NCBI GenBank assembly: GCA_018813765.1
Contig: JAHJBC010000006.1
Coordinates: 496,001-560,000 of the forward strand
DNA: 64,000 nucleotides
Origin: Gammaproteobacteria bacterium
GTDB taxonomy: Bacteria > Pseudomonadota > Gammaproteobacteria > Burkholderiales > Gallionellaceae
Direction of reading: 5' to 3'
Shown here: positions 1 to 64,000 of the stretch, in pieces
Layout of the letters: each line of letters starts with the position of its first letter
Numbering within the stretch: the stretch's first letter is position 1
Made by a program: the position numbers and the translations under genes
The notes under the pieces: generated by a model
The model's input: the letters and a program-made list of their open reading frames with translations, nothing else
Told to the model about the DNA's origin: nothing
The model's database searches: none

Positions 1-527
1 TCTACAAGGATGCGAAGTTCCGCAAGAGTCTGGACAACAACCTGGCCGGCATCGTCGTCGGCCTCATCGTGGTGGCGGGCTGGTATGTCACCGGCCACAT
101 GGGTTTCGCCGAGAATCCCGAAACGCTGGAGATGACCTATTTCGGCACCAACTCCAACCGGCCCGAATCGATGTCGTTCGTGGCGCCGACTGCCTATACC
201 CTGGAATACCTGGCCTACTCGACCGATGTCTCGCGCGTGATCACCTTCGGCATTGCAACTGTGCTCGGCATCGCGCTGGGTTCGTTCGTGCATGCATGGT
301 TCTCGAAGTCGTTCCGCCTTGAATCCTTCGCTTCCGTGCAGGATCTGGGCAATCACATCGTGGGCGCGATCCTGATGGGTTTCGGCGCGGTCTGTGCGGC
401 GGGCTGCACCATCGGTCAGGGCATCACCGGTGTCTCCACACTTTCACTGGGTTCGCTGCTGGCCCTGCTGTCCATCATCGCGGGCTCCGCTATCACGATG
501 AAGATCCAGTTGGCGATGATGGAATGA
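1..527 (+). CDS. YeeE/YedE-family sulfur-compound transporter, 5' partial
   Basis: The reading frame is open from base 3 to the TGA at 525-527, so the gene begins upstream of the window. The visible C-terminal part has hydrophobic helices and the family signature GCTIGQGITG preceded by another Cys (CAAGC). Families of this type (TsuA, SoxT, PmpA/B) carry thiosulfate or related sulfur species across the inner membrane through conserved cysteines; the substrate here is not shown. A good terminator lies 80 bp downstream. Its location near sox and dsr genes fits a sulfur import role, which is inference. Confidence 0.85.
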   Translation, partial: YKDAKFRKSLDNNLAGIVVGLIVVAGWYVTGHMGFAENPETLEMTYFGTNSNRPESMSFVAPTAYTLEYLAYSTDVSRVITFGIATVLGIALGSFVHAWFSKSFRLESFASVQDLGNHIVGAILMGFGAVCAAGCTIGQGITGVSTLSLGSLLALLSIIAGSAITMKIQLAMME

Positions 528-606
528 TCGAGGTGGGAGGTCCGGTGCTTCGGATCGGATGTTAGTCCGACTGAGCGGCAAAATTATTGTCTGAAGGTTG
601 GTTGTG

Positions 607-643
607 AAAATGGCTGATGAACGGAATTCTTCAGCCATTTTTT
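607..643 (+). terminator. Rho-independent terminator after the YeeE gene
   Basis: An 11-bp stem (AAAATGGCTGA with TCAGCCATTTT) extends inward with one mismatch to a short CGGAA loop and is followed by more T residues. It ends the transporter transcript and separates it from the mobile region downstream. Confidence 0.8.
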
Positions 644-650
644 AGGGGCT

Positions 651-714
651 TAGAGGGCTTAGGGTCAGTAGAGGGCTTAGGGTCAGAGGGGCTTAGTAGA
701 GGGCTTAGGGTCAG
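651..714 (+). repeat. Slipped tandem repeats at the head of the first RAYT copy
   Basis: The 18-base unit tagagggcttagggtcag occurs at 651-668, 669-686 and 697-714, with a partial unit between. It runs straight into the conserved left end of the RAYT element (ggtcaggtcttgcc). A comparable two-unit repeat heads the second copy. Confidence 0.75.
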
Positions 715-1000
715 GTCTTGCCTTTTGCCTTAATCAAAACCCCTCCTCCTGTGATACCTTTCATCCATGTCCAGGCCACTGCGAATCGAATTTGCCGGAG
801 CGCTCTACCACGTCACCTCGCGCGGTGACGGGCAGGAAGATATTTATCTGGATGACGCTGATCGGGCACTATTCCTTGAAGTACTCGAGGAAGTTGGCGA
901 ACGGTTCAACTGGACACCCCATGCCTACTGCCTGATGAGCAACCACTACCACCTGCTGCTGGAAACGCCCGACGGCAACCTCGCCAAAGGCATGCATTAG
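709..1000 (+). pseudogene. Truncated RAYT (REP-associated tyrosine transposase) copy
   Basis: The ATG at 767 opens a frame nearly identical to the first 75 residues of the complete transposase at 1082. It keeps the HUH motif (NHYHLLLE) but stops at 998-1000, just after GNLAKGM, where the sequence jumps into the head repeat of the next copy. The catalytic tyrosine region and C-terminal HTH are missing, so it should be inactive. The upstream 58 bases are also duplicated before the second copy. Confidence 0.85.
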
Positions 1001-1044
1001 ATTTTGGGGTCATTAGATTTTGGGGTCAGGTCTTGCCTTTTGCC
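995..1044 (+). repeat. Head of second RAYT element with duplicated 16-mer
   Basis: The unit cattagattttggggt is present at 995-1010 and again at 1011-1026. It is followed by the element end ggtcaggtcttgccttttgcc. The reverse complement of this end occurs perfectly at 3082-3104 and in degenerate form at 2033-2046, so the pair behaves like element termini. Confidence 0.7.
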
Positions 1045-1081
1045 TTGATCAAAACCCCTCTTCCTGTGATACCTTTCGTCC

Positions 1082-1933
1082 ATGTCCAGGCCACTGCGAA
1101 TCGAATTTGCCGGTGCTCTCTACCACGTCACCTCACGCGGTGACGGGCAGGAGGATATTTATCTGGATGACAATGATCGGGAGCTATTCCTTGAGGTACT
1201 CGAAAATGTCGGCGAACGGTTCAACTGGACACCTCATGCCTTCTGCCTGATGGGCAACCACTACCACCTGCTCCTGGAAACGCCCGACGGCAACCTCGCC
1301 AAGGGCATGCGCCACCTCAACGGCGTCTACACCCAGCGCTTCAACCGCAAACACAAACGCGTAGGGCACGTCTTTCAGGGGCGCTACAAAGCCATCATCG
1401 TACAAAAGCAAACCTACCTGCTTGAACTCGCCCGCTACATCGTCCTCAACCCCGTGCGTGCGCGCATGGTACGCAGCGCCAAAGACTGGCCGTGGAGCAG
1501 CTACCGAACCACCGCTGGCATGGCAGATACCCCGCCATGGCTAACCACCGACTGGATACTTTCATCCTTCTCAGACAAACGCGGCGAAGCCATCGAGCGC
1601 TACAAGACATTCGTCGCCGAAGGAAAAAACCAGCCCGCCCTGTGGGAACAACTCAAAAACCAAATCTACCTCGGCACCGACGCGTTCGTGGCAATAATGC
1701 AAGCCAGGAAACCGGTCAAGGAAGACCTGAGTGAAATCCCGCTGGGGCAAAGACGAACCATGGCAAAACCGTTGGAGCATTATGCCGAGTGCGGCGGCAC
1801 AAGAGACGAAGCCATCGTCAATGCCTACGACAGCGGCGCATACGGACTGAAAGAAATCGGCGACCACTTCGGATTGCACTACTCCAGAGTAAGCCGAATA
1901 ATCGCCAGCCAGCGCAAGGCCAAAGAAGGCTGA
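1082..1933 (+). CDS. RAYT family transposase (Y1/HUH, IS200-like)
   Basis: A 283-residue protein with an N-terminal Y1 transposase domain. The HUH motif is in NHYHLLLE near residue 60, and the basic helix YLLELARYIVLNPVRA near residue 120 supplies the likely catalytic tyrosine. The C-terminus has a helix-turn-helix (LKEIGDHFGLHYSRVSRII). RAYTs are single-strand nucleases that handle REP-type palindromes. The copy looks intact; a truncated duplicate precedes it, and a scrap of its 3' end recurs at 2919-2957. Confidence 0.88.
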   Translation: MSRPLRIEFAGALYHVTSRGDGQEDIYLDDNDRELFLEVLENVGERFNWTPHAFCLMGNHYHLLLETPDGNLAKGMRHLNGVYTQRFNRKHKRVGHVFQGRYKAIIVQKQTYLLELARYIVLNPVRARMVRSAKDWPWSSYRTTAGMADTPPWLTTDWILSSFSDKRGEAIERYKTFVAEGKNQPALWEQLKNQIYLGTDAFVAIMQARKPVKEDLSEIPLGQRRTMAKPLEHYAECGGTRDEAIVNAYDSGAYGLKEIGDHFGLHYSRVSRIIASQRKAKEG

Positions 1934-2133
1934 TGCACAAAATGAAACTGCCGCCATCTCTTCTATTGCTTGCGATTTCGGGAGTCGTTTCGCCCGAGGT
2001 TATGGCAGCGCAACAGGTTGTGGAAATGGGGGGCAAAAGGCAAGACCATGACTTCATGGTGCATGACCTCATGGTGCACTCCAATCCGGATGCCCTATAC
2101 GTCGGGACAAGGCGAGCTGGGGTTATGATCTAG
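1933..2133 (+). pseudogene. Short signal-peptide ORF downstream of RAYT, remnant
   Basis: This 66-residue frame overlaps the RAYT stop. It encodes a secretory leader (MKLPPSLLLLAISG) and then a stretch translated from the degenerate element end gcaaaaggcaagac at 2033-2046. The start of the giant protein at 2988 has the same arrangement and similar residues (MKLP...AI.G, then GQQ/AQQ). It is most likely a remnant of a larger gene interrupted by rearrangement; independent function is doubtful. Confidence 0.4.
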
Positions 2134-2172
2134 TCAGCGCATCCGATGCATCCATGCGGGCTTTCCACCGGC

Positions 2173-2200
2173 TTGAATATAACTCGCAAATGTATATACT
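2173..2200 (+). promoter_or_regulatory. Candidate sigma-70 promoter of vapBC
   Basis: TTGAAT (2173-2178) and TATACT (2195-2200) are separated by 16 bp, 29 bp before the VapB start. The TA-rich stretch between -10 and RBS could hold the VapBC autoregulatory operator. Confidence 0.55.
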
Positions 2201-2228
2201 GCATGTAGGAACATTATAGGAGATCACC

Positions 2229-2456
2229 ATGCGCACAGCAAAAGTATTCAAAAGCGGCAATTCGCAGGCGGTGAGGATTCCGGCGGAATTCCAGTTTGAT
2301 ACCGATGAAGTGGAGATTTTTCGCAGGGACGATGAATTGGTTCTGCGTAAAAAAGCCAAATCGCTGGAACAAGCGTTTCACCTGCTCGGTTCACTGCCCG
2401 CCGATTTCATGACGGATCGCCAGGACGATCTGCCACAAGAGCGTGTTGGGCTGTAG
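2229..2456 (+). CDS. vapB: VapB-type antitoxin (AbrB/SpoVT fold)
   Basis: A 75-residue protein whose N-terminus (RTAKVFKSGNSQAVRIP) is the classic swapped-hairpin AbrB DNA-binding domain. The C-terminal acidic tail would wrap the toxin. RBS taggag lies 6 bp before the ATG. The stop is 2 bp before vapC, typical of a coupled toxin-antitoxin pair. VapB neutralises VapC and represses its own promoter. Confidence 0.9.
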   Translation: MRTAKVFKSGNSQAVRIPAEFQFDTDEVEIFRRDDELVLRKKAKSLEQAFHLLGSLPADFMTDRQDDLPQERVGL

Positions 2457-2458
2457 TC

Positions 2459-2866
2459 ATGCCGCGCTACCTGCTTGACACCAACATCTGCATCTATATC
2501 AAGAACCATCGACCAGCCGAAGTGCTGGCGCGCTTTGCCAAATTGCCGCCCGGCAAAGTTGCCATGTCGGCTATCACGTATGGCGAACTGTGTTTCGGCG
2601 CGGAAAGAAGTTCAAAATCAAAAGAATCACACAGCATTCTTGAACAACTGATTACGCTGATCCCTGTGTTGCCGCTGGATGAGACAGCATCGGTGCACTA
2701 CGGAAAAATTCGTCAGCATCTACAAGTGAGCGGCAAGCCCATCGGCAATAATGACCTGTGGATCGCCTCCCACGCCCTCGCCAATAAACTCATACTGGTC
2801 ACCAACAACGTAGCAGAGTTTGAACGCGTGCCGGGATTGCGGGTTGAGAACTGGGTTGGCAGGTAG
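2459..2866 (+). CDS. vapC: VapC-type PIN-domain ribonuclease toxin
   Basis: A 135-residue PIN domain. Visible acidic active-site residues are the Asp in LLDTN near residue 7, the Glu in TYGELCFG near 43 and the Asp in NNDLWIASHA near 99. VapC toxins cleave tRNA or rRNA; the target here is unknown. The gene is full length and coupled to vapB. The pair lies between two copies of RAYT 3'-end sequence, which suggests it entered or was stranded by recombination between element copies. Confidence 0.9.
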   Translation: MPRYLLDTNICIYIKNHRPAEVLARFAKLPPGKVAMSAITYGELCFGAERSSKSKESHSILEQLITLIPVLPLDETASVHYGKIRQHLQVSGKPIGNNDLWIASHALANKLILVTNNVAEFERVPGLRVENWVGR

Positions 2867-2918
2867 GGAGTGCGATGCTGAAAAGCCATTCGAGAAAACA
2901 ATTCAAGCCCCTTTGATT

Positions 2919-2957
2919 CGAATAATCGCCAGCCAGCGCAAGCCCATAGAAGGCTAA
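2919..2957 (+). repeat. Remnant of RAYT 3' end
   Basis: The bases here repeat 1895-1933, the last codons of the complete RAYT, with a few changes near the stop. Both copies are followed by a leader-peptide ORF starting MKLP. This marks a second, mostly deleted RAYT copy directly upstream of the giant secreted protein gene. Confidence 0.75.
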
Positions 2958-2987
2958 AGCAAAACGAAACGTGCGAAAGGATTGAAG

Positions 2988-5900
2988 ATGAAACTACCGC
3001 TGTTATTTTGTGTGTTTGCGATTGCGGGGTTCACTGCGTCGGCGGCCGTGGCGGGGCAGCAGAGCGGAGATGTGGGGAGGGAGCAAAAGGCAAGACCTGA
3101 CCCCGTGCTCCTGATGGTGGTGGCGGATGCCGGTTCGACCGTTGCACCAACGGCAACATCGCAGCAGAAATATGATGCGGCGTTTAGTGTATGCCAGGCT
3201 GTTGTGCCTACTACACATAGAGATTTTGCGGTTGCAAATTACGTAGGGCCAGATACATCCGTGTCCTATTACTTCTTGTCGCGCGGCATATCGTTTGACG
3301 CAATGGGGCCTTCAATAGTTGTGGTGAGCGAACAACCTCAGCACGGGAAACTATTGTTGAATTCAGATGGATACTATGTCTACTATCCCAATGAAGGCTA
3401 CCTTGGCCCCGACCAAATTACCTTCGTTGTCGAGCAGATGGGCAAGAAGTTCAAGGTAATCGAAACAGTATGGGTTGCGAATACTGCGCCCGAATATGGC
3501 GGATGCCCGGCAGACTACAAACTGCCGCCTGCCACCACAGGCAACGAAAAAGGCAGCGCGCTCGACGTGATCGAATTGCCGGTTGATGGCACACTCGACA
3601 CGGATGCCTTGGCAAAACTCCATGCCTTTGTGAGCTTTGCTGCGGGTGCTGGCTTGGCAGGTGTAGGCGGTACGTTGAACGTCGCCGACCTGCAAGGCGC
3701 TGCAATAGGCCAAACCACGGGTACTTCCATCACCCTCGACGCCAATGCCGCAGGCAATGGCTGGTTCATCGACCCCACCCCCGGCCAGAACGAAGAATGG
3801 CTTCCCACCAGCAACCCCAACGAATGGGTAGCCAAGGCGGGCAGTACTGCGGCAGGCAAAATGGACATGCTCTCTGTATTGCTGCACGAATATGGCCATG
3901 CATTAGGTATCAACCACAGCGCAGACCCGAATGACTTTATGGGGACTACGTTGACGGCGGGGGTGAGAAGATTGCCTAGTGCGGAAGAGATGGCGTTGAT
4001 GCAGAGTTTGGTGGCAGAAGCAAAGGCGACCCTCTCCCCCAGCCCCTCCCCCGCAAACGGGGGAGGGGAGTTCCCCACACTGCCGCTGGGCACCAGCTTC
4101 ATCGGCTTCCTGGGCCTGCTGCGCAGCAGCCGGTATGGCGGCGTGAGCATTGCACCGGACGCCAGCACACTGGTTACCCAATACGACTGGGCAGCCAATG
4201 CCACCCTCACCAACGGCAGCCTCAACGCAGCCGATGGCTGGAGCACACAGGGCAGCGTGAACATCGGTAATGGCGCCGCAGTCATGAACGAAGTCTCCGG
4301 CAGCCAGACTCGTTTGAGCCAGGTCTTCCTGCTCAACCCGACCGACCGCTTCCTGAGTTTCACCTTGTCCGGCACCGCACTGGACAACCTTACCGGCGCA
4401 CCGGACGATGCCTTCGAAGTCGCCTTGCTGGATGCCAACACCGGCGCCTCCCTGCTGAGCGGCACCGGGCAGACCCGCACCGACGCCTTCCTCAACCTGC
4501 AAGCCGACGGCACGCAGAACCTGGCCAACTGCGTCACCTGCATCAACAACGCCGACGGCAGCCGTACCTACCGCGTCGATCTGGCCGGTGTACCCGCAGG
4601 CGTTGCCGCCAACCTCAGCTTCGACCTGATTGGTTTCGGCCAGAACAACAGCCACATCACCGTCAGCGACGTACGCCTCTCCGGCTTGCCGCAGTTGCAC
4701 GACGAAGCTGCCACCATGCTGGAAGACGGCACACTCGCCTTCAATCCGTTCGCCCAGGTGGACAATGCCGCCGTGCTGCAACTCGGTTCGCATGTAGTTG
4801 ACCAGCCTGCCCACGGTGCAGTCACCGTCAATGCCGACGGCACATTCAGCTACACCCCAGCCGCTGACTACTTCGGCACCGACAGCTTCACCTACCGCCT
4901 GAGCGACGGCCCGCTGGAAAGCAACCTCGCCACCGTCAGCATCACCCTCACTGCGGTAAACGACGCCCCCGTAGTGGCAGATGTACAAGCCACCACGGCA
5001 GAAGATACCGCGCTGGTGATCGCACTGGGAGCCTATGCAACGGATGTGGACAGCACCACACTCACCACCCAGATCGTCACTGGCCCAGCCCACGGCGTGC
5101 TCACCCAGAACGCTGACGGCAGCTACACCTACACACCGGCAGCGAACTACAACGGTGTGGATAGCTTCACCTATCAGGCCAACGACGGCGCACTGGATTC
5201 CAACATTGCCACCGTCAGCCTGAACGTGACTGCCGTGAACGATGCGCCCACCTTGGGCGACCTCAACCTCGCCGCCGTGGAAGACACTGCACTGACCATC
5301 AACCCGCTGGCCCAGGCTACCGACATCGACGGAGATGCGCTCACTGCATCCATCGTGGCAACCTCCCAGCACGGCCAGTTGACTGTCAACGCCGATGGCA
5401 GCTTCACCTACTCGCCGGACCTCAACTTCAATGGGGTGGATAGCTTCACTTACAAGGTGAACGACGGTCACGCGGACTCCAACATCGCCACCGTCACGCT
5501 GGCAGTTGCAGCCGTGAACGACGCACCGGTAGCGGCGGACGCTGCGGTAACCACTGCCGAAGACACCGCCCTCGTGATCGACCTGCGCACCTATGCAACG
5601 GATGTGGACTCCACCACCTTCACCGCCAGCATCTTCACCGGCCCAACCCACGGCGTCCTCACCCAGAACGCCGACGGCAGCTACACGTACACGCCTACTG
5701 CCAACTACAACGGTGCCGACAGCTTCACCTACCTCGTCAATGACGGCAGCGCGGACTCCAACATCGCCACTGTCACGCTGGCGATCACCGCAGTGAATGA
5801 CGCCCCAACCCTCGGCGACCTCAATCTCGCCGGAGTGGAAGACACCGCACTGGCCATGAACCTGCTGGCAGCAGCCAGCGACGTTGATGGTGATCTGCTC

Positions 5901-7559
5901 ACAGCCAGCATCGTTGCGGGCCCGCTGCACGGCCAGGTCAGCATCAATGCCGATGGCAGCTTCACCTACACGCCGGAACTCAACTTCAACGGTGCGGACA
6001 GCTTCACCTACAAGGCGAACGATGGATCGCTGGATTCCAACATCGCCACCGTCCTGTTGACCATTGCTGCGGTGAATGATGCGCCGGTGGCGGCTGATGC
6101 GACGGTGACCACCTTGGAAGACACATCGCTGGTGGTCGACCTGCGCACCTATGCAACCGACGTTGATTCAACTGTGGTCACTGCCCAGATCGTCAACGGC
6201 CCGGCACACGGCACGCTGGTCGCAAACGCCGACGGCACCTTCACCTACACACCGGATGCGAACTACAACGGCGCGGACAGCTTCACTTACCTCGTCAACG
6301 ACGGTGCGCTGGACTCCAACATCGCTACAGTCACGCTGGGCATCACCGCCGTGAACGATGCGCCGGTTGCCACCGACCTGCAGATATCCGGGTTTGAGGA
6401 CACCCCGCTGAACCTGAACCTGCTGGTCGGCGCAACCGATGTGGATGGCGATGCGTTGTCACCCATCCTTATCGCCGCCCCCTTGCACGGCCGATTGATC
6501 ACCAATGCCGACAACACCATCAGCTACGTGCCCGAACTGAACTACTTCGGTACCGACAGCTTCACCTACAAGGTGACCGACGGCTCCCTCGATTCCAACA
6601 TCGTCACCGTCACCTTGGACATCGCTGCGGTCAACGATGCCCCGGTGGCGCTCTCGGCGATGGTCGCGGGTCTGGAAGACACGCCGTACATCTTCGCCTG
6701 GAACGACTTCAGGGTGAGCGATGTGGATGCCGCAGGTTTGGGTATCACCATCAATACCTTGCCCGCCAGCGGCATGCTGCAATGCTTCAACGGGCTGGAG
6801 TGGGTGGCGGTGGCCGCCGGGCAGCGCTTTGCACAAGGCGAGATCGATGCGGGCTGGCTGTGCTTCGGCCCGGATGTGAACGAGTCCGGTTTTGAGGGTT
6901 ACGCCGCCGGTGGCCCTTCGACCGAGCTCAGGACAGGCTTTGGCAACATGAAGGCCAACTACGCCAGCTTCACCTACCAGGCGGACGATGGCCTGCTCAG
7001 CAGTGCCATCGCCAGCATGACGGTGAACATCCTGCCGGTGGCGGATGCGCCCTCCATTGCATTGAACGCTGCGGCGGGCGAGAGCGGGGCTTCCGCGATC
7101 CGCTTCGCGACCGGCTGGGAATCGGTGTCCAACCGCAACAACAAGTACACGCTGGTATCGGGCCATTCGCTCGAAGGCTGGCGTGTGGTGCGCGAGCATG
7201 AACTGGGCGACGGCTACCACCGCGACCGCGACCATGACGGCCATTACGACGAGCATGACCATTGCGACGACAACAAAGAGGCTTTCGTCATCTGGAGCAA
7301 CGGCGACCGTATGAAGGACGCGAACGATGACAAGCGCATCGTTTATGGCGCCCAAGGCCCTCTCCCGCAAGAGGGCGAGGGGACGAGATGCCATCACCGC
7401 CCCACCGGCAACTGGCTGGAACTGGGCAATGCGATGGATCTGGAGCGCCAGGCCTATGGCATGGAGCGCACCGTCACCACCCGCGCCGGAATCGCCTACG
7501 ACTTGCGTTATTGCATCGCAAGCATCGCAGGGCCGCTCAGGCTTCCTTGTTTTGGTTGA
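2988..7559 (+). CDS. Giant secreted metzincin/cadherin-like repeat protein, probably 3'-truncated
   Basis: About 1520 residues. The ATG at 2988 has AAGGA six bases upstream and starts a signal peptide. A VCBS-like domain is at about 80-165. Residues 190-350 contain the zinc-protease signature HEYGHALGINH followed by a Met turn (DFMG). After a lectin-like domain come roughly eight cadherin-like repeats of about 93 residues, each opening AVNDAP and containing NADGSYTYTP. Such proteins are adhesins or surface/exported proteases. No type I or PEP-CTERM end is visible; the frame ends abruptly in a short tail overlapping the convergent regulator gene by 23 bp. Three intergenic-type repeats and an element end are translated in frame. 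Protease activity is predicted only. Confidence 0.75.
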   Translation: MKLPLLFCVFAIAGFTASAAVAGQQSGDVGREQKARPDPVLLMVVADAGSTVAPTATSQQKYDAAFSVCQAVVPTTHRDFAVANYVGPDTSVSYYFLSRGISFDAMGPSIVVVSEQPQHGKLLLNSDGYYVYYPNEGYLGPDQITFVVEQMGKKFKVIETVWVANTAPEYGGCPADYKLPPATTGNEKGSALDVIELPVDGTLDTDALAKLHAFVSFAAGAGLAGVGGTLNVADLQGAAIGQTTGTSITLDANAAGNGWFIDPTPGQNEEWLPTSNPNEWVAKAGSTAAGKMDMLSVLLHEYGHALGINHSADPNDFMGTTLTAGVRRLPSAEEMALMQSLVAEAKATLSPSPSPANGGGEFPTLPLGTSFIGFLGLLRSSRYGGVSIAPDASTLVTQYDWAANATLTNGSLNAADGWSTQGSVNIGNGAAVMNEVSGSQTRLSQVFLLNPTDRFLSFTLSGTALDNLTGAPDDAFEVALLDANTGASLLSGTGQTRTDAFLNLQADGTQNLANCVTCINNADGSRTYRVDLAGVPAGVAANLSFDLIGFGQNNSHITVSDVRLSGLPQLHDEAATMLEDGTLAFNPFAQVDNAAVLQLGSHVVDQPAHGAVTVNADGTFSYTPAADYFGTDSFTYRLSDGPLESNLATVSITLTAVNDAPVVADVQATTAEDTALVIALGAYATDVDSTTLTTQIVTGPAHGVLTQNADGSYTYTPAANYNGVDSFTYQANDGALDSNIATVSLNVTAVNDAPTLGDLNLAAVEDTALTINPLAQATDIDGDALTASIVATSQHGQLTVNADGSFTYSPDLNFNGVDSFTYKVNDGHADSNIATVTLAVAAVNDAPVAADAAVTTAEDTALVIDLRTYATDVDSTTFTASIFTGPTHGVLTQNADGSYTYTPTANYNGADSFTYLVNDGSADSNIATVTLAITAVNDAPTLGDLNLAGVEDTALAMNLLAAASDVDGDLLTASIVAGPLHGQVSINADGSFTYTPELNFNGADSFTYKANDGSLDSNIATVLLTIAAVNDAPVAADATVTTLEDTSLVVDLRTYATDVDSTVVTAQIVNGPAHGTLVANADGTFTYTPDANYNGADSFTYLVNDGALDSNIATVTLGITAVNDAPVATDLQISGFEDTPLNLNLLVGATDVDGDALSPILIAAPLHGRLITNADNTISYVPELNYFGTDSFTYKVTDGSLDSNIVTVTLDIAAVNDAPVALSAMVAGLEDTPYIFAWNDFRVSDVDAAGLGITINTLPASGMLQCFNGLEWVAVAAGQRFAQGEIDAGWLCFGPDVNESGFEGYAAGGPSTELRTGFGNMKANYASFTYQADDGLLSSAIASMTVNILPVADAPSIALNAAAGESGASAIRFATGWESVSNRNNKYTLVSGHSLEGWRVVREHELGDGYHRDRDHDGHYDEHDHCDDNKEAFVIWSNGDRMKDANDDKRIVYGAQGPLPQEGEGTRCHHRPTGNWLELGNAMDLERQAYGMERTVTTRAGIAYDLRYCIASIAGPLRLPCFG
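3082..3104 (-). repeat. RAYT-element terminal inverted repeat inside the coding region
   Basis: Perfect reverse complement of the left-end sequence at 1022-1044, lying in frame about 30 codons into the giant protein and translated as EQKARPDP. It would be the right end of the RAYT copy whose 3' scrap lies at 2919. Confidence 0.75.
4029..4070 (+). repeat. REP-like palindrome embedded in the giant protein gene
   Basis: A perfect 11-bp stem (CCCCTCCCCCG, 4043-4053, with CGGGGGAGGGG, 4058-4068) and a CAAA loop. The same type of hairpin is intergenic at 14439-14552 and 63874-63970. Here it is translated as a Pro/Ser/Gly linker between the protease and the next domain. Confidence 0.8.
6914..6940 (+). 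repeat. Interspersed repeat fragment within the coding region
   Basis: The bases resemble the widespread intergenic repeat core ttcgacaagctcaggacagg with small changes. They are translated as PSTELRTGF within the last cadherin-like repeat region and break the domain pattern. Confidence 0.5.
7352..7385 (+). repeat. Third REP-like insertion in the giant protein gene
   Basis: The sequence ccctctcccgcaagagggcg matches the head and stem of the REP-like family seen at 4029 and 14439. It is translated as GPLPQEGEG and interrupts what looks like a C-terminal jelly-roll domain. Confidence 0.6.
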
Positions 7560-8169
7560 GTTGCAACAGCATCTGAGTCAGTTCCGCAGATGAATTGATG
7601 CCCAGCTTCGATTTCAGATTCTGGCAGTGAACCTGAACGGTCCGTTCGGAGATATACAGCCGCATGCCGATTGCCTTGTACGGCAAACCTTCCACAACGA
7701 GCCGCGCAACTTCCATTTCACGCAGGGTCAGCTTGTTCAGGCGTTCCGACAGCATCGACCTTGTCTCGTTTTCCTTGTGCCGCATGAGGTCGCGCCTGAC
7801 CGCATGACTGACGGCGTCGAGCAGGGTCTGGTCCTTGAACGGTTTTTCGATGAAATCGCTGGCGCCGAACTTCATGGCCTGCACCGCAATGGTGACATCG
7901 GCATGTCCGGTGAGGAAGATCACCGGCAATTGTATGTTTCGCTCATTGAGGGTGCGCTGCAACTCAAGTCCGCTCATCAACGGCATGCGCACGTCCAGGA
8001 TCAGGCAGCCGGGTTGGTTAAGCCCGGCCAGTGCCGCCAGGAACGCTTCCGCCGAGTCATAGGCGGCGACGCGCCAGCCGACCGATTCAAGCAGGAACAC
8101 GATGGCCTTACGAAGCGATGCATCGTCATCGACGACGATTACGAGTGGGGATATGCATTCATTCGTCAT
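7537..8169 (-). CDS. FixJ/TtrR-type response regulator
   Basis: A 210-residue regulator: receiver domain with phosphoacceptor Asp near residue 59 (CLILDVRMP), DDD near 14-16 and Lys in EKPF, then a LuxR-type HTH (LTLREMEVARLV...ISERTVQVHCQNLKSKL). Its start overlaps the kinase stop by 11 bp, so the two are coupled. Family members such as TtrR activate target promoters after phosphorylation. The divergent sox operon is the obvious candidate target, which is inference. Its 3' end overlaps the end of the convergent giant gene by 23 bp. Confidence 0.88.
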   Translation of the reverse strand: MTNECISPLVIVVDDDASLRKAIVFLLESVGWRVAAYDSAEAFLAALAGLNQPGCLILDVRMPLMSGLELQRTLNERNIQLPVIFLTGHADVTIAVQAMKFGASDFIEKPFKDQTLLDAVSHAVRRDLMRHKENETRSMLSERLNKLTLREMEVARLVVEGLPYKAIGMRLYISERTVQVHCQNLKSKLGINSSAELTQMLLQLNQNKEA

Positions 8170-9925
8170 TTCGGTATTCCGGCAGGCTGAGTTGGAAAAC
8201 GAGTCCGGGTTGCGGGTCGCGTGGATGGACGCTCAGCTTGCCGCTATGCGCCTCGGCAATACTTTTGCATATGGCAAGTCCAAGGCCGAGCCCATCGGGT
8301 TTGTTGGTAAAGAACGGCTCGAAAAGATGTGCGAGCGTTTCGGGTGGAACCTGAGGGCCGCGGTCGGCGACGGCGATGGTCAAGTCATTGCCGGTCTGGT
8401 TCAGGACGATATCGATCATGCGATTTTCTGCGGGCAGGGTGATCATGGCATCGGCTGCATTCTTCATCAGGTTGGTCAGCACTTGTTGTATCTGTTGATG
8501 ATCGGCCTTGAGCATTTTACCCGGCGGCAGGCGGGTGTCTAACGTGACTGGCGGCAAGGCTGGCAGCATCTTGGAGAAGTTGTCTATCGCTTCCTTGACG
8601 GTATCGGCGATCGGGCGCAGTTCGCTGGCTGCCATGCGCTTTCTGGCAAAGGTGCGCACCTGGCGTATGACTTTGTCGGCACGCTCGGTCTGGGCGACGA
8701 TCTCATGGTTCACTTTGCTGACCATGTCTGTGTTGACCTGTCCAGAAGCACAGTTCCTTTCCAGTCCCTGTGCATAGGCGGCGATGGTCGCCAAAGGCTG
8801 GTTGAGTTCGTGTGCCAGCGTGCTTGCCATCTCGCCCAGGATGGAGAGCCGCGCCATATGTTCGGTCTTGATCTGAAGCTCATAGGCTTTTGCCCTGGAT
8901 TCCCGCAATTCGATGGTGCGGCGTTTGACCAGGATCTGGACGCGGATGAAATAGACTGCAACCCCGACAAGAACGAGCAGCGCGGCCAACAGGTATGCGC
9001 GATAGTTTTTGATGATCCCGCGGAAGCTGCTGGTTCTCAGCTCGGCGTAAGGGCCGATCATCAGGTCGCGGTCGAGCTCCAGGATCGTTTGATAGTCGGC
9101 GGGAATGCTCCAGGACAAGCCCCTGACGGAGGGCGGCATGGAGAGCAGGGTCACCGCGACCTTCTTGGCCAGATCCAGATCCATGTCCCGCGCGGCAGCC
9201 AGCGGCCAGTCCGGATAGAGTTGTGTCGACGGGATGCATTTGAATCCGGGTTCGGGGCGCGGCGACACCACCTTGAAATCGGCCAGCCGCAGCTTGCCCT
9301 GTTTCGCCAGATGCTCATACAGGCAAGTGCGCACGATGGCCACATCTGCCTGGTTGCTGCTGAGGGCGTCAATGGCCAGACTCATGGGAAATCCCACATA
9401 GACCAGATCGGCATCCCCGGCTTCCAGATCGACCCCTGCGCCCAGCAATTCCCGTGCGGCAGCGAGATAGCCGCCGAACGCATCATTGGCAACAATCGCG
9501 ACACGCTTGCCGCGCAGGTCGGAAAGATTGTTCACGTCCTTGCGTCCGGCCAATGTCAGCACGGTCGAGCCCAGCGCTTTTTGCGGCGATGCCGCTTCGG
9601 GCAGGATGATGGTGGCGATACGCTGGATGCCGAAATCCGAGGCGAGCGAAACGTATTGGGTGCTATTGGTGAGCACGAAGCCCAGCTCGCCTTTGCTGAC
9701 CGCGTCGTGCAGATGGCTGCCGTCCATGGGCGAGAGTTCGAACTTGTAACCGGGGATGGCTTCTGCAAGCTTTGTTTGAATCTCCGCCCAGTTGAACAGC
9801 ACGCCGTCCAGTTCGCGGTATGACAACACGCCGATCCGCACCGTGGTTTCGGCAGCGGGCGAGCAGATCGGGAGGATGATCATAAAAACCGCAAAGACGA
9901 AGCGGGTAAAGGCGGTGCGGAACAT
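8159..9925 (-). CDS. TtrS-like sensor histidine kinase with PhnD-type periplasmic domain
   Basis: 588 residues. A signal/anchor at the N-terminus is followed by a PhnD-like ligand-binding domain (RIGVLSYREL to about residue 300), one membrane helix near 315-335, a DHp domain with LAHELNQPLATI carrying the phospho-His, and an ATPase domain with DGLGLGLAICKSI. The order matches TtrS tetrathionate sensors, so a sulfur oxyanion is the likely signal. It pairs with the regulator downstream and is transcribed away from soxYZAXB. It lacks the haem or PAS domains of other kinases. Confidence 0.85.
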   Translation of the reverse strand: MFRTAFTRFVFAVFMIILPICSPAAETTVRIGVLSYRELDGVLFNWAEIQTKLAEAIPGYKFELSPMDGSHLHDAVSKGELGFVLTNSTQYVSLASDFGIQRIATIILPEAASPQKALGSTVLTLAGRKDVNNLSDLRGKRVAIVANDAFGGYLAAARELLGAGVDLEAGDADLVYVGFPMSLAIDALSSNQADVAIVRTCLYEHLAKQGKLRLADFKVVSPRPEPGFKCIPSTQLYPDWPLAAARDMDLDLAKKVAVTLLSMPPSVRGLSWSIPADYQTILELDRDLMIGPYAELRTSSFRGIIKNYRAYLLAALLVLVGVAVYFIRVQILVKRRTIELRESRAKAYELQIKTEHMARLSILGEMASTLAHELNQPLATIAAYAQGLERNCASGQVNTDMVSKVNHEIVAQTERADKVIRQVRTFARKRMAASELRPIADTVKEAIDNFSKMLPALPPVTLDTRLPPGKMLKADHQQIQQVLTNLMKNAADAMITLPAENRMIDIVLNQTGNDLTIAVADRGPQVPPETLAHLFEPFFTNKPDGLGLGLAICKSIAEAHSGKLSVHPRDPQPGLVFQLSLPEYRNDE

Positions 9926-9996
9926 TGGCTAAAACCTCTTTATATCCAAGGGCGATGACGCGATTTGATTATACCTGCCTGTGTCGCGCACACTGT

Positions 9997-10018
9997 CACT
10001 ACGCACAAGTGCGTAGTG
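9997..10018. promoter_or_regulatory. Perfect palindrome in the ttrSR-like/sox divergent region
   Basis: A 10-bp inverted repeat CACTACGCAC / GTGCGTAGTG with a 2-bp AA centre lies between the divergent kinase and soxY genes. It is a dyad sized for a dimeric LuxR/FixJ-type regulator. It has no T-tract and is too symmetrical with too short a loop for a terminator. A binding role is inferred. Confidence 0.55.
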
Positions 10019-10169
10019 CGTTACTTGATGGTGCCAATGTTTTTCTTGGCTTCGGGGCCTTATCTTGCCAGCATCGCTGTTGGAGGTTCGGGCAGCGTCC
10101 TGATCCCGGATCGGGACCGGGGTGGAGAATGATTTCTTTACAACAGTATTTATCCAGTGGAGGCAAAGC

Positions 10170-10664
10170 ATGACGAACAGAACGGGAGTAGAGGCAATCG
10201 ACATGGAGCGTCGCAAGGCGATCCAGACGGGGGGCGGTATCGGACTGATGGCGTTGTTGGCTGCAGTCGGCTTGCTGCAACCAGGCAAGGCATTCGCGGA
10301 GTGGAACAAGACAGCCTTCTCCTCCAAGAGCATGGAAGAAGCACTGGCCGCGCTGGGGGTGGCGACACCCGAGAACAGCGATGCGATCAAGCTCACCGTG
10401 CCTGAGATCGCCGAGAACGGCGCAGTCGTGCCCGTCACCGTCGTTGGAGACCTGCCGAACATCGAGCAGATCTCGATCTTCGTGGACAAGAACCCCAACG
10501 TGCTGGCAGCCACCTTCACTTTCCCGCAGGGAACCGAAGGCATGGTTACCACCCGCGTCAAGATGGGCAAGACCGCCAACGTGGTCGCGCTGGTCAAGGC
10601 CGACGGCAAGTTCTATCGCGTCGCCAAAGAGGTCAAGGTGACTGCCGGCGGTTGCGGCGGTTAA
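10170..10664 (+). CDS. soxY: SoxY, sulfur-carrier subunit of SoxYZ
   Basis: 164 residues. The C-terminus ends in GGCGG, the swinging arm whose Cys carries the sulfur substrate in the Sox cycle. An N-terminal twin-arginine leader (MERRKAIQTGGG) is visible. The ATG at 10170 is chosen because GGAGG lies 6 bp upstream; an in-frame ATG at 10122 has no good RBS. First gene of soxYZAXB. SoxYZ would be exported by Tat and loaded with thiosulfate by SoxAX. Confidence 0.95.
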   Translation: MTNRTGVEAIDMERRKAIQTGGGIGLMALLAAVGLLQPGKAFAEWNKTAFSSKSMEEALAALGVATPENSDAIKLTVPEIAENGAVVPVTVVGDLPNIEQISIFVDKNPNVLAATFTFPQGTEGMVTTRVKMGKTANVVALVKADGKFYRVAKEVKVTAGGCGG

Positions 10665-10704
10665 CGCGCTCCGGGCTCAATCCAATCAATCAAGGAAAAA
10701 TATC

Positions 10705-11019
10705 ATGGGCAAACCAATGAAGATCCGCGCCTCGGTCAAAGACGGCGTGACAGAAGTCAAAGTTCTCATGCAGCACGAGATGGAAACCGGCCTGCGCAAG
10801 GAAGCCGACGGCTCGCTGGTCCCGGCCTGGTTCATCACCGAGGTGAAGGCGCAACATCAGGGCCGCACCGTGCTGGAGGCGCAGTATGGCCAATCCATCT
10901 CCAAGAACCCTTACCTGATGTTCCGCTTCAAGGGCGGCGCCGCAGGCGAAAAGGTTACGGTCACCTGGGTGGATAACAAAGGCGACACGCGCACCGACGA
11001 GGTCGCGATCTCGGCATAG
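10705..11019 (+). CDS. soxZ: SoxZ, partner of SoxY
   Basis: 104 residues with no signal peptide, as expected for SoxZ, which rides out with Tat-exported SoxY. The sequence (MKIRASVKDGVTEVKVLMQH, then PAWFITEV and FRFKGG) is typical of the immunoglobulin-like SoxZ fold. AAGGA precedes the start. It stabilises the SoxY dimer and presents its carrier arm to SoxAX and SoxB. Confidence 0.95.
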   Translation: MGKPMKIRASVKDGVTEVKVLMQHEMETGLRKEADGSLVPAWFITEVKAQHQGRTVLEAQYGQSISKNPYLMFRFKGGAAGEKVTVTWVDNKGDTRTDEVAISA

Positions 11020-11081
11020 TGGGAGGCAATCTGAACTGGCTGCGCAGTTCGTGCAGCCGGACATAACTCAGGGAGGCATAG

Positions 11082-11900
11082 ATGAATACCAGCAGATGGA
11101 TAAAAATGTTTTTGGTATTGGCACTGGCGGCAAGCACTACAGCGCAGGCGGCCGATATCGCGGCATCAGACTCGGAAAAGATCGAGGCGTACCGCGAGAT
11201 GATCAGCGACGGCAATCCGGCCGAGTTCGACGAGATGCGTGGCGAGGAACTGTGGACGACAGCGGCAGGACCCAAAAAGGCGTCGCTGGAAAAATGTAAT
11301 CTGGGCAAGGGTCCCGGCGTGGTGAAAGGCGCTTACGCCGAACTGCCGCGTTATTTCAAGGACACCAAGATGGTGCAGGACCTTGAATCGCGTCTGCTGA
11401 CCTGCATGACCAGGCTACAGGGCATTCCGGAGGATGAGATCACCGCCAAGCCTTTTGCCAGCGACAAGAAGGCTTCGGATATCTCCTCCCTTGCAAGCTA
11501 TGTCGTGGGTCAATCCAAGGGCATGAAGATGGCGGTCTCAATGAAGCATCCCAAGGAAAAAGAGGCCTACGAGATCGGCAAGCGCATCTTCAATTATCGC
11601 GCCGGCCCGTACGACTTCGCCTGCTCAACCTGCCACGGAACCAGCGATTCGCGCATCCGCATGCAGGAACTGCCCAACTTCAATGTCAAGGAGGATGCGC
11701 AGGCGGCCTACACCAGTTGGCCGGCGTACCGCGTCTCGCAGGGCCTGACTCGCTCGTTCCAGTGGCGTCTGAACGACTGTTTCCGCCAGCAGCGCTTCCC
11801 CGAACCCAAGTTCGGCTCGGAAGTGACCGTAGCGTTGACCATGTTCCTTGCGGTCAGCGCGAATGGTGCTGAGTATGCAGGTCCAGGTCTGAAACGATAA
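11082..11900 (+). CDS. soxA: SoxA, cytochrome c subunit of thiosulfate-loading SoxAX
   Basis: 272 residues with a Sec signal (ends AQA). One c-haem motif, CSTCH, is at 181-185. The catalytic Cys haem ligand is in NDCFRQQRFPEP near 233. N-terminal Cys 72 and 108 sit where the family's structural disulfide replaces the first haem of dihaem SoxA, so this is the mono-haem type. SoxAX couples thiosulfate oxidatively to the SoxY cysteine. The stop is 11 bp before soxX. Confidence 0.94.
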   Translation: MNTSRWIKMFLVLALAASTTAQAADIAASDSEKIEAYREMISDGNPAEFDEMRGEELWTTAAGPKKASLEKCNLGKGPGVVKGAYAELPRYFKDTKMVQDLESRLLTCMTRLQGIPEDEITAKPFASDKKASDISSLASYVVGQSKGMKMAVSMKHPKEKEAYEIGKRIFNYRAGPYDFACSTCHGTSDSRIRMQELPNFNVKEDAQAAYTSWPAYRVSQGLTRSFQWRLNDCFRQQRFPEPKFGSEVTVALTMFLAVSANGAEYAGPGLKR

Positions 11901-11911
11901 GGGGGACGATC

Positions 11912-12553
11912 ATGAACGCAAAACAATTGTTTGGAATGGCCGTGACTATATGCCTGGCCAGCGCGACCTTCACGGCCCAGGCCGGCAGTAAGGACACAAA
12001 GGAAGCGAAGAAGCTGGATGCCAAGACCGTCGCGATCATCAAGCGCGATTTCCGCGACAAGGGCATCGCCAAGGCGGACCGCGTGAACCAGGACGAGTTG
12101 CAGGCTGCCTGCAGCAAGTACCTCGATGTCCTGCCGGACAATTTGAAGGCCAAACTGGAGGCGGAGCAGGCCGGGCAGATGAAATGGCCCGCCGACGGCA
12201 AATACATGGGCGACTGGAAGGCGGGCGAGAAGCTGGCCCAGAGCGGCAAGGGCATGACCTGGAAGGACAAGCCGGAGGATCCGGCTGGCGGCAACTGCTA
12301 CAACTGCCACCAACTGTCCGCCACGGAAATCGCCTACGGCACCATCGGCCCCAGCCTGCGTAACTACGGCAACAAGAAGGGGATGAAGGAAGAGGTGCAG
12401 CGTATCGTCTACGGGCATATCTACAATGCCAAGGCCTACAACGCCTGCGCCAACATGCCGCGCTTCGGCCACATGGGCATCCTCAGCGAAGCCCAGATGA
12501 AGGACTTGGTGGCGCTGCTGCTGGATCCGGAATCGCCGGTCAACGCCAAGTAA
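11912..12553 (+). CDS. soxX: SoxX, cytochrome c subunit of SoxAX
   Basis: 213 residues with a Sec signal ending TAQA, a lysine-rich N-terminal extension, and one CxxCH motif (CYNCH near 129-133). The distal Met ligand is probably in ACANMPRFGHMG. GGGGGA-like RBS precedes the ATG. The N-terminal extension of about 90 residues makes it longer than minimal SoxX, as in the longer SoxX types. It receives electrons from the SoxA reaction. Confidence 0.93.
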   Translation: MNAKQLFGMAVTICLASATFTAQAGSKDTKEAKKLDAKTVAIIKRDFRDKGIAKADRVNQDELQAACSKYLDVLPDNLKAKLEAEQAGQMKWPADGKYMGDWKAGEKLAQSGKGMTWKDKPEDPAGGNCYNCHQLSATEIAYGTIGPSLRNYGNKKGMKEEVQRIVYGHIYNAKAYNACANMPRFGHMGILSEAQMKDLVALLLDPESPVNAK

Positions 12554-12565
12554 CACGATGTCGGA

Positions 12566-12589
12566 CGCCCCTCCCGTTGCGGAGGGGCG
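12566..12589 (+). other. Intra-operon hairpin between soxX and soxB
   Basis: Perfect 9-bp stem CGCCCCTCC / GGAGGGGCG with a 6-base loop, 13 bp after soxX. No T-tract follows, so it is more likely an mRNA-stability or processing element than a terminator. soxB starts 113 bp further on. Confidence 0.6.
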
Positions 12590-12702
12590 CATCCGCAGCC
12601 AAACATACGGATCGCAAGGATCCGGAAGACACTGAAAGCTCATTCGTTGATGCATCGTTCGCAAAATCGTTCGGTCATCGGCCGGATGCGAAGGGATATT
12701 CC

Positions 12703-14427
12703 ATGGACATGAATCGCCGAGAATTCCTGCAACTGCTGGCCATCGCATCGGCCGTCGGTTTCATGCTGCACAACAACGAGAGCCTGGCGGCGAGCAATGC
12801 GGCGCGACTCTATGACCTGCCGCGTCACGGCAACGTCAGCCTGCTGCATATCACCGACAGTCACGCGCAACTGAACCCGATGTATTTCCGCGAACCCGAG
12901 ATCAATCTCGGCATCGGCGGCATGAGCGGCCAGCCGCCGCATCTGGTCGGTAACGCCCTGCTCAAGCGTTTCGGCGTTAAGCCGGGTTCGCCTGAAGCGC
13001 ACGCCTACACCAGTCTCAATTATCTGGATGCCGCACGCACCTACGGCAAGGTCGGCGGCTTCGCCCACCTCGCCACGCTGGTCAAACAAATCCGCGCTTC
13101 GCGCCCCGGATCGCTGCTACTGGACGGCGGCGACACCTGGCAGGGCAGCGGCCCCGCCATGTGGAGCAACGGCCAGGACATGATCGACGCCTGTCTCGAA
13201 CTGGGCGTGGACGTGATGACCATGCACTGGGAATGCACCTACGGCGCAGAGCGCATCAAGGAAGTGGAGGAGGGCATCTTCAAGGGCAAGCTGGATGTGG
13301 TTGCGCAGAACGTAAAAACGGCCGATTTCGGCGATCCGGTATTCAAGCCCTACGTCATCCGCGAGATCAACAAGGTGCCGGTGGCGATCATCGGCCAGGC
13401 CTTCCCCTACAGCACCATCGCCAATCCGCGCTACTTCGTGCCGGACTGGTCGTACGGCATCCAGGAAGAGAACCTGCAGCCCGTCATCGACGAGGCGCGC
13501 AAGAAGGGTGCACAAGTGGTCGTGCTGCTGTCGCACAACGGCATGGACGTCGACCTCAAGCTCGCCTCGCGCGTGAGCGGGCTGGACGCCATCCTCGGCG
13601 GCCACACCCACGACGGCATCCCCGCCCCCATCCCGGTCAAGAATCGCGGCGGAACAACATTGGTGACCAACGCCGGTTCCAACGGCAAGTTTCTCGGCGT
13701 GCTCGATTTCGACGTGAAGGCGGGCAAGGTGGCGAGCTTCCGCTACAAACTGCTGCCGGTGTTCTCCAACCTGCTTGCGGCGGACGCGAATATGGCCGCC
13801 CTGATCCAGCGGCATCGCGCACCATATGAAAGCAAGCTCGGCGAGAAGCTGGCGACCACCGACGGTCTGCTGTATCGCCGCGGCAACTTCAACGGCAGCT
13901 TTGACCAGGTGATCCTCGACGCGCTGATGAAAGAGAAGGATGCGCCCATCGCCTTCTCGCCCGGCTTCCGCTGGGGCACCTCGCTGCTGCCGGGTTCCGA
14001 CATCACCATGGAAGACGTGCTCAACCAGACCGCCATCACCTATCCGTACACCACGGTGACCGAGATGAGCGGCGCGCAGATCAAGACCATCCTCGAAGAC
14101 GTGTGCGACAACCTGTTCAATCCCGATCCTTATTACCAGCAGGGCGGCGACATGGTGCGCGTGGGAGGGCTGGAATACACCTGCGAACCGAATGCTGCTA
14201 TGGGCAAGCGCATCCAGGACATGCGACTGGACGGCAAGCCGCTGGACGCTGCCAGGACCTACAAGGTGGCGGGCTGGGCGCCGGTGTCGGAGGCCGCGCG
14301 CGATGCTGGCGGCGAACCGATCTGGGAACTGACCGCGCGTTACTTGCGCAACGAGAAGGTCGTCAAGGCGACTGCGCCGAATGTGCCGAAGTTGAAAGGC
14401 GTGGCGGGCAATCCCGGCATGATCTGA
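12703..14427 (+). CDS. soxB: SoxB, dimanganese sulfate thiohydrolase
   Basis: 574 residues. The ATG at 12703 follows AAGGGA and begins with a Tat leader (MNRREFLQLLAIASA). An upstream in-frame TTG would add 42 residues, including read-through of the hairpin, and is not preferred. Metal-site motifs of the 5'-nucleotidase superfamily are present: LLHITDSHAQ, LDGGDTWQGSG, SHNGMDVD and GGHTHDGIP. SoxB hydrolyses the S-sulfonate on SoxYZ to release sulfate. Last gene of the sox run; soxCD is absent from the window. Confidence 0.95.
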   Translation: MDMNRREFLQLLAIASAVGFMLHNNESLAASNAARLYDLPRHGNVSLLHITDSHAQLNPMYFREPEINLGIGGMSGQPPHLVGNALLKRFGVKPGSPEAHAYTSLNYLDAARTYGKVGGFAHLATLVKQIRASRPGSLLLDGGDTWQGSGPAMWSNGQDMIDACLELGVDVMTMHWECTYGAERIKEVEEGIFKGKLDVVAQNVKTADFGDPVFKPYVIREINKVPVAIIGQAFPYSTIANPRYFVPDWSYGIQEENLQPVIDEARKKGAQVVVLLSHNGMDVDLKLASRVSGLDAILGGHTHDGIPAPIPVKNRGGTTLVTNAGSNGKFLGVLDFDVKAGKVASFRYKLLPVFSNLLAADANMAALIQRHRAPYESKLGEKLATTDGLLYRRGNFNGSFDQVILDALMKEKDAPIAFSPGFRWGTSLLPGSDITMEDVLNQTAITYPYTTVTEMSGAQIKTILEDVCDNLFNPDPYYQQGGDMVRVGGLEYTCEPNAAMGKRIQDMRLDGKPLDAARTYKVAGWAPVSEAARDAGGEPIWELTARYLRNEKVVKATAPNVPKLKGVAGNPGMI

Positions 14428-14438
14428 TATTCATCACT

Positions 14439-14552
14439 CCCTTCTCCCGCAGGCGGGAGAAGGGCCGGGGATGAGGGGTTATGAACTGGAGCAGGAATGG
14501 CTTCATATCCACGCCCCTCACTCCAACCTCTCTCCCGCTTGCGGGAGAGAGG
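14439..14552. repeat. Paired REP-like hairpins after soxB
   Basis: Two strong hairpins face each other: a 12-bp stem at 14439-14464 (CCCTTCTCCCGC arm) and a 12-bp stem at 14527-14552 (CCTCTCTCCCGC arm). G-rich and C-rich flanks (ggggatgagggg, cccctcactccaac) are roughly complementary. This BIME-like pair may also end or stabilise the sox transcript. Confidence 0.7.
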
Positions 14553-14573
14553 CTCTTATAGAAAGGAAATGAC

Positions 14574-15080
14574 ATGAAGCTGTTCTGCATGTTTACCGCC
14601 GTGTTGCTGGCTGCCATCGCGCAATGCGCAGTCGCCGCCGACAAGTCCAATGGCATCACCTACCAGGATGTGAAACTGCAGATCGCGCGCATCCAGGTGC
14701 AGGACAGCGTCAGTTTCGACGACGCGGTGGAATCGCTCAAGCTGCGCGCCAACCAGCACAACCTCAAATTTGTCGGCGTGAACGCGATCTACAAGGAGAT
14801 CGAGTCGCTCACCGGCAAGCCGGCCAAACGCATGGAGATATTCAATTTCTGCGACGGCTTGACGGCGAACAAGATGCTGCAGGCCGATATCACGATGATC
14901 GCCTACATGCCGTGCCGCATCGCGATCCTGGAAGACGCACAGGGCAAGCGCTGGGTCATCTCGATGATGATGGACCTCGCCAAAGTGAAGAAACTGCCCG
15001 CCGATGCGCGCGCCAGCGCCGAGCGGGTGATGGCGGCGATGAAGGACATGATGGTGGCGGCGAGCAGCGGGGATCTGTGA
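14574..15080 (+). CDS. Secreted DUF302-domain protein
   Basis: 168 residues with a signal peptide (cleavage near AVAA) and a DUF302-like body (VSFDDAVESLKLRANQHNLKFVGVNAIYK). DUF302 proteins recur near sulfur-oxidation genes but have no assigned reaction. Cysteines occur in FNFCDGL and YMPCRIAIL. AAAGGAAA RBS precedes the ATG. It follows soxB in the same direction but is separated by the REP pair, so it may have its own level of expression. Confidence 0.75.
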   Translation: MKLFCMFTAVLLAAIAQCAVAADKSNGITYQDVKLQIARIQVQDSVSFDDAVESLKLRANQHNLKFVGVNAIYKEIESLTGKPAKRMEIFNFCDGLTANKMLQADITMIAYMPCRIAILEDAQGKRWVISMMMDLAKVKKLPADARASAERVMAAMKDMMVAASSGDL

Positions 15081-15133
15081 GGCGGCTTGTTTCGGCAACA
15101 AGTCAGGTTGTTCAATACCGCGCCAAGTAATAG

Positions 15134-15253
15134 TCCACGAAATACACGAAAAGCACGAAAGTAAAGCCAATCATCCGGATTTATTTTCGTGTCTTTGCGA
15201 GCTTTCGCCTATCGGCGAAATGCCTGCCTACCCCGCTTCGTGCTTTTCGTGGA
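15134..15253. repeat. Interspersed palindromic repeat, 'cacgaa' family, copy 1
   Basis: A 26-base left arm (15134-15159, starting tccacgaaatacacgaa) faces a partial right arm at 15237-15253 (ttcgtgcttttcgtgga). The same arms occur at 21079-21164 and 35159-35227. Lies between two genes with no ORF. Confidence 0.75.
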
Positions 15254-15275
15254 CAATTTGTTTCAGATTGAGCGC

Positions 15276-15357
15276 GTAGGATGGGTGGAGCGTAGCGATA
15301 CCCATCGTTTGAGAATGTCGATTCTCGTTGGGTATCGCTACGCTCCACCCAACCTAC
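15276..15357. repeat. Long inverted repeat next to the SoxH-like gene
   Basis: Arms of about 28 bases (gtaggatgggtggagcgtag and its complement) flank a 25-bp centre and end 5 bp from the metallohydrolase stop. This is a typical intergenic MITE-like palindrome and may serve as that gene's transcript end. The rest of 15081-15361 holds nothing else recognisable. Confidence 0.7.
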
Positions 15358-15361
15358 ATCT

Positions 15362-16267
15362 TCATTCCCACTCCAGTTGCGGATACAGCAGCGCGACGTT
15401 GCGGCGGTTGATCGCGTCGAACAGCAGCCACTTGTCGCGTTCCGAACCGGCTGCGGTCGGGATGGTCTGTTCCATGCTCTGGCCCTGCTTGATGGCGTTG
15501 CGCACATCGGCCAGCAGGGTTTCGAGGTAGCGCTTCTCATCGTCGAGCGCGGCGCCCAGCGCTTTGCTGGTGGCGCCGTGTCCCGCAACGAAATGCTGTA
15601 CTGGGGTGCCGCGCAATTGTTCGATCACTTCCAGCCAGTTTGGGATGTTGCCGTCGATGGAAGGCGTGCGTTCGACGAACAGCAGGTCGCCGGTCCACAG
15701 TGTATTGCTTGCCGTATCGAACACGCTGAGGTCGGCCGGGCTGTGCGCCACCGGATGCGCGGTCAGGCGCAGGGTGCGACCGCCCAGATCGATCTCGTGG
15801 GTGCTCGCGACCGCCAGCGTCGGCGGGATCAACTCGGAACCCGCCGCGTCTGCGCCGACCCACTCGGCCTGGTTGCGCAGATAGGCTTCGCGGCGTAGCG
15901 CCATCGCTTCGGCCAGCTTGCCGTGGCCGACGAACACCGGCTTGTCCTGTTTGAAGGCGGCATTGCCCAGCGAATGATCGGGATGGACATGCGTCGTGAT
16001 GACGTAGAGGATGGGCAGTTTGGAGACTTTGCGTATCGCCTCGCGCAATTGCGCGCCGACCTTGGGCGAACCGCCGGTGTCGATCACGGCGATGCCATTT
16101 TTGCCGATCACGAAGCCGGTGTTGCAGATGTCGCCGCCATAATCGGCATTGAGATCCTTGTGTTCGCCGTGGTGAACGTAGACACCTGTTGCAATTTGCT
16201 CAATTTTTAGCGGATCGCTCAGGGCCAGGGTGGGGGAAATCATAAGCAGAAGGAGCAGTTTCTTCAT
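15362..16267 (-). CDS. SoxH-like secreted metallo-beta-lactamase-fold hydrolase
   Basis: 301 residues with a Sec signal (MKKLLLLLMISPTLALS). The metal-binding motif THVHPDHSLGN is near residue 95, with further ligands in AHPVAHSPADL, WTGDLLF and GHG. It resembles the SoxH/quinoprotein-relay metallohydrolases that accompany sox or PQQ-dehydrogenase genes and whose substrate is unknown. It is transcribed opposite to its neighbours and appears monocistronic. Confidence 0.8.
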   Translation of the reverse strand: MKKLLLLLMISPTLALSDPLKIEQIATGVYVHHGEHKDLNADYGGDICNTGFVIGKNGIAVIDTGGSPKVGAQLREAIRKVSKLPILYVITTHVHPDHSLGNAAFKQDKPVFVGHGKLAEAMALRREAYLRNQAEWVGADAAGSELIPPTLAVASTHEIDLGGRTLRLTAHPVAHSPADLSVFDTASNTLWTGDLLFVERTPSIDGNIPNWLEVIEQLRGTPVQHFVAGHGATSKALGAALDDEKRYLETLLADVRNAIKQGQSMEQTIPTAAGSERDKWLLFDAINRRNVALLYPQLEWE

Positions 16268-16387
16268 AGTGCGATTCCTGACTAATAGTCAATAAAAACA
16301 AATCACTGATGCTTTATTGGGGGTGGTTGGCAAAGCGTGCAAATGTGAAGGGAGTGTAAAGGATTTGCCGCGCCGAAATACAGATAA

Positions 16388-16453
16388 CACCTATGGGGTA
16401 TCTGGTTCCCACTTATTGGTTATGGACGTAGGTGTCGAGTATATTCCTATAAT
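16388..16453 (+). promoter_or_regulatory. Promoter region of tusA-dsrE2-fadL
   Basis: A perfect -10 hexamer TATAAT is at 16448-16453 with a poor -35, suggesting dependence on an activator. About 50 bp upstream is the imperfect dyad CACC-TAT-GGGGTA (16388-16400), similar to CCCC-TTA-GGGGT upstream of dsrA (22460-22471). Confidence 0.5.
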
Positions 16454-16522
16454 GCCGCTCAGTTATAGCGCGGCAACGCACTTTTTGATCGTGGTACCAA
16501 TTAACCTGTAGGAGAAGATGCA

Positions 16523-16750
16523 ATGAATTTCGATAAAGAACTGAACGCTCGCGGCCTGTCCTGCCCTCTGCCCATCGTGAAGACCAAGAAGTCGCTGGTC
16601 GACATGACTTCCGGCCAGGTACTCAAGGTCATTTCGACCGACACCGGTTCCGTCAAGGACATGGCTGCCTTCGCCGAACAGACCGGCAACCCGCTGCTGT
16701 CCACCGTGGAAGAGAACGGCGAATTCATCTTCTACATGCAGAAGAAATAA
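16523..16750 (+). CDS. tusA: TusA-family sulfur carrier
   Basis: 75 residues with the single-domain TusA core and the CPxP motif (ARGLSCPLPIVKTKKSL), whose Cys carries persulfide sulfur in the cytoplasm. In sulfur oxidisers TusA hands sulfur to DsrE2/DsrEFH and the Dsr system. RBS TAGGAG is well placed. It is followed 36 bp later by dsrE2, the common partner gene. Confidence 0.93.
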   Translation: MNFDKELNARGLSCPLPIVKTKKSLVDMTSGQVLKVISTDTGSVKDMAAFAEQTGNPLLSTVEENGEFIFYMQKK

Positions 16751-16786
16751 TCGTCGCAACTTCAATCAAACATCCAAGGGGGAAAC

Positions 16787-17254
16787 ATGGCTAAGAAAAT
16801 GGCGATCATCGCCACCAAGGGCACACTCGACATGGCGTATCCGCCGTTCATCCTGGCATCCACTGCCGCTGCGCTGGGTTACGACGTGCAAGTGTTCTTC
16901 ACTTTCTACGGTCTGCAACTGCTGCGCAAGGACCTGTCGAACGTGATGATCAGTCCGCTGGCCAATCCGGCGATGCCGATGCCCATCCCGATGCCGGTGA
17001 TGGTGCAGATGCTGCCCGGCATGGAATCCATGGCCACCATGATGATGAAACAGAAGCTGAAGAAGCACGGCGTCGCCTCGCTGGAAGAGCTGCGCGACCT
17101 GTGCCTGGAAGCGGACGTGAAGTTCATCGCCTGCCAGATGACCGTCGACCTGTTCGAGTTCGACAAGAGCGAGTTCATCGACAATGTCGAATACGGCGGC
17201 GCGGCGACCTTCATGGGTTTCGCGGGAGATACCGACATCTGTCTGTTCGTATAA
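16787..17254 (+). CDS. dsrE2: DsrE2-type sulfurtransferase
   Basis: 155 residues of the DsrE/F-like fold (KMAIIATKGTLDMAYPPFILASTAAALG). It has a Met- and Pro-rich loop at about 60-85 and a C-terminal Cys in FIACQMTVDLF that probably carries persulfide. DsrE2 proteins interact with TusA and are membrane associated in studied species. Transcribed with tusA and upstream of the fadL-type gene. Confidence 0.9.
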   Translation: MAKKMAIIATKGTLDMAYPPFILASTAAALGYDVQVFFTFYGLQLLRKDLSNVMISPLANPAMPMPIPMPVMVQMLPGMESMATMMMKQKLKKHGVASLEELRDLCLEADVKFIACQMTVDLFEFDKSEFIDNVEYGGAATFMGFAGDTDICLFV

Positions 17255-17274
17255 GAAGCAGTCGTTTCACCAAC

Positions 17275-17297
17275 AGAGACGCCATCGTGGCGTCTCT
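17275..17297 (+). other. Hairpin between dsrE2 and the fadL-like gene
   Basis: Perfect 10-bp stem AGAGACGCCA / TGGCGTCTCT with a 3-base loop and no T-tract. It probably tunes stability of the upstream or downstream message. Confidence 0.55.
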
Positions 17298-17317
17298 CAC
17301 AATCAGGGAGAGAAGCA

Positions 17318-18781
17318 ATGAGAATCAGAAAGATCGCAGCTTCGTTATTCACACTGGGCATGGCTGCCACGCCGTTCGCCCACGCTACAAACGGTATGAA
17401 CCTGTCCGGATACGGTCCGGAAGCACACGCCATGGGCGGCGCTTCCATGGCCTATGACAATGGTACTGCCGCAACCATGAACAACCCGGCCACCCTTGGC
17501 CTGATGAAAGAAGGCAGCCGCGTCGATGTGGCGTTGGGCCTGCTCGCACCGGACATCACCGCCAAGATGCCGACCATGCCGGATGCCAAGTCCAGCGCGA
17601 CGGCCTTCTACATGCCAGCCATGGGATATGCCACCAAAGTTGGCAAATTGAGCTATGGCGTCGGGGTGTTCTCACAAGGCGGCATGGGTACCGAATATGA
17701 CGCGAACTCGTTCATGTCTGCGGGTTCCGGTTTGAAGACAAGGTCTGAAGTCGGGGTCGGCCGTTTCATCGTTCCTTTGGCTTACCAGATGGATGACAAA
17801 GTTACCATAGGTGGCAGTATTGATTTCGTCTGGGCCGGCATGGACGTGCTGATGGCAATGGATGGCGCTTCGATGATGGACATGTTCCCGACGACCGTTA
17901 ATCCGCTGGCGACCCAAGCCGCTGGTACGCTGGGCGGCTCGATGATCACTACTGCACTTCCCGCGATGATGCCATTGATGGACCCGGCCAATCCGATCAA
18001 CTGGGGCTATTTCTCTTTCTCGGACGATAACAAATTTACCGGCAAGGCAAAGGGGAATGGCTACGCCGCCAAGATCGGCTTCACCTACAAGCTCAACTCT
18101 CAGATAACCTTGGGTGGTACCTACCATTCCAAAACTGCAATCGGCGATCTGAATGCTACGGATGCTTCGGTGACCTTCAACGCAAACGTCGATGCTGGCT
18201 ATATTGCCACGGGTACACCGAATGGAACATATACGGCAGTACCGATCACGGTGCCCGGAAAAATCTCTGTAAAGAATTTCCAGTGGCCGGAAACATACGG
18301 TATGGGTGTTGCCTATCAGGCGACGGACAGCCTCATGGTGGTGGCTGACTATAAGCGCATCGGCTGGAAGGCCGTGATGAAGGATTTTAAAATCTCATTC
18401 ACCGCTAACTCCGGATTGGCGGGCATGACTGCCGGCTTGAGCGACACCATTATGGACGCGACCCTGTTCCAGAATTGGAAAGATCAGAACGTGTTCCAGA
18501 TTGGAGCTGCCTACAAAGTGGATTCTGCGTGGACCGTGCGAGCCGGCGTCAACATGGCCAACAATCCGGTACCGGACGCATACATGAATGCGTTGTTTCC
18601 TGCCGTAGCCAAGACCAATCTGTCTGGCGGTTTTGGTTATGTAGTGAATCAGCAGTCGAGCATCGATGCATCCTTCGCCTATGTGCCGAAAACTACTGTA
18701 ACGAACAATTCTGGAGCAGCTCCAGTTACTGTGGACTTCGGCGGTTATAGCGCTCAGCTCCTGTACAGCTACAAGTACTAA
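17318..18781 (+). CDS. FadL/OmpP1-type outer-membrane channel
   Basis: 487 residues with a signal peptide ending FAHA. The FadL N-terminal hatch signature follows (TNGMNLSGYGPEAHAMGGAS, then NNPATLG), then a long beta-barrel ending in an aromatic C-terminus (LLYSYKY). FadL proteins move hydrophobic compounds across the outer membrane. Being downstream of tusA-dsrE2 suggests uptake of a hydrophobic sulfur species or organosulfur compound, which is inference only. Has a strong terminator after it. Confidence 0.88.
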   Translation: MRIRKIAASLFTLGMAATPFAHATNGMNLSGYGPEAHAMGGASMAYDNGTAATMNNPATLGLMKEGSRVDVALGLLAPDITAKMPTMPDAKSSATAFYMPAMGYATKVGKLSYGVGVFSQGGMGTEYDANSFMSAGSGLKTRSEVGVGRFIVPLAYQMDDKVTIGGSIDFVWAGMDVLMAMDGASMMDMFPTTVNPLATQAAGTLGGSMITTALPAMMPLMDPANPINWGYFSFSDDNKFTGKAKGNGYAAKIGFTYKLNSQITLGGTYHSKTAIGDLNATDASVTFNANVDAGYIATGTPNGTYTAVPITVPGKISVKNFQWPETYGMGVAYQATDSLMVVADYKRIGWKAVMKDFKISFTANSGLAGMTAGLSDTIMDATLFQNWKDQNVFQIGAAYKVDSAWTVRAGVNMANNPVPDAYMNALFPAVAKTNLSGGFGYVVNQQSSIDASFAYVPKTTVTNNSGAAPVTVDFGGYSAQLLYSYKY

Positions 18782-18830
18782 GAAGCATCAATGGCGGCCC
18801 GTCGCTGACGCGACTCCGCCATGGAATTGA

Positions 18831-18865
18831 AAAGGCTGACGATGAATATCGTCAGCCTTTTTCTT
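18831..18865 (+). terminator. Terminator after the fadL-like gene
   Basis: A 13-bp perfect stem (AAAGGCTGACGAT with ATCGTCAGCCTTT) around a GAAT loop ends in T-rich sequence. The symmetrical A/T ends could let it serve the convergent dioxygenase operon too. Confidence 0.85.
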
Positions 18866-18997
18866 TGCCTGTGAGATGACGCATCTGGACTTCGGGCTGC
18901 GTTGTGGTCGGGTATGTGCATCGCGCGACACCCAAGGGTGCAAGAACCTCTTCGAGGTGAATCGCGCTCCCACAGGGAGCGGCAACCATCACGGTTG

Positions 18998-19951
18998 TTA
19001 CACGCTGTGGATACGATCGAGGAAGCGCGCGCGGTAGAGCAGGCGGGGGCAGGAAGTTTCGTCGGCGAAGGCGGCGCGGTCGTGCAGTACGTTGTTGCAC
19101 AGCAGGCCCATGCCGGGTTCGAGGCGGGCCTGGTAGATGTACGGCGAGTCGGATGCCAGCAGTTGCTCCAGTGCGGCCACGGCCGCCAGCGTGGCTGCGT
19201 CCTGTTTCCAGACGATGCTGCGCGTGCGGGCGGTGTAGCGCATGTGCAGGTGTCCCTTGGCGTCGAGTGAGAACACCGGGCCGCTTTGGGCCGGGCGCAC
19301 GCCGGCGGCCTCGTCCACGCGCTCCGGGATGGTCATCGCATCGGGTTGCATCAGGGCGTAGATGTGTTCTGGGTTCTCTTCGCGCAACAGCAGGTAGGCC
19401 ATCTCATGGTCCATCAGGCGGTTCTCGCCGCCGCTGGCGGCAGCACGCACGCAGTGCAGCACCATGCCGCGTATCTGGCGATCCAGCGGGTTGTAGTAGC
19501 CGTCGGTATGCCATTTGATCGGTTTGTCGGTGTAGGGGATGTAATGCTTGCGTGTGCCACCTTCGAACACTTGTATCGAGGAGATACCATCCTCTCCAGC
19601 CAGCCAGTTGGCGTCCAGTTGAACCAGTCCAAACTGGGCGCCCACCAGGCGCAGGAGTTCCGTGTCGCCGCCGGTGAAATTGCCGGCGTAGATCGCCATG
19701 TTGCAGCGGCGGATGCGTTCGGACAGGGCGTCGTGCTCGTGCGGCAGCAACTTGCGCGGGTCGCGCACATCGACGACCAGTTCTTCGGCCGAGAGGGGGG
19801 CGGCCGATAGTTTCTGCTCGCGCCAGCGCCGGTAGCTTTCGAGATCGTTCAGGTCGAAAGGTCCGCCCATGGTTGCTCGCGTAACGAGTCGGTCGCTTCC
19901 GCTTGCGGGCGAGGATTGAGCTGAGGTGGCAAGAGTTGAAGTTTTCTGCAT
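18998..19951 (-). CDS. TauD/TfdA-type Fe(II)/2-oxoglutarate dioxygenase
   Basis: 317 residues. The iron facial triad is visible as HTD in IKWHTDGYYNP and a distal His in LLCNNVLHDRAAF; the 2-oxoglutarate Arg is likely in CPRLLYRARF. The start at 19951 lies 5 bp after the preceding stop, so it is the last gene of the minus-strand operon divergent from dsrA. TauD-like enzymes often hydroxylate sulfonates to release sulfite, which would suit a sulfur operon, but the substrate is unproven and the protein is not a close TauD match. Confidence 0.78.
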   Translation of the reverse strand: MQKTSTLATSAQSSPASGSDRLVTRATMGGPFDLNDLESYRRWREQKLSAAPLSAEELVVDVRDPRKLLPHEHDALSERIRRCNMAIYAGNFTGGDTELLRLVGAQFGLVQLDANWLAGEDGISSIQVFEGGTRKHYIPYTDKPIKWHTDGYYNPLDRQIRGMVLHCVRAAASGGENRLMDHEMAYLLLREENPEHIYALMQPDAMTIPERVDEAAGVRPAQSGPVFSLDAKGHLHMRYTARTRSIVWKQDAATLAAVAALEQLLASDSPYIYQARLEPGMGLLCNNVLHDRAAFADETSCPRLLYRARFLDRIHSV

Positions 19952-19956
19952 GCCGT

Positions 19957-20553
19957 TCAGTCCCCGCCCATGGCCGCGCGGCGGCGCGGCTTCTTCGGTT
20001 CGACCTCGTACAGGCCGCGCAGGGTCTTTTCGACCATCTGCACCGCTTCGGGCGCTTCGAAACTGATCATCGGGTCGATGACCCATTTGGCGTCTTCTTC
20101 GCTCAGCACGTTGCTGATGCAGAACGCGAGATAGCGGTAGAAACCGTATTCGGGGCCTTTCTCGTCATAGCCGAAATCGGCGTATTCACCGGCACGCTGG
20201 TTAATCAGGTCGATAAAACGCTGTTTGCATCCCTTGAGGTCATCTTCCAGCAGGCGGCTGCGGTTCTCGGCGTAGGTCTCGGCCACGCGGTTAGCCAGGT
20301 TGCCGGTAAAGGAGGCACGGTCTTCGGCCGACAGGTCGCGGTAGGCGATGCGGTCGGCGACCAGGATGAGGAACACCAGGAACTCGGCGAGGAAGTCAAG
20401 GTACTGCGGGCCGACCTCGATCTCGAAATCGGCCTTGCGCGTATTCTTCAGCGCGTTGTCGGCGATGCGCGAGACGGTGAAGGCCAGCGCATCCGATATC
20501 TCCTGCGGAGTATGGACGCGGCCTTCCTTGTGCCAGTTGCTTTTGATGCGCAT
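19957..20553 (-). CDS. Conserved-looking protein of unknown function in the dsr-divergent operon
   Basis: 198 residues, mostly helical, with a moderately hydrophobic stretch YLDFLAEFLVFLILVADRIAYRD near 50-70 that could be a membrane-associated helix. The C-terminus is basic (KKPRRRAAMGGD). No enzymatic motif recognised. It is 11 bp downstream of the double TusA gene and 5 bp upstream of the dioxygenase, so it is co-transcribed with them. Confidence 0.7.
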   Translation of the reverse strand: MRIKSNWHKEGRVHTPQEISDALAFTVSRIADNALKNTRKADFEIEVGPQYLDFLAEFLVFLILVADRIAYRDLSAEDRASFTGNLANRVAETYAENRSRLLEDDLKGCKQRFIDLINQRAGEYADFGYDEKGPEYGFYRYLAFCISNVLSEEDAKWVIDPMISFEAPEAVQMVEKTLRGLYEVEPKKPRRRAAMGGD

Positions 20554-20564
20554 CAGTGTCCGGT

Positions 20565-21044
20565 CTAACCCTTGCGGATGTAGAACTCGTGTACTCCGGC
20601 GCCCGCTTCGACGGTGTTCAGCAGGGTCATGCCGGTAGCGGAAGCCCAGCCGCCGATGTCGGATTGCACGCCGGGGCAGTCGCTGACCAGCCTCAGCACT
20701 TCGCCGGTCTGCATGCCGTTCAGCAGTTTCTTCGCTTCGACAATGGGGCCGGGGCAGACGGCGCCGCGGATGTCCAGTGTGACGTGGGCATGCGGTAATT
20801 GAACGCCGCTCTGGCCCTTCTGGATATGGTAGCCGGTGCCGCCATCAGGCATCTTTTCGGTCTTCAGGATCTGGTTGCCGGTCAGTTTGGCCCAGGCGAA
20901 CAGGTCGTCAGGCGTGCCGGGGCAATCTGAAACCAGCAGCAATATCTGGCCGGGGGAAAGCTCGTCCACCATGCGTTTGGCGCCGATGAGGGGCCTTGGG
21001 CATGACAGCCCTTTCATGTCGAGTACTACGTTGACCATGTCCAT
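20565..21044 (-). CDS. Fused tandem TusA-domain protein
   Basis: About 159 residues made of two TusA domains. The first has LDMKGLSCPRPLIGAK and the second LDIRGAVCPGPIVEAK, each with the CPxP carrier Cys. Each also has a second Cys in a matching place (LLVSDCPG and LRLVSDCPG). The ATG at 21044 has GGAG 6 bp upstream; a TTG 12 bp earlier is the alternative. A two-domain TusA could hold two sulfane sulfurs or relay sulfur between its halves; that is inference. Confidence 0.88.
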   Translation of the reverse strand: MDMVNVVLDMKGLSCPRPLIGAKRMVDELSPGQILLLVSDCPGTPDDLFAWAKLTGNQILKTEKMPDGGTGYHIQKGQSGVQLPHAHVTLDIRGAVCPGPIVEAKKLLNGMQTGEVLRLVSDCPGVQSDIGGWASATGMTLLNTVEAGAGVHEFYIRKG

Positions 21045-21078
21045 CTGTGTCTCCAATCAGTATTTGGAAAACCTTCTG

Positions 21079-21164
21079 TCCACGAAACACACGAAAGGCA
21101 CGAAACGATCAAACCTGCAGCAGGCGCAGAATCGGCAGTTCGTGTTTTTCGTGCTTTTCGTGGA
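21079..21164. repeat. 'cacgaa' palindromic repeat, copy 2
   Basis: Left arm 21079-21104 (tccacgaaacacacgaa...) and right arm 21139-21164, complementary apart from a few bases. It sits in the 134-bp gap between the DsrC-like and double TusA genes and could lower read-through in this operon. Confidence 0.75.
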
Positions 21165-21178
21165 CCGTCGGTTTGGTT

Positions 21179-21508
21179 TTAATACCCGCCCTTGCCCAAA
21201 GGCTGAGGCAGTCCGGCGATCTTGGCGGCCTGCTTGGCTGGGCCGACCGGGAACAGGTCGTACAGCGCCTTGCTGTCCGCTTCCGGCCAGAATTCGTTGA
21301 CGCCCTTGAGCATGTTGCGGAAATTCGGGGTGTGGCCGTTTTCCTTGTATTCTTCGCGCATGTAGTTGATGACTTCCCAGTGCTTCGGGGTCAGCTCGAT
21401 GCCTTCAGCGGCGGCGATCACGTTCACCACCTCTTCGCTATAGTCGGGCTCCAGCAGATATCCTTCATCATTGGTTTCCAACTCGTTTCCTGCAACTGTG
21501 TATCCCAT
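21179..21508 (-). CDS. DsrC/TusE paralogue lacking the C-terminal cysteines (RspA-like)
   Basis: 109 residues, clearly homologous to the DsrC at 26115-26450 along its length (EGYLLEPDYSEEV, TPKHWEVINYMREEY, LYDLFPVGPAKQAAKIAGLPQP). The true DsrC ends KQACKIAGLPKPTGCI. Here the first Cys is Ala and the tail is LGKGGY, so neither redox Cys is present. It cannot carry a trisulfide. Cys-less DsrC homologues have been proposed as regulatory sulfur-related proteins. It lies 22 bp downstream of the Cas6-like gene. Confidence 0.88.
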   Translation of the reverse strand: MGYTVAGNELETNDEGYLLEPDYSEEVVNVIAAAEGIELTPKHWEVINYMREEYKENGHTPNFRNMLKGVNEFWPEADSKALYDLFPVGPAKQAAKIAGLPQPLGKGGY

Positions 21509-21530
21509 CGTCTTTTCCTTTCAAAAAAAC

Positions 21531-22112
21531 CTATTCAAGATCGGTAATCACCTTGTAAGGCACAAAGATGCCACAACCAAATTGTCTTCCCGTTCCCATG
21601 CCCGCGCATTGCAGGCGGATGGAATCATCCGGTTTGAGGTCATGCACCACCAGACTGAAGCCGCTGATCGATTGCATGTCATCGCTCAAGGTGCGGCGTA
21701 TGCCGCAGATCGTGTTGGCGCTGATCTCCAGTGCGGAAAAATGCGCCAGCACCGATTCCATGAACTCCGCTTCATCCTCCCCGCCTGCAGCCAATTGGGC
21801 ATGCAGTGTGGGGTAGGGCTGCAGTTCCCTTAACTTCATGTCCCCGACGGAGAGGGGGTTTTTCAATATCTCCAACTGCGTCCCTGCCAGCCTTGCAGCC
21901 TCATCCGTCAGGGAGACCGGCAAGCGCAAGATCAGCTTCGCGCGCTTGTTTAGCAGGATCAGGTCTTTGTTTTCAGAACCTTTCAAAGGCAAAACGCCGA
22001 CATTTTCCTTGTCCGCCAACTGCGGCACCAGTCTGACCAGTTCTGCCCACAGGGCGAAGGGATAGCCGACTGGCAGCTTCTCCCCGCGCAGGTCGAACAC
22101 CAGATCGATCAT
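21531..22112 (-). CDS. Cas6/Cmx6-like RNA-binding protein, orphan (no CRISPR nearby)
   Basis: 193 residues. Both ends resemble the Cas6/Cmx6 family: an N-terminal ferredoxin-like strand (IDLVFDLRGEKLP) and a C-terminal glycine-rich loop GMGTGRQFGCGIFVP, as in RAMP endoribonucleases. The central LILRLPVSL and PTLHAQLAAG also fit. The N-terminal His-Gly-Tyr I associate with catalytic members is not obvious (VGYPFALW), so activity may be lost. Start at ATG 22112; a GTG at 22133 overlapping the upstream stop is an alternative. Lies between the 71-residue protein and the DsrC-like gene, with no array or other cas gene seen. Confidence 0.65.
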   Translation of the reverse strand: MIDLVFDLRGEKLPVGYPFALWAELVRLVPQLADKENVGVLPLKGSENKDLILLNKRAKLILRLPVSLTDEAARLAGTQLEILKNPLSVGDMKLRELQPYPTLHAQLAAGGEDEAEFMESVLAHFSALEISANTICGIRRTLSDDMQSISGFSLVVHDLKPDDSIRLQCAGMGTGRQFGCGIFVPYKVITDLE

Positions 22113-22129
22113 TTCGACCGCAGGCCTGT

Positions 22130-22345
22130 TCACTCCTGCTCCTGCGCTATTACCCAGCGCTGCATTACGGCAGCCCATTCGCCGGCCGTGGCCGGATCGA
22201 TGTCGAAAATGGTGAAACGCTTGCCTTCGCGGATGCGGACGCGCAACATGCTCATCCCGTCTTCGGCGTGGTCGATCTGTTGCAACTCGATCTGCTGCCC
22301 GCCCAGCGGGACGTTTATCTTGCCCAATTCGGTAATTTTCGCCAT
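22130..22345 (-). CDS. Small 71-residue protein heading the dsr-divergent operon
   Basis: Predicted beta-rich small soluble protein (MAKITELGKINVPLGGQQIE, then MLRVRIREGKRFTIFDIDP). GGGAG precedes the ATG. No family recognised. The downstream Cas6-like gene starts at or just after its stop, so the two are translationally coupled and may act together. Confidence 0.7.
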   Translation of the reverse strand: MAKITELGKINVPLGGQQIELQQIDHAEDGMSMLRVRIREGKRFTIFDIDPATAGEWAAVMQRWVIAQEQE

Positions 22346-22630
22346 GCTCTCTCCCGTTTTCTATGGATCGGACAGCGAACCGACTAACCCGATGAATGCG
22401 CGCAAGTCTAGCGCCAATGACGCCCGTTTTGGAATACTACCGGGGAAGGGAAATGCACCCCCCTTAGGGGTTACTTTGGATAGCCGCTACGGGTGATGGT
22501 TAGCCTTGGTGCAGAGCCGTAACATGCGGGACCATCAAGAAACCGGGTCGGTGAAGCTTGCCAGAACCTGAACGATAACCGAATTCCAGCCCTGTCGGGC
22601 GACTGGCGTAACGCGACGAAAGGAAACACT
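22346..22630. promoter_or_regulatory. Divergent regulatory region between the Cas6-like operon and dsrA
   Basis: The 285-bp gap must drive both operons. It contains an imperfect dyad CCCC-TTA-GGGGT at 22460-22471, similar to CACC-TAT-GGGGT upstream of tusA. No clear sigma-70 -35/-10 pair is visible for dsrA, so activation is likely. Confidence 0.45.
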
Positions 22631-23926
22631 ATGGCGAAGAAGATGCATGACACACCGAATCTGGACGAGCTCGAAAAGGGCGAATGGCCGAGTTTTGTGA
22701 CTGGCCTGAAGCGTCTGGCCAAGGACAAGGACATCGCGGTCGACCTGCTCGGCCAACTTGAGGCTTCTTACAAGACCCGCAAGGGCTACTGGAAGGGCGG
22801 CACAGTCGGCGTGTTTGGTTATGGCGGCGGCGTGATCCCGCGCTTCACCGAACTGAAGAACCCCGACGGCACTCCCCAGTTCAAGGACGCGGCCGAATTC
22901 CACACCCTGCGCATCATGCCCCCGGCCGGCATGCACTACGATACCGACACTCTGCGCAAGTTCTGCGACATCTGGGACAAATACGGTTCCGGCCTGATTG
23001 CGATGCACGGCCAGTCCGGCGACATCATGTTCCAGGGTTGCACCACCGAGAACGTGCAAAAGGCCTTCGACGAATTCAACGAGATGGGTTTCGACCTCGG
23101 CGGCGCGGGCCCCGCACTGCGTACCTCGATGTCCTGCGTCGGCGCGGCGCGTTGCGAGCAGTCCTGCTACGACGAAGCCCAGGCGATGCGCGCGGTCATC
23201 AACTCCTTCCTCGACGACCTGCACCGTCCTTCGCTGCCTTACAAGGTCAAGTTCAAGTTCTCCGGTTGCCCGAACGACTGCATGAACGCGATCCAGCGTT
23301 CCGACATCGCGATCATCGGTACCTGGCGCGACAACATCCGCACCGACGAAGCGTTGGCCAAGAAGTGGTTTACCAAGCACGGCATGGACGAACTGGTTAA
23401 CGACGTGGTTGCGCGTTGCCCGACCAAGACATTCCAGCTCAAGGAAATCGGCAAGATCAAGTCCGGCGAGCACATCTCCAGCGTCAAGGTGAGCGACACC
23501 CATGCCGTCGAGATCGACAACCAGGACTGCGTACGCTGCATGCACTGCATCAACGTGATGACCGGCGCACTGGCTCCCGGCAAGGATAGCGGCGCAACCA
23601 TCCTGGTCGGCGGCAAGAGCCACCTCAAGATCGGCGGCCTGATGGGCACCGTGGTGATCCCGTTCATGAAGCTGGATAGCGAAGAGGATGTCGAGAAGCT
23701 GGTCGACTTCGGTCAGCGCCACATCGATTTCTTTGCCGAAAACGCGCTGGAGCACGAGCGTTCCGGCGAGATGATCGAGCGTATCGGCATGGCCAACTAC
23801 CTTGAGGCGATGGAGCTTGACGTCGATCCTGCGATGATCAGCTCGCCACGCATGAACCCCTACGTCCGTACCGACGGTTGGGACGACGAAGTCGCCAAGA
23901 TCAAAGCCAAGAAGCAAGCAGCTTAA
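22631..23926 (+). CDS. dsrA: Reverse-type dissimilatory sulfite reductase alpha subunit
   Basis: 431 residues. Siroheme-[4Fe-4S] ligands appear as C169-x5-C175 (SCVGAARC) and C213-x3-C217 (SGCPNDCMN). A ferredoxin domain with CVRCMHC is near residue 300. With DsrB it oxidises DsrC-bound sulfane sulfur to sulfite in the cytoplasm. The oxidative direction follows from the neighbouring dsrEFH and dsrL and the sox genes. RBS AAAGGAAA; 12 bp to dsrB. Confidence 0.96.
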   Translation: MAKKMHDTPNLDELEKGEWPSFVTGLKRLAKDKDIAVDLLGQLEASYKTRKGYWKGGTVGVFGYGGGVIPRFTELKNPDGTPQFKDAAEFHTLRIMPPAGMHYDTDTLRKFCDIWDKYGSGLIAMHGQSGDIMFQGCTTENVQKAFDEFNEMGFDLGGAGPALRTSMSCVGAARCEQSCYDEAQAMRAVINSFLDDLHRPSLPYKVKFKFSGCPNDCMNAIQRSDIAIIGTWRDNIRTDEALAKKWFTKHGMDELVNDVVARCPTKTFQLKEIGKIKSGEHISSVKVSDTHAVEIDNQDCVRCMHCINVMTGALAPGKDSGATILVGGKSHLKIGGLMGTVVIPFMKLDSEEDVEKLVDFGQRHIDFFAENALEHERSGEMIERIGMANYLEAMELDVDPAMISSPRMNPYVRTDGWDDEVAKIKAKKQAA

Positions 23927-23938
23927 GGAGATAAGAAG

Positions 23939-25018
23939 ATGAATGCACCCGTACAGATGCGCAAGCCGAAAGAGTCTGGCGTACCGGACAACAAGAAATA
24001 CCTGCACCCGGTTCTGGCCAAGAACTACGGTAACTGGAAATATCACGACCGTCCCCGTCCCGGCGTGCTGCACCATGTGGCCCACAGCGGCGACGAGGTG
24101 TGGTCGGTGCGTGCCGGTACGCAGCGCCAGATGGACGTTTACACCATTCGCACGCTGTGCGATATCGCCGACAAGTTCGCCGAAGGTCGCGTGCGCTTCA
24201 CCATCCGTTCCAACATCGAGTTCATCCTGTCGGACGAGAAGAAGGTCGCTCCGCTGATCGCCGAGTTGAACAAGCACGGCTTCCCCGTGGGCGGCACCGG
24301 CAACTCGATCACCATGATCGCGCACACCCAGGGCTGGCTGCACTGCGACATCCCCGGCACCGACGCTTCCGGCGTGGTGAAGGCGCTGATGGACGAACTG
24401 GTCGACGAGTTCAAGCGCGAAGAGATGCCCAACCGCGTGCACCTGTCCACCTCCTGCTGCGAAATCAACTGCGGCGGCCAGGCCGACCTCGCCATCATCG
24501 TGCAGCACACCAAGCCGCCGGTCATCAACCATGACCTGGTCGCCAACGTGTGCGAACGTCCGGCCGTGGTTGCGCGTTGCCCGGTCGCGGCGATCCGTCC
24601 CGCCATGGTCAACGGCAAGCCTTCGCTGGAGATCGACGAGACCAAGTGTATGTGCTGCGGCGCCTGCTACCCTCCGTGCCCGCCGATGCAGATCAACGAT
24701 CCGGAGAACTCCAAGCTGGCCATCTGGGTCGGCGGCAAGAACTCCAACGCCCGCGGCAAGCCCACCTTCATGAAGATGGTCGCTTCCGGCCTGCCCAACA
24801 ACGCGCCGCGCTGGCCCGAAGTCGGCGCCGTGGTGAAGAACATCCTCACCGTGTACAAGGCAGATGCGCGTCCGTGGGAGCGTATTGCCGACTGGATCGA
24901 CCGTATCGGCTGGCCGCGTTTCTTCGAGAAGACCGGACTGCCGTTCACCAAATACCTGATCGACGACTGGCGTGGTTCGCGTACCAACCTGAACGCTTCG
25001 ACACACATCCGTTTCTGA
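23939..25018 (+). CDS. dsrB: Reverse-type dissimilatory sulfite reductase beta subunit
   Basis: 359 residues. Siroheme-cluster cysteines are in STSCCEINCGG and the paired CPVAAIRP region. A ferredoxin domain carries CMCCGACYPPCP near residue 240. Forms the alpha2beta2 enzyme with DsrA and docks DsrC. Short spacing on both sides shows it is inside the dsr operon. Confidence 0.96.
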   Translation: MNAPVQMRKPKESGVPDNKKYLHPVLAKNYGNWKYHDRPRPGVLHHVAHSGDEVWSVRAGTQRQMDVYTIRTLCDIADKFAEGRVRFTIRSNIEFILSDEKKVAPLIAELNKHGFPVGGTGNSITMIAHTQGWLHCDIPGTDASGVVKALMDELVDEFKREEMPNRVHLSTSCCEINCGGQADLAIIVQHTKPPVINHDLVANVCERPAVVARCPVAAIRPAMVNGKPSLEIDETKCMCCGACYPPCPPMQINDPENSKLAIWVGGKNSNARGKPTFMKMVASGLPNNAPRWPEVGAVVKNILTVYKADARPWERIADWIDRIGWPRFFEKTGLPFTKYLIDDWRGSRTNLNASTHIRF

Positions 25019-25031
25019 GCGAGGGCATGGT

Positions 25032-25391
25032 ATGAAATTCGGTATCGTCGTCAACGAGGGGCCATATCAGCATCAGGCCAGCGACTCGGCCTATCTGTTC
25101 GCCAAGGCCGCCATCGAGAAGGGGCACGAAGTATGGCGCGTGTTCTTCTATCACGATGGCGTCAACAACGCGTCCAAGCTCACCGAGCCGCCGCAGGATG
25201 ACCGCCACATCGTGAATCGCTGGACCAAGCTGGCGGAAGAGCACAAGGTTGACCTGGTGGTGTGCGTCGCAGCGGCGCTGCGTCGCGGCATCAAGGAAGA
25301 CAACCTGGCGCAGGGTTTCCGCATCTCCGGTCTGGGGCAACTGGTGGAAGCCGGCATCAAGTGTGACCGTCTGGTCACCTTCGGCGATTAA
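25032..25391 (+). CDS. dsrE: DsrE, sulfur-transfer subunit of DsrEFH
   Basis: 119 residues of the DsrE/TusD fold (MKFGIVVNEGPYQHQASDSAY). The conserved active Cys is in LVVCVAAALRRGI near residue 78. In the DsrE2F2H2 hexamer it takes sulfur from TusA and passes it to DsrC. dsrEFH marks the sulfur-oxidising version of the Dsr pathway. Confidence 0.95.
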   Translation: MKFGIVVNEGPYQHQASDSAYLFAKAAIEKGHEVWRVFFYHDGVNNASKLTEPPQDDRHIVNRWTKLAEEHKVDLVVCVAAALRRGIKEDNLAQGFRISGLGQLVEAGIKCDRLVTFGD

Positions 25392-25403
25392 TGGAGAGAC
25401 GGA

Positions 25404-25769
25404 ATGAGTGACGCTAAAAAATTCATGTTCGTCAACCGCAAGGCGCCTTACGGCACGATCTACGCGCTGGAGTCGCTGGAAGTGGTGTTGATCACCGCCG
25501 CCTTCGACCAGGACGTGTCGCTTGCCTTCCTGGATGACGGCGTATATCAGTTGAAGAAGGGTCAGCAGACCAAGGGCATCGAGACCAAGAACTTCTCGCC
25601 CGCCTACCGTGCGCTGGAAGACTACGACATCGAGAAGCTGTATGTCGAAAAGGAAGCCATGGATGCGCGCGGGCTGTCCGAAGACGATTTCATCGTGCCT
25701 GTCACCGTGCTCAGCCGTGCCGAAATGGGCAAGCTGATGGACGAGCAGGACGTGGTCCTGAGTTTCTAA
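25404..25769 (+). CDS. dsrF: DsrF, subunit of DsrEFH
   Basis: 121 residues of the DsrF/TusC fold (FMFVNRKAPYGTIYALESLEVVL; KKGQQTKGIE). No catalytic Cys is expected in this subunit and none is visible. Good RBS (GGAGAG), 12 bp after dsrE and 9 bp before dsrH. Confidence 0.94.
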   Translation: MSDAKKFMFVNRKAPYGTIYALESLEVVLITAAFDQDVSLAFLDDGVYQLKKGQQTKGIETKNFSPAYRALEDYDIEKLYVEKEAMDARGLSEDDFIVPVTVLSRAEMGKLMDEQDVVLSF

Positions 25770-25778
25770 GGGGGAAGC

Positions 25779-26075
25779 ATGTTACATATCATCAATCAAT
25801 CGCCCCTCAACACCACCACGCTGGACACCTGCCTGAGTACGGCGACCGGCGGAGACATCCTGCTGATCGAAGACGCGGTCTACGCGGCGACCAAGGGCAA
25901 CGCTGCCGAAGCGAAGCTCAAGTCTGCCATGGGCAAGTTCAAGGTGCATGTGCTGACGCCAGACCTGGAAGCGCGCGGTCTTGGCGACCGCATGATGGAC
26001 GGCGTCTCGGCAGTGGACTACGGCGGTTTCGTCGAGCTGGTGTCGAATAACAAGAATTGCCAATCCTGGCTGTAA
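25779..26075 (+). CDS. dsrH: DsrH, subunit of DsrEFH
   Basis: 98 residues of the DsrH/TusB fold (MLHIINQSPLNTTTLDTCL, GDILLIEDAVYAA). Ends NNKNCQSWL. Completes the DsrEFH sulfur-transfer hexamer. A 39-bp gap with GAAGGAG leads into dsrC. Confidence 0.94.
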   Translation: MLHIINQSPLNTTTLDTCLSTATGGDILLIEDAVYAATKGNAAEAKLKSAMGKFKVHVLTPDLEARGLGDRMMDGVSAVDYGGFVELVSNNKNCQSWL

Positions 26076-26114
26076 TCAGAATCATTAATTGCTACGCACA
26101 GAAGGAGAATCGAA

Positions 26115-26450
26115 ATGCCGAACATCGAAGTCGCTGGTAAGAGCTACGAAACAGACGAAGAGGGTTACCTGGTCAATCTGTCCGACTGGAACACCGACGT
26201 CGCCAACTACATGGCACAGACCGAGAACATCACCATGACCGACCAGCATTGGGAAGTCGTCAACTTCCTGCGCGAATACTTCGAAGAGTATCAAATTGCT
26301 CCGGCAGTGCGCGTGCTGACCAAGGCTATCGGCAAGAAGCTGGGCGCCGAAAAGGGCAACAGCGAATATCTGTACGGTCTGTTCCCGTACGGCCCCGGCA
26401 AGCAGGCGTGCAAGATCGCCGGTCTGCCCAAGCCCACCGGCTGTATCTAA
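26115..26450 (+). CDS. dsrC: DsrC, two-cysteine sulfur carrier and substrate of DsrAB
   Basis: 111 residues ending KQACKIAGLPKPTGCI, with both conserved cysteines on the flexible C-terminal arm. DsrC receives sulfur from DsrEFH, presents it to DsrAB and is recycled through DsrK as a trisulfide or disulfide. Strong RBS (AAGGAG). Followed by a palindromic repeat before dsrM, which may keep DsrC expression higher than the membrane complex. Confidence 0.96.
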   Translation: MPNIEVAGKSYETDEEGYLVNLSDWNTDVANYMAQTENITMTDQHWEVVNFLREYFEEYQIAPAVRVLTKAIGKKLGAEKGNSEYLYGLFPYGPGKQACKIAGLPKPTGCI

Positions 26451-26455
26451 AAGAC

Positions 26456-26545
26456 AGTGCTGAGTGCTGAGTTCTGAGTGCCGGGTAGCCGGCGCTCTCC
26501 GACTCAGCACCCTGAACTTGGCACCCAGAACTCAGTACTCAAAAC
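26456..26545. repeat. Complex palindromic repeat between dsrC and dsrM
   Basis: Repeated 7-mers of the type agtgctg on the left arm face gaactcagtact-type sequence on the right across about 90 bp. It interrupts an otherwise tight operon and is a candidate mRNA processing or attenuation site. Confidence 0.65.
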
Positions 26546-26551
26546 GAATAT

Positions 26552-27280
26552 ATGAGCACACTCTTCGCGATCCTGTTTTACTTTGCGACACTCGCGTTCG
26601 TCGTGGGTTTGTTCTATCGCATCAGCGTCTACGCCCGCACGCCGTCTCCGCTGAAGATACCCACCACTCCCGCGCCGACCACCACGGGTGGCGTGGTGTT
26701 GCGCATGACGCGCGAGGTGGTGTTCTTCGAGAGTCTGTTCAAATCCAACCTGTGGATATGGGGCCTGGGCATGCTGTTCCATGCCAGTCTGGCGCTGGTC
26801 GTGCTGCGCCATCTGCGCTATTTCACCGATCCCGTGTGGGGTTGGGTCGTTTTCGCCCAGCCGTTCGGCATGTATGCCGGCATCACCATGCTGCTGGGTC
26901 TGCTCGGATTGTGGGCACGCCGCCTGCTGGTCGAGCGCATCCGCTACATCTCCACGCCGTCCGATCATCTGATGCTGGTATTGCTGATCGGCATCGCCGT
27001 TTCCGGACTGATGATGACTTTCGTCGCGCACACCGATGTGATCGCGGTGAAGGGATATTTCCTCGGTCTGATGCATTTCAATGTGCAGATGCTCCCGTCC
27101 GACCTGTTGCTGGGCGTGCATCTGTCACTGGTTGTAGCACTCCTGGTTGTGTTCCCCTTCAGCAAATTGCTGCACGCACCAGGAGTCTTTTTCTCACCGA
27201 CACGCAACCAGAAGGACGATCCGCGCGAGCATCGCCATCTGAGTGCGTGGGCTGCCAAATTCGAATCGGAGAAGAACTGA
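26552..27280 (+). CDS. dsrM: DsrM, dihaem cytochrome b-type membrane subunit
   Basis: 242 residues with about five membrane helices, related to nitrate reductase gamma subunit (NarI). Haem-ligand histidines are likely in FHASLALVVLRHLRYF and GVHLSLVVALLVVFPFSKLLH. Part of DsrMKJOP, which links the DsrC disulfide cycle to the quinone pool. The stop is 1 bp before dsrK. Confidence 0.92.
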   Translation: MSTLFAILFYFATLAFVVGLFYRISVYARTPSPLKIPTTPAPTTTGGVVLRMTREVVFFESLFKSNLWIWGLGMLFHASLALVVLRHLRYFTDPVWGWVVFAQPFGMYAGITMLLGLLGLWARRLLVERIRYISTPSDHLMLVLLIGIAVSGLMMTFVAHTDVIAVKGYFLGLMHFNVQMLPSDLLLGVHLSLVVALLVVFPFSKLLHAPGVFFSPTRNQKDDPREHRHLSAWAAKFESEKN

Positions 27281-27281
27281 T

Positions 27282-28811
27282 ATGGCAGATATCGTAGCGC
27301 CAGCCTACCGTACCATCCCCATCATCCCCGCGCTGATACCCGGCGCGATGGAAGGGAAGGGCCCGTTCGTCGCCAACGAAAAGATCAATGAGGCGCTCGG
27401 CTTCCCCGGTCAACTGGTGGAAGACTGGCACGACAAGGCCATCGCCAAGATGGGCGAGTTGTTGTCCAAATACCGTTCGTTCAGGGTGTTCATGGATGCC
27501 TGTGTGCATTGCGGCGCCTGCACCGACAAGTGCCACTACTTCATCGGCACGCAGGACCCGAAGAACATGCCGGTGGCACGTCAGGACCTGATGCGCAGCG
27601 TGTACCGCCGTTACTTCACCCTGCCGGGCAAACTGTTCCCCAAACTCGTCGGCGCACGCGATCTGACGCGCGAAGTGCTGGACGAGTGGTTCAACTATTA
27701 CCACCAGTGTTCCGAGTGCCGTCGTTGTTCGCTGTTCTGCCCCTACGGCATCGATACCGCCGAGATCACCATGGCGGCGCGCGAGATCCTCGACTCCATC
27801 GGCTACGGCCAGAAGTATTCCAACGAGATCATCGGCAAGGTGCACAAGATCGGCAACAACCTCGGCCTGCCCGGCCCGGCGCTGGTCGACACGCTGGAAG
27901 GTCTGGAAGAGGATGTCAAGGACGCCACCGGGCTCGACGTGCGCTTCCCCATGGACGTGAAGGGCGCCGAAGTGCTGCTGATCACGCCGTCCGCAGACTT
28001 TTTCGCCGAGCCGCATATCGAGAGCCTGATCGGCTATGCCAAGGTGTTCCATGCCACCGGCACCAGCTGGACGCTGTCCTCGATGGCTTCCGAGGCGGGC
28101 AACTTCGGCATGTTCATCGGCAACTACGAACAACTGCGCAAGATCGCGCTGCGTATCCGCGAGGCGGCGCTGGAACTCGGCGTCAAGCGCATCGTGGTCG
28201 GCGAGTGCGGCCATGCCTGGCGCGTGGCCTACAGCTTCTGGAACACGCTTTCCGGCGTCGGCAGCGGCGCGGACGAAGTGGACAAGTTCGCCCAGATGCT
28301 GCAGAAGCAGCTCGACCACCGCTATCGCCAGCCCACGCATATCTGCGAGTTCACCTGGGACAAGATCCAGCAGGGCGCGCTGAAGTTCGACAAGTCGGCC
28401 AACGACAAGCACATCATCACCTTCCACGATTCGTGCAACGTGGCGCGCGGTTCGCGCATGGGCGACCTGCCCGGCGGCCAGTTCGAGATCCCGCGCAACA
28501 TCATCAAGGCGGTCGCCAACAATTTCGTCGAGATGGCCCCCGGCACCACGCACGCGCAGACTTTCTGTTGCGGCGGCGGCGGCGGCGTGCTGACCGACGA
28601 CCTGCTGGAACTGCGCGTCAAGGGCGCGCTGCCGCGCATGGAAGTGTTGCAGCAGTCCGTGGACGAGTACGGCGTCAATTTCATGGCAACCATCTGTGCC
28701 ATCTGCAAGGCGCAATTCACCAAGGTTTTGCCCATCTACGGTTTCGACCGCAAGATGGTGGGCGGAGTACATCAACTGGTCAGCAACGCGATCCAGCTGG
28801 GTCCGAAATAA
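27282..28811 (+). CDS. dsrK: DsrK, heterodisulfide reductase-like FeS subunit
   Basis: 509 residues. Two [4Fe-4S] motifs (CVHCGACTDKC near 75 and CSECRRCSLFCP near 145) and a CCG-type motif FCCGGGGGVL near 430, as in HdrD. It is the cytoplasmic subunit that reacts with DsrC. The ATG at 27282 directly follows the dsrM stop. Confidence 0.95.
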   Translation: MADIVAPAYRTIPIIPALIPGAMEGKGPFVANEKINEALGFPGQLVEDWHDKAIAKMGELLSKYRSFRVFMDACVHCGACTDKCHYFIGTQDPKNMPVARQDLMRSVYRRYFTLPGKLFPKLVGARDLTREVLDEWFNYYHQCSECRRCSLFCPYGIDTAEITMAAREILDSIGYGQKYSNEIIGKVHKIGNNLGLPGPALVDTLEGLEEDVKDATGLDVRFPMDVKGAEVLLITPSADFFAEPHIESLIGYAKVFHATGTSWTLSSMASEAGNFGMFIGNYEQLRKIALRIREAALELGVKRIVVGECGHAWRVAYSFWNTLSGVGSGADEVDKFAQMLQKQLDHRYRQPTHICEFTWDKIQQGALKFDKSANDKHIITFHDSCNVARGSRMGDLPGGQFEIPRNIIKAVANNFVEMAPGTTHAQTFCCGGGGGVLTDDLLELRVKGALPRMEVLQQSVDEYGVNFMATICAICKAQFTKVLPIYGFDRKMVGGVHQLVSNAIQLGPK

Positions 28812-28826
28812 CGAGGAGAAGCAAAC

Positions 28827-30800
28827 ATGTCAGCAGCAAGCGAAACCCCGCAAAAGCTCACGTTCCGTCGATACAAGGACGGCAACAATCAGGTCAAGCG
28901 CCTGAACGACAAGATCTTCCAGGCCGGCTGGTCGTACAAGTGCCCGACCTATGTCCAGTCCACGCCGCCCTGCCAGGGCAGCTGCCCGGCGGGTGAGGAC
29001 ATCCGCAGCTATCTCGGCATCGTGCGCGGCACCGAGAAGGTGCCAGTCGGCGCGGACGGCAAGACGCCGATCATGCCGTGGCAGGAATATGCCTGGCGTC
29101 GTCTGACCGAAGCCAACCCGTTCCCCGCCGTGATGGGCCGCGTGTGCCCGGCACCGTGCGAGAGCGGCTGCAACCGCAACGAAGTGGAAGACCATGTCGG
29201 CATCAACTCGGTCGAACACTTCCTCGGCGAGTATGCGATCGCCAACAAGCTCAAGTTCGTCAAGCCCGACGTCAAGTCCAGCGGCAAGAAGGTCGCCATC
29301 CTCGGCGGCGGTCCCGCCGGCCTGTCCTGCGCTTACCAACTGGTGAAGATGGGCCACGACGTCACCGTGTTCGACGAGCATGAACAGCTCGGCGGCATGA
29401 TGCGCTACGGCATCCCCGGTTTCCGTACCCCGCGCGAAGTGCTCGACGCGGAGATCCAGCGCATCCTCGATCTCGGCGTGAAGACCCGCCTGAAGACGCG
29501 TGTCGGCAGCGACATCACCATGGATCAGATCAACAAGGAATTCAACGCCGTGTTCCTCGGCATGGGCGCACAAGCCGGTCGTGCGCTGCCCATCGCCGAC
29601 AGCGCAGCCCCCAATGTGGTGACCGCGACCGCCTTCCTGCAAGCCTTCAACGAAGGCCGTCTGCAGCATGTCGGCAAGCGTGTCGTGGTCGTGGGCGGTG
29701 GCGACACCTCCATCGACGTGGCGACCGTCGCCCGCCGTCTGGGCCACATCAAGTCCGCCAAGCCGACCGATGCCGAAGCAGCCATCGCCGGACGCATGGC
29801 GCACGACGTTGCCGAGATCTCCGCCAAGGAAGGCGCCGAAGTTGCGCTGACCTCCGTGTTCCCCATCGACCAGATGCAGGCCAACAAGCACGAGATCGAG
29901 CAGGCTCAGGCCGAAGGTATCTACATCCTCGGCGGTCTGGCTCCGGTCGCCGTGGTCAAGGACGCCAACGGCCGCGCCACCGCGCTGCGCGTCGCCAAGT
30001 GCGAAGCCAAGTTCGTCGGCGGCCGTCTCGAGATCAAGAACATCGAAGGCAGCGAGTACGATATCGAAGCCGACCTGATCGTTTCCGCGATTGGCCAGGC
30101 TGTCGACTTCGCCGGGCTGGAAGCTTTCAACAACGGCAAGGGTGCTGTCTCTACCGACCGCAACTATGTGGTGAACGGTCAGAAGGGCGTGTTCGCCGGT
30201 GGCGACGTGATCCGTCCGCACCTGCTGACCACTGCGGTCGGCCACGGCTCCATCGCTGCCGACGGCATCCACAATTTCATGATGGGCAAGGATCTGGAGA
30301 AGCGTCCCAAGATCGACGTGCACCAGTTCGACCTGATGCGCAAGCTGGCCGAGAAGGGGCTGGAGCCGAAGCTGGCGGAAGAGCCGATGCGCGGCACCTG
30401 CTTCACCAACCAGGCGGTGCACAACTTCGACAACCGTTCCGACCGCTACATCATTCCGCACGACAAGCTGTTCCTCGGTCACTTCGGTTACACGCCGCGC
30501 AACATCCGCAGCGTGGTCACGCTGGACAAGCAGAGCGCGCTGGGCAACTTCCAGGATCGCCTCGGCGTGCTGGACGAGAAGGAAGCCGTGGCCGAAGCCA
30601 AGCGCTGCATGAGCTGCGGCATGTGCTTCGAGTGCGACAACTGCGTGGTGTATTGCCCGCAGACCGCCGTCTCGCGCGTGAAGAAGACCGAAGCGACGCT
30701 GGGCCGCTACGTCACGACCAACTACGACAAGTGCATCGGCTGCCACATCTGCGCCGACGTGTGTCCGACCGGTTATATCCAGATGGGTCTGGGTGAGTGA
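28827..30800 (+). CDS. dsrL: DsrL, FeS flavoprotein NAD(P)H:acceptor oxidoreductase
   Basis: 657 residues, related to the glutamate synthase small subunit. N-terminal cysteines are in CQGSCPAGEDI and CPAPCESGC. An FAD site GGGPAGLSCAY is near 155 and a second dinucleotide site VVGGGDTSIDVA near 290. The C-terminal ferredoxin part has CMSCGMCFECDNCVVYCP and CIGCHICADVCPTG. It couples DsrAB electrons to pyridine nucleotide and is needed for oxidative Dsr function. The stop overlaps the dsrJ start by 1 bp. Confidence 0.94.
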   Translation: MSAASETPQKLTFRRYKDGNNQVKRLNDKIFQAGWSYKCPTYVQSTPPCQGSCPAGEDIRSYLGIVRGTEKVPVGADGKTPIMPWQEYAWRRLTEANPFPAVMGRVCPAPCESGCNRNEVEDHVGINSVEHFLGEYAIANKLKFVKPDVKSSGKKVAILGGGPAGLSCAYQLVKMGHDVTVFDEHEQLGGMMRYGIPGFRTPREVLDAEIQRILDLGVKTRLKTRVGSDITMDQINKEFNAVFLGMGAQAGRALPIADSAAPNVVTATAFLQAFNEGRLQHVGKRVVVVGGGDTSIDVATVARRLGHIKSAKPTDAEAAIAGRMAHDVAEISAKEGAEVALTSVFPIDQMQANKHEIEQAQAEGIYILGGLAPVAVVKDANGRATALRVAKCEAKFVGGRLEIKNIEGSEYDIEADLIVSAIGQAVDFAGLEAFNNGKGAVSTDRNYVVNGQKGVFAGGDVIRPHLLTTAVGHGSIAADGIHNFMMGKDLEKRPKIDVHQFDLMRKLAEKGLEPKLAEEPMRGTCFTNQAVHNFDNRSDRYIIPHDKLFLGHFGYTPRNIRSVVTLDKQSALGNFQDRLGVLDEKEAVAEAKRCMSCGMCFECDNCVVYCPQTAVSRVKKTEATLGRYVTTNYDKCIGCHICADVCPTGYIQMGLGE

Positions 30801-31168
30801 TGAGACTGCTCGCGACTTTGCTGCTGTGCCTGTGCATCCCGCTGGCCTGGGCTGCCGAGGCGAACGCGCCCAAGCTGGACACCGGCAAGGGCGGGGAATG
30901 CGTGAAGGATACGCAGTGGATGCGCAAGAACCACATGCACATGCTCAAGCACCAGCGCAACGAGACGGTGCGCAAGGGTGTGCGCGTGGAGGCCGAAGCA
31001 TTGAAGGCCTGCGTTGAATGCCATGCCAGCACGCAGGACGACAGCGTGACGGCGCGCGCAGACAGTTTCTGCGTCGGCTGCCACCGCTATGCCGCAGTCA
31101 AGATCGATTGCTTCGAATGTCACGCCAGCAAACGCAAGGAAGCGCTCGCCAATAAGGACGTCAAATGA
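30800..31168 (+). CDS. dsrJ: DsrJ, triheme cytochrome c
   Basis: 122 residues with a signal peptide or anchor (LLATLLLCLCIPLAWA) and three CxxCH motifs: CVECH, CVGCH and CFECH. It is the periplasmic haem subunit of DsrMKJOP. The ATG at 30800 shares a base with the dsrL stop (TGATG); a GTG one codon earlier is less likely. Its stop overlaps dsrO. Confidence 0.94.
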   Translation: MRLLATLLLCLCIPLAWAAEANAPKLDTGKGGECVKDTQWMRKNHMHMLKHQRNETVRKGVRVEAEALKACVECHASTQDDSVTARADSFCVGCHRYAAVKIDCFECHASKRKEALANKDVK

Positions 31169-31881
31169 GCGATATCAATACCCAACGCAGGCAGTTCCTG
31201 AAGACCTCGGCCGGCGCTGCGGCCATCGCCATCGCGCCGGGCATGATGTTGTACCAGACCGCACACGGCGATACCGCGGCGGCCAGTTCCTCGGTACGCT
31301 GGGGCATGCTGATCGACACCGCCCAGTGCAAGGAAGGCTGCAACGACTGCGTGAACGCCTGCAACAAGGAAAACGGCCTGTCCGGCAAGACCGGCGTCAC
31401 CGACTCGCAATGGATACGCAAGATCGAGATCAAGGCCGTTGGCAGCGGACATGCCGTGTCGCTGCCGATGATGTGCCAGCACTGCGAGCATCCGCCCTGC
31501 GTGGACGTGTGCCCGACGCAGGCCTCGTTCAAACGTGCCGACGGTATCGTGCTGGTGGACCGCCACCTGTGCATCGGCTGCCGCTATTGCATGATGGCCT
31601 GTCCGTACAAGGCGCGTTCCTTCGTGCATGAGACGCTGGAAGACCAGAATCCCGACGTGCCGCGCGGCAAGGGCACGGTGGAAGCCTGCTCCCTGTGCGT
31701 GCACCGCATCGACAAGGGCCAGATCCCGGCCTGCGCCGAAGCGTGCCAGAACAAGGCCATCCTGTTCGGCGACCTCAACGATGCCAACAGCGAGATATAC
31801 AAGAAGGTGCGCAGCGTCGCTTCCGTACAGATACGTGCCGACCTGCGATTGAATCCCGGCGTCCGTTACCAGGGGCTTTAA
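31165..31881 (+). CDS. dsrO: DsrO, periplasmic four-cluster FeS subunit
   Basis: 238 residues with a Tat leader (QRRQFLKTSAGAAAI). Four ferredoxin-type Cys groups can be seen: CKEGCNDCVNAC, CQHCEHPPCVDVCP, CIGCRYCMMACP and CSLCVHRI...CAEAC. It passes electrons between DsrJ and the quinone subunit DsrP. Overlaps dsrJ by 4 bp. Confidence 0.94.
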   Translation: MSDINTQRRQFLKTSAGAAAIAIAPGMMLYQTAHGDTAAASSSVRWGMLIDTAQCKEGCNDCVNACNKENGLSGKTGVTDSQWIRKIEIKAVGSGHAVSLPMMCQHCEHPPCVDVCPTQASFKRADGIVLVDRHLCIGCRYCMMACPYKARSFVHETLEDQNPDVPRGKGTVEACSLCVHRIDKGQIPACAEACQNKAILFGDLNDANSEIYKKVRSVASVQIRADLRLNPGVRYQGL

Positions 31882-31884
31882 ACC

Positions 31885-33066
31885 ATGGCTGATCTTTCCG
31901 CACTGCGTTCCATGAATCGTCTGTATTACGTGTTGCTCGCCCTCGGCGGCCTGGTCGTGCTGGGCGGCGCCTATGCCGTGCACATGATGGAGCATCACGG
32001 TCACATCATCTCCGGCATGAACAACCAGATCGTCTGGGGCATGCCGCACGTGTTCGCCATCTTCCTGATCGTCGCCGCCTCCGGCGTGCTCAACGTCGCC
32101 TCCATCGGCTCGGTGTTCGGCAAGGCCATCTACAAGGCGCGCGCACCGCTGGCCAGCCTGCTGTCCATCGCCATGCTGTCGGGCGGACTCGCCGTGCTGA
32201 TGCTGGACCTGGGCAGGCCCGACCGCATCATCGTCGCCGCCACCAACTACAACCTCACCTCGGTGTTCGCCTGGAACGTGGTGCTGTATTCCGGCATGTT
32301 CTCGCTGGTCATCGTCTATCTGTGGACCATGATGGAACGCCGCATGAATCCGTTCAACAAGGCCGCCGGTCTGGCTGTGTTCGTGTGGCGCTTCGTGCTG
32401 ACCACCGGTACCGGCCTGATCTTCGCCTTCCTCACCGCGCGTCAGGCCTATGGTTCCGCGTTGCTGCCGCCGATGTTCATCGTGCTGTCGTTCGCCTGGG
32501 GACTGGCAGTGTTCCATGTGGTGCAGGCCGCGATCTACGCCTGGAACGAGAAGGCTCTCGATCCTGCCATCCTGCAGCGCAAGAAGAACCTGCTCGGCGT
32601 GTTCGTGGTCGGTTCCCTGTACATGGTCGCCACCTACCACTTCACCAATATGTATTTCGCCCACCAGCAGAGCTTCGAGCTGTTCATCCTGCGCGACGGC
32701 GGCATCTATCCCAACCTGTTCTGGTGGGGCTATGTCGTGCTCGGCAACCTCGTGCCGCTGCTGCTGATCTACATGCCCGGACTGGGCAAGAGCAAGTGCG
32801 TGATGGCAGCGGCGCTGCTGGTGGTGCTGGGCGCCTTCGCCCTGCTGTACGTGTTCATCATCGGCGGACAGGCTTTCCCGCTCGACATCTTCCCCGGCTA
32901 TGAAGTGAGCAGCAGTTTTGCCGACGGCCAGATCGCCGGCTACAAGCCTTCCATCTACGAGTTCCTGCTCGGCTTCGGCGGCCTCGCCATCGCATTCCTG
33001 ATCACCACGGTCAGCGTGCGCGTGCTGAACTTCATGCCGCAGGACAAGCCGTACATCTCGGATTAA
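31885..33066 (+). CDS. dsrP: DsrP, NrfD-type quinone-interacting membrane subunit
   Basis: 393 residues with about ten membrane helices and the NrfD family layout (ILLYVFIIGGQAFPLDIFPGYEV region near the end). It is the second quinone-linked module of DsrMKJOP. 3 bp after dsrO; a GC-rich hairpin follows before dsrN. Confidence 0.93.
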   Translation: MADLSALRSMNRLYYVLLALGGLVVLGGAYAVHMMEHHGHIISGMNNQIVWGMPHVFAIFLIVAASGVLNVASIGSVFGKAIYKARAPLASLLSIAMLSGGLAVLMLDLGRPDRIIVAATNYNLTSVFAWNVVLYSGMFSLVIVYLWTMMERRMNPFNKAAGLAVFVWRFVLTTGTGLIFAFLTARQAYGSALLPPMFIVLSFAWGLAVFHVVQAAIYAWNEKALDPAILQRKKNLLGVFVVGSLYMVATYHFTNMYFAHQQSFELFILRDGGIYPNLFWWGYVVLGNLVPLLLIYMPGLGKSKCVMAAALLVVLGAFALLYVFIIGGQAFPLDIFPGYEVSSSFADGQIAGYKPSIYEFLLGFGGLAIAFLITTVSVRVLNFMPQDKPYISD

Positions 33067-33136
33067 AGCGGCGCAGGGCGGGGTCGGAACAACGATCCCG
33101 CTCCGCCGATATCCATCAGGCTGATCGAGGTCACAG

Positions 33137-34543
33137 ATGAATCGTTTTTTAATCTCGGCAGCGCATAAATCCTCCGGCAAGACCATGGTCAGCATCGGCC
33201 TGTGCGCGGCGCTCGCCGCGCGCGGTCATGTGGTGCAGCCGTTCAAGAAAGGCCCCGACTACATCGACCCGATGTGGCTCGGCCAGGCCGCCGGGAATCC
33301 CTGCTTCAATCTCGACCTCTACCTGATGGAGAACGACGATGTCGTCTCCACCTTTTCGCGCCACAGCAAGGAAGTGAATCTGGTCGAGGGCAACAAGGGC
33401 CTGTACGACGGCTTGGCACTGGACGGCAGCAACAGCAACGCCGCACTGGCCAAGCTGCTCGACCTGCCGGTGATCCTGGTGATCGACGCGCGCGGCATGA
33501 CGCGCGGCATCGCACCCTTGATCCTCGGCTACCAGGCCTTCGACCGCGACATCAAGATCGCCGGGGTCATCCTCAATAATTTGGGCGGTCGCCGCCACGA
33601 ATCCAAACTGCGCGAAGTCATCCAGCATTACACCGACGTGCCGGTGATCGGCGCGATCCAGTACGACGAGCGCCTGTCCATCGAGGAACGCCATCTCGGT
33701 CTGATGCCCAGCAACGAATCGCATGTCGCGACTTCCAAGATCAAGCAGATCGGCGAGGCCATCGCCGAGCAGGTCGATCTGGACAAACTGCTGGCGCTGT
33801 CGCAGAAGGAGCCGCTGGCCGCACCGCACAAGGCGGAGGTGAGTCCCTTGCCCTGTGGCGACAAAGTGAAGATCGCCATCGCGCGCGACCGTTCCTTCGG
33901 TTTCTACTATGCCGACGACCTTGAAGCGCTGGAGGCGGCGGGCGCGGAACTGGTGCCGTTCGACGCGCTTCGCGATGCGCAACTGCCCGAAGTCGACGGG
34001 CTGTACATTGGCGGCGGTTTTCCAGAGACCTGCGCCACCGAACTGGAAGCCAACGTCAGTCTGCGCTCACAGATCAGGCGGGCGATCGAAGGCGGCCTGC
34101 CGACCTATGCCGAATGCGGTGGCCTGATGTACCTGTCGCGCGGCATCGAATACGAAGGCCGTACTTACGAGATGGTCGGCGCCATCCCCGGCGATGTGAA
34201 GATGCACGCCAAGCCCATCGGCCGCGGTTATGTGCACCTGAAAGAGGACGAAGCGCATCCGTGGCCGCGTCCGGACAGCCCCGCCAAGCAGATCCGTGCA
34301 CACGAATTCCATTACTCCAGTCTGGAGAACCTTCCGAAGGACTCGCGCTTCGCTTACCATGTCGAGCGCGGTTACGGCATCGACGGCGACCGCGACGGAT
34401 TCATCCTGCACAATCTGCTGGCTTCCTACACCCATCTGCGCACCATCGGCAGTTGCTACTGGGCGACGCGGTTCGTCGCTTTCGTGCGCCGGTGCAAGGA
34501 GCAGCAATGCAAACCAATTTCAACTATCGGGAAGACATCATGA
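33137..34543 (+). CDS. dsrN: DsrN, cobyrinate a,c-diamide synthase-like siroheme amidase
   Basis: 468 residues. N-terminal ATP-binding CobB/CbiA domain (FLISAAHKSSGKTMVSIGLC, KKGPDYIDPMW) and C-terminal class I amidotransferase (YIGGGFPETCATEL, YAECGGLMYLS with the catalytic Cys). In the Dsr context it probably makes siro-amide for DsrAB. The C-terminus overlaps the start of the DUF4202 gene. Confidence 0.92.
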   Translation: MNRFLISAAHKSSGKTMVSIGLCAALAARGHVVQPFKKGPDYIDPMWLGQAAGNPCFNLDLYLMENDDVVSTFSRHSKEVNLVEGNKGLYDGLALDGSNSNAALAKLLDLPVILVIDARGMTRGIAPLILGYQAFDRDIKIAGVILNNLGGRRHESKLREVIQHYTDVPVIGAIQYDERLSIEERHLGLMPSNESHVATSKIKQIGEAIAEQVDLDKLLALSQKEPLAAPHKAEVSPLPCGDKVKIAIARDRSFGFYYADDLEALEAAGAELVPFDALRDAQLPEVDGLYIGGGFPETCATELEANVSLRSQIRRAIEGGLPTYAECGGLMYLSRGIEYEGRTYEMVGAIPGDVKMHAKPIGRGYVHLKEDEAHPWPRPDSPAKQIRAHEFHYSSLENLPKDSRFAYHVERGYGIDGDRDGFILHNLLASYTHLRTIGSCYWATRFVAFVRRCKEQQCKPISTIGKTS

Positions 34544-35142
34544 CCAGCAATCTGTATCAGGCCGCCATCGCGGCATTCGACAAGGCCAACGCCGAAGATC
34601 CGAACAAGGAAACGGCGAACGGCAAGGAATATCCCAAGGAACTGCTCTATGCGCAGCGCATGACCGAGATGCAGGAGCGTTATGCACCGGACGCGTCCGA
34701 AGCAGTGAAACTCGCCTGCCGCGCCCAGCACATCCAGCGCTGGAAGACGCCGCGCAGCGACTATCCAATGGACCGCAACGGCTACCTGCAATGGCGCACC
34801 GGCTTGTACAAGTTCCACGCCGAGACCGCGGGCAGGCTGATGAAGGAAGTCGGCTACGACGACGAGATGATCGAACGCGTGAAGACCATCGTCGGCAAGA
34901 AGGCGCTCAAGGTGAATCCCGAGACGCAGATGATGGAAGACGTGGTCGACCTGGTGTTCATCGAGCACTACATGCTGCACTTTGCCCAGCAGAAGCCCGA
35001 CTACACCGAAGACAAGTGGATCCCCATCATCAAGAAGACCTGGGACAAGATGTCCGAGCGCGCGCACGAGTTCGCGCTGGCCGGCAAGATCACGCTGCCT
35101 GAAGCACTGGTGCCGCTGATCTTGAAGTCGATTAAAGGATAA
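34507..35142 (+). CDS. DUF4202-family protein
   Basis: 211 residues in the DUF4202 pattern (YQAAIAAFDKANAEDPN...YPKELLYAQRMTEMQERYAP, then HIQRWKTPRSDYPMDRNGYLQWR). It resembles a helical HD-like domain, and such genes are common beside sulfur-oxidation and siroheme genes. The start at 34507 has AAGGAG 5 bp upstream but overlaps dsrN by 37 bp; ATG 34540 is the alternative. Function unknown; context suggests siroheme or Dsr assembly. Confidence 0.82.
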   Translation: MQTNFNYREDIMTSNLYQAAIAAFDKANAEDPNKETANGKEYPKELLYAQRMTEMQERYAPDASEAVKLACRAQHIQRWKTPRSDYPMDRNGYLQWRTGLYKFHAETAGRLMKEVGYDDEMIERVKTIVGKKALKVNPETQMMEDVVDLVFIEHYMLHFAQQKPDYTEDKWIPIIKKTWDKMSERAHEFALAGKITLPEALVPLILKSIKG

Positions 35143-35158
35143 ATGCAAAACCAAACTG

Positions 35159-35227
35159 TCCACGAAATACACGAAAAGCACGAACGAACCAATTGGGGTG
35201 TTTCGTGCTTTTCGTGTATTTCGTGGA
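35159..35227. repeat. 'cacgaa' palindromic repeat, copy 3 (perfect arms)
   Basis: Left arm 35159-35184 and right arm 35202-35227 are perfect 26-base reverse complements around a 17-bp centre. It is the cleanest copy of the family and lies between the DUF4202 gene and cysG. Confidence 0.85.
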
Positions 35228-35287
35228 CCAGAGGGTTTCTGTTGGGTTGAAGCAGACAATTAATTAACGCACCGGGTTGAACCAAGA

Positions 35288-36667
35288 ATGGATTTTTTGC
35301 CGATCTTTGCCAATGTCAGAAACAAGCTGTGCCTCGTGGTCGGCGGCGGCAGTGTCGCCGCGCGCAAGGCGGGCGTACTGCTGGAGGCGGGAGCGAAGGT
35401 GCGCGTGGTCGCGCCCGAGATCGGGGCTGAACTGGCACAGCAGGCCGGGGTCGAGGCGGTCGTCGCCCGCTTCGAAGCCAAACATCTGGACGGCGCGATG
35501 CTGGTCATCGCAGCCACCAGCGACCGCGAAGTGAACAAGCAGGTCTCGCAACTGGCGCAGACGCGCAACATCCCGGTCAATGTGGTGGACGATCCCGAGC
35601 TGTGCAGCTTCATCATGCCCGCCATCCTCGATCGTTCGCCGCTGATGGTGGCGTTCTCCAGCGGCGGCGCCTCGCCGGTGCTCACGCGCATGATGCGCGG
35701 CAAGCTGGAGACCGTTATCCCGCAAAACTACAGTCGTCTGGCCGCTTTCGCCGAGCGCTTCCGCGAACTGGTGAAGACCCGCGTCACCAACCCGCCCAAG
35801 CGCCGCATCTTCTGGGAGAACGTGTTCGAGGGCGTGGTGGCCGAGAAAGTGCTGACCGGCGACGAGGCCAGCGCCGAAGCGATGCTGCAACAGATGCTCA
35901 AGGACGAGGACAACATCCAGCGCGGCGAGGTGTACCTGGTCGGCGCCGGGCCCGGCGATCCCGACCTGCTCACCTTCCGCGCGCTGCGCCTGATGCAGAA
36001 GGCCGACGTGGTGGTGTACGACGCGCTGGTATCCAAACCCATCGTCGAAATGACGCGCCGTGATGCCGAGCGCATCTATGTCGGCAAGCGCCGTGCCGAT
36101 CATGCGCTGCCGCAGGAAGACATCAACCTGCTGCTGGTGCGCCTGGCCAAGGAAGGCAAACGCGTGTTGCGCCTCAAGGGCGGCGACCCCTTCATCTTCG
36201 GGCGCGGCGGCGAGGAGATCGAAGAACTCGCGGAGCATGGCATCCCCTTCCAGGTGGTGCCCGGCATCACCGCGGCATCCGGCGTGGCCTCCTACGCGGG
36301 CATCCCGCTCACGCACCGCGATTACGCGCAGTCCTGCATGTTCGTTACCGGCCACCTCAAGGACGGCACCATGAACCTGGACTGGCAGGCACTGGCGCGG
36401 CCGAAGCAGACGGTGGTGGTTTACATGGGGCTGCACGGCCTCGACCATTTGTGCGCCAAGCTCATTGAGCATGGCATGCCGGACTCCACCCCCATCGCTA
36501 TCGTGCAGCATGGCACGCAGCCGACCCAGCGCGTGATCACCGGCACATTGAAGACCCTGCCCGCCATCGCCGAACGCGAGAAGCCGCAGGCGCCCACGCT
36601 GATCATCGTCGGTGGCGTGGTCACGCTGAGGGAAAAACTGGCCTGGTTCCATCCGGAGCAGTCGTAA
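35288..36667 (+). CDS. cysG: CysG, trifunctional siroheme synthase
   Basis: 459 residues. The N-terminal Met8-like part does NAD-dependent dehydrogenation and ferrochelation ([15 protein letters not shown]). The C-terminal uroporphyrinogen-III methyltransferase has [15 protein letters not shown] and [15 protein letters not shown]. It supplies siroheme for DsrAB, which explains its place after the dsr operon. Confidence 0.95.
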
Positions 36668-36672
36668 AACAT

Positions 36673-36735
36673 TGTAGGAGCGAGCTTGCTCGCGAACTTG
36701 ATGGTGATCTTCGCCAGCAAGGCAGGAGGCAAGTT
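36673..36735. repeat. Short REP-like repeat after cysG
   Basis: Contains gtaggagcgagcttgctcgc, a small hairpin (GCGAG/CTCGC) typical of intergenic REP fragments, with a weaker second arm downstream. It separates cysG from the next gene. Confidence 0.5.
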
Positions 36736-36787
36736 GAATATATATAAGCTGTACCGCAGTCCAATCAACCAACAGGGAGAGAACAAA

Positions 36788-37687
36788 ATGCTGGGAATAA
36801 TAATCAGGAAAGTGATGTTGTCCGCGTTGTTTCTGTTCGTCGGCGCAGCTCAGGCCGATGATGTGAAGCTCAAGCCGTTCGTGCTGGGCTCGAAGAGCGA
36901 AGGGACTGTGGCCGAGAAGTCCGCCCAGGTGAAGTCGGCGCTGACCACGGCCGGATTCAGCGTGGTCGGCGAATACGCGCCGTACGAGAACGCCAACATC
37001 ATCGTCGTCACCAATGACGAACTGAAGAACAATGCCGCCGCTTCCGAGTCCGGCGGCTACGGCGCGGTGCAGCGCGTCTCGGTCACCGTGGTCGACAAGG
37101 AAGTACAGGTCAGCTACACCAACCCGGTCTACATGTCGCATGTCTATCGCATGGAGGGCGACCTCGCCAATGTTTCGGCCGCACTGGAAAAGGCACTGGG
37201 CCGGGTGGAAGAGTTCGGCGCGCAGGGCATGACAGCCAAGCGGGCGCGCAAATATCACTACATGGTCGGCATGGAATATTTCGACGAACCCAGCGAACTG
37301 GCCGAATACGCCAGCTACGAAGAAGCCGTGCAGGCAGTGGATGCCAAGCTGGCGAAGAACGAAAACGGGGTGAGCAAGGTGTATCGCGTCGACATCCCCG
37401 GCAAGCAGGAGACGGTGTTCGGCGTGGGCCTGAAGGGCAGCGACGACAGCAAGGCGATGGACGACCATTTCATCATGAGCGAGATCGACTTCCGCGACCT
37501 GAAATCCACCGCACACCTGCCGTATGAAGTGCTGGTCTCTGGCAACAAGGTGTATGCGCTGTATGCGCGCTACCGCATCGCCATCAACTTCCCCGACCTC
37601 AGCATGATGGGCAAGAACAGTTTCATGAATATCATGAAATCGCCGGAAGCGATCCGCAAGGCGTTGCAGAACACGGTGAAGAAATAA
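36788..37687 (+). CDS. Secreted protein of unknown function, partly DUF302-like
   Basis: 299 residues with a signal peptide ending AQA. The first domain (VKSALTTAGFSVVGEYAPYENANIIVVTND) recalls DUF302, like the gene after soxB; the second half has no recognised family. No Cys, so no haem or FeS role. GGGAGAG RBS. Its position between cysG and a run of small genes suggests the same regulon, but the role is unknown. Confidence 0.65.
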   Translation: MLGIIIRKVMLSALFLFVGAAQADDVKLKPFVLGSKSEGTVAEKSAQVKSALTTAGFSVVGEYAPYENANIIVVTNDELKNNAAASESGGYGAVQRVSVTVVDKEVQVSYTNPVYMSHVYRMEGDLANVSAALEKALGRVEEFGAQGMTAKRARKYHYMVGMEYFDEPSELAEYASYEEAVQAVDAKLAKNENGVSKVYRVDIPGKQETVFGVGLKGSDDSKAMDDHFIMSEIDFRDLKSTAHLPYEVLVSGNKVYALYARYRIAINFPDLSMMGKNSFMNIMKSPEAIRKALQNTVKK

Positions 37688-37706
37688 TCGAAGCAAAGGA
37701 GGGCGC

Positions 37707-38183
37707 ATGTCTGACGAACTGATGCAAGCCGCCCAAGCCGGGAATCTGGCGGAAGTACAGCGCCTGATCGCGGCCGGGGCAGACGTGAACGCGGTGGCCG
37801 AAGGCGGCTGGACCGCGCTGATGAAGGCCTGCTACAACGCGGAACTCAAACACGGCTTCGCCGATGTGGTCAAGGCGCTGGTCGATGCGGGCGCGAACAT
37901 CGAGGCGCCCATCGGTTACGGCGTGCGACCGCTGATGCTGGCCGCAGGCTACGGCGAGACTGCCGTGGTCGAGGTGTTGCTGCAGGCGGGGGCGGACGTG
38001 CTGGCGAAGAACGATGGCGGTTTCACCGCGCTGATGATGGTGAAGCAGAAACACTATGTCGATGTCGTCAACCTGCTGCACGAAGCCGAGCAGCTCGCCG
38101 GACTGGGCGAGGGCAGTTGCGCGAGCAAGAACGCGCCCGGTTCCAACGTCATCACCTTCATGAAACGCCCCGGCGCAAAATAA
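37707..38183 (+). CDS. Small ankyrin-repeat protein
   Basis: 158 residues with about four ankyrin repeats (LAEVQRLIAAGADVNAVAEGGWTALM; VKALVDAGANIEAPI; VVEVLLQAGADVLAKNDGGFTALM). No signal peptide, so a cytoplasmic protein-protein adaptor. AAAGGAGGG RBS. Partner unknown. Confidence 0.82.
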   Translation: MSDELMQAAQAGNLAEVQRLIAAGADVNAVAEGGWTALMKACYNAELKHGFADVVKALVDAGANIEAPIGYGVRPLMLAAGYGETAVVEVLLQAGADVLAKNDGGFTALMMVKQKHYVDVVNLLHEAEQLAGLGEGSCASKNAPGSNVITFMKRPGAK

Positions 38184-38197
38184 GCAATAAGGAAACC

Positions 38198-38425
38198 ATG
38201 GCCTACTTCATCTACCGCGTGACCGAATTCCCCATCCGGCAACTCGAGTTGCTGGAGCGACACGAGGTCTATCGCGAGGCATCCGCGCGCGCCAAGCAGT
38301 TGCGCGCCGGGCAGGCTGAAGATTCGCGCTCGGTGATCAAAATGATCCATGCCGAGTCGGAGCTGAACGCAGAAGACCTGCTCAACCAGGTGCGCGAGGC
38401 GGCCCCGCAACTTGGAGACGACTAG
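38198..38425 (+). CDS. Small unknown protein, 75 residues
   Basis: Starts MAYFIYRVTEFPIRQLELLE at 38198 after AAGGAAACC; an upstream in-frame extension lacks an RBS. Amphipathic helices with Arg/Glu. It is 14 bp after the ankyrin gene and 5 bp before the next, so part of a small operon. No family recognised. Confidence 0.6.
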   Translation: MAYFIYRVTEFPIRQLELLERHEVYREASARAKQLRAGQAEDSRSVIKMIHAESELNAEDLLNQVREAAPQLGDD

Positions 38426-38430
38426 GCGCC

Positions 38431-38862
38431 ATGGATGAAACTGCCTACCGGCAGAAGTTCACCGAGATGGTCGAATGTCCGTGCGCGTTCGAAAAGGCGT
38501 TGCTGGCCCGTTGCGTCGCTTGCGACCGCGAGCAACGGCTGCAGATCGCCGAGCGCGAAGCGCTGGGTTGCCGCGATGCGGCGAGTCAGGCGCGCTGTGT
38601 TGAATTGCATGGGCAGTTGCGGCGCAGTTTCTCCTTCGCGCTGGGGATGCCGCACGATGCCGTGCTGTCGCATGCGCAGGAGATGCGCGTGCAGTGTGGC
38701 GGGCTCATGGGCTTGCAGCAGGTATTGAGCGGCGATCCCGCGGTCGGGAATGTCGACGCATTGCTGGCGCAGTCGCTGCAGCAGTGGGGCGACCTGGACG
38801 AGATACCTTATTCCGAGGTCGTGCATGAGGCAGCCTTGTGCTACAAGGGGCGCCACGGCTGA
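38431..38862 (+). CDS. Cysteine-rich unknown protein
   Basis: 143 residues with seven Cys, including CPCAF, CVACDREQ and CCR-like spacings, but no standard ferredoxin or zinc-ribbon pattern. The start ATG is 5 bp after the preceding stop. It could bind a metal or cluster; there is no firm family. Confidence 0.6.
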   Translation: MDETAYRQKFTEMVECPCAFEKALLARCVACDREQRLQIAEREALGCRDAASQARCVELHGQLRRSFSFALGMPHDAVLSHAQEMRVQCGGLMGLQQVLSGDPAVGNVDALLAQSLQQWGDLDEIPYSEVVHEAALCYKGRHG

Positions 38863-38894
38863 ACGGAGTCCCTCACGGAAGCAAGCCTATCCGC

Positions 38895-38900
38895 TATAAT
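38895..38900 (+). promoter_or_regulatory. -10 element upstream of apbC
   Basis: A consensus TATAAT lies 64 bp before the apbC start. No convincing -35 box is visible. Confidence 0.4.
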
Positions 38901-38963
38901 GTCGAGCGAATCAGTCAATCAAAATCGGGATGATCCCCGAGCCATCATCAACAGGAGAAGAGC

Positions 38964-40055
38964 ATGAGTTTCACCGAAGCAGATGTCCAGAACGCATTGA
39001 AGAACCTGATCGATCCCAATACCAAAAAGGATTTCGTCAGCGGCAAGTCCATCAAGAATATCAAGATCAGCGGCAGCGACGTGACGCTGGATGTGTTGCT
39101 CGGCTACCCCGCCAAGAGCGTGTGGGGCGAGATCAAGGCCATGGTCGAAGGCCATCTGAAGTCCACCCTGTCCGGCGCGGGCAAGATCGAGGCGAGCGTG
39201 AGCAGCAAGGTCGTTCCGCATGCGGTGCAGCGCGGCGTCAAGCTGGTGGACGGCGTGAAGAACATCATCGCCGTGGCATCCGGCAAGGGCGGCGTGGGCA
39301 AGAGCACCACCGCGGTCAACCTGGCACTGGCGCTGGCTGCCGAAGGCGCACGCGTCGGCATGCTGGACGCCGACATCTACGGCCCGTCGCAACCGACCAT
39401 GCTGGGCATCAGCGGACAGCCGGATTCGACCGACGGCAAGACCATGGATCCGATGATGGGGCACGGCCTGCAGACCATGTCCATCGGCTTCCTCATCGAC
39501 GCCGACACCCCCATGATCTGGCGCGGCCCCATGGTGACGCAGGCGCTTGACCAGCTGCTACACCAGACCAAATGGGACAATCTCGATTACCTAGTGCTGG
39601 ACCTGCCGCCCGGTACCGGCGACATCCAGCTCACGCTGGCACAGAAGGTGCCCGTCACCGGTGCGGTCATCGTCACCACGCCGCAGGACATCGCGTTGCT
39701 CGACGCGCGCAAGGGACTCAAGATGTTCGAGAAGACCGGCATCAAGATCATCGGCATCGTCGAGAACATGAGCACCCACATCTGCTCCAAGTGCGGCCAC
39801 GAAGAACATATCTTCGGCGCTGGCGGCGGCGAGAAGATGTGCTCCGACTACAACACCGAATTCCTCGGCGGCCTGCCGCTGGACATCCATATCCGCGAAC
39901 AGACCGATTCCGGCAAGCCCACCGTGGTGGCCGATCCCGATGGCGCCATTGCCAGGGTGTACCGGCAGATCGCGCGGCGCGTGGCGGTCAAGATCGCCGA
40001 GATGGCCCAGGATCACAGCGCAGCCTTCCCCAAGATCGTGGTGCAGAACACCTGA
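38964..40055 (+). CDS. apbC: ApbC/Mrp-type FeS cluster carrier ATPase
   Basis: 363 residues. An N-terminal MIP18-like domain (VQNALKNLIDPNTKKDFVSG) precedes the deviant Walker A GKGGVGKSTT near residue 112. The cluster-binding CSKCGH is near 275. It delivers FeS clusters to apoproteins; the many FeS enzymes of the Dsr and Mo operons are likely clients. Confidence 0.92.
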   Translation: MSFTEADVQNALKNLIDPNTKKDFVSGKSIKNIKISGSDVTLDVLLGYPAKSVWGEIKAMVEGHLKSTLSGAGKIEASVSSKVVPHAVQRGVKLVDGVKNIIAVASGKGGVGKSTTAVNLALALAAEGARVGMLDADIYGPSQPTMLGISGQPDSTDGKTMDPMMGHGLQTMSIGFLIDADTPMIWRGPMVTQALDQLLHQTKWDNLDYLVLDLPPGTGDIQLTLAQKVPVTGAVIVTTPQDIALLDARKGLKMFEKTGIKIIGIVENMSTHICSKCGHEEHIFGAGGGEKMCSDYNTEFLGGLPLDIHIREQTDSGKPTVVADPDGAIARVYRQIARRVAVKIAEMAQDHSAAFPKIVVQNT

Positions 40056-40064
40056 CCGGGGTGC

Positions 40065-40096
40065 GGGCAAGGCGAGATGTATTTTTCGCCTTGCCC
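40065..40096. terminator. Hairpin after apbC
   Basis: An 11-bp stem GGGCAAGGCGA / TCGCCTTGCCC with a 10-base loop, 10 bp after the stop. T residues lie in the loop rather than after the stem, so termination strength is uncertain. Confidence 0.5.
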
Positions 40097-40167
40097 CGTT
40101 CCGTTGGTCTGGCATGATTGCTGCTGCATTTTGTTTGGTATCATGGCCCGGAACGCGAAAAACGTGA

Positions 40168-40443
<276 letters not shown>

Positions 40444-40455
40444 CGATCAGCACCC

Positions 40456-40815
40456 ATGTTCGATATCGCGTTTTCGGAGATATTCATCATCATGGTGGTG
40501 GCGCTCGTGGTCATCGGCCCCGAACGCCTGCCGCAGGTGGCGCGCACCCTTGGAAAGTTCTGGGGCCGCCTGCAGCGCTACGTCAACCAGGTCAAGCAGG
40601 ACGTCAACAGCAGCATCCAGATGGAAGAGCTGCGCGAAGTGGAACGGCAGGTCAAGGCCCAGGCCGATTCACTCGAGCATTCGTTGCAGAAGACCGGCAG
40701 CGACATCAGCCTCGGTCTCAAGCAGGTTGAGAACGAACTGTCCAAACTGGAGCCTGATCCGAAAGCGCCGGTGGCACCTCCATCCTCGCCCAATTCGCAG
40801 CAGAATAATCCGTGA
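40456..40815 (+). CDS. tatB: TatB, receptor component of twin-arginine translocase
   Basis: 119 residues beginning MFDIAFSEIFIIMVVALVVIGPERLP, the TatB signature with Glu in the membrane helix and GPERLP after it. A long amphipathic and coiled region follows. Overlaps tatC by 4 bp. Confidence 0.95.
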   Translation: MFDIAFSEIFIIMVVALVVIGPERLPQVARTLGKFWGRLQRYVNQVKQDVNSSIQMEELREVERQVKAQADSLEHSLQKTGSDISLGLKQVENELSKLEPDPKAPVAPPSSPNSQQNNP

Positions 40816-41546
40816 GTACCAAACAAGACCTCGTCGCGCACCTCCTCGAGTTGCGTACCCGCGTCACCCATTCCCTGGTGGCGTTGCTGCTGGTATTCCT
40901 GTGCCTGTTCCCATGGGCTGCCGACCTGTATGCAGTGCTGGCGCAACCCTTGCTGGCCAAACTACCGCAGGGCACGCAGATGATCGCCACCGATGTGACC
41001 ACGCCGTTCTTCGTGCCGGTCAAGGTGGCGATGATGACGGCCTTCCTGCTTGCCATGCCCTATATCCTGCTGCAGATATGGAAATTCGTCGCGCCCGGTC
41101 TTTACGCGCACGAAAAGCGCTTCCTGTTTCCCATGATATTCAGCAGCGTACTGCTGTTCCTGGCCGGCATGGCATTTGCCTATTTCGTCGTCTTCCCGGC
41201 AGTGTTCGGTTTCGTCATCGGCAGCGCGCCCGAGGGCGTCGCGGTGATGACCGACATCGAGAAGTACCTGAGTTTCGTCTTGGGAATGTTCATGGCCTTC
41301 GGCGTGTCGTTTCAGGTACCCATCGTGGTCATCGTACTGGTGCGCATGGGCATGGTGAAGGTGGAACAACTGCGCGAGGCGCGCCCCTATGTCATCGTCG
41401 GCGCCTTCGTGGCAGGCGCGGTCCTGACCCCGCCGGACGTGATCTCGCAGTTCCTGCTGGCCATGCCGATGTGGATGCTGTACGAGGCCGGGGTCGTGGT
41501 GGCGGCCAGGATGCCGCGCCGCCCCGCGCCTGAAGCGGGGGCATGA
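40812..41546 (+). CDS. tatC: TatC, core receptor of twin-arginine translocase
   Basis: 244 residues, six membrane helices; HLLELRTRVTHSL at the start and FGVSFQVPIVVIVLVRMG in the middle are TatC signatures. GTG start overlapping the tatB stop. Its stop overlaps the MobB-like gene by 4 bp (ATGA), so that gene is coupled to tat. Confidence 0.95.
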   Translation: MSTKQDLVAHLLELRTRVTHSLVALLLVFLCLFPWAADLYAVLAQPLLAKLPQGTQMIATDVTTPFFVPVKVAMMTAFLLAMPYILLQIWKFVAPGLYAHEKRFLFPMIFSSVLLFLAGMAFAYFVVFPAVFGFVIGSAPEGVAVMTDIEKYLSFVLGMFMAFGVSFQVPIVVIVLVRMGMVKVEQLREARPYVIVGAFVAGAVLTPPDVISQFLLAMPMWMLYEAGVVVAARMPRRPAPEAGA

Positions 41547-42043
41547 AGCTGTACCGCATCTGCGGCTATGGCAGCGGCCGTAGTGCGCTGGTCGTCCGCT
41601 TGGTCGAAGAATTCGTCTTTCGCGGCCTGAAGGTCGCAGTCCTCAAGCATGCGCACAAGCCGTTCGATATGGACAAGCAGGGATCGGATACCTGGAATCT
41701 GCGCCAAAGCGGTTGCGGCCAGACCCTGATCGCGAACAAGGAGCGCTGGGGGCTGTTATGCGAAACGCCCGGTGGTCATGAGCCCGACCCTGTCGCGCTG
41801 GCGAGGCATCTGGCCCCGTGCGACCTGGTGCTGGCGGTCGGCTTCGACCATGCAGCGTTGCCTGGTCTCGAGGTCAGGCGCGCCGATAACAGCGACGAAC
41901 CGTTGTATCTCCGCGACCAACGGATAGACGCCGTCGTGTCAGACGGCGAGGCACTGCCGGACATGATCGCCGGTTTTTCGCACGACGGCATCGAGGCGAT
42001 CGCCTCGCATATCCTTGGCGCGGCCATGCCTTTGTCCTCCTGA
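41543..42043 (+). CDS. MobB-like protein with degenerate P-loop
   Basis: 166 residues aligned with MobB (YRICGYGSGRSALVVRLVEEF, VAVLKHAHKPFDMDKQGSDTWN, CDLVLAVGFDHAALPGLEV). The Walker A reads GYGSGRS where the second MobB in this window (61465) has GHSGSGKT; the invariant Lys is Arg and a Gly is shifted, so GTP hydrolysis is doubtful. Coupled to tatC and upstream of moaA. May be an adaptor between Moco insertion and Tat export, which is speculation. Confidence 0.75.
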   Translation: MKLYRICGYGSGRSALVVRLVEEFVFRGLKVAVLKHAHKPFDMDKQGSDTWNLRQSGCGQTLIANKERWGLLCETPGGHEPDPVALARHLAPCDLVLAVGFDHAALPGLEVRRADNSDEPLYLRDQRIDAVVSDGEALPDMIAGFSHDGIEAIASHILGAAMPLSS

Positions 42044-42100
42044 ACTTCTGGCGCGAAATTTGCTGCCTCTTTGGGAACCTCCATCATTGAATCGATAACC

Positions 42101-43216
42101 ATGTCCGCAGCATCCCGCATCATTACCTTCGTACCGCCACGGCATCCGGCTGCTATCGATCTGGCCGGCAAGGACAGGGCGCGCGATTTTGCGCTGCCGC
42201 TGCTGGACGGCCAGCAGCGTCCTTTGCGCGATCTGCGCATTTCCGTGACTGATCGCTGCAACCTGCGCTGCACCTATTGCATGCCGCGCGAGGTGTTCGA
42301 CCAGGATTACAGTTTCCTGCCGCGCGGCGATCTGCTCACCTTCGAGGAGATCGAGCGTATCGCACAGGTGTTTGTCCGGCTCGGCGTGCAGAAGATACGC
42401 CTGACCGGCGGAGAGCCGCTGCTCAGGCGCGGTATCGAGCAACTCATTGAAAGACTTTCCCGCATGCAGACAGCGACCGGGGAGCCGTTGCAGATCGCGC
42501 TGACGACCAACGGCGTGTTGCTGGCCAGAAAGGCCCGCGCGCTCAGGGATGCGGGCCTTTCGCGCGTGACAGTCAGCCTGGACGGATTGAGCGACGCGAC
42601 TTTCAGAAGAATGAGCGGGTCGGATGTCGATGTGCACACCATTCTGGACGGCATAGCGGCGGCGCAATCCGCGGGGCTGGCGCCGGTCAAGGTGAACATG
42701 GTGGTCAAGCGTGGTGCCAACGAGCACGAGATCGTGCCCATGGCCGAATACTTCCGCAGCAGCGGCGTGGTGCTGCGCTTTATCGAATACATGGATGTCG
42801 GCACCAGTAACGGCTGGCGCATGGACGAGGTTGTTCCCGCCCGCGAAATTCTGGACCGCATCGCGGTGCACCATCCCCTGCAACAGCTTGAGCCAAGCCA
42901 ATTGGGCGAGGTGGCCGAGCGCTGGCGCTACGCCGATGGCGGCGGCGAGATCGGTGTGATCGCCTCGGTTACGCAGGCGTTCTGCCATGAATGCAGTCGA
43001 GCCCGCATTTCCACCGACGGCAAACTGTACACCTGTCTTTTCGCCGGCGATGGGCTGGATCTGCGCTCACCGCTGCGGGCCGGAGCCAGCGACCGCGGGC
43101 TTTCCGGTTTGGTAGCCGATCGTTGGGAACAACGCAACGACCGCTACTCGCAGCAACGCCACCTGATATCGGTGCGCAATCGGGACAAAGTGGAAATGTC
43201 CTATATCGGCGGCTGA
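42101..43216 (+). CDS. moaA: MoaA, radical-SAM GTP 3',8-cyclase
   Basis: 371 residues. Radical-SAM motif CNLRCTYC is near residue 49. C-terminal second-cluster cysteines lie in [12 protein letters not shown] and LYTCLF. The pterin-site GG dipeptide ends the protein (MSYIGG). First step of molybdenum cofactor synthesis with MoaC. The ATG at 42101 is preferred over an upstream GTG-type start. Confidence 0.94.
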
Positions 43217-43225
43217 GCTCGCTGC

Positions 43226-43274
43226 TTACCGAACGGTAATACACGTTACCTGAATCTGCCACCCCGCGGTAACG
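43226..43274 (+). promoter_or_regulatory. Candidate enhancer site (TTACC/GGTAA dyads) upstream of the porin
   Basis: TTACC-GAAC-GGTAA at 43226-43239 is followed by half-sites TTACC at 43246 and GGTAA at 43268. Like half-sites are 20 and 33 bp apart, close to two and three helix turns. The cluster lies 85-130 bp upstream of a sigma-54 promoter, the usual enhancer distance. The same dyad occurs at 51204-51219. Confidence 0.65.
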
Positions 43275-43356
43275 CTCACACCCCGCTTCAGGGGCCTTCA
43301 CGGCATTTTTCCAGATTTCACAGTAATTTCACCTTCAGAAATGTGCCTTCCTCTGG

Positions 43357-43372
43357 TGGCACACGACTTGCT
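43357..43372 (+). promoter_or_regulatory. Sigma-54 promoter of the porin gene
   Basis: TGGCAC-ACGAC-TTGCT matches the -24/-12 consensus exactly, with GG-N10-GC spacing. Predicted transcription start near 43383, about 79 bases before the ATG. It needs an NtrC-type activator; one is encoded at 46572-47948. Confidence 0.85.
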
Positions 43373-43461
43373 CACTTTATAAGCGCAGCAAAAATTCGGG
43401 TTGTACACAGTAGTTGGTTTTAATCAGGCTTGATAATTATTAACCAGAGGAGAAACAAGGG

Positions 43462-44487
43462 ATGAACAAGAAACTTATTGCAATCGCTGTGGCTGCTGCA
43501 CTGGCACCTGCTGCCGCAATGGCAGATATCACCGTCTATGGTCGCGTCCATGCATCGCTGGATTCCACCAGCGGTGTCGCTTCCAACACCAACAACCTGG
43601 CCCTCAACGACAACTCTTCACGTTTCGGCGTGAAGGGCAGCGAAGCGCTGGACGGCGGTCTGAGTGCGTTGTTTCAGTTGGAGACCGGCGTGAGCTATAG
43701 TGGTACCGCCACGACATTCGCCAACGGTAATCGTGACAGCTACATCGGCCTGACCGGCGGATTCGGCACCTTCCTGGCCGGCCGTCTGCCTGCAGCCAAC
43801 CAGTTTGTATACGACTCCAACCTGTTCGGCGACCAGTTGGGTGATGCGGCCAACTTCACCAATGTTGGCACTCCGGGTCGCGCCACCAGCGCATTACACT
43901 ATGTGGCCCCTGCCTTCGGCCCCGTGACAGTGGCGCTGACCGTGTTGACAGCATCTGCTATGAGTGACAATGGCCTGGCTCCGGGCAAGACCAGCCCCGG
44001 CATCAAGGTGAGTTATGCCGACAATGGCGTGACGGCCAGCCTGACCACATTCAGCCTGTCCAATGGTGCTGCATCTGAAACCAAGATGGCGCCGCTGTCG
44101 CTGGCTGGTAGCTACGACTTCGGCATGGGCAAGGTATCGGCGCAGTACGTCAAGGCCAAGACCACCGTTGGCGGGGCGGATGCCAACACCACCAAGGTGA
44201 TCAACGTGGGCGCATCGTTCAAGGTGTCGGACAATGACACGGCCAAGGTGCAGATATCCAAGGCCAGCGAAAGCCTGTCCGCAGCATCTGACGGCGCCAC
44301 CATGCTGGCAGTCGGTTTTGATCATGCACTGTCCAAGAAGACCGGCGTGTATGTGGTCTACGCCAAGGTCAGCAACGATGCCGCAGGTACTTACACCATG
44401 GATAACTGGGGTCACCAGTCTCGTTTGACTGTGGCTGCCGGCGAGGATCCTTCCGGCTTCGGCGTTGGTCTGACTCACAACTTCTGA
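43462..44487 (+). CDS. Gram-negative trimeric-type porin
   Basis: 341 residues with a signal peptide (cleavage AMA-DITVYG). Typical betaproteobacterial general porin: starts DITVYGRVHASLDS, contains SRFGVKGSEALDGGLSALFQLE and ends in Phe (VGLTHNF). Permits diffusion of small anions. The sigma-54 promoter and shared upstream dyad suggest it serves uptake for the molybdoenzyme operon at 51438. Confidence 0.9.
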   Translation: MNKKLIAIAVAAALAPAAAMADITVYGRVHASLDSTSGVASNTNNLALNDNSSRFGVKGSEALDGGLSALFQLETGVSYSGTATTFANGNRDSYIGLTGGFGTFLAGRLPAANQFVYDSNLFGDQLGDAANFTNVGTPGRATSALHYVAPAFGPVTVALTVLTASAMSDNGLAPGKTSPGIKVSYADNGVTASLTTFSLSNGAASETKMAPLSLAGSYDFGMGKVSAQYVKAKTTVGGADANTTKVINVGASFKVSDNDTAKVQISKASESLSAASDGATMLAVGFDHALSKKTGVYVVYAKVSNDAAGTYTMDNWGHQSRLTVAAGEDPSGFGVGLTHNF

Positions 44488-44532
44488 TGTCGCGCAGGGG
44501 TAACCCTGCCTGGTGTGCAGAAGCGTAGTATC

Positions 44533-44565
44533 GAACGGGCATCTTCGGATGCCCGTTCATTTTTA
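44533..44565 (+). terminator. Terminator after the porin
   Basis: Perfect 11-bp stem GAACGGGCATC / GATGCCCGTTC closed by a TTCG tetraloop and followed by a T-rich run. Confidence 0.9.
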
Positions 44566-44607
44566 TTTCAACGAGAGTGGAATACGTGACTCGTCGGCAC
44601 GCGCGGG

Positions 44608-44850
44608 TCAGTCTGGTGAGGCCAGCCACCCCTCGATCTTGCTGCGATCCGGCACTCCGCCGGCATGGACCACCTTGCCGTCGATCACCACACCGGGCGT
44701 GGACATCACACCGTAGCTCATGATCTGCTGAAGGTCTTCCACCTTCTCCAGTGCTATCGCCATGCCATTGGTCTTTGCCGCGTCCTCGATCAGTTTCAGC
44801 GTGGTCTTGCAGTTGGCACAGCCCGTACCGAGCACCTTGATGTTCTTCAT
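44608..44850 (-). CDS. Thioredoxin-like small redox protein
   Basis: 80 residues with the redox motif CANC near residue 11 and the cis-Pro region MSTPGVVIDGKVVHAGGVP. Matches the 'small redox-active disulfide protein' family that often pairs with YraQ/ArsP-type permeases. GGAG RBS. Last gene of the sigma factor-permease run; 14 bp after the permease. Confidence 0.88.
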   Translation of the reverse strand: MKNIKVLGTGCANCKTTLKLIEDAAKTNGMAIALEKVEDLQQIMSYGVMSTPGVVIDGKVVHAGGVPDRSKIEGWLASPD

Positions 44851-44864
44851 GACTTCTCCTTTCG

Positions 44865-45902
44865 TTACAAAACCAGATTGAATACATAACCCACGACCAA
44901 GATGCCGGTCGCAACCACGCCGACAAAGGTGACGATCAGGCGCAACTTCAACACCTTGCGCAGGATGATCATCTCGGGCAGGGACAAGGCGATCACGCTC
45001 ATCATGAAGGCAAGCACTGTCCCCAGTGCCGCTCCTTTGCTCAGCAGTGCCTCGACGATGGGAATGATGCCTGCTGCATTGGTGTACATGGGCACACCGA
45101 TCAGCACCGCCAGCGGCACCGACCACCAGGCATCCCTGCCCATGAAACTTGCCAGGTAATCCTGTGGCACATAACCGTGGATGCCCGCCCCGATCGCGAT
45201 ACCGGCAAGGATGTAAGGCCAGACCTTGCCGACGATCTCGCGCACGCTGGCAAAGCCGGCCTGAATCCGTTCCGGCAGCCCCAGTTCGTTGTTTACCCCG
45301 CCAGCCTGGATATGCGGCATGTTGCGCACCCAGTCTTCCAGATGTGCTTCCATTTTCAAGCGCCCGATGATGTAACCCGCCACGATGGCCACCGTCAGGC
45401 CCAGCCCCAGATAGAGGGCGGCGATCTTCCAGCCGAACAGGGCGAACAGCAGCGTGAGCGCGACCTCGTTCACCATGGGCGCCGAGATCAGGAAAGAGAA
45501 GGTCACCCCCAACGGTACGCCCGCCTGCACGAAACCGATGAACAAGGGCACGGCAGAACAGGAGCAGAACGGGGTGACGATGCCCAATGTCGCGGCCAGC
45601 ACGTTACCCACCCCTTCGTGCCGCCCGGCCAGCAGGGCCCGCGTCCGTTCCGGGGTGAAGTAGGAATTGACCATGCCCATCACGAATACGATACCGGCCA
45701 GCAACAGCAACACCTTGGGTGTATCGTAAAGGAAGAATTGCAGCGCTCCGCCCAGGCGGCTGGTCCGGTCGACGGGCAACAGGGACATGGCATGCTCCGA
45801 GATCGGGGCCAATGACTGGTACAAGGCAAGCCACGCCGCTGCCGCCAACGGCAGGAAGACGCGGGGATATCGAAGCGGTAACCGGGTTCCGGGAAAGGTC
45901 AT
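44865..45902 (-). CDS. YraQ/ArsP-type (DUF318) permease
   Basis: 345 residues, about nine membrane helices. The family motif TPFCSCSAVPLFIGF carries the metalloid/metal-binding cysteines. Members export organoarsenicals, copper or unknown compounds. The ATG at 45902 follows AGGAG. Neighbours (sigma factor upstream, thioredoxin-like downstream) imply a stress-induced redox-linked efflux module; the substrate is unknown. Confidence 0.85.
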   Translation of the reverse strand: MTFPGTRLPLRYPRVFLPLAAAAWLALYQSLAPISEHAMSLLPVDRTSRLGGALQFFLYDTPKVLLLLAGIVFVMGMVNSYFTPERTRALLAGRHEGVGNVLAATLGIVTPFCSCSAVPLFIGFVQAGVPLGVTFSFLISAPMVNEVALTLLFALFGWKIAALYLGLGLTVAIVAGYIIGRLKMEAHLEDWVRNMPHIQAGGVNNELGLPERIQAGFASVREIVGKVWPYILAGIAIGAGIHGYVPQDYLASFMGRDAWWSVPLAVLIGVPMYTNAAGIIPIVEALLSKGAALGTVLAFMMSVIALSLPEMIILRKVLKLRLIVTFVGVVATGILVVGYVFNLVL

Positions 45903-45984
45903 TGCATGGTTCTCCTGAGGGCAGATTCGAGCGCAGCTTGCGCTCCTGCCAAGGAGACGAATGAATCCGGAAAAGGATGCACGA

Positions 45985-46521
45985 TCAGCTGCGCGGAACG
46001 TGCCCTTCCACCTGCCCTTCCTCGTCAAAGCTCACCTGACAATTCCTTGTCATCGTCACTCGCATCCGCTGCCTGGCGCGCAGCAGGCGCGACTTGGCGG
46101 CGGACAACGTCAAGCCATGACTATCGGCGTAGGCCTGCTGCTTGATGCCGTTCAGGTCGCATTGCTCGATGATGTCCCGGTCCCCGGCTGACAGTTCCTG
46201 CAATACACGGCCGACGCATTCAGACAGTGCAGCCACCGGCGCCACATGCGATTCCTGCTCGGGAATATCCTCCGGCACCTCGTCCCAATCCCGCTTCATG
46301 CGGTGAAGGTCCACCAGCGCATTGCGGGCCACCTGGAACAGCCATGCACGCGAATTCTCAAGGCTGCAAAACTCCGCCCCCTGGCGCATCGCCTTGACGA
46401 AGACTTCCTGCAACAGGTCTTCGGCGGCATGCCGGTCGCCCATGCGGTGACTCAGATAATTGCGCAGTTCCGCCTCGTGGGCTCGCCATGCGGTCATGAC
46501 GCAGGAATAGGAGGCATTCAT
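45985..46521 (-). CDS. ECF-type RNA polymerase sigma factor (SigZ-like)
   Basis: 178 residues. Region 2 has AAEDLLQEVFVKAM and SRAWLFQVARNALVD; region 4 has ELSAGDRDIIEQCDLNGIKQQAYADSHGLTLSAAKSRLLRARQR. The start at 46521 gives the standard length; upstream extension has no support. SigZ-type factors often neighbour thiol and permease genes. It probably drives the permease genes. No anti-sigma factor is visible; a Cys-containing tail follows region 4. Confidence 0.88.
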   Translation of the reverse strand: MNASYSCVMTAWRAHEAELRNYLSHRMGDRHAAEDLLQEVFVKAMRQGAEFCSLENSRAWLFQVARNALVDLHRMKRDWDEVPEDIPEQESHVAPVAALSECVGRVLQELSAGDRDIIEQCDLNGIKQQAYADSHGLTLSAAKSRLLRARQRMRVTMTRNCQVSFDEEGQVEGHVPRS

Positions 46522-46571
46522 GTTTCTGCGACTTTCATCTGAAGCGTACCGAAGTTCACCTTGCTCCCGTT

Positions 46572-47948
<1,377 letters not shown>

Positions 47949-49375
47949 GTGTTTTATCCAACGGCAATTGTACGGTGAACTGGGTGTGGTCGGGCTCGCT
48001 TTGTACCGTGATGAGGCCGCCCAACTGCTGCACGATCTGGTAGATCACCCACAGGCCGAGTCCGTTCCCTTCCTCGCGCAGCGAAGTGAACGGTTCGAAC
48101 AGGTAGGAGACCTTGTCCTGCGGGATATGCGAACCGTCGTTGATCACATCGATGAACAGGTGTTCGCTGTCGCGGAAGATGCGCAGGCGGACATGGCCGT
48201 GGGGCTGGGTGGCCTGGAACGCATTGAGCAGCAGGTTGATGATGACTTGGCGCACCAGCGTGGAAGATATCGGCTGAGCTTCCAGGATGTCGACCTCGTG
48301 GGTGAAATCGATATGTTTCTTTTCCGTGTCCGGCTGCACCAGCGTGCAGATGTCGGCCACGTCGTTGAGGTCGAACGGGCGCGTCTGAGCCTTGGCCTCG
48401 ACCAGCAAGGCGGCTACTGTTTCCTTGATCTGCAGCAATCCGCGTTCGAGGATGGACAGCGTCTTCAGCGTGAGCGGGTCCTGCTCGCCGTGACGCTTGA
48501 AAGTGCTGACAGCATTGAGCATGCCGCCAAGCGGGTTGTTGATCTCGTGCGCCACACCCGCCGCCAGGCGGCCCAGCGCGGCCAGCCGGTCCGAGGTGAT
48601 GACCTGCTGCTGCAACTGCTCCTTTTCCTTCAGTTCGCCCAGCATCGCCTTGAAGGATTTTGCCAGCATGCCGATCTCGTCCCTGGATTCTTCCAGCTTG
48701 ATCTCTTCCGGTTCGGGCAGGTGCGGGCCAATCCTGTTCATGGCGTCGGACAGTTGCAACAGCGGCTCGGCCATACGTCTGCCCCAGTACACGCCGAGCG
48801 GCAGCAATGCGGTCAGCACCAGCAGCGTGATCAGGATGGCGTCTCTGGCCAGGCTGCGCAGCCGCGCCGAGAACGGCGTCTTCGAGTAGTTCATGATCAG
48901 CGTGCCAATGCGGATGCCGTCGGATTTGATCGGGACCAGCAGGAACAGCGCGTTCGAGGCGGGTGAGTCGATCACCTGCAAGTCCTCAGGCCATTTCTGC
49001 GGGTGGAGGGTCAGGTAGCTCGCCAGCGCGGGGTCGCTGATGGCGGGGTGCTGCATCATCGGGAACAGGTCGGGCCGGTTCGAGACATATATCTGGTTGT
49101 TGCGGTCCAGCACGAGCAGGTATTCCGCCGACTGGTCCGTGGCCTGCAGCGAGGGCGAACGGAACGGGAGGTTGACCACTTCGAAGGCGCGCCAGACATC
49201 GTCGTGCAGAATGGGTTCGATCAGCGTGTCGGCCACCAGTCCGCCGACGCGGGTGGCGCTCGCGATCAGATTCTGGCGCAGGTCTTCGGTGCTGCGATAG
49301 ACCAGCACCGAGGCCAGTACACTGGCGGTGACGATGACCAGGGCCGTCACACGCAGCGGGATCTTGTAATCAAGG

Positions 49376-50254
49376 CTAACGTCTTTTAGGTGCAGCATCG
49401 CGCCGTTTCTCGATGAAGTCGGACATCTCCGCGATGCCGTCGAACAGGCCCGGTTCGCCGTACACGAAACCATCCAGATTGAGGATGGCCAGCATGGGCG
49501 CCCCTTCCGGGTCATGCACCATGTTGATCAGCGCGTTCTGCATGTCGAGGAACAACTGCTGCGAGACGGCGCGGTTGGATACGAATGGCGGGTGGCCGAA
49601 CTGCGGGGACTCGGCGACGATGCGGGTCTTGCCGGTCAGTTCCGGATGGGTGAACACCAGCGTGTCCCACACGTAACCGTCCACGGCACCGCCCTGGGCC
49701 AGCCCGCTGGCCACCGCTTCCACCACCTTGCGGTGACTCCATGTGTAAAAGGTCTTGGTGAAATAGGTCGCGGAGGTCTCGCCTTTTTTGGCCAGCAGAT
49801 ACTCGGGGTAGAGGTGTCCTGAATTTGAATCGGGATCGGAGAAGGCGAAGATCTTGCCGCGCAGATCCGAGATCGAGCGCGTCTGTTTGTCCGCAGTCGA
49901 CACGATGATATAGGACTGGTAAAGCGGTTCACCCTTGTACAGCGGAACGGCAAGCAGCCGGAAATATTCCATATTGCGCACATAGGGGTAGCCGCACAGC
50001 CAGGCGAAATCGAGCTTGCCTTCGCGCAGCATGTCGACCACCTCGCGGTAACTGCCGCGCTGCACGAAGATCACGGGGCGCTGCATGCGATTTTCGAGAT
50101 AGGCGCGCCAGGCGTTCACAAACTTGGCCTGGTCGTCCAGGAATACCGGGGTCAGGCCGATGCGCACCGGTGCCGGGGGCTGCTTTTCGACGGCCTGTGC
50201 CGGCAATGCCAGCAGCAGGAACAGGCACAGCATCGCACGCAGCAGATCAGCCAT
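49376..50254 (-). CDS. PhnD-like periplasmic binding protein of the sensory operon
   Basis: 292 residues with a signal peptide ending LPAQA. PhnD/oxyanion-binding fold: VRIGLTPVFLDDQAKFVNAW, FAWLCGYPYV and FAFSDPDSNSGHLYPEY. No ABC transporter genes accompany it. With the downstream kinase and NtrC-type regulator it recalls AioX-AioS-AioR and ArxX-S-R sensory systems for arsenite. GGGAG lies 6 bp before the chosen ATG. The ligand here is unknown. Confidence 0.87.
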   Translation of the reverse strand: MADLLRAMLCLFLLLALPAQAVEKQPPAPVRIGLTPVFLDDQAKFVNAWRAYLENRMQRPVIFVQRGSYREVVDMLREGKLDFAWLCGYPYVRNMEYFRLLAVPLYKGEPLYQSYIIVSTADKQTRSISDLRGKIFAFSDPDSNSGHLYPEYLLAKKGETSATYFTKTFYTWSHRKVVEAVASGLAQGGAVDGYVWDTLVFTHPELTGKTRIVAESPQFGHPPFVSNRAVSQQLFLDMQNALINMVHDPEGAPMLAILNLDGFVYGEPGLFDGIAEMSDFIEKRRDAAPKRR

Positions 50255-51059
50255 GCTGCGCTCCCGCAACTGAAAGGCCGGATTCACGGATGCCGTCGCT
50301 GCAAACGCTGCAGGCCGGGTCCCTGCTCATCCGCGTCTGCAGGATGTTCATGTCGAGGGCATTGAAGCTGAGCAGTTTTCCGCTCAAGCCATGATCGATG
50401 CCCATCAGCAATTTGAGGGCCTCGGCTGCCTGCAGGGTGCCGACGATGCCGACCAGCGGGGCGAACACGCCGGTTGTGGCGCAGCGCAGCTCGGCCGCCT
50501 GCAGATCTTCGGGGAACAGACAGTTGTAGCAGGGCGAGTCGTCGCGGCGGAAATCGTATACCGCGACCTGGCCGTGGAACTGCACGGCTGCGCCGGAAAC
50601 CAGCGGCTTGCGCAGGCGCAGGCAGGCACGGTTGACGGCATAACGCGTATCGAAATTGTCGCTGCAATCCAGCACCACATCGGTTTGCGCGATCAGTTCG
50701 TTCAGTTGTTTTTCGTCGGCGCGGATCGGCAGGGCGAAACATTCCACATCCGGGTTGATGTCGTGCAGCGCATTCTTTGCCGAGGCGACCTTGGACTGGC
50801 CGACGGTCGAAGTGCGGTGGATGATCTGGCGTTGCAGGTTGCTGAAATCCACCGTGTCGTGGTCGCACAGGGTCAGATGGCCGACGCCGCTGGCTGCCAG
50901 ATACAGCGCGGCGGGCGAACCCAGCCCGCCCAGCCCGATGATGAGTGCGCGCGCATCCAGCAGTCTCTGCTGTCCCTCGATGCCGATCTCACCCAACAGG
51001 ATGTGACGGCTGTACCGCATCAGTTGCTGATCGTTCATGGTGGAAATCTGATTTTCCAT
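50247..51059 (-). CDS. moeB: MoeB/ThiF-type adenylyltransferase
   Basis: 270 residues. ATP site IIGLGGLGSPAALYLAASGVG near 45; catalytic Asp/Arg in CDHDTVDFSNLQRQI; zinc cysteines CYNC and CSVC. It activates the MoaD C-terminus for molybdopterin synthesis, though HesA/ThiF roles cannot be excluded. Start by AGGA at 51059; ATG 51038 is the alternative. It heads the sensory operon, 378 bp from and divergent to the molybdoenzyme. Confidence 0.86.
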   Translation of the reverse strand: MENQISTMNDQQLMRYSRHILLGEIGIEGQQRLLDARALIIGLGGLGSPAALYLAASGVGHLTLCDHDTVDFSNLQRQIIHRTSTVGQSKVASAKNALHDINPDVECFALPIRADEKQLNELIAQTDVVLDCSDNFDTRYAVNRACLRLRKPLVSGAAVQFHGQVAVYDFRRDDSPCYNCLFPEDLQAAELRCATTGVFAPLVGIVGTLQAAEALKLLMGIDHGLSGKLLSFNALDMNILQTRMSRDPACSVCSDGIRESGLSVAGAQHG

Positions 51060-51203
51060 AAATCCTGCGTTCATGTTTATCGGGTGGCTGCGATCACGTT
51101 GATCATGTTGATTGTGTTTCAGTCGCAATAACTATACCACCTCAATGCAGGCGGGCATGCCGAAGCAACAATGTGATCACGCTAGCGGGGTGACAGGCAG
51201 GTT

Positions 51204-51241
51204 ATTACCAAACGGTAATTGTGCCGGGACGGAAAGGTAAT
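51204..51241. promoter_or_regulatory. Candidate enhancer site in the moeB / molybdoenzyme divergent region
   Basis: ATTACC-AAAC-GGTAAT at 51204-51219 is a 6-bp dyad with the same spacing as the porin site. A half-site GGTAAT follows at 51236-51241, 22 bp (two turns) on. It lies about 90 bp upstream of the sigma-54 promoter and could also autoregulate the divergent sensory operon. Confidence 0.65.
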
Positions 51242-51292
51242 GATTTTCCGTAGCGGGGTTGTGTGCAATTTCGCAAAAGCCAATAAAACAGC

Positions 51293-51306
51293 TTGATATC
51301 GATCAT
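51293..51306 (+). promoter_or_regulatory. FNR/ANR-like box abutting the sigma-54 -24 element
   Basis: TTGAT-ATCG-ATCAT differs from the FNR consensus TTGAT-N4-ATCAA only at the last base, and that base is the first T of the -24 element. Binding would occlude or tune the promoter in response to oxygen. Confidence 0.5.
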
Positions 51307-51321
51307 GGCATGAGAAGTGCT
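51306..51321 (+). promoter_or_regulatory. Sigma-54 promoter of the molybdoenzyme operon
   Basis: TGGCAT-GAGAA-GTGCT keeps the exact GG-N10-GC spacing, with two departures from consensus. Predicted start near 51332, about 105 bases before the first gene. The rest of 51129-51437 holds only the sites listed here. Confidence 0.72.
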
Positions 51322-51437
51322 GAGTAGAAATGCGCGACATGCAGGCATGACCGGGGATGCCACTTCCCGGCTTTGCTCAATCAAGCGATGTAGCGGTTGG
51401 TATTCGGGGGAATTTACACTTTCAGGGAGATTTTCAG

Positions 51438-52142
51438 ATGAGTGAATTACGCATTTCATCGATAGAAACAAGGGGGGTGCCGGGCAAGAAGCGCTATGCC
51501 ATGGTGATCGACCTGCGTCGCTGCATCGGCTGCGACGCGTGCATGGTGGCCTGTAAGGCGGAGTTCGATGTTCCGCTGGGCGTGTTTCGCACCTGGGTGC
51601 CGTACAAGGTGATCGGCAAATATCCGACCGTGCGCAAGATGTTCCTGCCGCGCCTGTGCAACCACTGCGACGATCCTCCTTGCGTGCGTTCCTGTCCGGT
51701 TGGCGCCACCTACAAGGTGGACGACGGCGGTTTCGTGCTGCAGCACTACGACCGCTGTATCGGCTGCAAGGCGTGCATGGCTTCGTGCCCGTACAACGCG
51801 CGCTTCATGCTGCCCAAGCATCGCACCTATACCGACATCACCCGCGTCGTGGACAAATGCACCTTCTGTCACCACCGCGTGACGCAGGGTCTCGTGCCGG
51901 CCTGCGTGCAGACCTGTATCGGTCGTTCCCGCATCTTCGGCGACATGAATGATCCGTCCAGCGAAGTGGCTTATCTGGTGAACACCATGCCAACGCAGGT
52001 GTTGCGTCCGGAAGAAGGTACCAAGCCGCACGTGTTCTATATCGGCGCTGACCGCAACCACACCGAGATCGGTCGCAAGATATACGATCCGCAGAGTGCA
52101 ATCGAGCTCGAGCGTGATGTGTACAACCGGAATCATAGTTAA
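51438..52142 (+). CDS. Four-cluster FeS subunit of the molybdoenzyme (DmsB/PsrB/TtrB type)
   Basis: 234 residues with four Cys groups: CIGCDACMVAC, CNHCDDPPCVRSCP, CIGCKACMASCP and CTFCHHR...CVQTC. No Tat leader is visible, so it would be exported as a complex with the catalytic subunit. It passes electrons between the Mo subunit and the NrfD-type anchor. First gene after the sigma-54 promoter. Confidence 0.92.
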   Translation: MSELRISSIETRGVPGKKRYAMVIDLRRCIGCDACMVACKAEFDVPLGVFRTWVPYKVIGKYPTVRKMFLPRLCNHCDDPPCVRSCPVGATYKVDDGGFVLQHYDRCIGCKACMASCPYNARFMLPKHRTYTDITRVVDKCTFCHHRVTQGLVPACVQTCIGRSRIFGDMNDPSSEVAYLVNTMPTQVLRPEEGTKPHVFYIGADRNHTEIGRKIYDPQSAIELERDVYNRNHS

Positions 52143-52153
52143 GGGGGGGAATC

Positions 52154-53008
52154 ATGCTTGAATTCAATATTTTTCATCTGATGCCGTGGTCCGGTGCCTA
52201 TGCGATCTACTTCTTCGTGATCGGTATCGCCGCTGCCATGTTCTTCTTTTCGGCATTGTCCTGGTACCGGCCTGAGTTCCAGACCATCAGGACGCAGTCG
52301 TTCAACATCTCCTTCATCCTGCTGGCGGCGGGCGGTCTGCTGCTGATCGGCGACCTGACGCAGCCGTTGCGTTTCCTCAACATCATGAATCCGGCTTACC
52401 TTAACTTCTCGTCGCCGCTGGCGTGGGGTGGTCTGAACCTGATCTCGTTCGGCATCGTGTCCATCCTGTACTTCCTGGTCATGCGCAAGAACGACGAGGG
52501 CAACAGCCGCAAACTGGCGGTGGTCGGCGCCTTGCTGGCGCTGGGCCTGCCGATCTACACCGGCTTCGACCTGACCGTGCACCAGAACCGTCCGGTGTGG
52601 AACACGCCGCTGATGCCGGTGCTGTTCGTCGCGCTGTCGCTATTGTCCGGCGCGGCCGTGGCGACCTTCATCGCCAAGGGCGAGAAGCTGCTGGTGATGC
52701 TGCGTCGCTTCATGCTCTGGTCTGCCGGCGCGGTGGCCGCGATGCTGGTTTCCCTGCTTGGGACGACAGCCTACGGTGGCTCCGGTTCGGAACTGACTTT
52801 CATGTTCATGACCAGCGGCAGTCTGGGTGCGATCTTTGTCGGACTCGGCATCCTGGCCGGGACTGTTGCGCCGATCGCGGTATTGCTGACCAACTCCGGC
52901 AAACAGCAGGGCGGCATGATGCTGGCAGGCGCCTTGTTGCTGGTGGGCGGGATGGCCTTGCGCTATTCCATCCTGATCAGCGGGCAGATCGTCCAAACCT
53001 ACTATTAA
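52154..53008 (+). CDS. NrfD/PsrC-type membrane anchor of the molybdoenzyme
   Basis: 284 residues with eight predicted membrane helices and an N-terminal quinone-site region (MPWSGAYAIYFFVIGIAAAMFFFS). It links the periplasmic enzyme to the quinone pool. 11 bp after the FeS gene and 16 bp before the Mo gene. Confidence 0.9.
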   Translation: MLEFNIFHLMPWSGAYAIYFFVIGIAAAMFFFSALSWYRPEFQTIRTQSFNISFILLAAGGLLLIGDLTQPLRFLNIMNPAYLNFSSPLAWGGLNLISFGIVSILYFLVMRKNDEGNSRKLAVVGALLALGLPIYTGFDLTVHQNRPVWNTPLMPVLFVALSLLSGAAVATFIAKGEKLLVMLRRFMLWSAGAVAAMLVSLLGTTAYGGSGSELTFMFMTSGSLGAIFVGLGILAGTVAPIAVLLTNSGKQQGGMMLAGALLLVGGMALRYSILISGQIVQTYY

Positions 53009-53024
53009 GAACCGGGAGACTGAT

Positions 53025-55655
53025 ATGTTTGAAATGAATCGCAGAACATTCCTCAAGGTCAGCACCGGGGCGACCGCAGCAGCGGTCGCTGCCCCGAAGG
53101 TGCTGAACGCGATGGAGAACGAACTGGGTGGCAAGGACTTCGGCCCTGTCACCATGGCCGAACGTCAGGCCGTCCCCTTGACCTGCCACGTATGCAACAT
53201 TCAGGACGGCGCGATCGCCTATGTGGAGAACGGCCGCATCGTCAAGCTGGAAGGCAATCCTGAGCACGTTTCCACCCGCGGTCGCCTGTGCGCCAAGGGC
53301 AACTCGGGCATGTGGTACACCTACAACCCGGACCGCGTCATGTACCCGCTCAAGCGCGTCGGCGCCCGCGGCGAAGGCAAGTGGAAGCGCATCACCTGGG
53401 ACGAGGCGCTGGCCGAGGTGACTTCCAAGCTCGATGCCGCGCTCAAAAAGGATCCGAACAGTGTGATGATGAAGTACGGTCGCGACCGCACCGGCGGCGC
53501 CATCGGACGCTTCATGAAGACGCTGGGTTCCAATACGGTCGTGAACCACACCTCGGTGTGCGAATCGTCCAAGAAGATCGGCATGGAGCCCACCTGGGGG
53601 CCGGACATCGAGACCCCGGACTTCGAGAACACCAAGTACATCCTGAACTTCGGTTCCAACATCATGGAAGCGGCGTATTTCCACAACCCCTACTCGCAGC
53701 GTCTCACCGAGGGTGTGGCGGAGAATCACGCCAAGCTGGTGACCTTCGACGTGCGCTGCTCCAACACGGCAGGCCGCTCCGACGAGTGGGTCCCGGTGTT
53801 TCCCGGTACCGATGGCGCGGTTGCGCTGGCGCTCGGTCACGTGATCCTGCGCGAAGACCTGCAGGACACCGACTTCATCGACACCTGGTGCAACGTCTCC
53901 ACCGCCGAACTGAAGAAGCACTACAAGGCGTTCACGCCCGAGTGGGCTTCCAAACTGTCCGGCGTGCCGGTCGAGACCATCGAGCGCATCGCACGCGAGT
54001 TCGCGCTCACCAAGCCGGCCACGACCTACACCTATCGCGGCCCGGCCAAGCACCTGTACGGTTCCTACCAGGAGAAGGCCACCATGATGCTGTCCATCAT
54101 GACCGGCAACGTGGAAAAACGCGGCGGCTACTGCCTGCCGCGCGGCATGGGCTACGATCAACCCAGCCCGCAGCCGCCCGGCGGCGCCAAGCCTTCCTAC
54201 CTGTCGGGCCCGTCCGAGTACCCGCTGGCAGGCCACAAGGTCAGCCACATGACCCCGCTGTGGATCGCCGAAGGCAAGCAGAAGATCAACGTGTACTTCA
54301 CCTACATGGACAACTCGGTCTACACCAACCCGGGCGCCCAGGCACTGTGGGGCAAGCTGTACACCGACGAGAAACTGCTGCCGTACATCGTCTCGATCAG
54401 CACAGTGATCGGCGAGGAGACTGCATTGGCCGACATCATCCTGCCGGACTGCATGTACCTCGAGCGTTGGGAACCGGAATCCATGCCCAATTCGCTGTGG
54501 CCATGGCTCGGCATCCGCCAGCCGGTGATCAAGCCGCTGGGCGAGACGCGCGAGACCCGCATCATCCTGCGCGACATCATCCACAAGCTGGATCCGAACG
54601 GCAAACGCGGCATGAAGCAATACTGGAACTTCAAGGATGGCGAAGACTACATGCGCCAGCAGTTCGACAACATCCCCGGCCTCAAGCAAGCGGGTGGCGT
54701 CGAATTCCTCAAGAAGCACGGCGTCTGGCCGATCTACGGCAAGCTCAATCCCAGGACCGGCAAGATTTCCGACAATACCGGTCGCGAGATCCAGGCTGAA
54801 TTCGGCCTGTACATGAAGGAGCTGTCCGCGGCCGACATGGCGGGGGCGTCGGTCGACGGCCACGGCACCATCCACAAGAACGGCAAGGCCATCGGCGTGC
54901 GCCGTAAGGGCAAGAACTATGTCGGCTTCGGCACCGGTGACCGCCTGATCAACATCCGCGTGGACGAGTGGGCGAAGTACGGCTTCAACCCGATGCCGAC
55001 CTTCAAGCAGATCCCCTGGCACAAGGACATGAAGGACGACGAACTGGTGATGACCACGTACAAGTACAACGTGCACGTGCAATCGCGTACCGCGTCCGTC
55101 AAGTGGCTGGCCGAGATCGTGCACGCCAACCCGGCGCTGATGAACGCCGACACGGCTGCAAAGATCGGCGTCAAGACCGGCGATCTGGTACGTGTCGAGT
55201 CCAAGGTGGGCCACCTGGTCACCAAGGTCGAAGTCACCGAGGGTATCCATCCCAAGACGGTGGCGATATCGACCGGTTGCGGTCACTGGGAGTATGGCCG
55301 CCTGTCCACGCTGAACCTCAAGAGCGGACCGGAATTCGGCGGTACCGAAGATGCCGACCTGAAGAACGTGTGGTGGGAAGACAAGGGCGTGCATCCGAAC
55401 GCCATCATCCCCTGCGTGGTCGATCCGATCGGCGGCTCGCAAGGCTGGTATGACACCGTGGTCAAGGTGACCAAGGCCGGCCCGGACGACAAGTACGGTG
55501 ACGTCGTTGCAAGCTACGAAAAACACCTCGAAGCTGCGAAGGAGACCATGCGCTACGCCTACACCGGCGACCTGCATCGCAAGATGCACCCGGAGATGGC
55601 ATCGTGGGGCGGTCCCGCTTCCGTCAAGGGTGGCGGCGGTGGCGGTCACCATTAA
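53025..55655 (+). CDS. Periplasmic molybdopterin oxidoreductase catalytic subunit, unassigned PsrA/PhsA/ArrA-like clade
   Basis: 876 residues with a Tat leader (MNRRTFLKVSTGA). The N-terminal cluster site reads C54-x2-C57-x3-D61-x27-C89, so Asp replaces the third Cys. The probable Mo ligand is C179 in NHTSVCESSKKIG. Later motifs (TFDVRCSNTAGRSDEWVPVFPGTDGA, TGNVEKRGGYCLP) are typical of the polysulfide/thiosulfate/arsenate reductase branch. Gene order B-C-A, Tat export and the PhnD-kinase-NtrC sensor fit an oxyanion enzyme, but substrate and direction cannot be read from sequence. Gly/His-rich tail. Confidence 0.85.
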   Translation: MFEMNRRTFLKVSTGATAAAVAAPKVLNAMENELGGKDFGPVTMAERQAVPLTCHVCNIQDGAIAYVENGRIVKLEGNPEHVSTRGRLCAKGNSGMWYTYNPDRVMYPLKRVGARGEGKWKRITWDEALAEVTSKLDAALKKDPNSVMMKYGRDRTGGAIGRFMKTLGSNTVVNHTSVCESSKKIGMEPTWGPDIETPDFENTKYILNFGSNIMEAAYFHNPYSQRLTEGVAENHAKLVTFDVRCSNTAGRSDEWVPVFPGTDGAVALALGHVILREDLQDTDFIDTWCNVSTAELKKHYKAFTPEWASKLSGVPVETIERIAREFALTKPATTYTYRGPAKHLYGSYQEKATMMLSIMTGNVEKRGGYCLPRGMGYDQPSPQPPGGAKPSYLSGPSEYPLAGHKVSHMTPLWIAEGKQKINVYFTYMDNSVYTNPGAQALWGKLYTDEKLLPYIVSISTVIGEETALADIILPDCMYLERWEPESMPNSLWPWLGIRQPVIKPLGETRETRIILRDIIHKLDPNGKRGMKQYWNFKDGEDYMRQQFDNIPGLKQAGGVEFLKKHGVWPIYGKLNPRTGKISDNTGREIQAEFGLYMKELSAADMAGASVDGHGTIHKNGKAIGVRRKGKNYVGFGTGDRLINIRVDEWAKYGFNPMPTFKQIPWHKDMKDDELVMTTYKYNVHVQSRTASVKWLAEIVHANPALMNADTAAKIGVKTGDLVRVESKVGHLVTKVEVTEGIHPKTVAISTGCGHWEYGRLSTLNLKSGPEFGGTEDADLKNVWWEDKGVHPNAIIPCVVDPIGGSQGWYDTVVKVTKAGPDDKYGDVVASYEKHLEAAKETMRYAYTGDLHRKMHPEMASWGGPASVKGGGGGGHH

Positions 55656-55740
55656 AGATCCGTCCATCCGGTGCAGAATACCTCCGCGCCGGATGGGAGG
55701 GTGTGCAGCAGCAGTAGCAATCAGAGCGATGTAGTACAGT

Positions 55741-55784
55741 TGCAGCCCGACGCGATCCTCCTCAAGCCGGGCTGCATTTTTTTT
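55741..55784 (+). terminator. Terminator just upstream of the chaperone gene
   Basis: 9-bp stem TGCAGCCCG / CGGGCTGCA followed by eight T. It lies between the structural genes and the TorD-like gene; the ATG is only 13 bases after the T run. Partial termination would make less chaperone than enzyme. Confidence 0.8.
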
Positions 55785-55796
55785 GAAAGGAAGCAA

Positions 55797-56657
55797 ATGA
55801 CTGCCGTGCTGCGTAGCGCCGAGAGCGCCGAAATGGAATTGACCAATGAAGAGCTGGTGGCCGAATGCAAGGCCAGGGCCAATGTCTATCGCCTGCTCGC
55901 CGGGGTATTCCTCGAAGAGCCGACGGCGGCATATCTGAACGCCCTGCGCTCGGACGAGGGCATGGCCATGCTGCAGGAAATGGGCGCCGCATTCGGCGAG
56001 GACTTCACCGCGATGCCGCTGCCGCAATTGCAGGATGCGCTGGCAATCGAATATGCGGCACTGTTCGTTGTCTCGGGCGGATGCCCGGCGATCGAATCGG
56101 TCAGGCTGCACGGGCGATTGCAGCAACAACCCTATTTCGAAGTGCGCGAGATATACCAGAAGGCGGGATTCAAGGTGGTGGGTGCGCGCTTCGCGATCTA
56201 CGACGACCAGCTCGGTGCACAACTCAGCTTTGTCGCGGAGTTGCTGGAGCGCGCCGCGGCCGCGCTGGGTTCGGGCGACCGGGTAGGATACGAGCGCCTC
56301 ACCAAGGAGATCAAGCGTTTCTGGGCATTGCATCCGGGCAAGTGGGTGCGCGGCTATGCCACCCTGCTGGAGCGCGCCGCCGAGCATTCCTTCTTCCGCG
56401 AGATGGCGAAGTTGCTGGGCGGTTTCGCGCAGTGGGAACTCGACCTGCTCGGTGTGAGGGTGGAAGATCTCGACGGCGGCAAACTCAAGGTGCCCAAGAG
56501 CGAGATCGAGTATGAGTACGACCCCGCCGAACCCGTGTGCAACGCCTGCGACAAGGGGCGCGAGTCCGGCAACAAGGCGGATGAAGAGTTCAGCAATATC
56601 GACATCTCGCGCATCCAGGACAGACTCGCTGGACAACAAACGGAACGCAAGGGATAA
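55797..56657 (+). CDS. TorD/DmsD-family molybdoenzyme chaperone
   Basis: 286 residues, all-helical, with family-like segments (ARANVYRLLAGVFLEEPT, EYAALFVVSGG, ERAAEHSFFREMAKLLGGFAQWEL). Binds the Tat leader of the Mo subunit and holds it for cofactor insertion. It is longer than usual, with a C-terminal extension containing CNAC and acidic residues. GAAAGGAAG RBS lies inside the base of the terminator region. Confidence 0.85.
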   Translation: MTAVLRSAESAEMELTNEELVAECKARANVYRLLAGVFLEEPTAAYLNALRSDEGMAMLQEMGAAFGEDFTAMPLPQLQDALAIEYAALFVVSGGCPAIESVRLHGRLQQQPYFEVREIYQKAGFKVVGARFAIYDDQLGAQLSFVAELLERAAAALGSGDRVGYERLTKEIKRFWALHPGKWVRGYATLLERAAEHSFFREMAKLLGGFAQWELDLLGVRVEDLDGGKLKVPKSEIEYEYDPAEPVCNACDKGRESGNKADEEFSNIDISRIQDRLAGQQTERKG

Positions 56658-56659
56658 AC

Positions 56660-57055
56660 ATGCAATACCTGTGGGACTGGGACGAACTTGAGCATCATTG
56701 GGACAGCAACGATTTTGGCGCGGTACACGACTGGCTGAACGAGCGCTGGGCGCAGATCGTCAAGACCAGTCCGGGCGGCGACAAGGATGCGGACGCGCGT
56801 TTCATGCAGGGGCTGGCCTATGCCGCACTGGCGCTGTATTTCACCCAGGATCACAACCAGGAGAGCGCACGCCTGTTCCTCGACGATGCGCTCATGGTGC
56901 TGCCGCAGTACAAACCCAGCCATATGGGCGTCATGGTTGAGCCTGTACTCGAGACCCTGCATACTTTGCGCCCTGCCATTGCGCACCTCGGGCCGGACGC
57001 CGAATGTCCCTTCCAGCCTTTCGTGTACAACAAACTGATGTTCGAACAGGGTTGA
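56660..57055 (+). CDS. Unknown helical protein in the molybdoenzyme operon
   Basis: 131 residues (MQYLWDWDELEHHWDSNDFG), Trp- and acid-rich, possibly with TPR-like helices (DARFMQGLAYAALALYFTQDHNQESARLFLDDAL). 2 bp after the chaperone and 4 bp before the next gene, so tightly coupled. No family recognised. Confidence 0.65.
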   Translation: MQYLWDWDELEHHWDSNDFGAVHDWLNERWAQIVKTSPGGDKDADARFMQGLAYAALALYFTQDHNQESARLFLDDALMVLPQYKPSHMGVMVEPVLETLHTLRPAIAHLGPDAECPFQPFVYNKLMFEQG

Positions 57056-57059
57056 TCCA

Positions 57060-57797
57060 GTGAAAAAGATTTCGAATTTGAAGCTCGCCCGCTGGGCAGG
57101 CGCCGACGGCGTGCCGGAGGGTTGCGCGCGTTTCATGCGCGACGGCGACGATCTGCCGGAATCGCTGGCCGGCATCAATGTGCTCATGGGAGACGACGAC
57201 GAGGCCTATGCCGCCAACTTGCTGGCGCGCGGCGCGGAGCGGGTGCTGCTGGGCGAACTCGCGTTGCGCGACAGCGGCGCGGTGCAGCGTTTGTCCGAAC
57301 AATACGGAAGCGAACACATCGGCGTCTGGCTGGCAGCAGTGAAGAGCGGCAACAGCTGGGCGATGGCCGACGAGGCGCCGAACGCGGGCTTCAAATGCAT
57401 GTATCCCTCGCGCGCCGTTCCCGGCTGGGAGATGCTGGATGGCGCGGGCGCGACCACCAGCACCGACAGCGAGTGGTGGCTGCAGCAGATGTTCGAACTT
57501 GGCGCGACGATGGCGCTGGTCTGCATGGACATCCACGACGACGATCTCAACATCTGCGCCGGACTGAACATCGCACACGAAGGAAAGATATGGTTCACCC
57601 CGTTGCGCGAGCCGGATATCGACCTCGAGCCCTGGGTGCGCTGGGGCAAGGTGCGGCAGTTGCTGCTGCCCGAGCCGAATAACCGCGACGAGGCCGAGAT
57701 GGCCAGAATCGCGGAAGCGGCGATGGTCCTGGCGGAAGCGGGCGACGAGGAGGCGGTAACCGCCACGAGCCTCGAGGCCGAACCGATACAGGCATGA
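57060..57797 (+). CDS. Unknown protein with a possible HisA/HisF-like TIM-barrel element
   Basis: 245 residues with a GTG start and RBS in the preceding stop region. The stretch ARGAERVLLGELALRDSGAVQ recalls phosphate-binding loops of HisA/HisF barrels, but the protein is not a histidine enzyme by other motifs and has no his genes nearby. A Trp-rich middle (SEWWLQQMFELGATMALVCMD) and acidic tail follow. Likely a dedicated accessory factor; function unknown. Confidence 0.55.
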   Translation: MKKISNLKLARWAGADGVPEGCARFMRDGDDLPESLAGINVLMGDDDEAYAANLLARGAERVLLGELALRDSGAVQRLSEQYGSEHIGVWLAAVKSGNSWAMADEAPNAGFKCMYPSRAVPGWEMLDGAGATTSTDSEWWLQQMFELGATMALVCMDIHDDDLNICAGLNIAHEGKIWFTPLREPDIDLEPWVRWGKVRQLLLPEPNNRDEAEMARIAEAAMVLAEAGDEEAVTATSLEAEPIQA

Positions 57798-58291
57798 TCA
57801 AGATGACTGACTTTGATATCCGCACCCTGCTGCAACGCGCGTTGCGTCATGTGGCGCTGGTCCTGCTGATATTGCCTGTCCCCGTTTTCGCGGACGAAGG
57901 CATGCTGCTGGATGCGCCCATGCTCGCAGCGAAACTCGGACACAGCGCCGAGTTCCAGTTGCTGGACGCACGCAGTACCGAGGCGCAACGCAGCATGCCG
58001 CTCGCCTTCGCGACCCGCTATCAGCCGCTGATGGCGGTGAAGAAGGGGATGGTCTACGTTGTCGCCGACAACGACGCAGCCGCGCTGGAGATCGCCGGGA
58101 GTATCCCGGCGGAGGGGCGCAGCGTGTTCGCCGTGAAAGGCGGAGCCGAAGCCTGGAAAGCGGCGGTGGCGAAAACCCCCTCGGTATCCGCCATGCCGGA
58201 CCGTTTCGTGGTCCCCAAGAACACTTGCGAGCCGGGCAAGACGGTCGTGAAGCTGAAGAGCAACAAGGTGCTGCAGCAGGAAAAGAAATAG
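57794..58291 (+). CDS. Exported rhodanese-like protein lacking the catalytic Cys
   Basis: 165 residues with a signal peptide (LVLLILPVPVFA). Rhodanese fold hints: FQLLDARSTEAQ at the start and VFAVKGGAEAWKAA at the end. The active-site loop position reads VYVVADNDAA with no Cys. The only Cys is in KNTCEPGKTV near the C-terminus. It may bind rather than transfer sulfur. ATGA overlap with the previous gene. Confidence 0.65.
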   Translation: MIKMTDFDIRTLLQRALRHVALVLLILPVPVFADEGMLLDAPMLAAKLGHSAEFQLLDARSTEAQRSMPLAFATRYQPLMAVKKGMVYVVADNDAAALEIAGSIPAEGRSVFAVKGGAEAWKAAVAKTPSVSAMPDRFVVPKNTCEPGKTVVKLKSNKVLQQEKK

Positions 58292-58297
58292 CCAGTC

Positions 58298-59386
58298 ATG
58301 CTGACCGTTCCCAACTTTCGCGCGGAGCGTTGCGTCCGCTACCGCTACGCCTACAGCGAATGCAGCCGTTGCGCGGAGGCTTGTCCGCATGGCGCGGTGC
58401 GGCTGTTCGACGCGGGGGTCGAGTTGCTCGCTGAAAGTTGCCAGGGTTGCGCGCTGTGCGTCGCAGTCTGTCCCACCGATGCGCTGCTCGAAAAAAGCGT
58501 TTCTTCCGATACCCTGCTGAAATCCGCCGGCGACAGCAAACGATATACCGTCTCCTGTGCGCCTTCCGGCGCGCGCGGCGATACCGTGGTTCCCTGTCTG
58601 GGGGCGATCAATGCCGTGACCTTGGCCGGCTTCGCCCGGCGCGGCATCGAACTGCACCTGGCCGGCAGCGGGCACTGCGGCGTATGCGCACATGGCGCAA
58701 CGGGGCAGGTCATGTTCCTCTCCAACCTGGAGGCGCGTGAAGCGCTGGGTGCGGTCGAACTTGCGGGAGGGACGGAAACGGAATGGGCCCGACTCGTCAT
58801 GGACGAGGCGGCTGCGGGCGAAGTCGGGAATGGGATCGCGGCATCGCGGCGGCAGTTGTTCCGCCGCATGGTCGGGCAAGGTCTCGATGTGGTGTCTGGT
58901 GCCGACGAGGTACCGCCGCCGCCGCTCAAGGCGATCCGTGCCGCGGCCCCCTTTCTGCCCGAGCGCAAGGAATTGCTGAATGCGATCTTCGATGAAAATG
59001 CGGAACCGCTACGCGCGATGCGCCATGCCGCCATTCCGGCAGAGAACTGGGTGGTTGAGCAGGGTTGCACCAATTGCGAAGCCTGTGTCAGAGTCTGTCC
59101 CACCGGCGCGATGCAACTGCTGGAAGACAACGAGGCATGGCGTCTGGTGCTGCTCGCCGAGCGCTGTGTCGCCTGCGATGTCTGCGTCGAGGTCTGCCAG
59201 CCCAAGGTGCTGCGGCAGCGCGATGCCGACTCAGTGGTGGTGAACAAGCAGAAGGGCAGGTTGCTGCGCAGCATCCCGCGCAAACGCTGCACGAGCTGCG
59301 ACCGGTTGTTCGTGACCGAGAACGACGCGTCGATCTGCCAGATTTGCAGTAGTGACGACGAAGACTTCGCGCACATATTCGGTTAG
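58298..59386 (+). CDS. Multi-cluster ferredoxin protein of the molybdoenzyme operon
   Basis: 362 residues. Cysteine groups: CSRCAEACP and CQGCALCVAVCP at the N-terminus, a central CGVCAHG, then CTNCEACVRVCP and CVACDVCVEVCQP, and a C-terminal CTSC...CQIC pair that looks like a zinc ribbon. That suggests four [4Fe-4S] clusters and a metal site. No signal peptide, so cytoplasmic. It may mature the enzyme or shuttle electrons. Confidence 0.78.
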   Translation: MLTVPNFRAERCVRYRYAYSECSRCAEACPHGAVRLFDAGVELLAESCQGCALCVAVCPTDALLEKSVSSDTLLKSAGDSKRYTVSCAPSGARGDTVVPCLGAINAVTLAGFARRGIELHLAGSGHCGVCAHGATGQVMFLSNLEAREALGAVELAGGTETEWARLVMDEAAAGEVGNGIAASRRQLFRRMVGQGLDVVSGADEVPPPPLKAIRAAAPFLPERKELLNAIFDENAEPLRAMRHAAIPAENWVVEQGCTNCEACVRVCPTGAMQLLEDNEAWRLVLLAERCVACDVCVEVCQPKVLRQRDADSVVVNKQKGRLLRSIPRKRCTSCDRLFVTENDASICQICSSDDEDFAHIFG

Positions 59387-59405
59387 CAAGAGAAAAGGGG
59401 GAAAT

Positions 59406-59807
59406 ATGGAATGGGAATTCACCGCCGCAGAAGTGGTCCGGGGCGAAGTCGATTACGGTCTGGCGGAGTTCCGTGCCGACCTGCTGAAAGAGGTCGAGCA
59501 GAACATGGGCGGCATGGAAGGTGTGGCGCCGGAGCGAATCTTCGAGGTCATCTATGACCTGTGCTACTGGTGTGCCACCGGCAACGAGTACGACGAATTT
59601 TTATCCGGTCTCGATCAGGACTCGTTCTTGCCGGCGTTCCTGGGCACCATCCGCGCACACCTCGAACCCAACATCGAGATGCTGGGCGCAATATTGCAAA
59701 GCCTGATCATGGAGCGCGTGGAAGGCAAGAACATCCCGCTGGAAGAAGCGCTCAAGCAGGTGGACGAGCTGAACCGCCAAGTCGTGGCCAAGCGGGTTTT
59801 GAATTAG
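59406..59807 (+). CDS. Unknown protein ending the molybdoenzyme operon
   Basis: 133 residues (MEWEFTAAEVVRGEVDYGLAEF), acidic and helical, with CYWC near residue 58. GGGGGAA precedes the ATG. Probably a small cytoplasmic accessory protein; no family recognised. 40 bp before moaC. Confidence 0.62.
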   Translation: MEWEFTAAEVVRGEVDYGLAEFRADLLKEVEQNMGGMEGVAPERIFEVIYDLCYWCATGNEYDEFLSGLDQDSFLPAFLGTIRAHLEPNIEMLGAILQSLIMERVEGKNIPLEEALKQVDELNRQVVAKRVLN

Positions 59808-59847
59808 AATCCCGGCGTGAACGTTTCTACAGGACGCCAGTTGTTTA

Positions 59848-60348
59848 ATGAGTGATTTAACCCATTTTTCCGATTCCGGCCGTGCGCGCATGGTGGATGT
59901 CTCGGCCAAGGCGGGCACCGTGCGCGTGGCCATCGCCAGCGGCGTGATCCGCATGCAGCCGGTTACGCTGGAGCGCATCCGTGCCGGGAAGATCGCCAAG
60001 GGCGATGTGCTGACCGTGGCCGATGTCGGCGCGGTGATGGCGGCCAAGCGCACGCCGGACATCATTCCCATGTGCCATCCCGTCATGCTGACCGCGGTCG
60101 AGGTGGAATTCGAAGAGATCAACGAGGCTGATGCCGAGGGTTGTGTCGGCATCCGGGTCATGGCCTCCGCCACCTGTACCGGGCAGACCGGCGTGGAGAT
60201 GGAAGCGCTGACCGCCGCCAATGTGGCGCTGCTCACTATCTACGACATGTGCAAGGCGATGGACCGCGGCATGCGCATCGAGAATGTGCAACTGGAAGAG
60301 AAACGCGGCGGCAAGAGCGGCGTGTGGAAACGCGGGGAGAGCAAATGA
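59848..60348 (+). CDS. moaC: MoaC, cyclic pyranopterin monophosphate synthase
   Basis: 166 residues. Signature residues [26 protein letters not shown] and [26 protein letters not shown] are all present. It completes the step begun by MoaA. The stop overlaps moaD by 4 bp. Confidence 0.95.
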
Positions 60349-60584
60349 TCAAGGTGCTGTTCTTCGGTCCGGTCGCCGACCGCGTGCAGACGCGCGAGAT
60401 GCAGGTCGAATTCGCTCCCGGCATGACCCTGCACGACGTCATCGCCCATATCGGCATGCAGTATCCGGGTGCGTTCAGCATCGTCAGTTTTATCGCCGTC
60501 AACCAGCAACAGGTGCATGACAAGCAGACGGTGTTGCATGACAACGACGAGATCGCCTTTATGGCGAAATTTTCCGGTGGTTAG
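60345..60584 (+). CDS. moaD: MoaD, small subunit of molybdopterin synthase
   Basis: 79 residues, ubiquitin-like fold ending FSGG, the C-terminal Gly-Gly that is adenylated by MoeB and carries the thiocarboxylate sulfur. ATGA overlap with moaC. Confidence 0.93.
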
Positions 60585-60609
60585 GATGATTCCCGACAAC
60601 CGGCAATTC

Positions 60610-60735
60610 CGTCATTCCGGCGAAGGCCGGAATCCAGATAGTCAAAAGAAATCCTGCGCAGCAGGATACAACCATGGCTTGTCCGCTTCGCGGGCTGTTT
60701 GTTTTTGCTGGATTCCGGCCTGCGCCGGAATGACG
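60610..60735. repeat. 126-bp MITE-like element with 28-bp terminal inverted repeats
   Basis: The left end (cgtcattccggcgaaggccg...) and right end are 28-base reverse complements with one mismatch. The repeat type is common in proteobacterial genomes. It splits moaD from moaE. The centre has no ORF. Confidence 0.8.
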
Positions 60736-60746
60736 ATGGAGGTTAA

Positions 60747-61172
60747 ATGAGCGAGCCAGTCCGTATTCAGGAAGCAGACTTCTCCCAGGACGAGGAGATC
60801 GCCGCGCTCAAGGTATCTTCAAAAAGCATCGGCGGCATCGCCACCTTCCTCGGTTGCGCGCGCGATTTCTCCGAAGGGCGCGACGTTTCCGAGATCAGCT
60901 TTGAGGCCTACGGCAGCATGGCACTGGCCGAGATGCAGAAACTGCGCAGTGAGGCCATCGACAGATTCGGTCTGCTCGATGCACGTATCGTGCACCGTGT
61001 CACCACCGTGCGCGCGGGCGACAACATCGTGTTTATCGCCGCCGCGGCCGAACATCGTGCCGCCGCATTCGACGGTTGCCGCTGGATGATCGACGAACTG
61101 AAACAGCGCGTGCCGATCTGGAAAAAAGAGATCACCCCGCAGGGCGAGTCGTGGGTTACGCCCCACCCCTGA
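60747..61172 (+). CDS. moaE: MoaE, large subunit of molybdopterin synthase
   Basis: 141 residues with GGIATFLGCARDFSEGRDV, SFEAYGSMALAEM, HRVTTVRAGDNIVFIAAAAEHR and the catalytic Lys in PIWKKE. Receives sulfur from MoaD. RBS GGAGG ends 3 bp after the MITE-like element, so the element may influence its expression. Confidence 0.95.
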   Translation: MSEPVRIQEADFSQDEEIAALKVSSKSIGGIATFLGCARDFSEGRDVSEISFEAYGSMALAEMQKLRSEAIDRFGLLDARIVHRVTTVRAGDNIVFIAAAAEHRAAAFDGCRWMIDELKQRVPIWKKEITPQGESWVTPHP

Positions 61173-61202
61173 TTTGGATGCATCAGGAGCAGGGCGGTGA
61201 AA

Positions 61203-61313
61203 TCAGACGGTCGTACCAAATGATGAAAGTGCAGGCAGGACTATGATCAACGAGATGAAGGCTGCGATACTCCAGCGCACCAGCGCGAATGTGCTTTCAT
61301 ATATTTTTTTCAT
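61203..61313 (-). CDS. 36-residue single-span membrane peptide
   Basis: Small gene on the minus strand between moaE and mobB: MKKIYESTFALVRW, then a hydrophobic span of about 16 residues (SIAAFISLIIVLPALS) and a short tail. A strong RBS AAGGAG (complement at 61321-61326) lies 7 bp before the ATG. Its size and layout suit a small inner-membrane peptide. No homologue recognised; the flanks 61173-61464 hold nothing else. Confidence 0.55.
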   Translation of the reverse strand: MKKIYESTFALVRWSIAAFISLIIVLPALSSFGTTV

Positions 61314-61464
61314 TTTGTGTCTCCTTAACGATTGCACTGCGAGGGTTGCAGGATACAAAGGCACTATTAAGTCTTGCTTAACCCCGCAAGGCCGGATCCA
61401 TCACTGCTCTGGTGTGTGATGGCAAGCGTTCGCCGGACTATTGTTCACTCATGATCATCAGCCT

Positions 61465-61956
61465 ATGACTGTCATTTCCATCGTCGGCCACTCCGGCTCC
61501 GGCAAGACCACCCTGGTGGAAAAACTCATCCGCAAGCTGTGCGCGCGCGGTGTGAAGGTCGCCACCATCAAGCACGCGCATCACAAAGTGGAACTCGACA
61601 CGCCGGGCAAGGACAGCTTCCGTTACAAGGATGCCGGGGCGGTGATGAGCATGCTGCTCACGCGCGACGCGCTGCAACTGGTGGCGGATGCCAAAGAGGA
61701 GCGCGAGCCGGAACAACTGGCGCAGCGTTTTCTCGGCGAGGCCGACCTGGTGCTGGCGGAGGGTTTCTCGCATGCCCCGGGAGTAAAGATCGAAGTGTTG
61801 CGCCGCGCCTGCGACAAGCCGCCGCGCTGTGCCGTCGAAGATGGTTTGGTCGCCATCGTCACCGACATGGACGAGGTCTATCCGCAGTTGCCGCATTTCG
61901 GGCTGGAGGATGTGAACGGCATCGTCGATTTCATCCTGCAGCGAACCAGACAATGA
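61465..61956 (+). CDS. mobB: MobB, GTP-binding adaptor of Moco nucleotide attachment
   Basis: 163 residues with canonical Walker A GHSGSGKTTL, then TIKHAHHKVELDTPGKDSFR and DLVLAEGFSHAPGVKIEV. ATG at 61465. Overlaps mobA by 4 bp. Contrast with the degenerate paralogue at 41543. Confidence 0.92.
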   Translation: MTVISIVGHSGSGKTTLVEKLIRKLCARGVKVATIKHAHHKVELDTPGKDSFRYKDAGAVMSMLLTRDALQLVADAKEEREPEQLAQRFLGEADLVLAEGFSHAPGVKIEVLRRACDKPPRCAVEDGLVAIVTDMDEVYPQLPHFGLEDVNGIVDFILQRTRQ

Positions 61957-62528
61957 TCGACGATTGCACCGCGCTCATCCTCGCCGGCGGTGATTCGCGC
62001 CGCATGGGGCAGGACAAGGCAGGGCTGATTCTGGACGGCAAGTCGCTGCTGGAACGCGTCACGGCCACGATGCAGCAGGTGTTCCCCAAGGTGGTCGTGA
62101 GCGTGCGGCAACTGCGTGCCGAGGTCGATTTGCCGCAGGTGTGCGACGAGCATGAGGCCAGCGGCCCGCTGGCCGGATTGATTGCCGGGCTGGCGCAGGC
62201 CGATACGCCGTGGGTGTTCGCGGTGGCATGCGACATGCCGTTCGTGAGCGCCAAGGTGGTGGAGCATCTCGCGGGCTGCCGGGGCAAGTTTCAGGCTGTT
62301 GTTCCGGTGGTCGGCGGCTACGAGCAACCGCTGGCCGCGTTCTATGCGAAGAGCTCACTTGAGAAGATGCGCGCCAGTCTGGCTGCCGGAGACAGGAGTC
62401 TGCGCGGCGCGCTGGAGAAGCTGGAAGTGAATTATGTGAACGAGGCGGAGTTGCGTGCAGCCGATCCGCAATTGCGCAGTTTTTTCGATCTGGATACGCC
62501 GCAGGATTTTCAGGCGGCACAAAAGTGA
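61953..62528 (+). CDS. mobA: MobA, molybdenum cofactor guanylyltransferase
   Basis: 191 residues. LILAGGDSRRMGQDKA at the start is the GTP-binding signature, and VACDMPFVS the metal site. It makes bis-MGD cofactor, which the DMSO-reductase-family enzyme at 53025 requires. ATGA overlap with mobB. Confidence 0.94.
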   Translation: MIDDCTALILAGGDSRRMGQDKAGLILDGKSLLERVTATMQQVFPKVVVSVRQLRAEVDLPQVCDEHEASGPLAGLIAGLAQADTPWVFAVACDMPFVSAKVVEHLAGCRGKFQAVVPVVGGYEQPLAAFYAKSSLEKMRASLAAGDRSLRGALEKLEVNYVNEAELRAADPQLRSFFDLDTPQDFQAAQK

Positions 62529-62536
62529 GAATGGTA

Positions 62537-62609
62537 TGGCGCAATAACCAACGGGCATTGCGCCATTCAGTGTTAAACATACGGTGCAATGCGCTACGCT
62601 TATTGCACC
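62537..62609. repeat. Double-hairpin repeat between mobA and moeA
   Basis: Two related palindromes: TGGCGCAAT...ATTGCGCCA (62537-62565) and GGTGCAAT...ATTGCACC (62583-62609). Typical short interspersed palindrome, possibly ending the mobA transcript. Confidence 0.7.
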
Positions 62610-62630
62610 CTACACAGGGAAAGTAACAGG

Positions 62631-63869
62631 ATGGAACATCTGACTGTAACGGCCGCACAACAATGCGTGCTCGCATCGATCAAGTCACTCGGCAAAGAGA
62701 GCGTCAGGCTGGAACACACGCTCGGGCGTGTGCTGGCGGAAGACATTCGCGCCAACCGCGACCAGCCGCCTTATGATGTCTCGGCGATGGACGGCTTCGC
62801 TTTGCGCAGCGCCGATGTGGCGAGCGCACCCGCCATGCTGGAGATCATCGAGGATATCAAGGCGGGCGACATGCCGCAGAAGAGCGTGCAGGCCGGGCAA
62901 TGCGCGCGCATCATGACCGGCGCGCCGGTGCCGCAGGGAGCGGATGCGGTGATACGCGTCGAGGATACGCAAGCGCTGTCGGACACGCGGGTACAGATAA
63001 ATGTCGCCGTGAAGTCGCGCAACGACATCCGCGATCGCGGCGAGAGCATGAAGCACGGCGAGGTGGTGTTGCCGGCAGGCACCGAGATCACGCCCGGTGC
63101 GGTCGGCATGCTGGCGATGGTGAAGCGCGCCAGTGCGGAGGTGTACCGCATGCCGCGCGTGGCCATCCTGTCCACCGGCGACGAGCTGGAAGGGCTGAAC
63201 GATCCGTTCGATGCCAACAAGATCCCCGATGCCAACAGTTATGCGCTGATGGCGCAGGTGCAGGCGCTGGGCATCACGCCGGACCTGCTCGGCATCGCGC
63301 GCGATGAACCGGCCCACCTGAAGGAGATGCTGCAGCGCGGCCTGCAATACGACGTGCTGCTGGTCTCCGGTGGCACCTCGGTCGGCGTGCACGACTATGT
63401 TCGACCCACGCTGGAAGCACTGGGCGTGCAGATGAAGTTCTGGCGTGTGGAAATGAAACCGGGGCACCCGATGGCGTTCGGCACCACCGCAAATACTTTT
63501 GTCTTCGGCTTGCCCGGCAATCCGGTGTCCAGCATGGTGTGCTTCGAGCAATTCGTGCTGCCCGCGTTGCGTCGCATGGCGGGTTTCACGCGCGTGCATC
63601 GCCGTACGGTGACGGCCAAACTGGCGCGCGACGTGAAGCACAAGCACAGCCGCACCGAGTTCGTACGCGTGCTGCTCGGCAAGGAGGACGACGTATTGGT
63701 GGCGACCCCGACCGGCGATCAGGGCAGCGGCATCCTGCACTCGATGGCGCTGGCGGAAGGCTTGCTGGTCATACCCTCCGTTAGCAAGGGTATCGCGGCG
63801 GGAGAGCAGGTGACGGTGCAGTTGCTTGATGGGGCCGAGTATCAGAATGAGGCGGGCGGGGATTTTTAA
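62631..63869 (+). CDS. moeA: MoeA, molybdopterin molybdenumtransferase
   Basis: 412 residues. QPPYDVSAMDGFALR, GQCARIMTGAPVPQGAD, LLVSGGTSVGVHDYV and GLPGNPVSSMVCF are MoeA signatures. It inserts molybdate into adenylated molybdopterin. ATG at 62631 with CAGG upstream. Confidence 0.94.
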   Translation: MEHLTVTAAQQCVLASIKSLGKESVRLEHTLGRVLAEDIRANRDQPPYDVSAMDGFALRSADVASAPAMLEIIEDIKAGDMPQKSVQAGQCARIMTGAPVPQGADAVIRVEDTQALSDTRVQINVAVKSRNDIRDRGESMKHGEVVLPAGTEITPGAVGMLAMVKRASAEVYRMPRVAILSTGDELEGLNDPFDANKIPDANSYALMAQVQALGITPDLLGIARDEPAHLKEMLQRGLQYDVLLVSGGTSVGVHDYVRPTLEALGVQMKFWRVEMKPGHPMAFGTTANTFVFGLPGNPVSSMVCFEQFVLPALRRMAGFTRVHRRTVTAKLARDVKHKHSRTEFVRVLLGKEDDVLVATPTGDQGSGILHSMALAEGLLVIPSVSKGIAAGEQVTVQLLDGAEYQNEAGGDF

Positions 63870-63873
63870 CACT

Positions 63874-63970
63874 CCTTCCCCCTTGCAGGGGGAAGGTTGG
63901 GATGGGGGTGGATTCGATGGACTTCACAGCTTCTACCCCCTCCCTGGCCCTCCCCCTGCAAGGGGGAGGG
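63874..63970. repeat. Paired REP-like hairpins after moeA
   Basis: Hairpins CCTTCCCCC/GGGGGAAGG (63874-63896) and a 10-bp stem with CCCTCCCCCT arm (63948-63970), with complementary G/C-rich flanks between. Same layout as the pair after soxB and same family as the palindrome in the giant protein gene. Confidence 0.75.
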
Positions 63971-64000
63971 GATCGGGAGAAGATTGATCATGAGGAAAGC

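Follow-up and report, generated by a model that had tools for sequence, protein, structure and literature searches.

Cas6/Cmx6 proteins of type I-MYXAN and I-B CRISPR loci are crRNA-processing RAMP proteins, and they share with the protein considered here the profile, the Cas6 fold and a GhGxxRxxGhG loop. CRISPR-linked examples are found on cyanobacterial plasmids, whereas copies linked to dissimilatory sulfur (dsr) genes adjoin dsrA in 157 of 159 genomes and form a separate clade, in which the presumed catalytic His is often lost, the basic surface is remodelled and the net charge is near zero. The copy studied here lies in a 64-kb stretch of DNA from a member of the Gallionellaceae, which as a whole is called the window in the following. 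In contrast to the Cas6/Cmx6 proteins of CRISPR loci it has no array in the window and no cas1 or DevR-type Cas7 match in its genome. The closest solved structure, the type I-B CAST Cas6 8fcj (TMq 0.85), likewise lacks the N-terminal His and carries an Asn instead. 8fcj itself, however, belongs to the Cascade complex of a CAST and keeps the basic residues at positions 106 and 175 as well as an extra Lys.

A natural Cas6 without catalytic His has also been described for Sulfolobus solfataricus (Sso1437). According to passages of PMC3652601 it resembles the window protein in this respect but is still a crRNA-processing nuclease, for which RNA recognition is held to be as important as catalysis. 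Since a Cas6 without this His can still cut RNA (PMC3652601, same passages), the residue is not strictly Cas6-defining. The use of Cas components outside adaptive immunity is a known theme, as seen in parts of PMC8730458 and PMC12669027; the exaptations treated in the former concern modules or CRISPR RNAs, as opposed to a single Cas6 in a metabolic operon here. The neighbourhood itself has been drawn before: the legend of Figure 3B in PMC10989796 places cas6 in a gene map of dissimilatory sulfur genes from mangrove MAGs, one dsr-bearing MAG being from Burkholderiales, and the map shows the same cas6-among-dsr arrangement as the window. The main text of that paper uses "cas6" once, in this legend, and "CRISPR" never, and we found there no comment on the gene and no analysis of its homology, linkage or function. 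In open-licence full text we found no account of the conservation, ancestry or function of dsr-linked cas6; the relevant parts of other texts that hold both Cas6 and dsr terms deal with ordinary CRISPR loci or marker lists. The cas6/dsr neighbourhood is thus already drawn, while we found no account of its conservation, ancestry and function.

The gene occupies positions 21531-22112 on the minus strand and encodes a Cas6/Cmx6-family protein of 193 aa that belongs to the dsr-linked clade. Its open frame spans 21531-22178 (minus strand). The ATG at 22112 is the likely start, since a frame opened at the earlier ATG would run into the gene upstream and the relatives align from 22112. An earlier sequence-only reading had assigned the family by eye, and this call was right: the protein scored 145.7 bits against TIGR02807 (cas6_cmx6; cut-off 98.85) and 174.5 bits against PF09559 (Cas6; cut-off 26.7 bits, E 3e-51), and it matched six PADLOC Cas6 models. 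The DLRGxxLP strand and the GMGTGRQFGCGIFVP loop named in the same reading are both present; the C-terminal glycine-rich loop with its basic residue reads GMGTGRQFGCG in the window protein. The range of 21531-22345 given there for the feature also takes in a second gene at 22130-22345, which encodes DUF6967.

Structure prediction agreed with the profile searches. At E<=0.001 the sole sequence relative in the PDB was 8fcj_B, the Cas6 of type I-B CAST, with 27% identity (E 2e-13 for the longer frame, 1e-12 in a second search). The AlphaFold model of the protein (pLDDT 80.5, pTM 0.79) is poor over the last 20 residues, which include the G-rich loop. Its top Foldseek match was again 8fcj_B (E 2e-15, TMq 0.85), other Cas6 chains scoring lower. 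Of the 14 matches at E<=0.001, 12 came from entries for Cas6, Cse3 or Cascade and two were SerB2 phosphatase. By Foldseek the predicted model has the RAMP (two-RRM) fold of solved Cas6 proteins. RAMP/Cas6 matches were therefore obtained by profile and by structure alike, and the product of 21531-22112 is a true Cas6 homologue in sequence and predicted fold. The dsr-linked proteins of one genus (L076-L078) reached 218.6-221.6 bits against TIGR02807, more than the other dsr-linked proteins and inside the range of the CRISPR-linked ones (160.8-255 bits). TIGR02807 was probably trained partly on a dsr-linked seed sequence; through such a seed the label "CRISPR-associated" would spread to dsr clusters.

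The Cas6-like gene is part of a minus-strand operon facing dsrA that comprises DUF6967, the Cas6-like gene, a 198-aa protein and a TauD-like gene, in many cases along with a Cys-less DsrC and with TusA-TusA. In the window these are DUF6967 (PF22295 by Pfam; 71 aa, 22130-22345), the Cas6-like gene, a DsrC-family protein without cysteine assigned by sequence and profile (21179-21508), a tandem TusA-domain protein with two TusA domains by profile and an uncertain start (20565-21056), a 198-aa protein without Pfam or NCBIfam match that is kept in nearly the same place (19957-20553), and a TauD-family dioxygenase-like protein assigned by profile, whose true start is probably inside the frame 18998-20086. 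A divergent promoter region (22346-22630) separates DUF6967 from dsrA (22631-23926, plus strand; TIGR02064, E 5e-146), the first gene of the divergent dsr operon. The further dsr genes at 23939-31168 (plus strand) were assigned by gene order, the profile test covering dsrA alone; we take them to be dsrB, E, F, H, C, M, K, L and J. The Cys-less DsrC-family protein, the double TusA, the TauD-family member and the divergence from dsrA are all as the earlier reading had described them. Relatives of the DsrC-like protein were free of any Cys in 119 of 144 cases (overlapping loci included), as is the window protein. The Cys-less homologue is presumably RspA, on which we found no paper in open-licence full text. 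The position of the 198-aa protein is nearly constant in dsr clusters, even where Cas6 is lost. Two genomes of one family (loci L137, L143) have an unusually high-scoring DsrA (598 bits) and a TauD gene between dsrA and Cas6, and show no DUF6967 match.

The linkage to dsrA was surveyed in a family set of 158 genomes, an order sample of 399 and a phylum sample of 398. In the family Cas6 exceeded the cut-off in 88 of the 158 genomes. For dsrA this was the case in 85 genomes, or 88 when three partial matches at contig ends (G114, G143, G152) were kept and weaker ones dropped. Both genes occurred together in 85 genomes, Cas6 alone in 3, dsrA alone in 3 and neither in 67 (Fisher p 7e-37); two of the genomes with dsrA only (G094, G029) break at contig ends. 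A divergent dsrA was present on the same contig for 86 of 91 family Cas6 matches, with a median gap of 570 bp and a largest gap of 4963, and DUF6967 lay on the same strand within 100 bp for 90 of the 91. The five unlinked matches are situated as follows: in G128 and G118 the start of a divergent dsrA is visible at the contig end; in G039 and G153 Cas6 lies near a contig end, most of dsrA ending another contig in G153; in G009 a short contig carries the match and the remaining operon genes, and a second match, a contig-end fragment, is linked to dsrA.

The order sample contained Cas6 in 80 of 399 genomes and dsrA in 87 (E<=1e-60). All 80 Cas6 genomes have dsrA, and Cas6 was found in 0 of the 312 genomes without it. 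The 71 Cas6 loci from outside the family were all inspected, and in each of them dsrA is divergent from the Cas6 operon, a contig-end case (L136) included. In total 157 of 159 surveyed Cas6 genomes carry a divergent dsrA on the same contig, and the two exceptions have their Cas6 close to the end of a contig, such that the linkage is conserved. The Cas6-like gene beside the dsr genes is no oddity of a single genome. In the phylum sample, scored for Cas6 alone, only 5 of 398 genomes had the gene, all from this order, a count that speaks only weakly for its absence from other dsr-bearing classes. No relative was found in the sets viral_contigs and phages. Order genomes also held twelve further dsrA copies (L176-L187); in the sequence retrieved around them, none of the window's dsrB, DUF6967 and Cas6 had a match.

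Within the operon the partnerships are loose. Seven order genomes have dsrA but not Cas6; in two of them (G276, G299) a contig end cuts the dsr cluster, leaving five genomes from three families with real Cas6-less clusters. Cas6 is therefore dispensable in some lineages. All five keep DUF6967: G238 together with TusA-TusA and the 198-aa gene; G286 with these and additionally TauD and a DsrC-like gene with one Cys; G369, G427 and G455 with the 198-aa gene and TauD. Conversely, in the stretch around Cas6 a DUF6967 match is missing from nine genomes, seven of which belong to one family and two to a second, and a match to the Cys-less DsrC is missing from eight. Since each is found without the other, an obligate partnership of Cas6 with either protein is not supported. 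Cas6 and DUF6967 distances were correlated over 76 loci even when DsrA was accounted for (partial r 0.54, a value reached in 0 of 300 permutations), the corresponding values for Cas6 with the DsrC-like, 198-aa and TusA neighbours being 0.26, 0.40 and 0.16. As DUF6967 and DsrC-like distances give 0.39, this covariation is suggestive only.

DUF6967 was modelled with a pLDDT of 91.2. The predicted order of secondary structure, beta-beta-beta-beta-alpha, fits that of a PUR repeat, a fold that binds single-stranded nucleic acid. Of the 15 leading Foldseek rows, 10 were PUR-alpha chains (TMq 0.58-0.69, E 0.19 at best), but no row reached 0.001, and the first row was a mitoribosome chain (E 0.12). 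A sequence match was not found, nor did open-licence full text yield a paper on DUF6967.

A quick tree was calculated from the 97 rows that remained of 132 after thinning at 80% identity, using SH-aLRT support only, a small outgroup and no inferred root. The 89 dsr-linked rows lie on one side of a branch with support 100 and eight CRISPR-linked rows on the other. Seven of the eight are from cyanobacterial plasmids: six have cas3 or further I-MYXAN genes as neighbours, and the seventh belongs to a type IV locus. The eighth is 8fcj. The copy on a Gloeobacter plasmid (L191) was considered as a second non-CRISPR case and rejected, PADLOC finding type IV cas genes around it; a PAPS-reductase-family gene lies among these genes, most of which are annotated as hypothetical protein.

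The general location of the catalytic His of Cas6 is given in parts of PMC3150331 and PMC3652601, and for this subfamily we infer its position from conservation. Seven of the eight CRISPR-linked sequences have a His there. Among 124 distinct dsr-linked sequences, a few of which may be the same gene with another start call, we counted 65 Tyr, 52 His, 4 Asn, 2 Phe and 1 gap. The window protein has Tyr17 where the His is expected after the first strand. The expected N-terminal His is thus indeed missing from the window protein, as had been noted, but this is no general trait given the 52 dsr-linked sequences that keep it. On the tree the Tyr state needs 8 changes, at least 5 of them forced by starred branches.

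Basic residues were both kept and exchanged. R63 is invariant in dsr- and CRISPR-linked sequences (124 of 124 dsr-linked), and R176, present in 116 of the 124, is nearly invariant in both groups. Positions 104, 106, 123 and 175 and an extra Lys are basic in 6 to 8 of the 8 CRISPR-linked sequences versus at most 33% of the dsr-linked ones, whereas R57, R95 and K187 are basic in 98-100% of the dsr-linked versus 1 or 2 of the 8 CRISPR-linked sequences. The net charge dropped from +6 to +10 in seven CRISPR-linked proteins to a mean of -0.8 (-8 to +5) in the dsr-linked ones; it is -6 for the window protein and on average -1.4 for DUF6967. The basic surface of dsr-linked Cas6 is remodelled.

We searched for a conserved RNA target in the dsr clusters. 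For 33 divergent regions no consensus RNA structure was obtained, only one weak 3-bp hairpin on the Cas6 strand. Folding of dsrA leaders gave mean z values of -0.09 (33 loci) and -0.48 (41 loci) and nothing consistent (74 of 138 regions). Between 85 and 155 nt upstream of dsrA the mean z was -1.1 (41 loci, other families), and the equivalent stretch ahead of the Cas6 operon gave -0.84, a signal that fits a DNA palindrome. Seven kinds of spacer were folded as single sequences (first 60 loci of each, 25 shuffles). Three were more stable than their shuffles, namely DsrC/DsrM (z -2.1, 57 loci), DsrB/DsrE (-1.9, 28 loci) and TusA/DsrC-like (-1.6, 52 loci), while the mean z of the remaining four was between -0.6 and +0.3. 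By eye the stable spacers vary in sequence from locus to locus; it is possible that they harbour an RNA target. Synonymous-site conservation in 15 genes showed mild peaks (dsrK codons 1-12 and 143) and no clear element.

These data leave the suggestion of the sequence-only reading, a Cas6 fold reused as RNA-binding regulator, perhaps of dsr mRNA, or as scaffold, only partly in place. Family, fold, dsr linkage, the lack of a cognate CRISPR system in our searches and the missing His of the window protein speak for it, and neither of the two outcomes it had named as refuting, no RAMP/Cas6 match or a nearby array, was observed. Its part on RNA binding and regulation of dsr mRNA is weakened by a divergent promoter without conserved RNA structure and by the loss of the net positive charge of CRISPR-linked Cas6. 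A nucleic-acid role is favoured by the predicted RAMP fold, the G-rich loop, the kept R63 and R176, the new R57, R95 and K187 and the stable folding of some dsr spacers; the PUR-like predicted fold of DUF6967, which is not significant, and the covariation of its distances with those of Cas6 count as suggestive in the same direction. Against such a role stand the absence of a conserved RNA target from our searches, the changed net charge and the fact that DUF6967 and Cas6 occur independently in certain genomes. On balance we lean slightly towards a domesticated Cas6 with a nucleic-acid-binding accessory role in the Dsr cluster. The stronger version, a fixed RNA-binding regulator of dissimilatory sulfur oxidation throughout the order that has a PUR-like partner and perhaps cuts RNA in His-bearing lineages, is tentative.

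With no conserved RNA target emerging from the searches, a role as protein scaffold has to be taken seriously as a rival reading. Here the Cas6 fold would be reused as scaffold, chaperone or assembly factor for Dsr or sulfur-relay proteins and have no nucleic-acid role. The shift of the net charge from positive to slightly negative would be explained, as would the loss of basic residues typical of CRISPR-linked Cas6 (104, 106, 175, the extra Lys and for the most part 123), and the Rfam, divergent-region and leader searches that yielded no conserved target; furthermore, sulfur-carrier genes share the operon. A pure scaffold fits less well with the kept loop and R63/R176 and with the new, near-invariant basic residues, all of which point to an anionic ligand, with the His retained at the catalytic position in many lineages, and with some dsr spacers that are more stable than shuffles. 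We consider it less likely than the nucleic-acid-binding accessory role, though a substantial possibility.

The divergent region carries a further conserved feature, the inverted repeat CACCCCCCTTAGGGGTTA at 22456-22473, which is the window's version of an ACCC-N4-GGGT repeat of dsr promoters. Among 77 thinned divergent regions the strict form ACCC-N4-GGGT occurs in 39 and CCC-N4-GGG in 63, and the density of the strict form is 1.6 sites per kb in the divergent region versus 0.019. Allowing at most 3 mismatches, the window repeat has three matches in the genome, compared with 1 for a reversed control pattern: one in the dsr promoter, one in the gap that separates sat from a molybdoenzyme gene, and one ahead of soxY-soxZ. 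The two copies outside dsr are at C12:470394 (L201) and C12:490636 (L202). The repeat is probably a DNA operator of a sulfur-oxidation regulon. As an RNA hairpin target of Cas6 it was rejected: conservation concerns its sequence and not its pairing, further sulfur promoters carry it too, and looser copies occur in Cas6-less clusters.

An improbable variant is that the Cas6-like protein or its partner regulates at the DNA level by binding this repeat in the dsrA promoter. The enrichment in the divergent region, the absence of the strict form from all five Cas6-less dsr clusters (0 of 5) and the recurrence of the window version solely at the two other sulfur loci would agree with it. However, by eye looser copies are present in the promoters of all five Cas6-less clusters, and the repeat is therefore seemingly independent of Cas6. 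Inverted-repeat sites of this kind are usually bound by dimeric transcription factors, and the control pattern, too, gave a match in the genome.

Less likely still is a conventional nuclease that processes crRNA for CRISPR arrays at other places in the genome. As the earlier reading had stated, the 64-kb window holds no array: a scan for same-direction exact 18-mer repeats at CRISPR spacing and Rfam at gathering scores (0 matches) were both empty. In the genome, which comprises 3.1 Mb on 13 contigs and is 99.8% complete, profile searches found a single Cas6 match, no cas1 and no DevR-type Cas7; six weak matches to the cas3-core model all fell below the cut-off, and such sub-cut-off matches likewise occur in all 14 control genomes. 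Neither the array search in the window nor the cas1, DevR and cas3 searches in the whole genome thus found the gene to be encoded with a CRISPR system. In the family, DevR-type Cas7 was found in 0 of 158 genomes. The presence of cas1 in 33 of the 88 Cas6-bearing family genomes, and of the His at the catalytic position in the 52 dsr-linked sequences, could be taken in favour of a crRNA nuclease. But cas1 occurs in 66 of the 158 genomes, including 33 of the 70 without Cas6 (p=0.26), such that the Cas6-like gene in this family is not associated with cas1; it is tied to dsrA instead. This reading is largely refuted.

The dsr-linked copies are under purifying selection: the median dN/dS (NG86; pairs at 70-98.5% protein identity with dS under 1.6) was 0.151 over 118 pairs (range 0.039-0.33). 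A neutral passenger or decaying gene, as might be suspected from its absence in five dsr-cluster genomes of three families and from a conservation lower than that of DsrA, is therefore refuted by this selection and by retention in 80 of the 87 dsrA genomes of the order sample, no internal stop codon being found among the matches listed, and deserves hardly any credence.

We thus arrive, with a probability of roughly 95%, at a domesticated, non-CRISPR Cas6 that is fixed in the Dsr cluster. A cas6 of the type I-B/MYXAN kind would have left its CRISPR context and become a standing member of the operon facing dsrA, where purifying selection keeps it alongside the dsr sulfur-oxidation genes. We infer that the capture ran from CRISPR to dsr, the tree being without an inferred root. 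The RAMP fold may still bind nucleic acid or another polyanion, and the protein may act as accessory or regulator of the Dsr system, possibly together with DUF6967. In the window lineage binding would be likelier than cutting, because the presumed general-acid/base His is now a Tyr.

To all appearances the Cas6 relative is a CRISPR component that sulfur metabolism has taken over, with a putative role there. The NCBI model name "type I-MYXAN CRISPR-associated protein" masks a conserved component of dsr clusters. The gene clearly exemplifies, in a form open to testing, how one Cas protein by itself can be domesticated for metabolism, and natural His-bearing and His-less versions as well as natural losses are available for comparison. 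If it is active in the pathway, the present picture of Dsr regulation or assembly would lack a part that is carried by most dsrA genomes of the order sample (80 of 87). Should the protein indeed be an RNA regulator, CRISPR-type RNA recognition would be linked to a core energy pathway.
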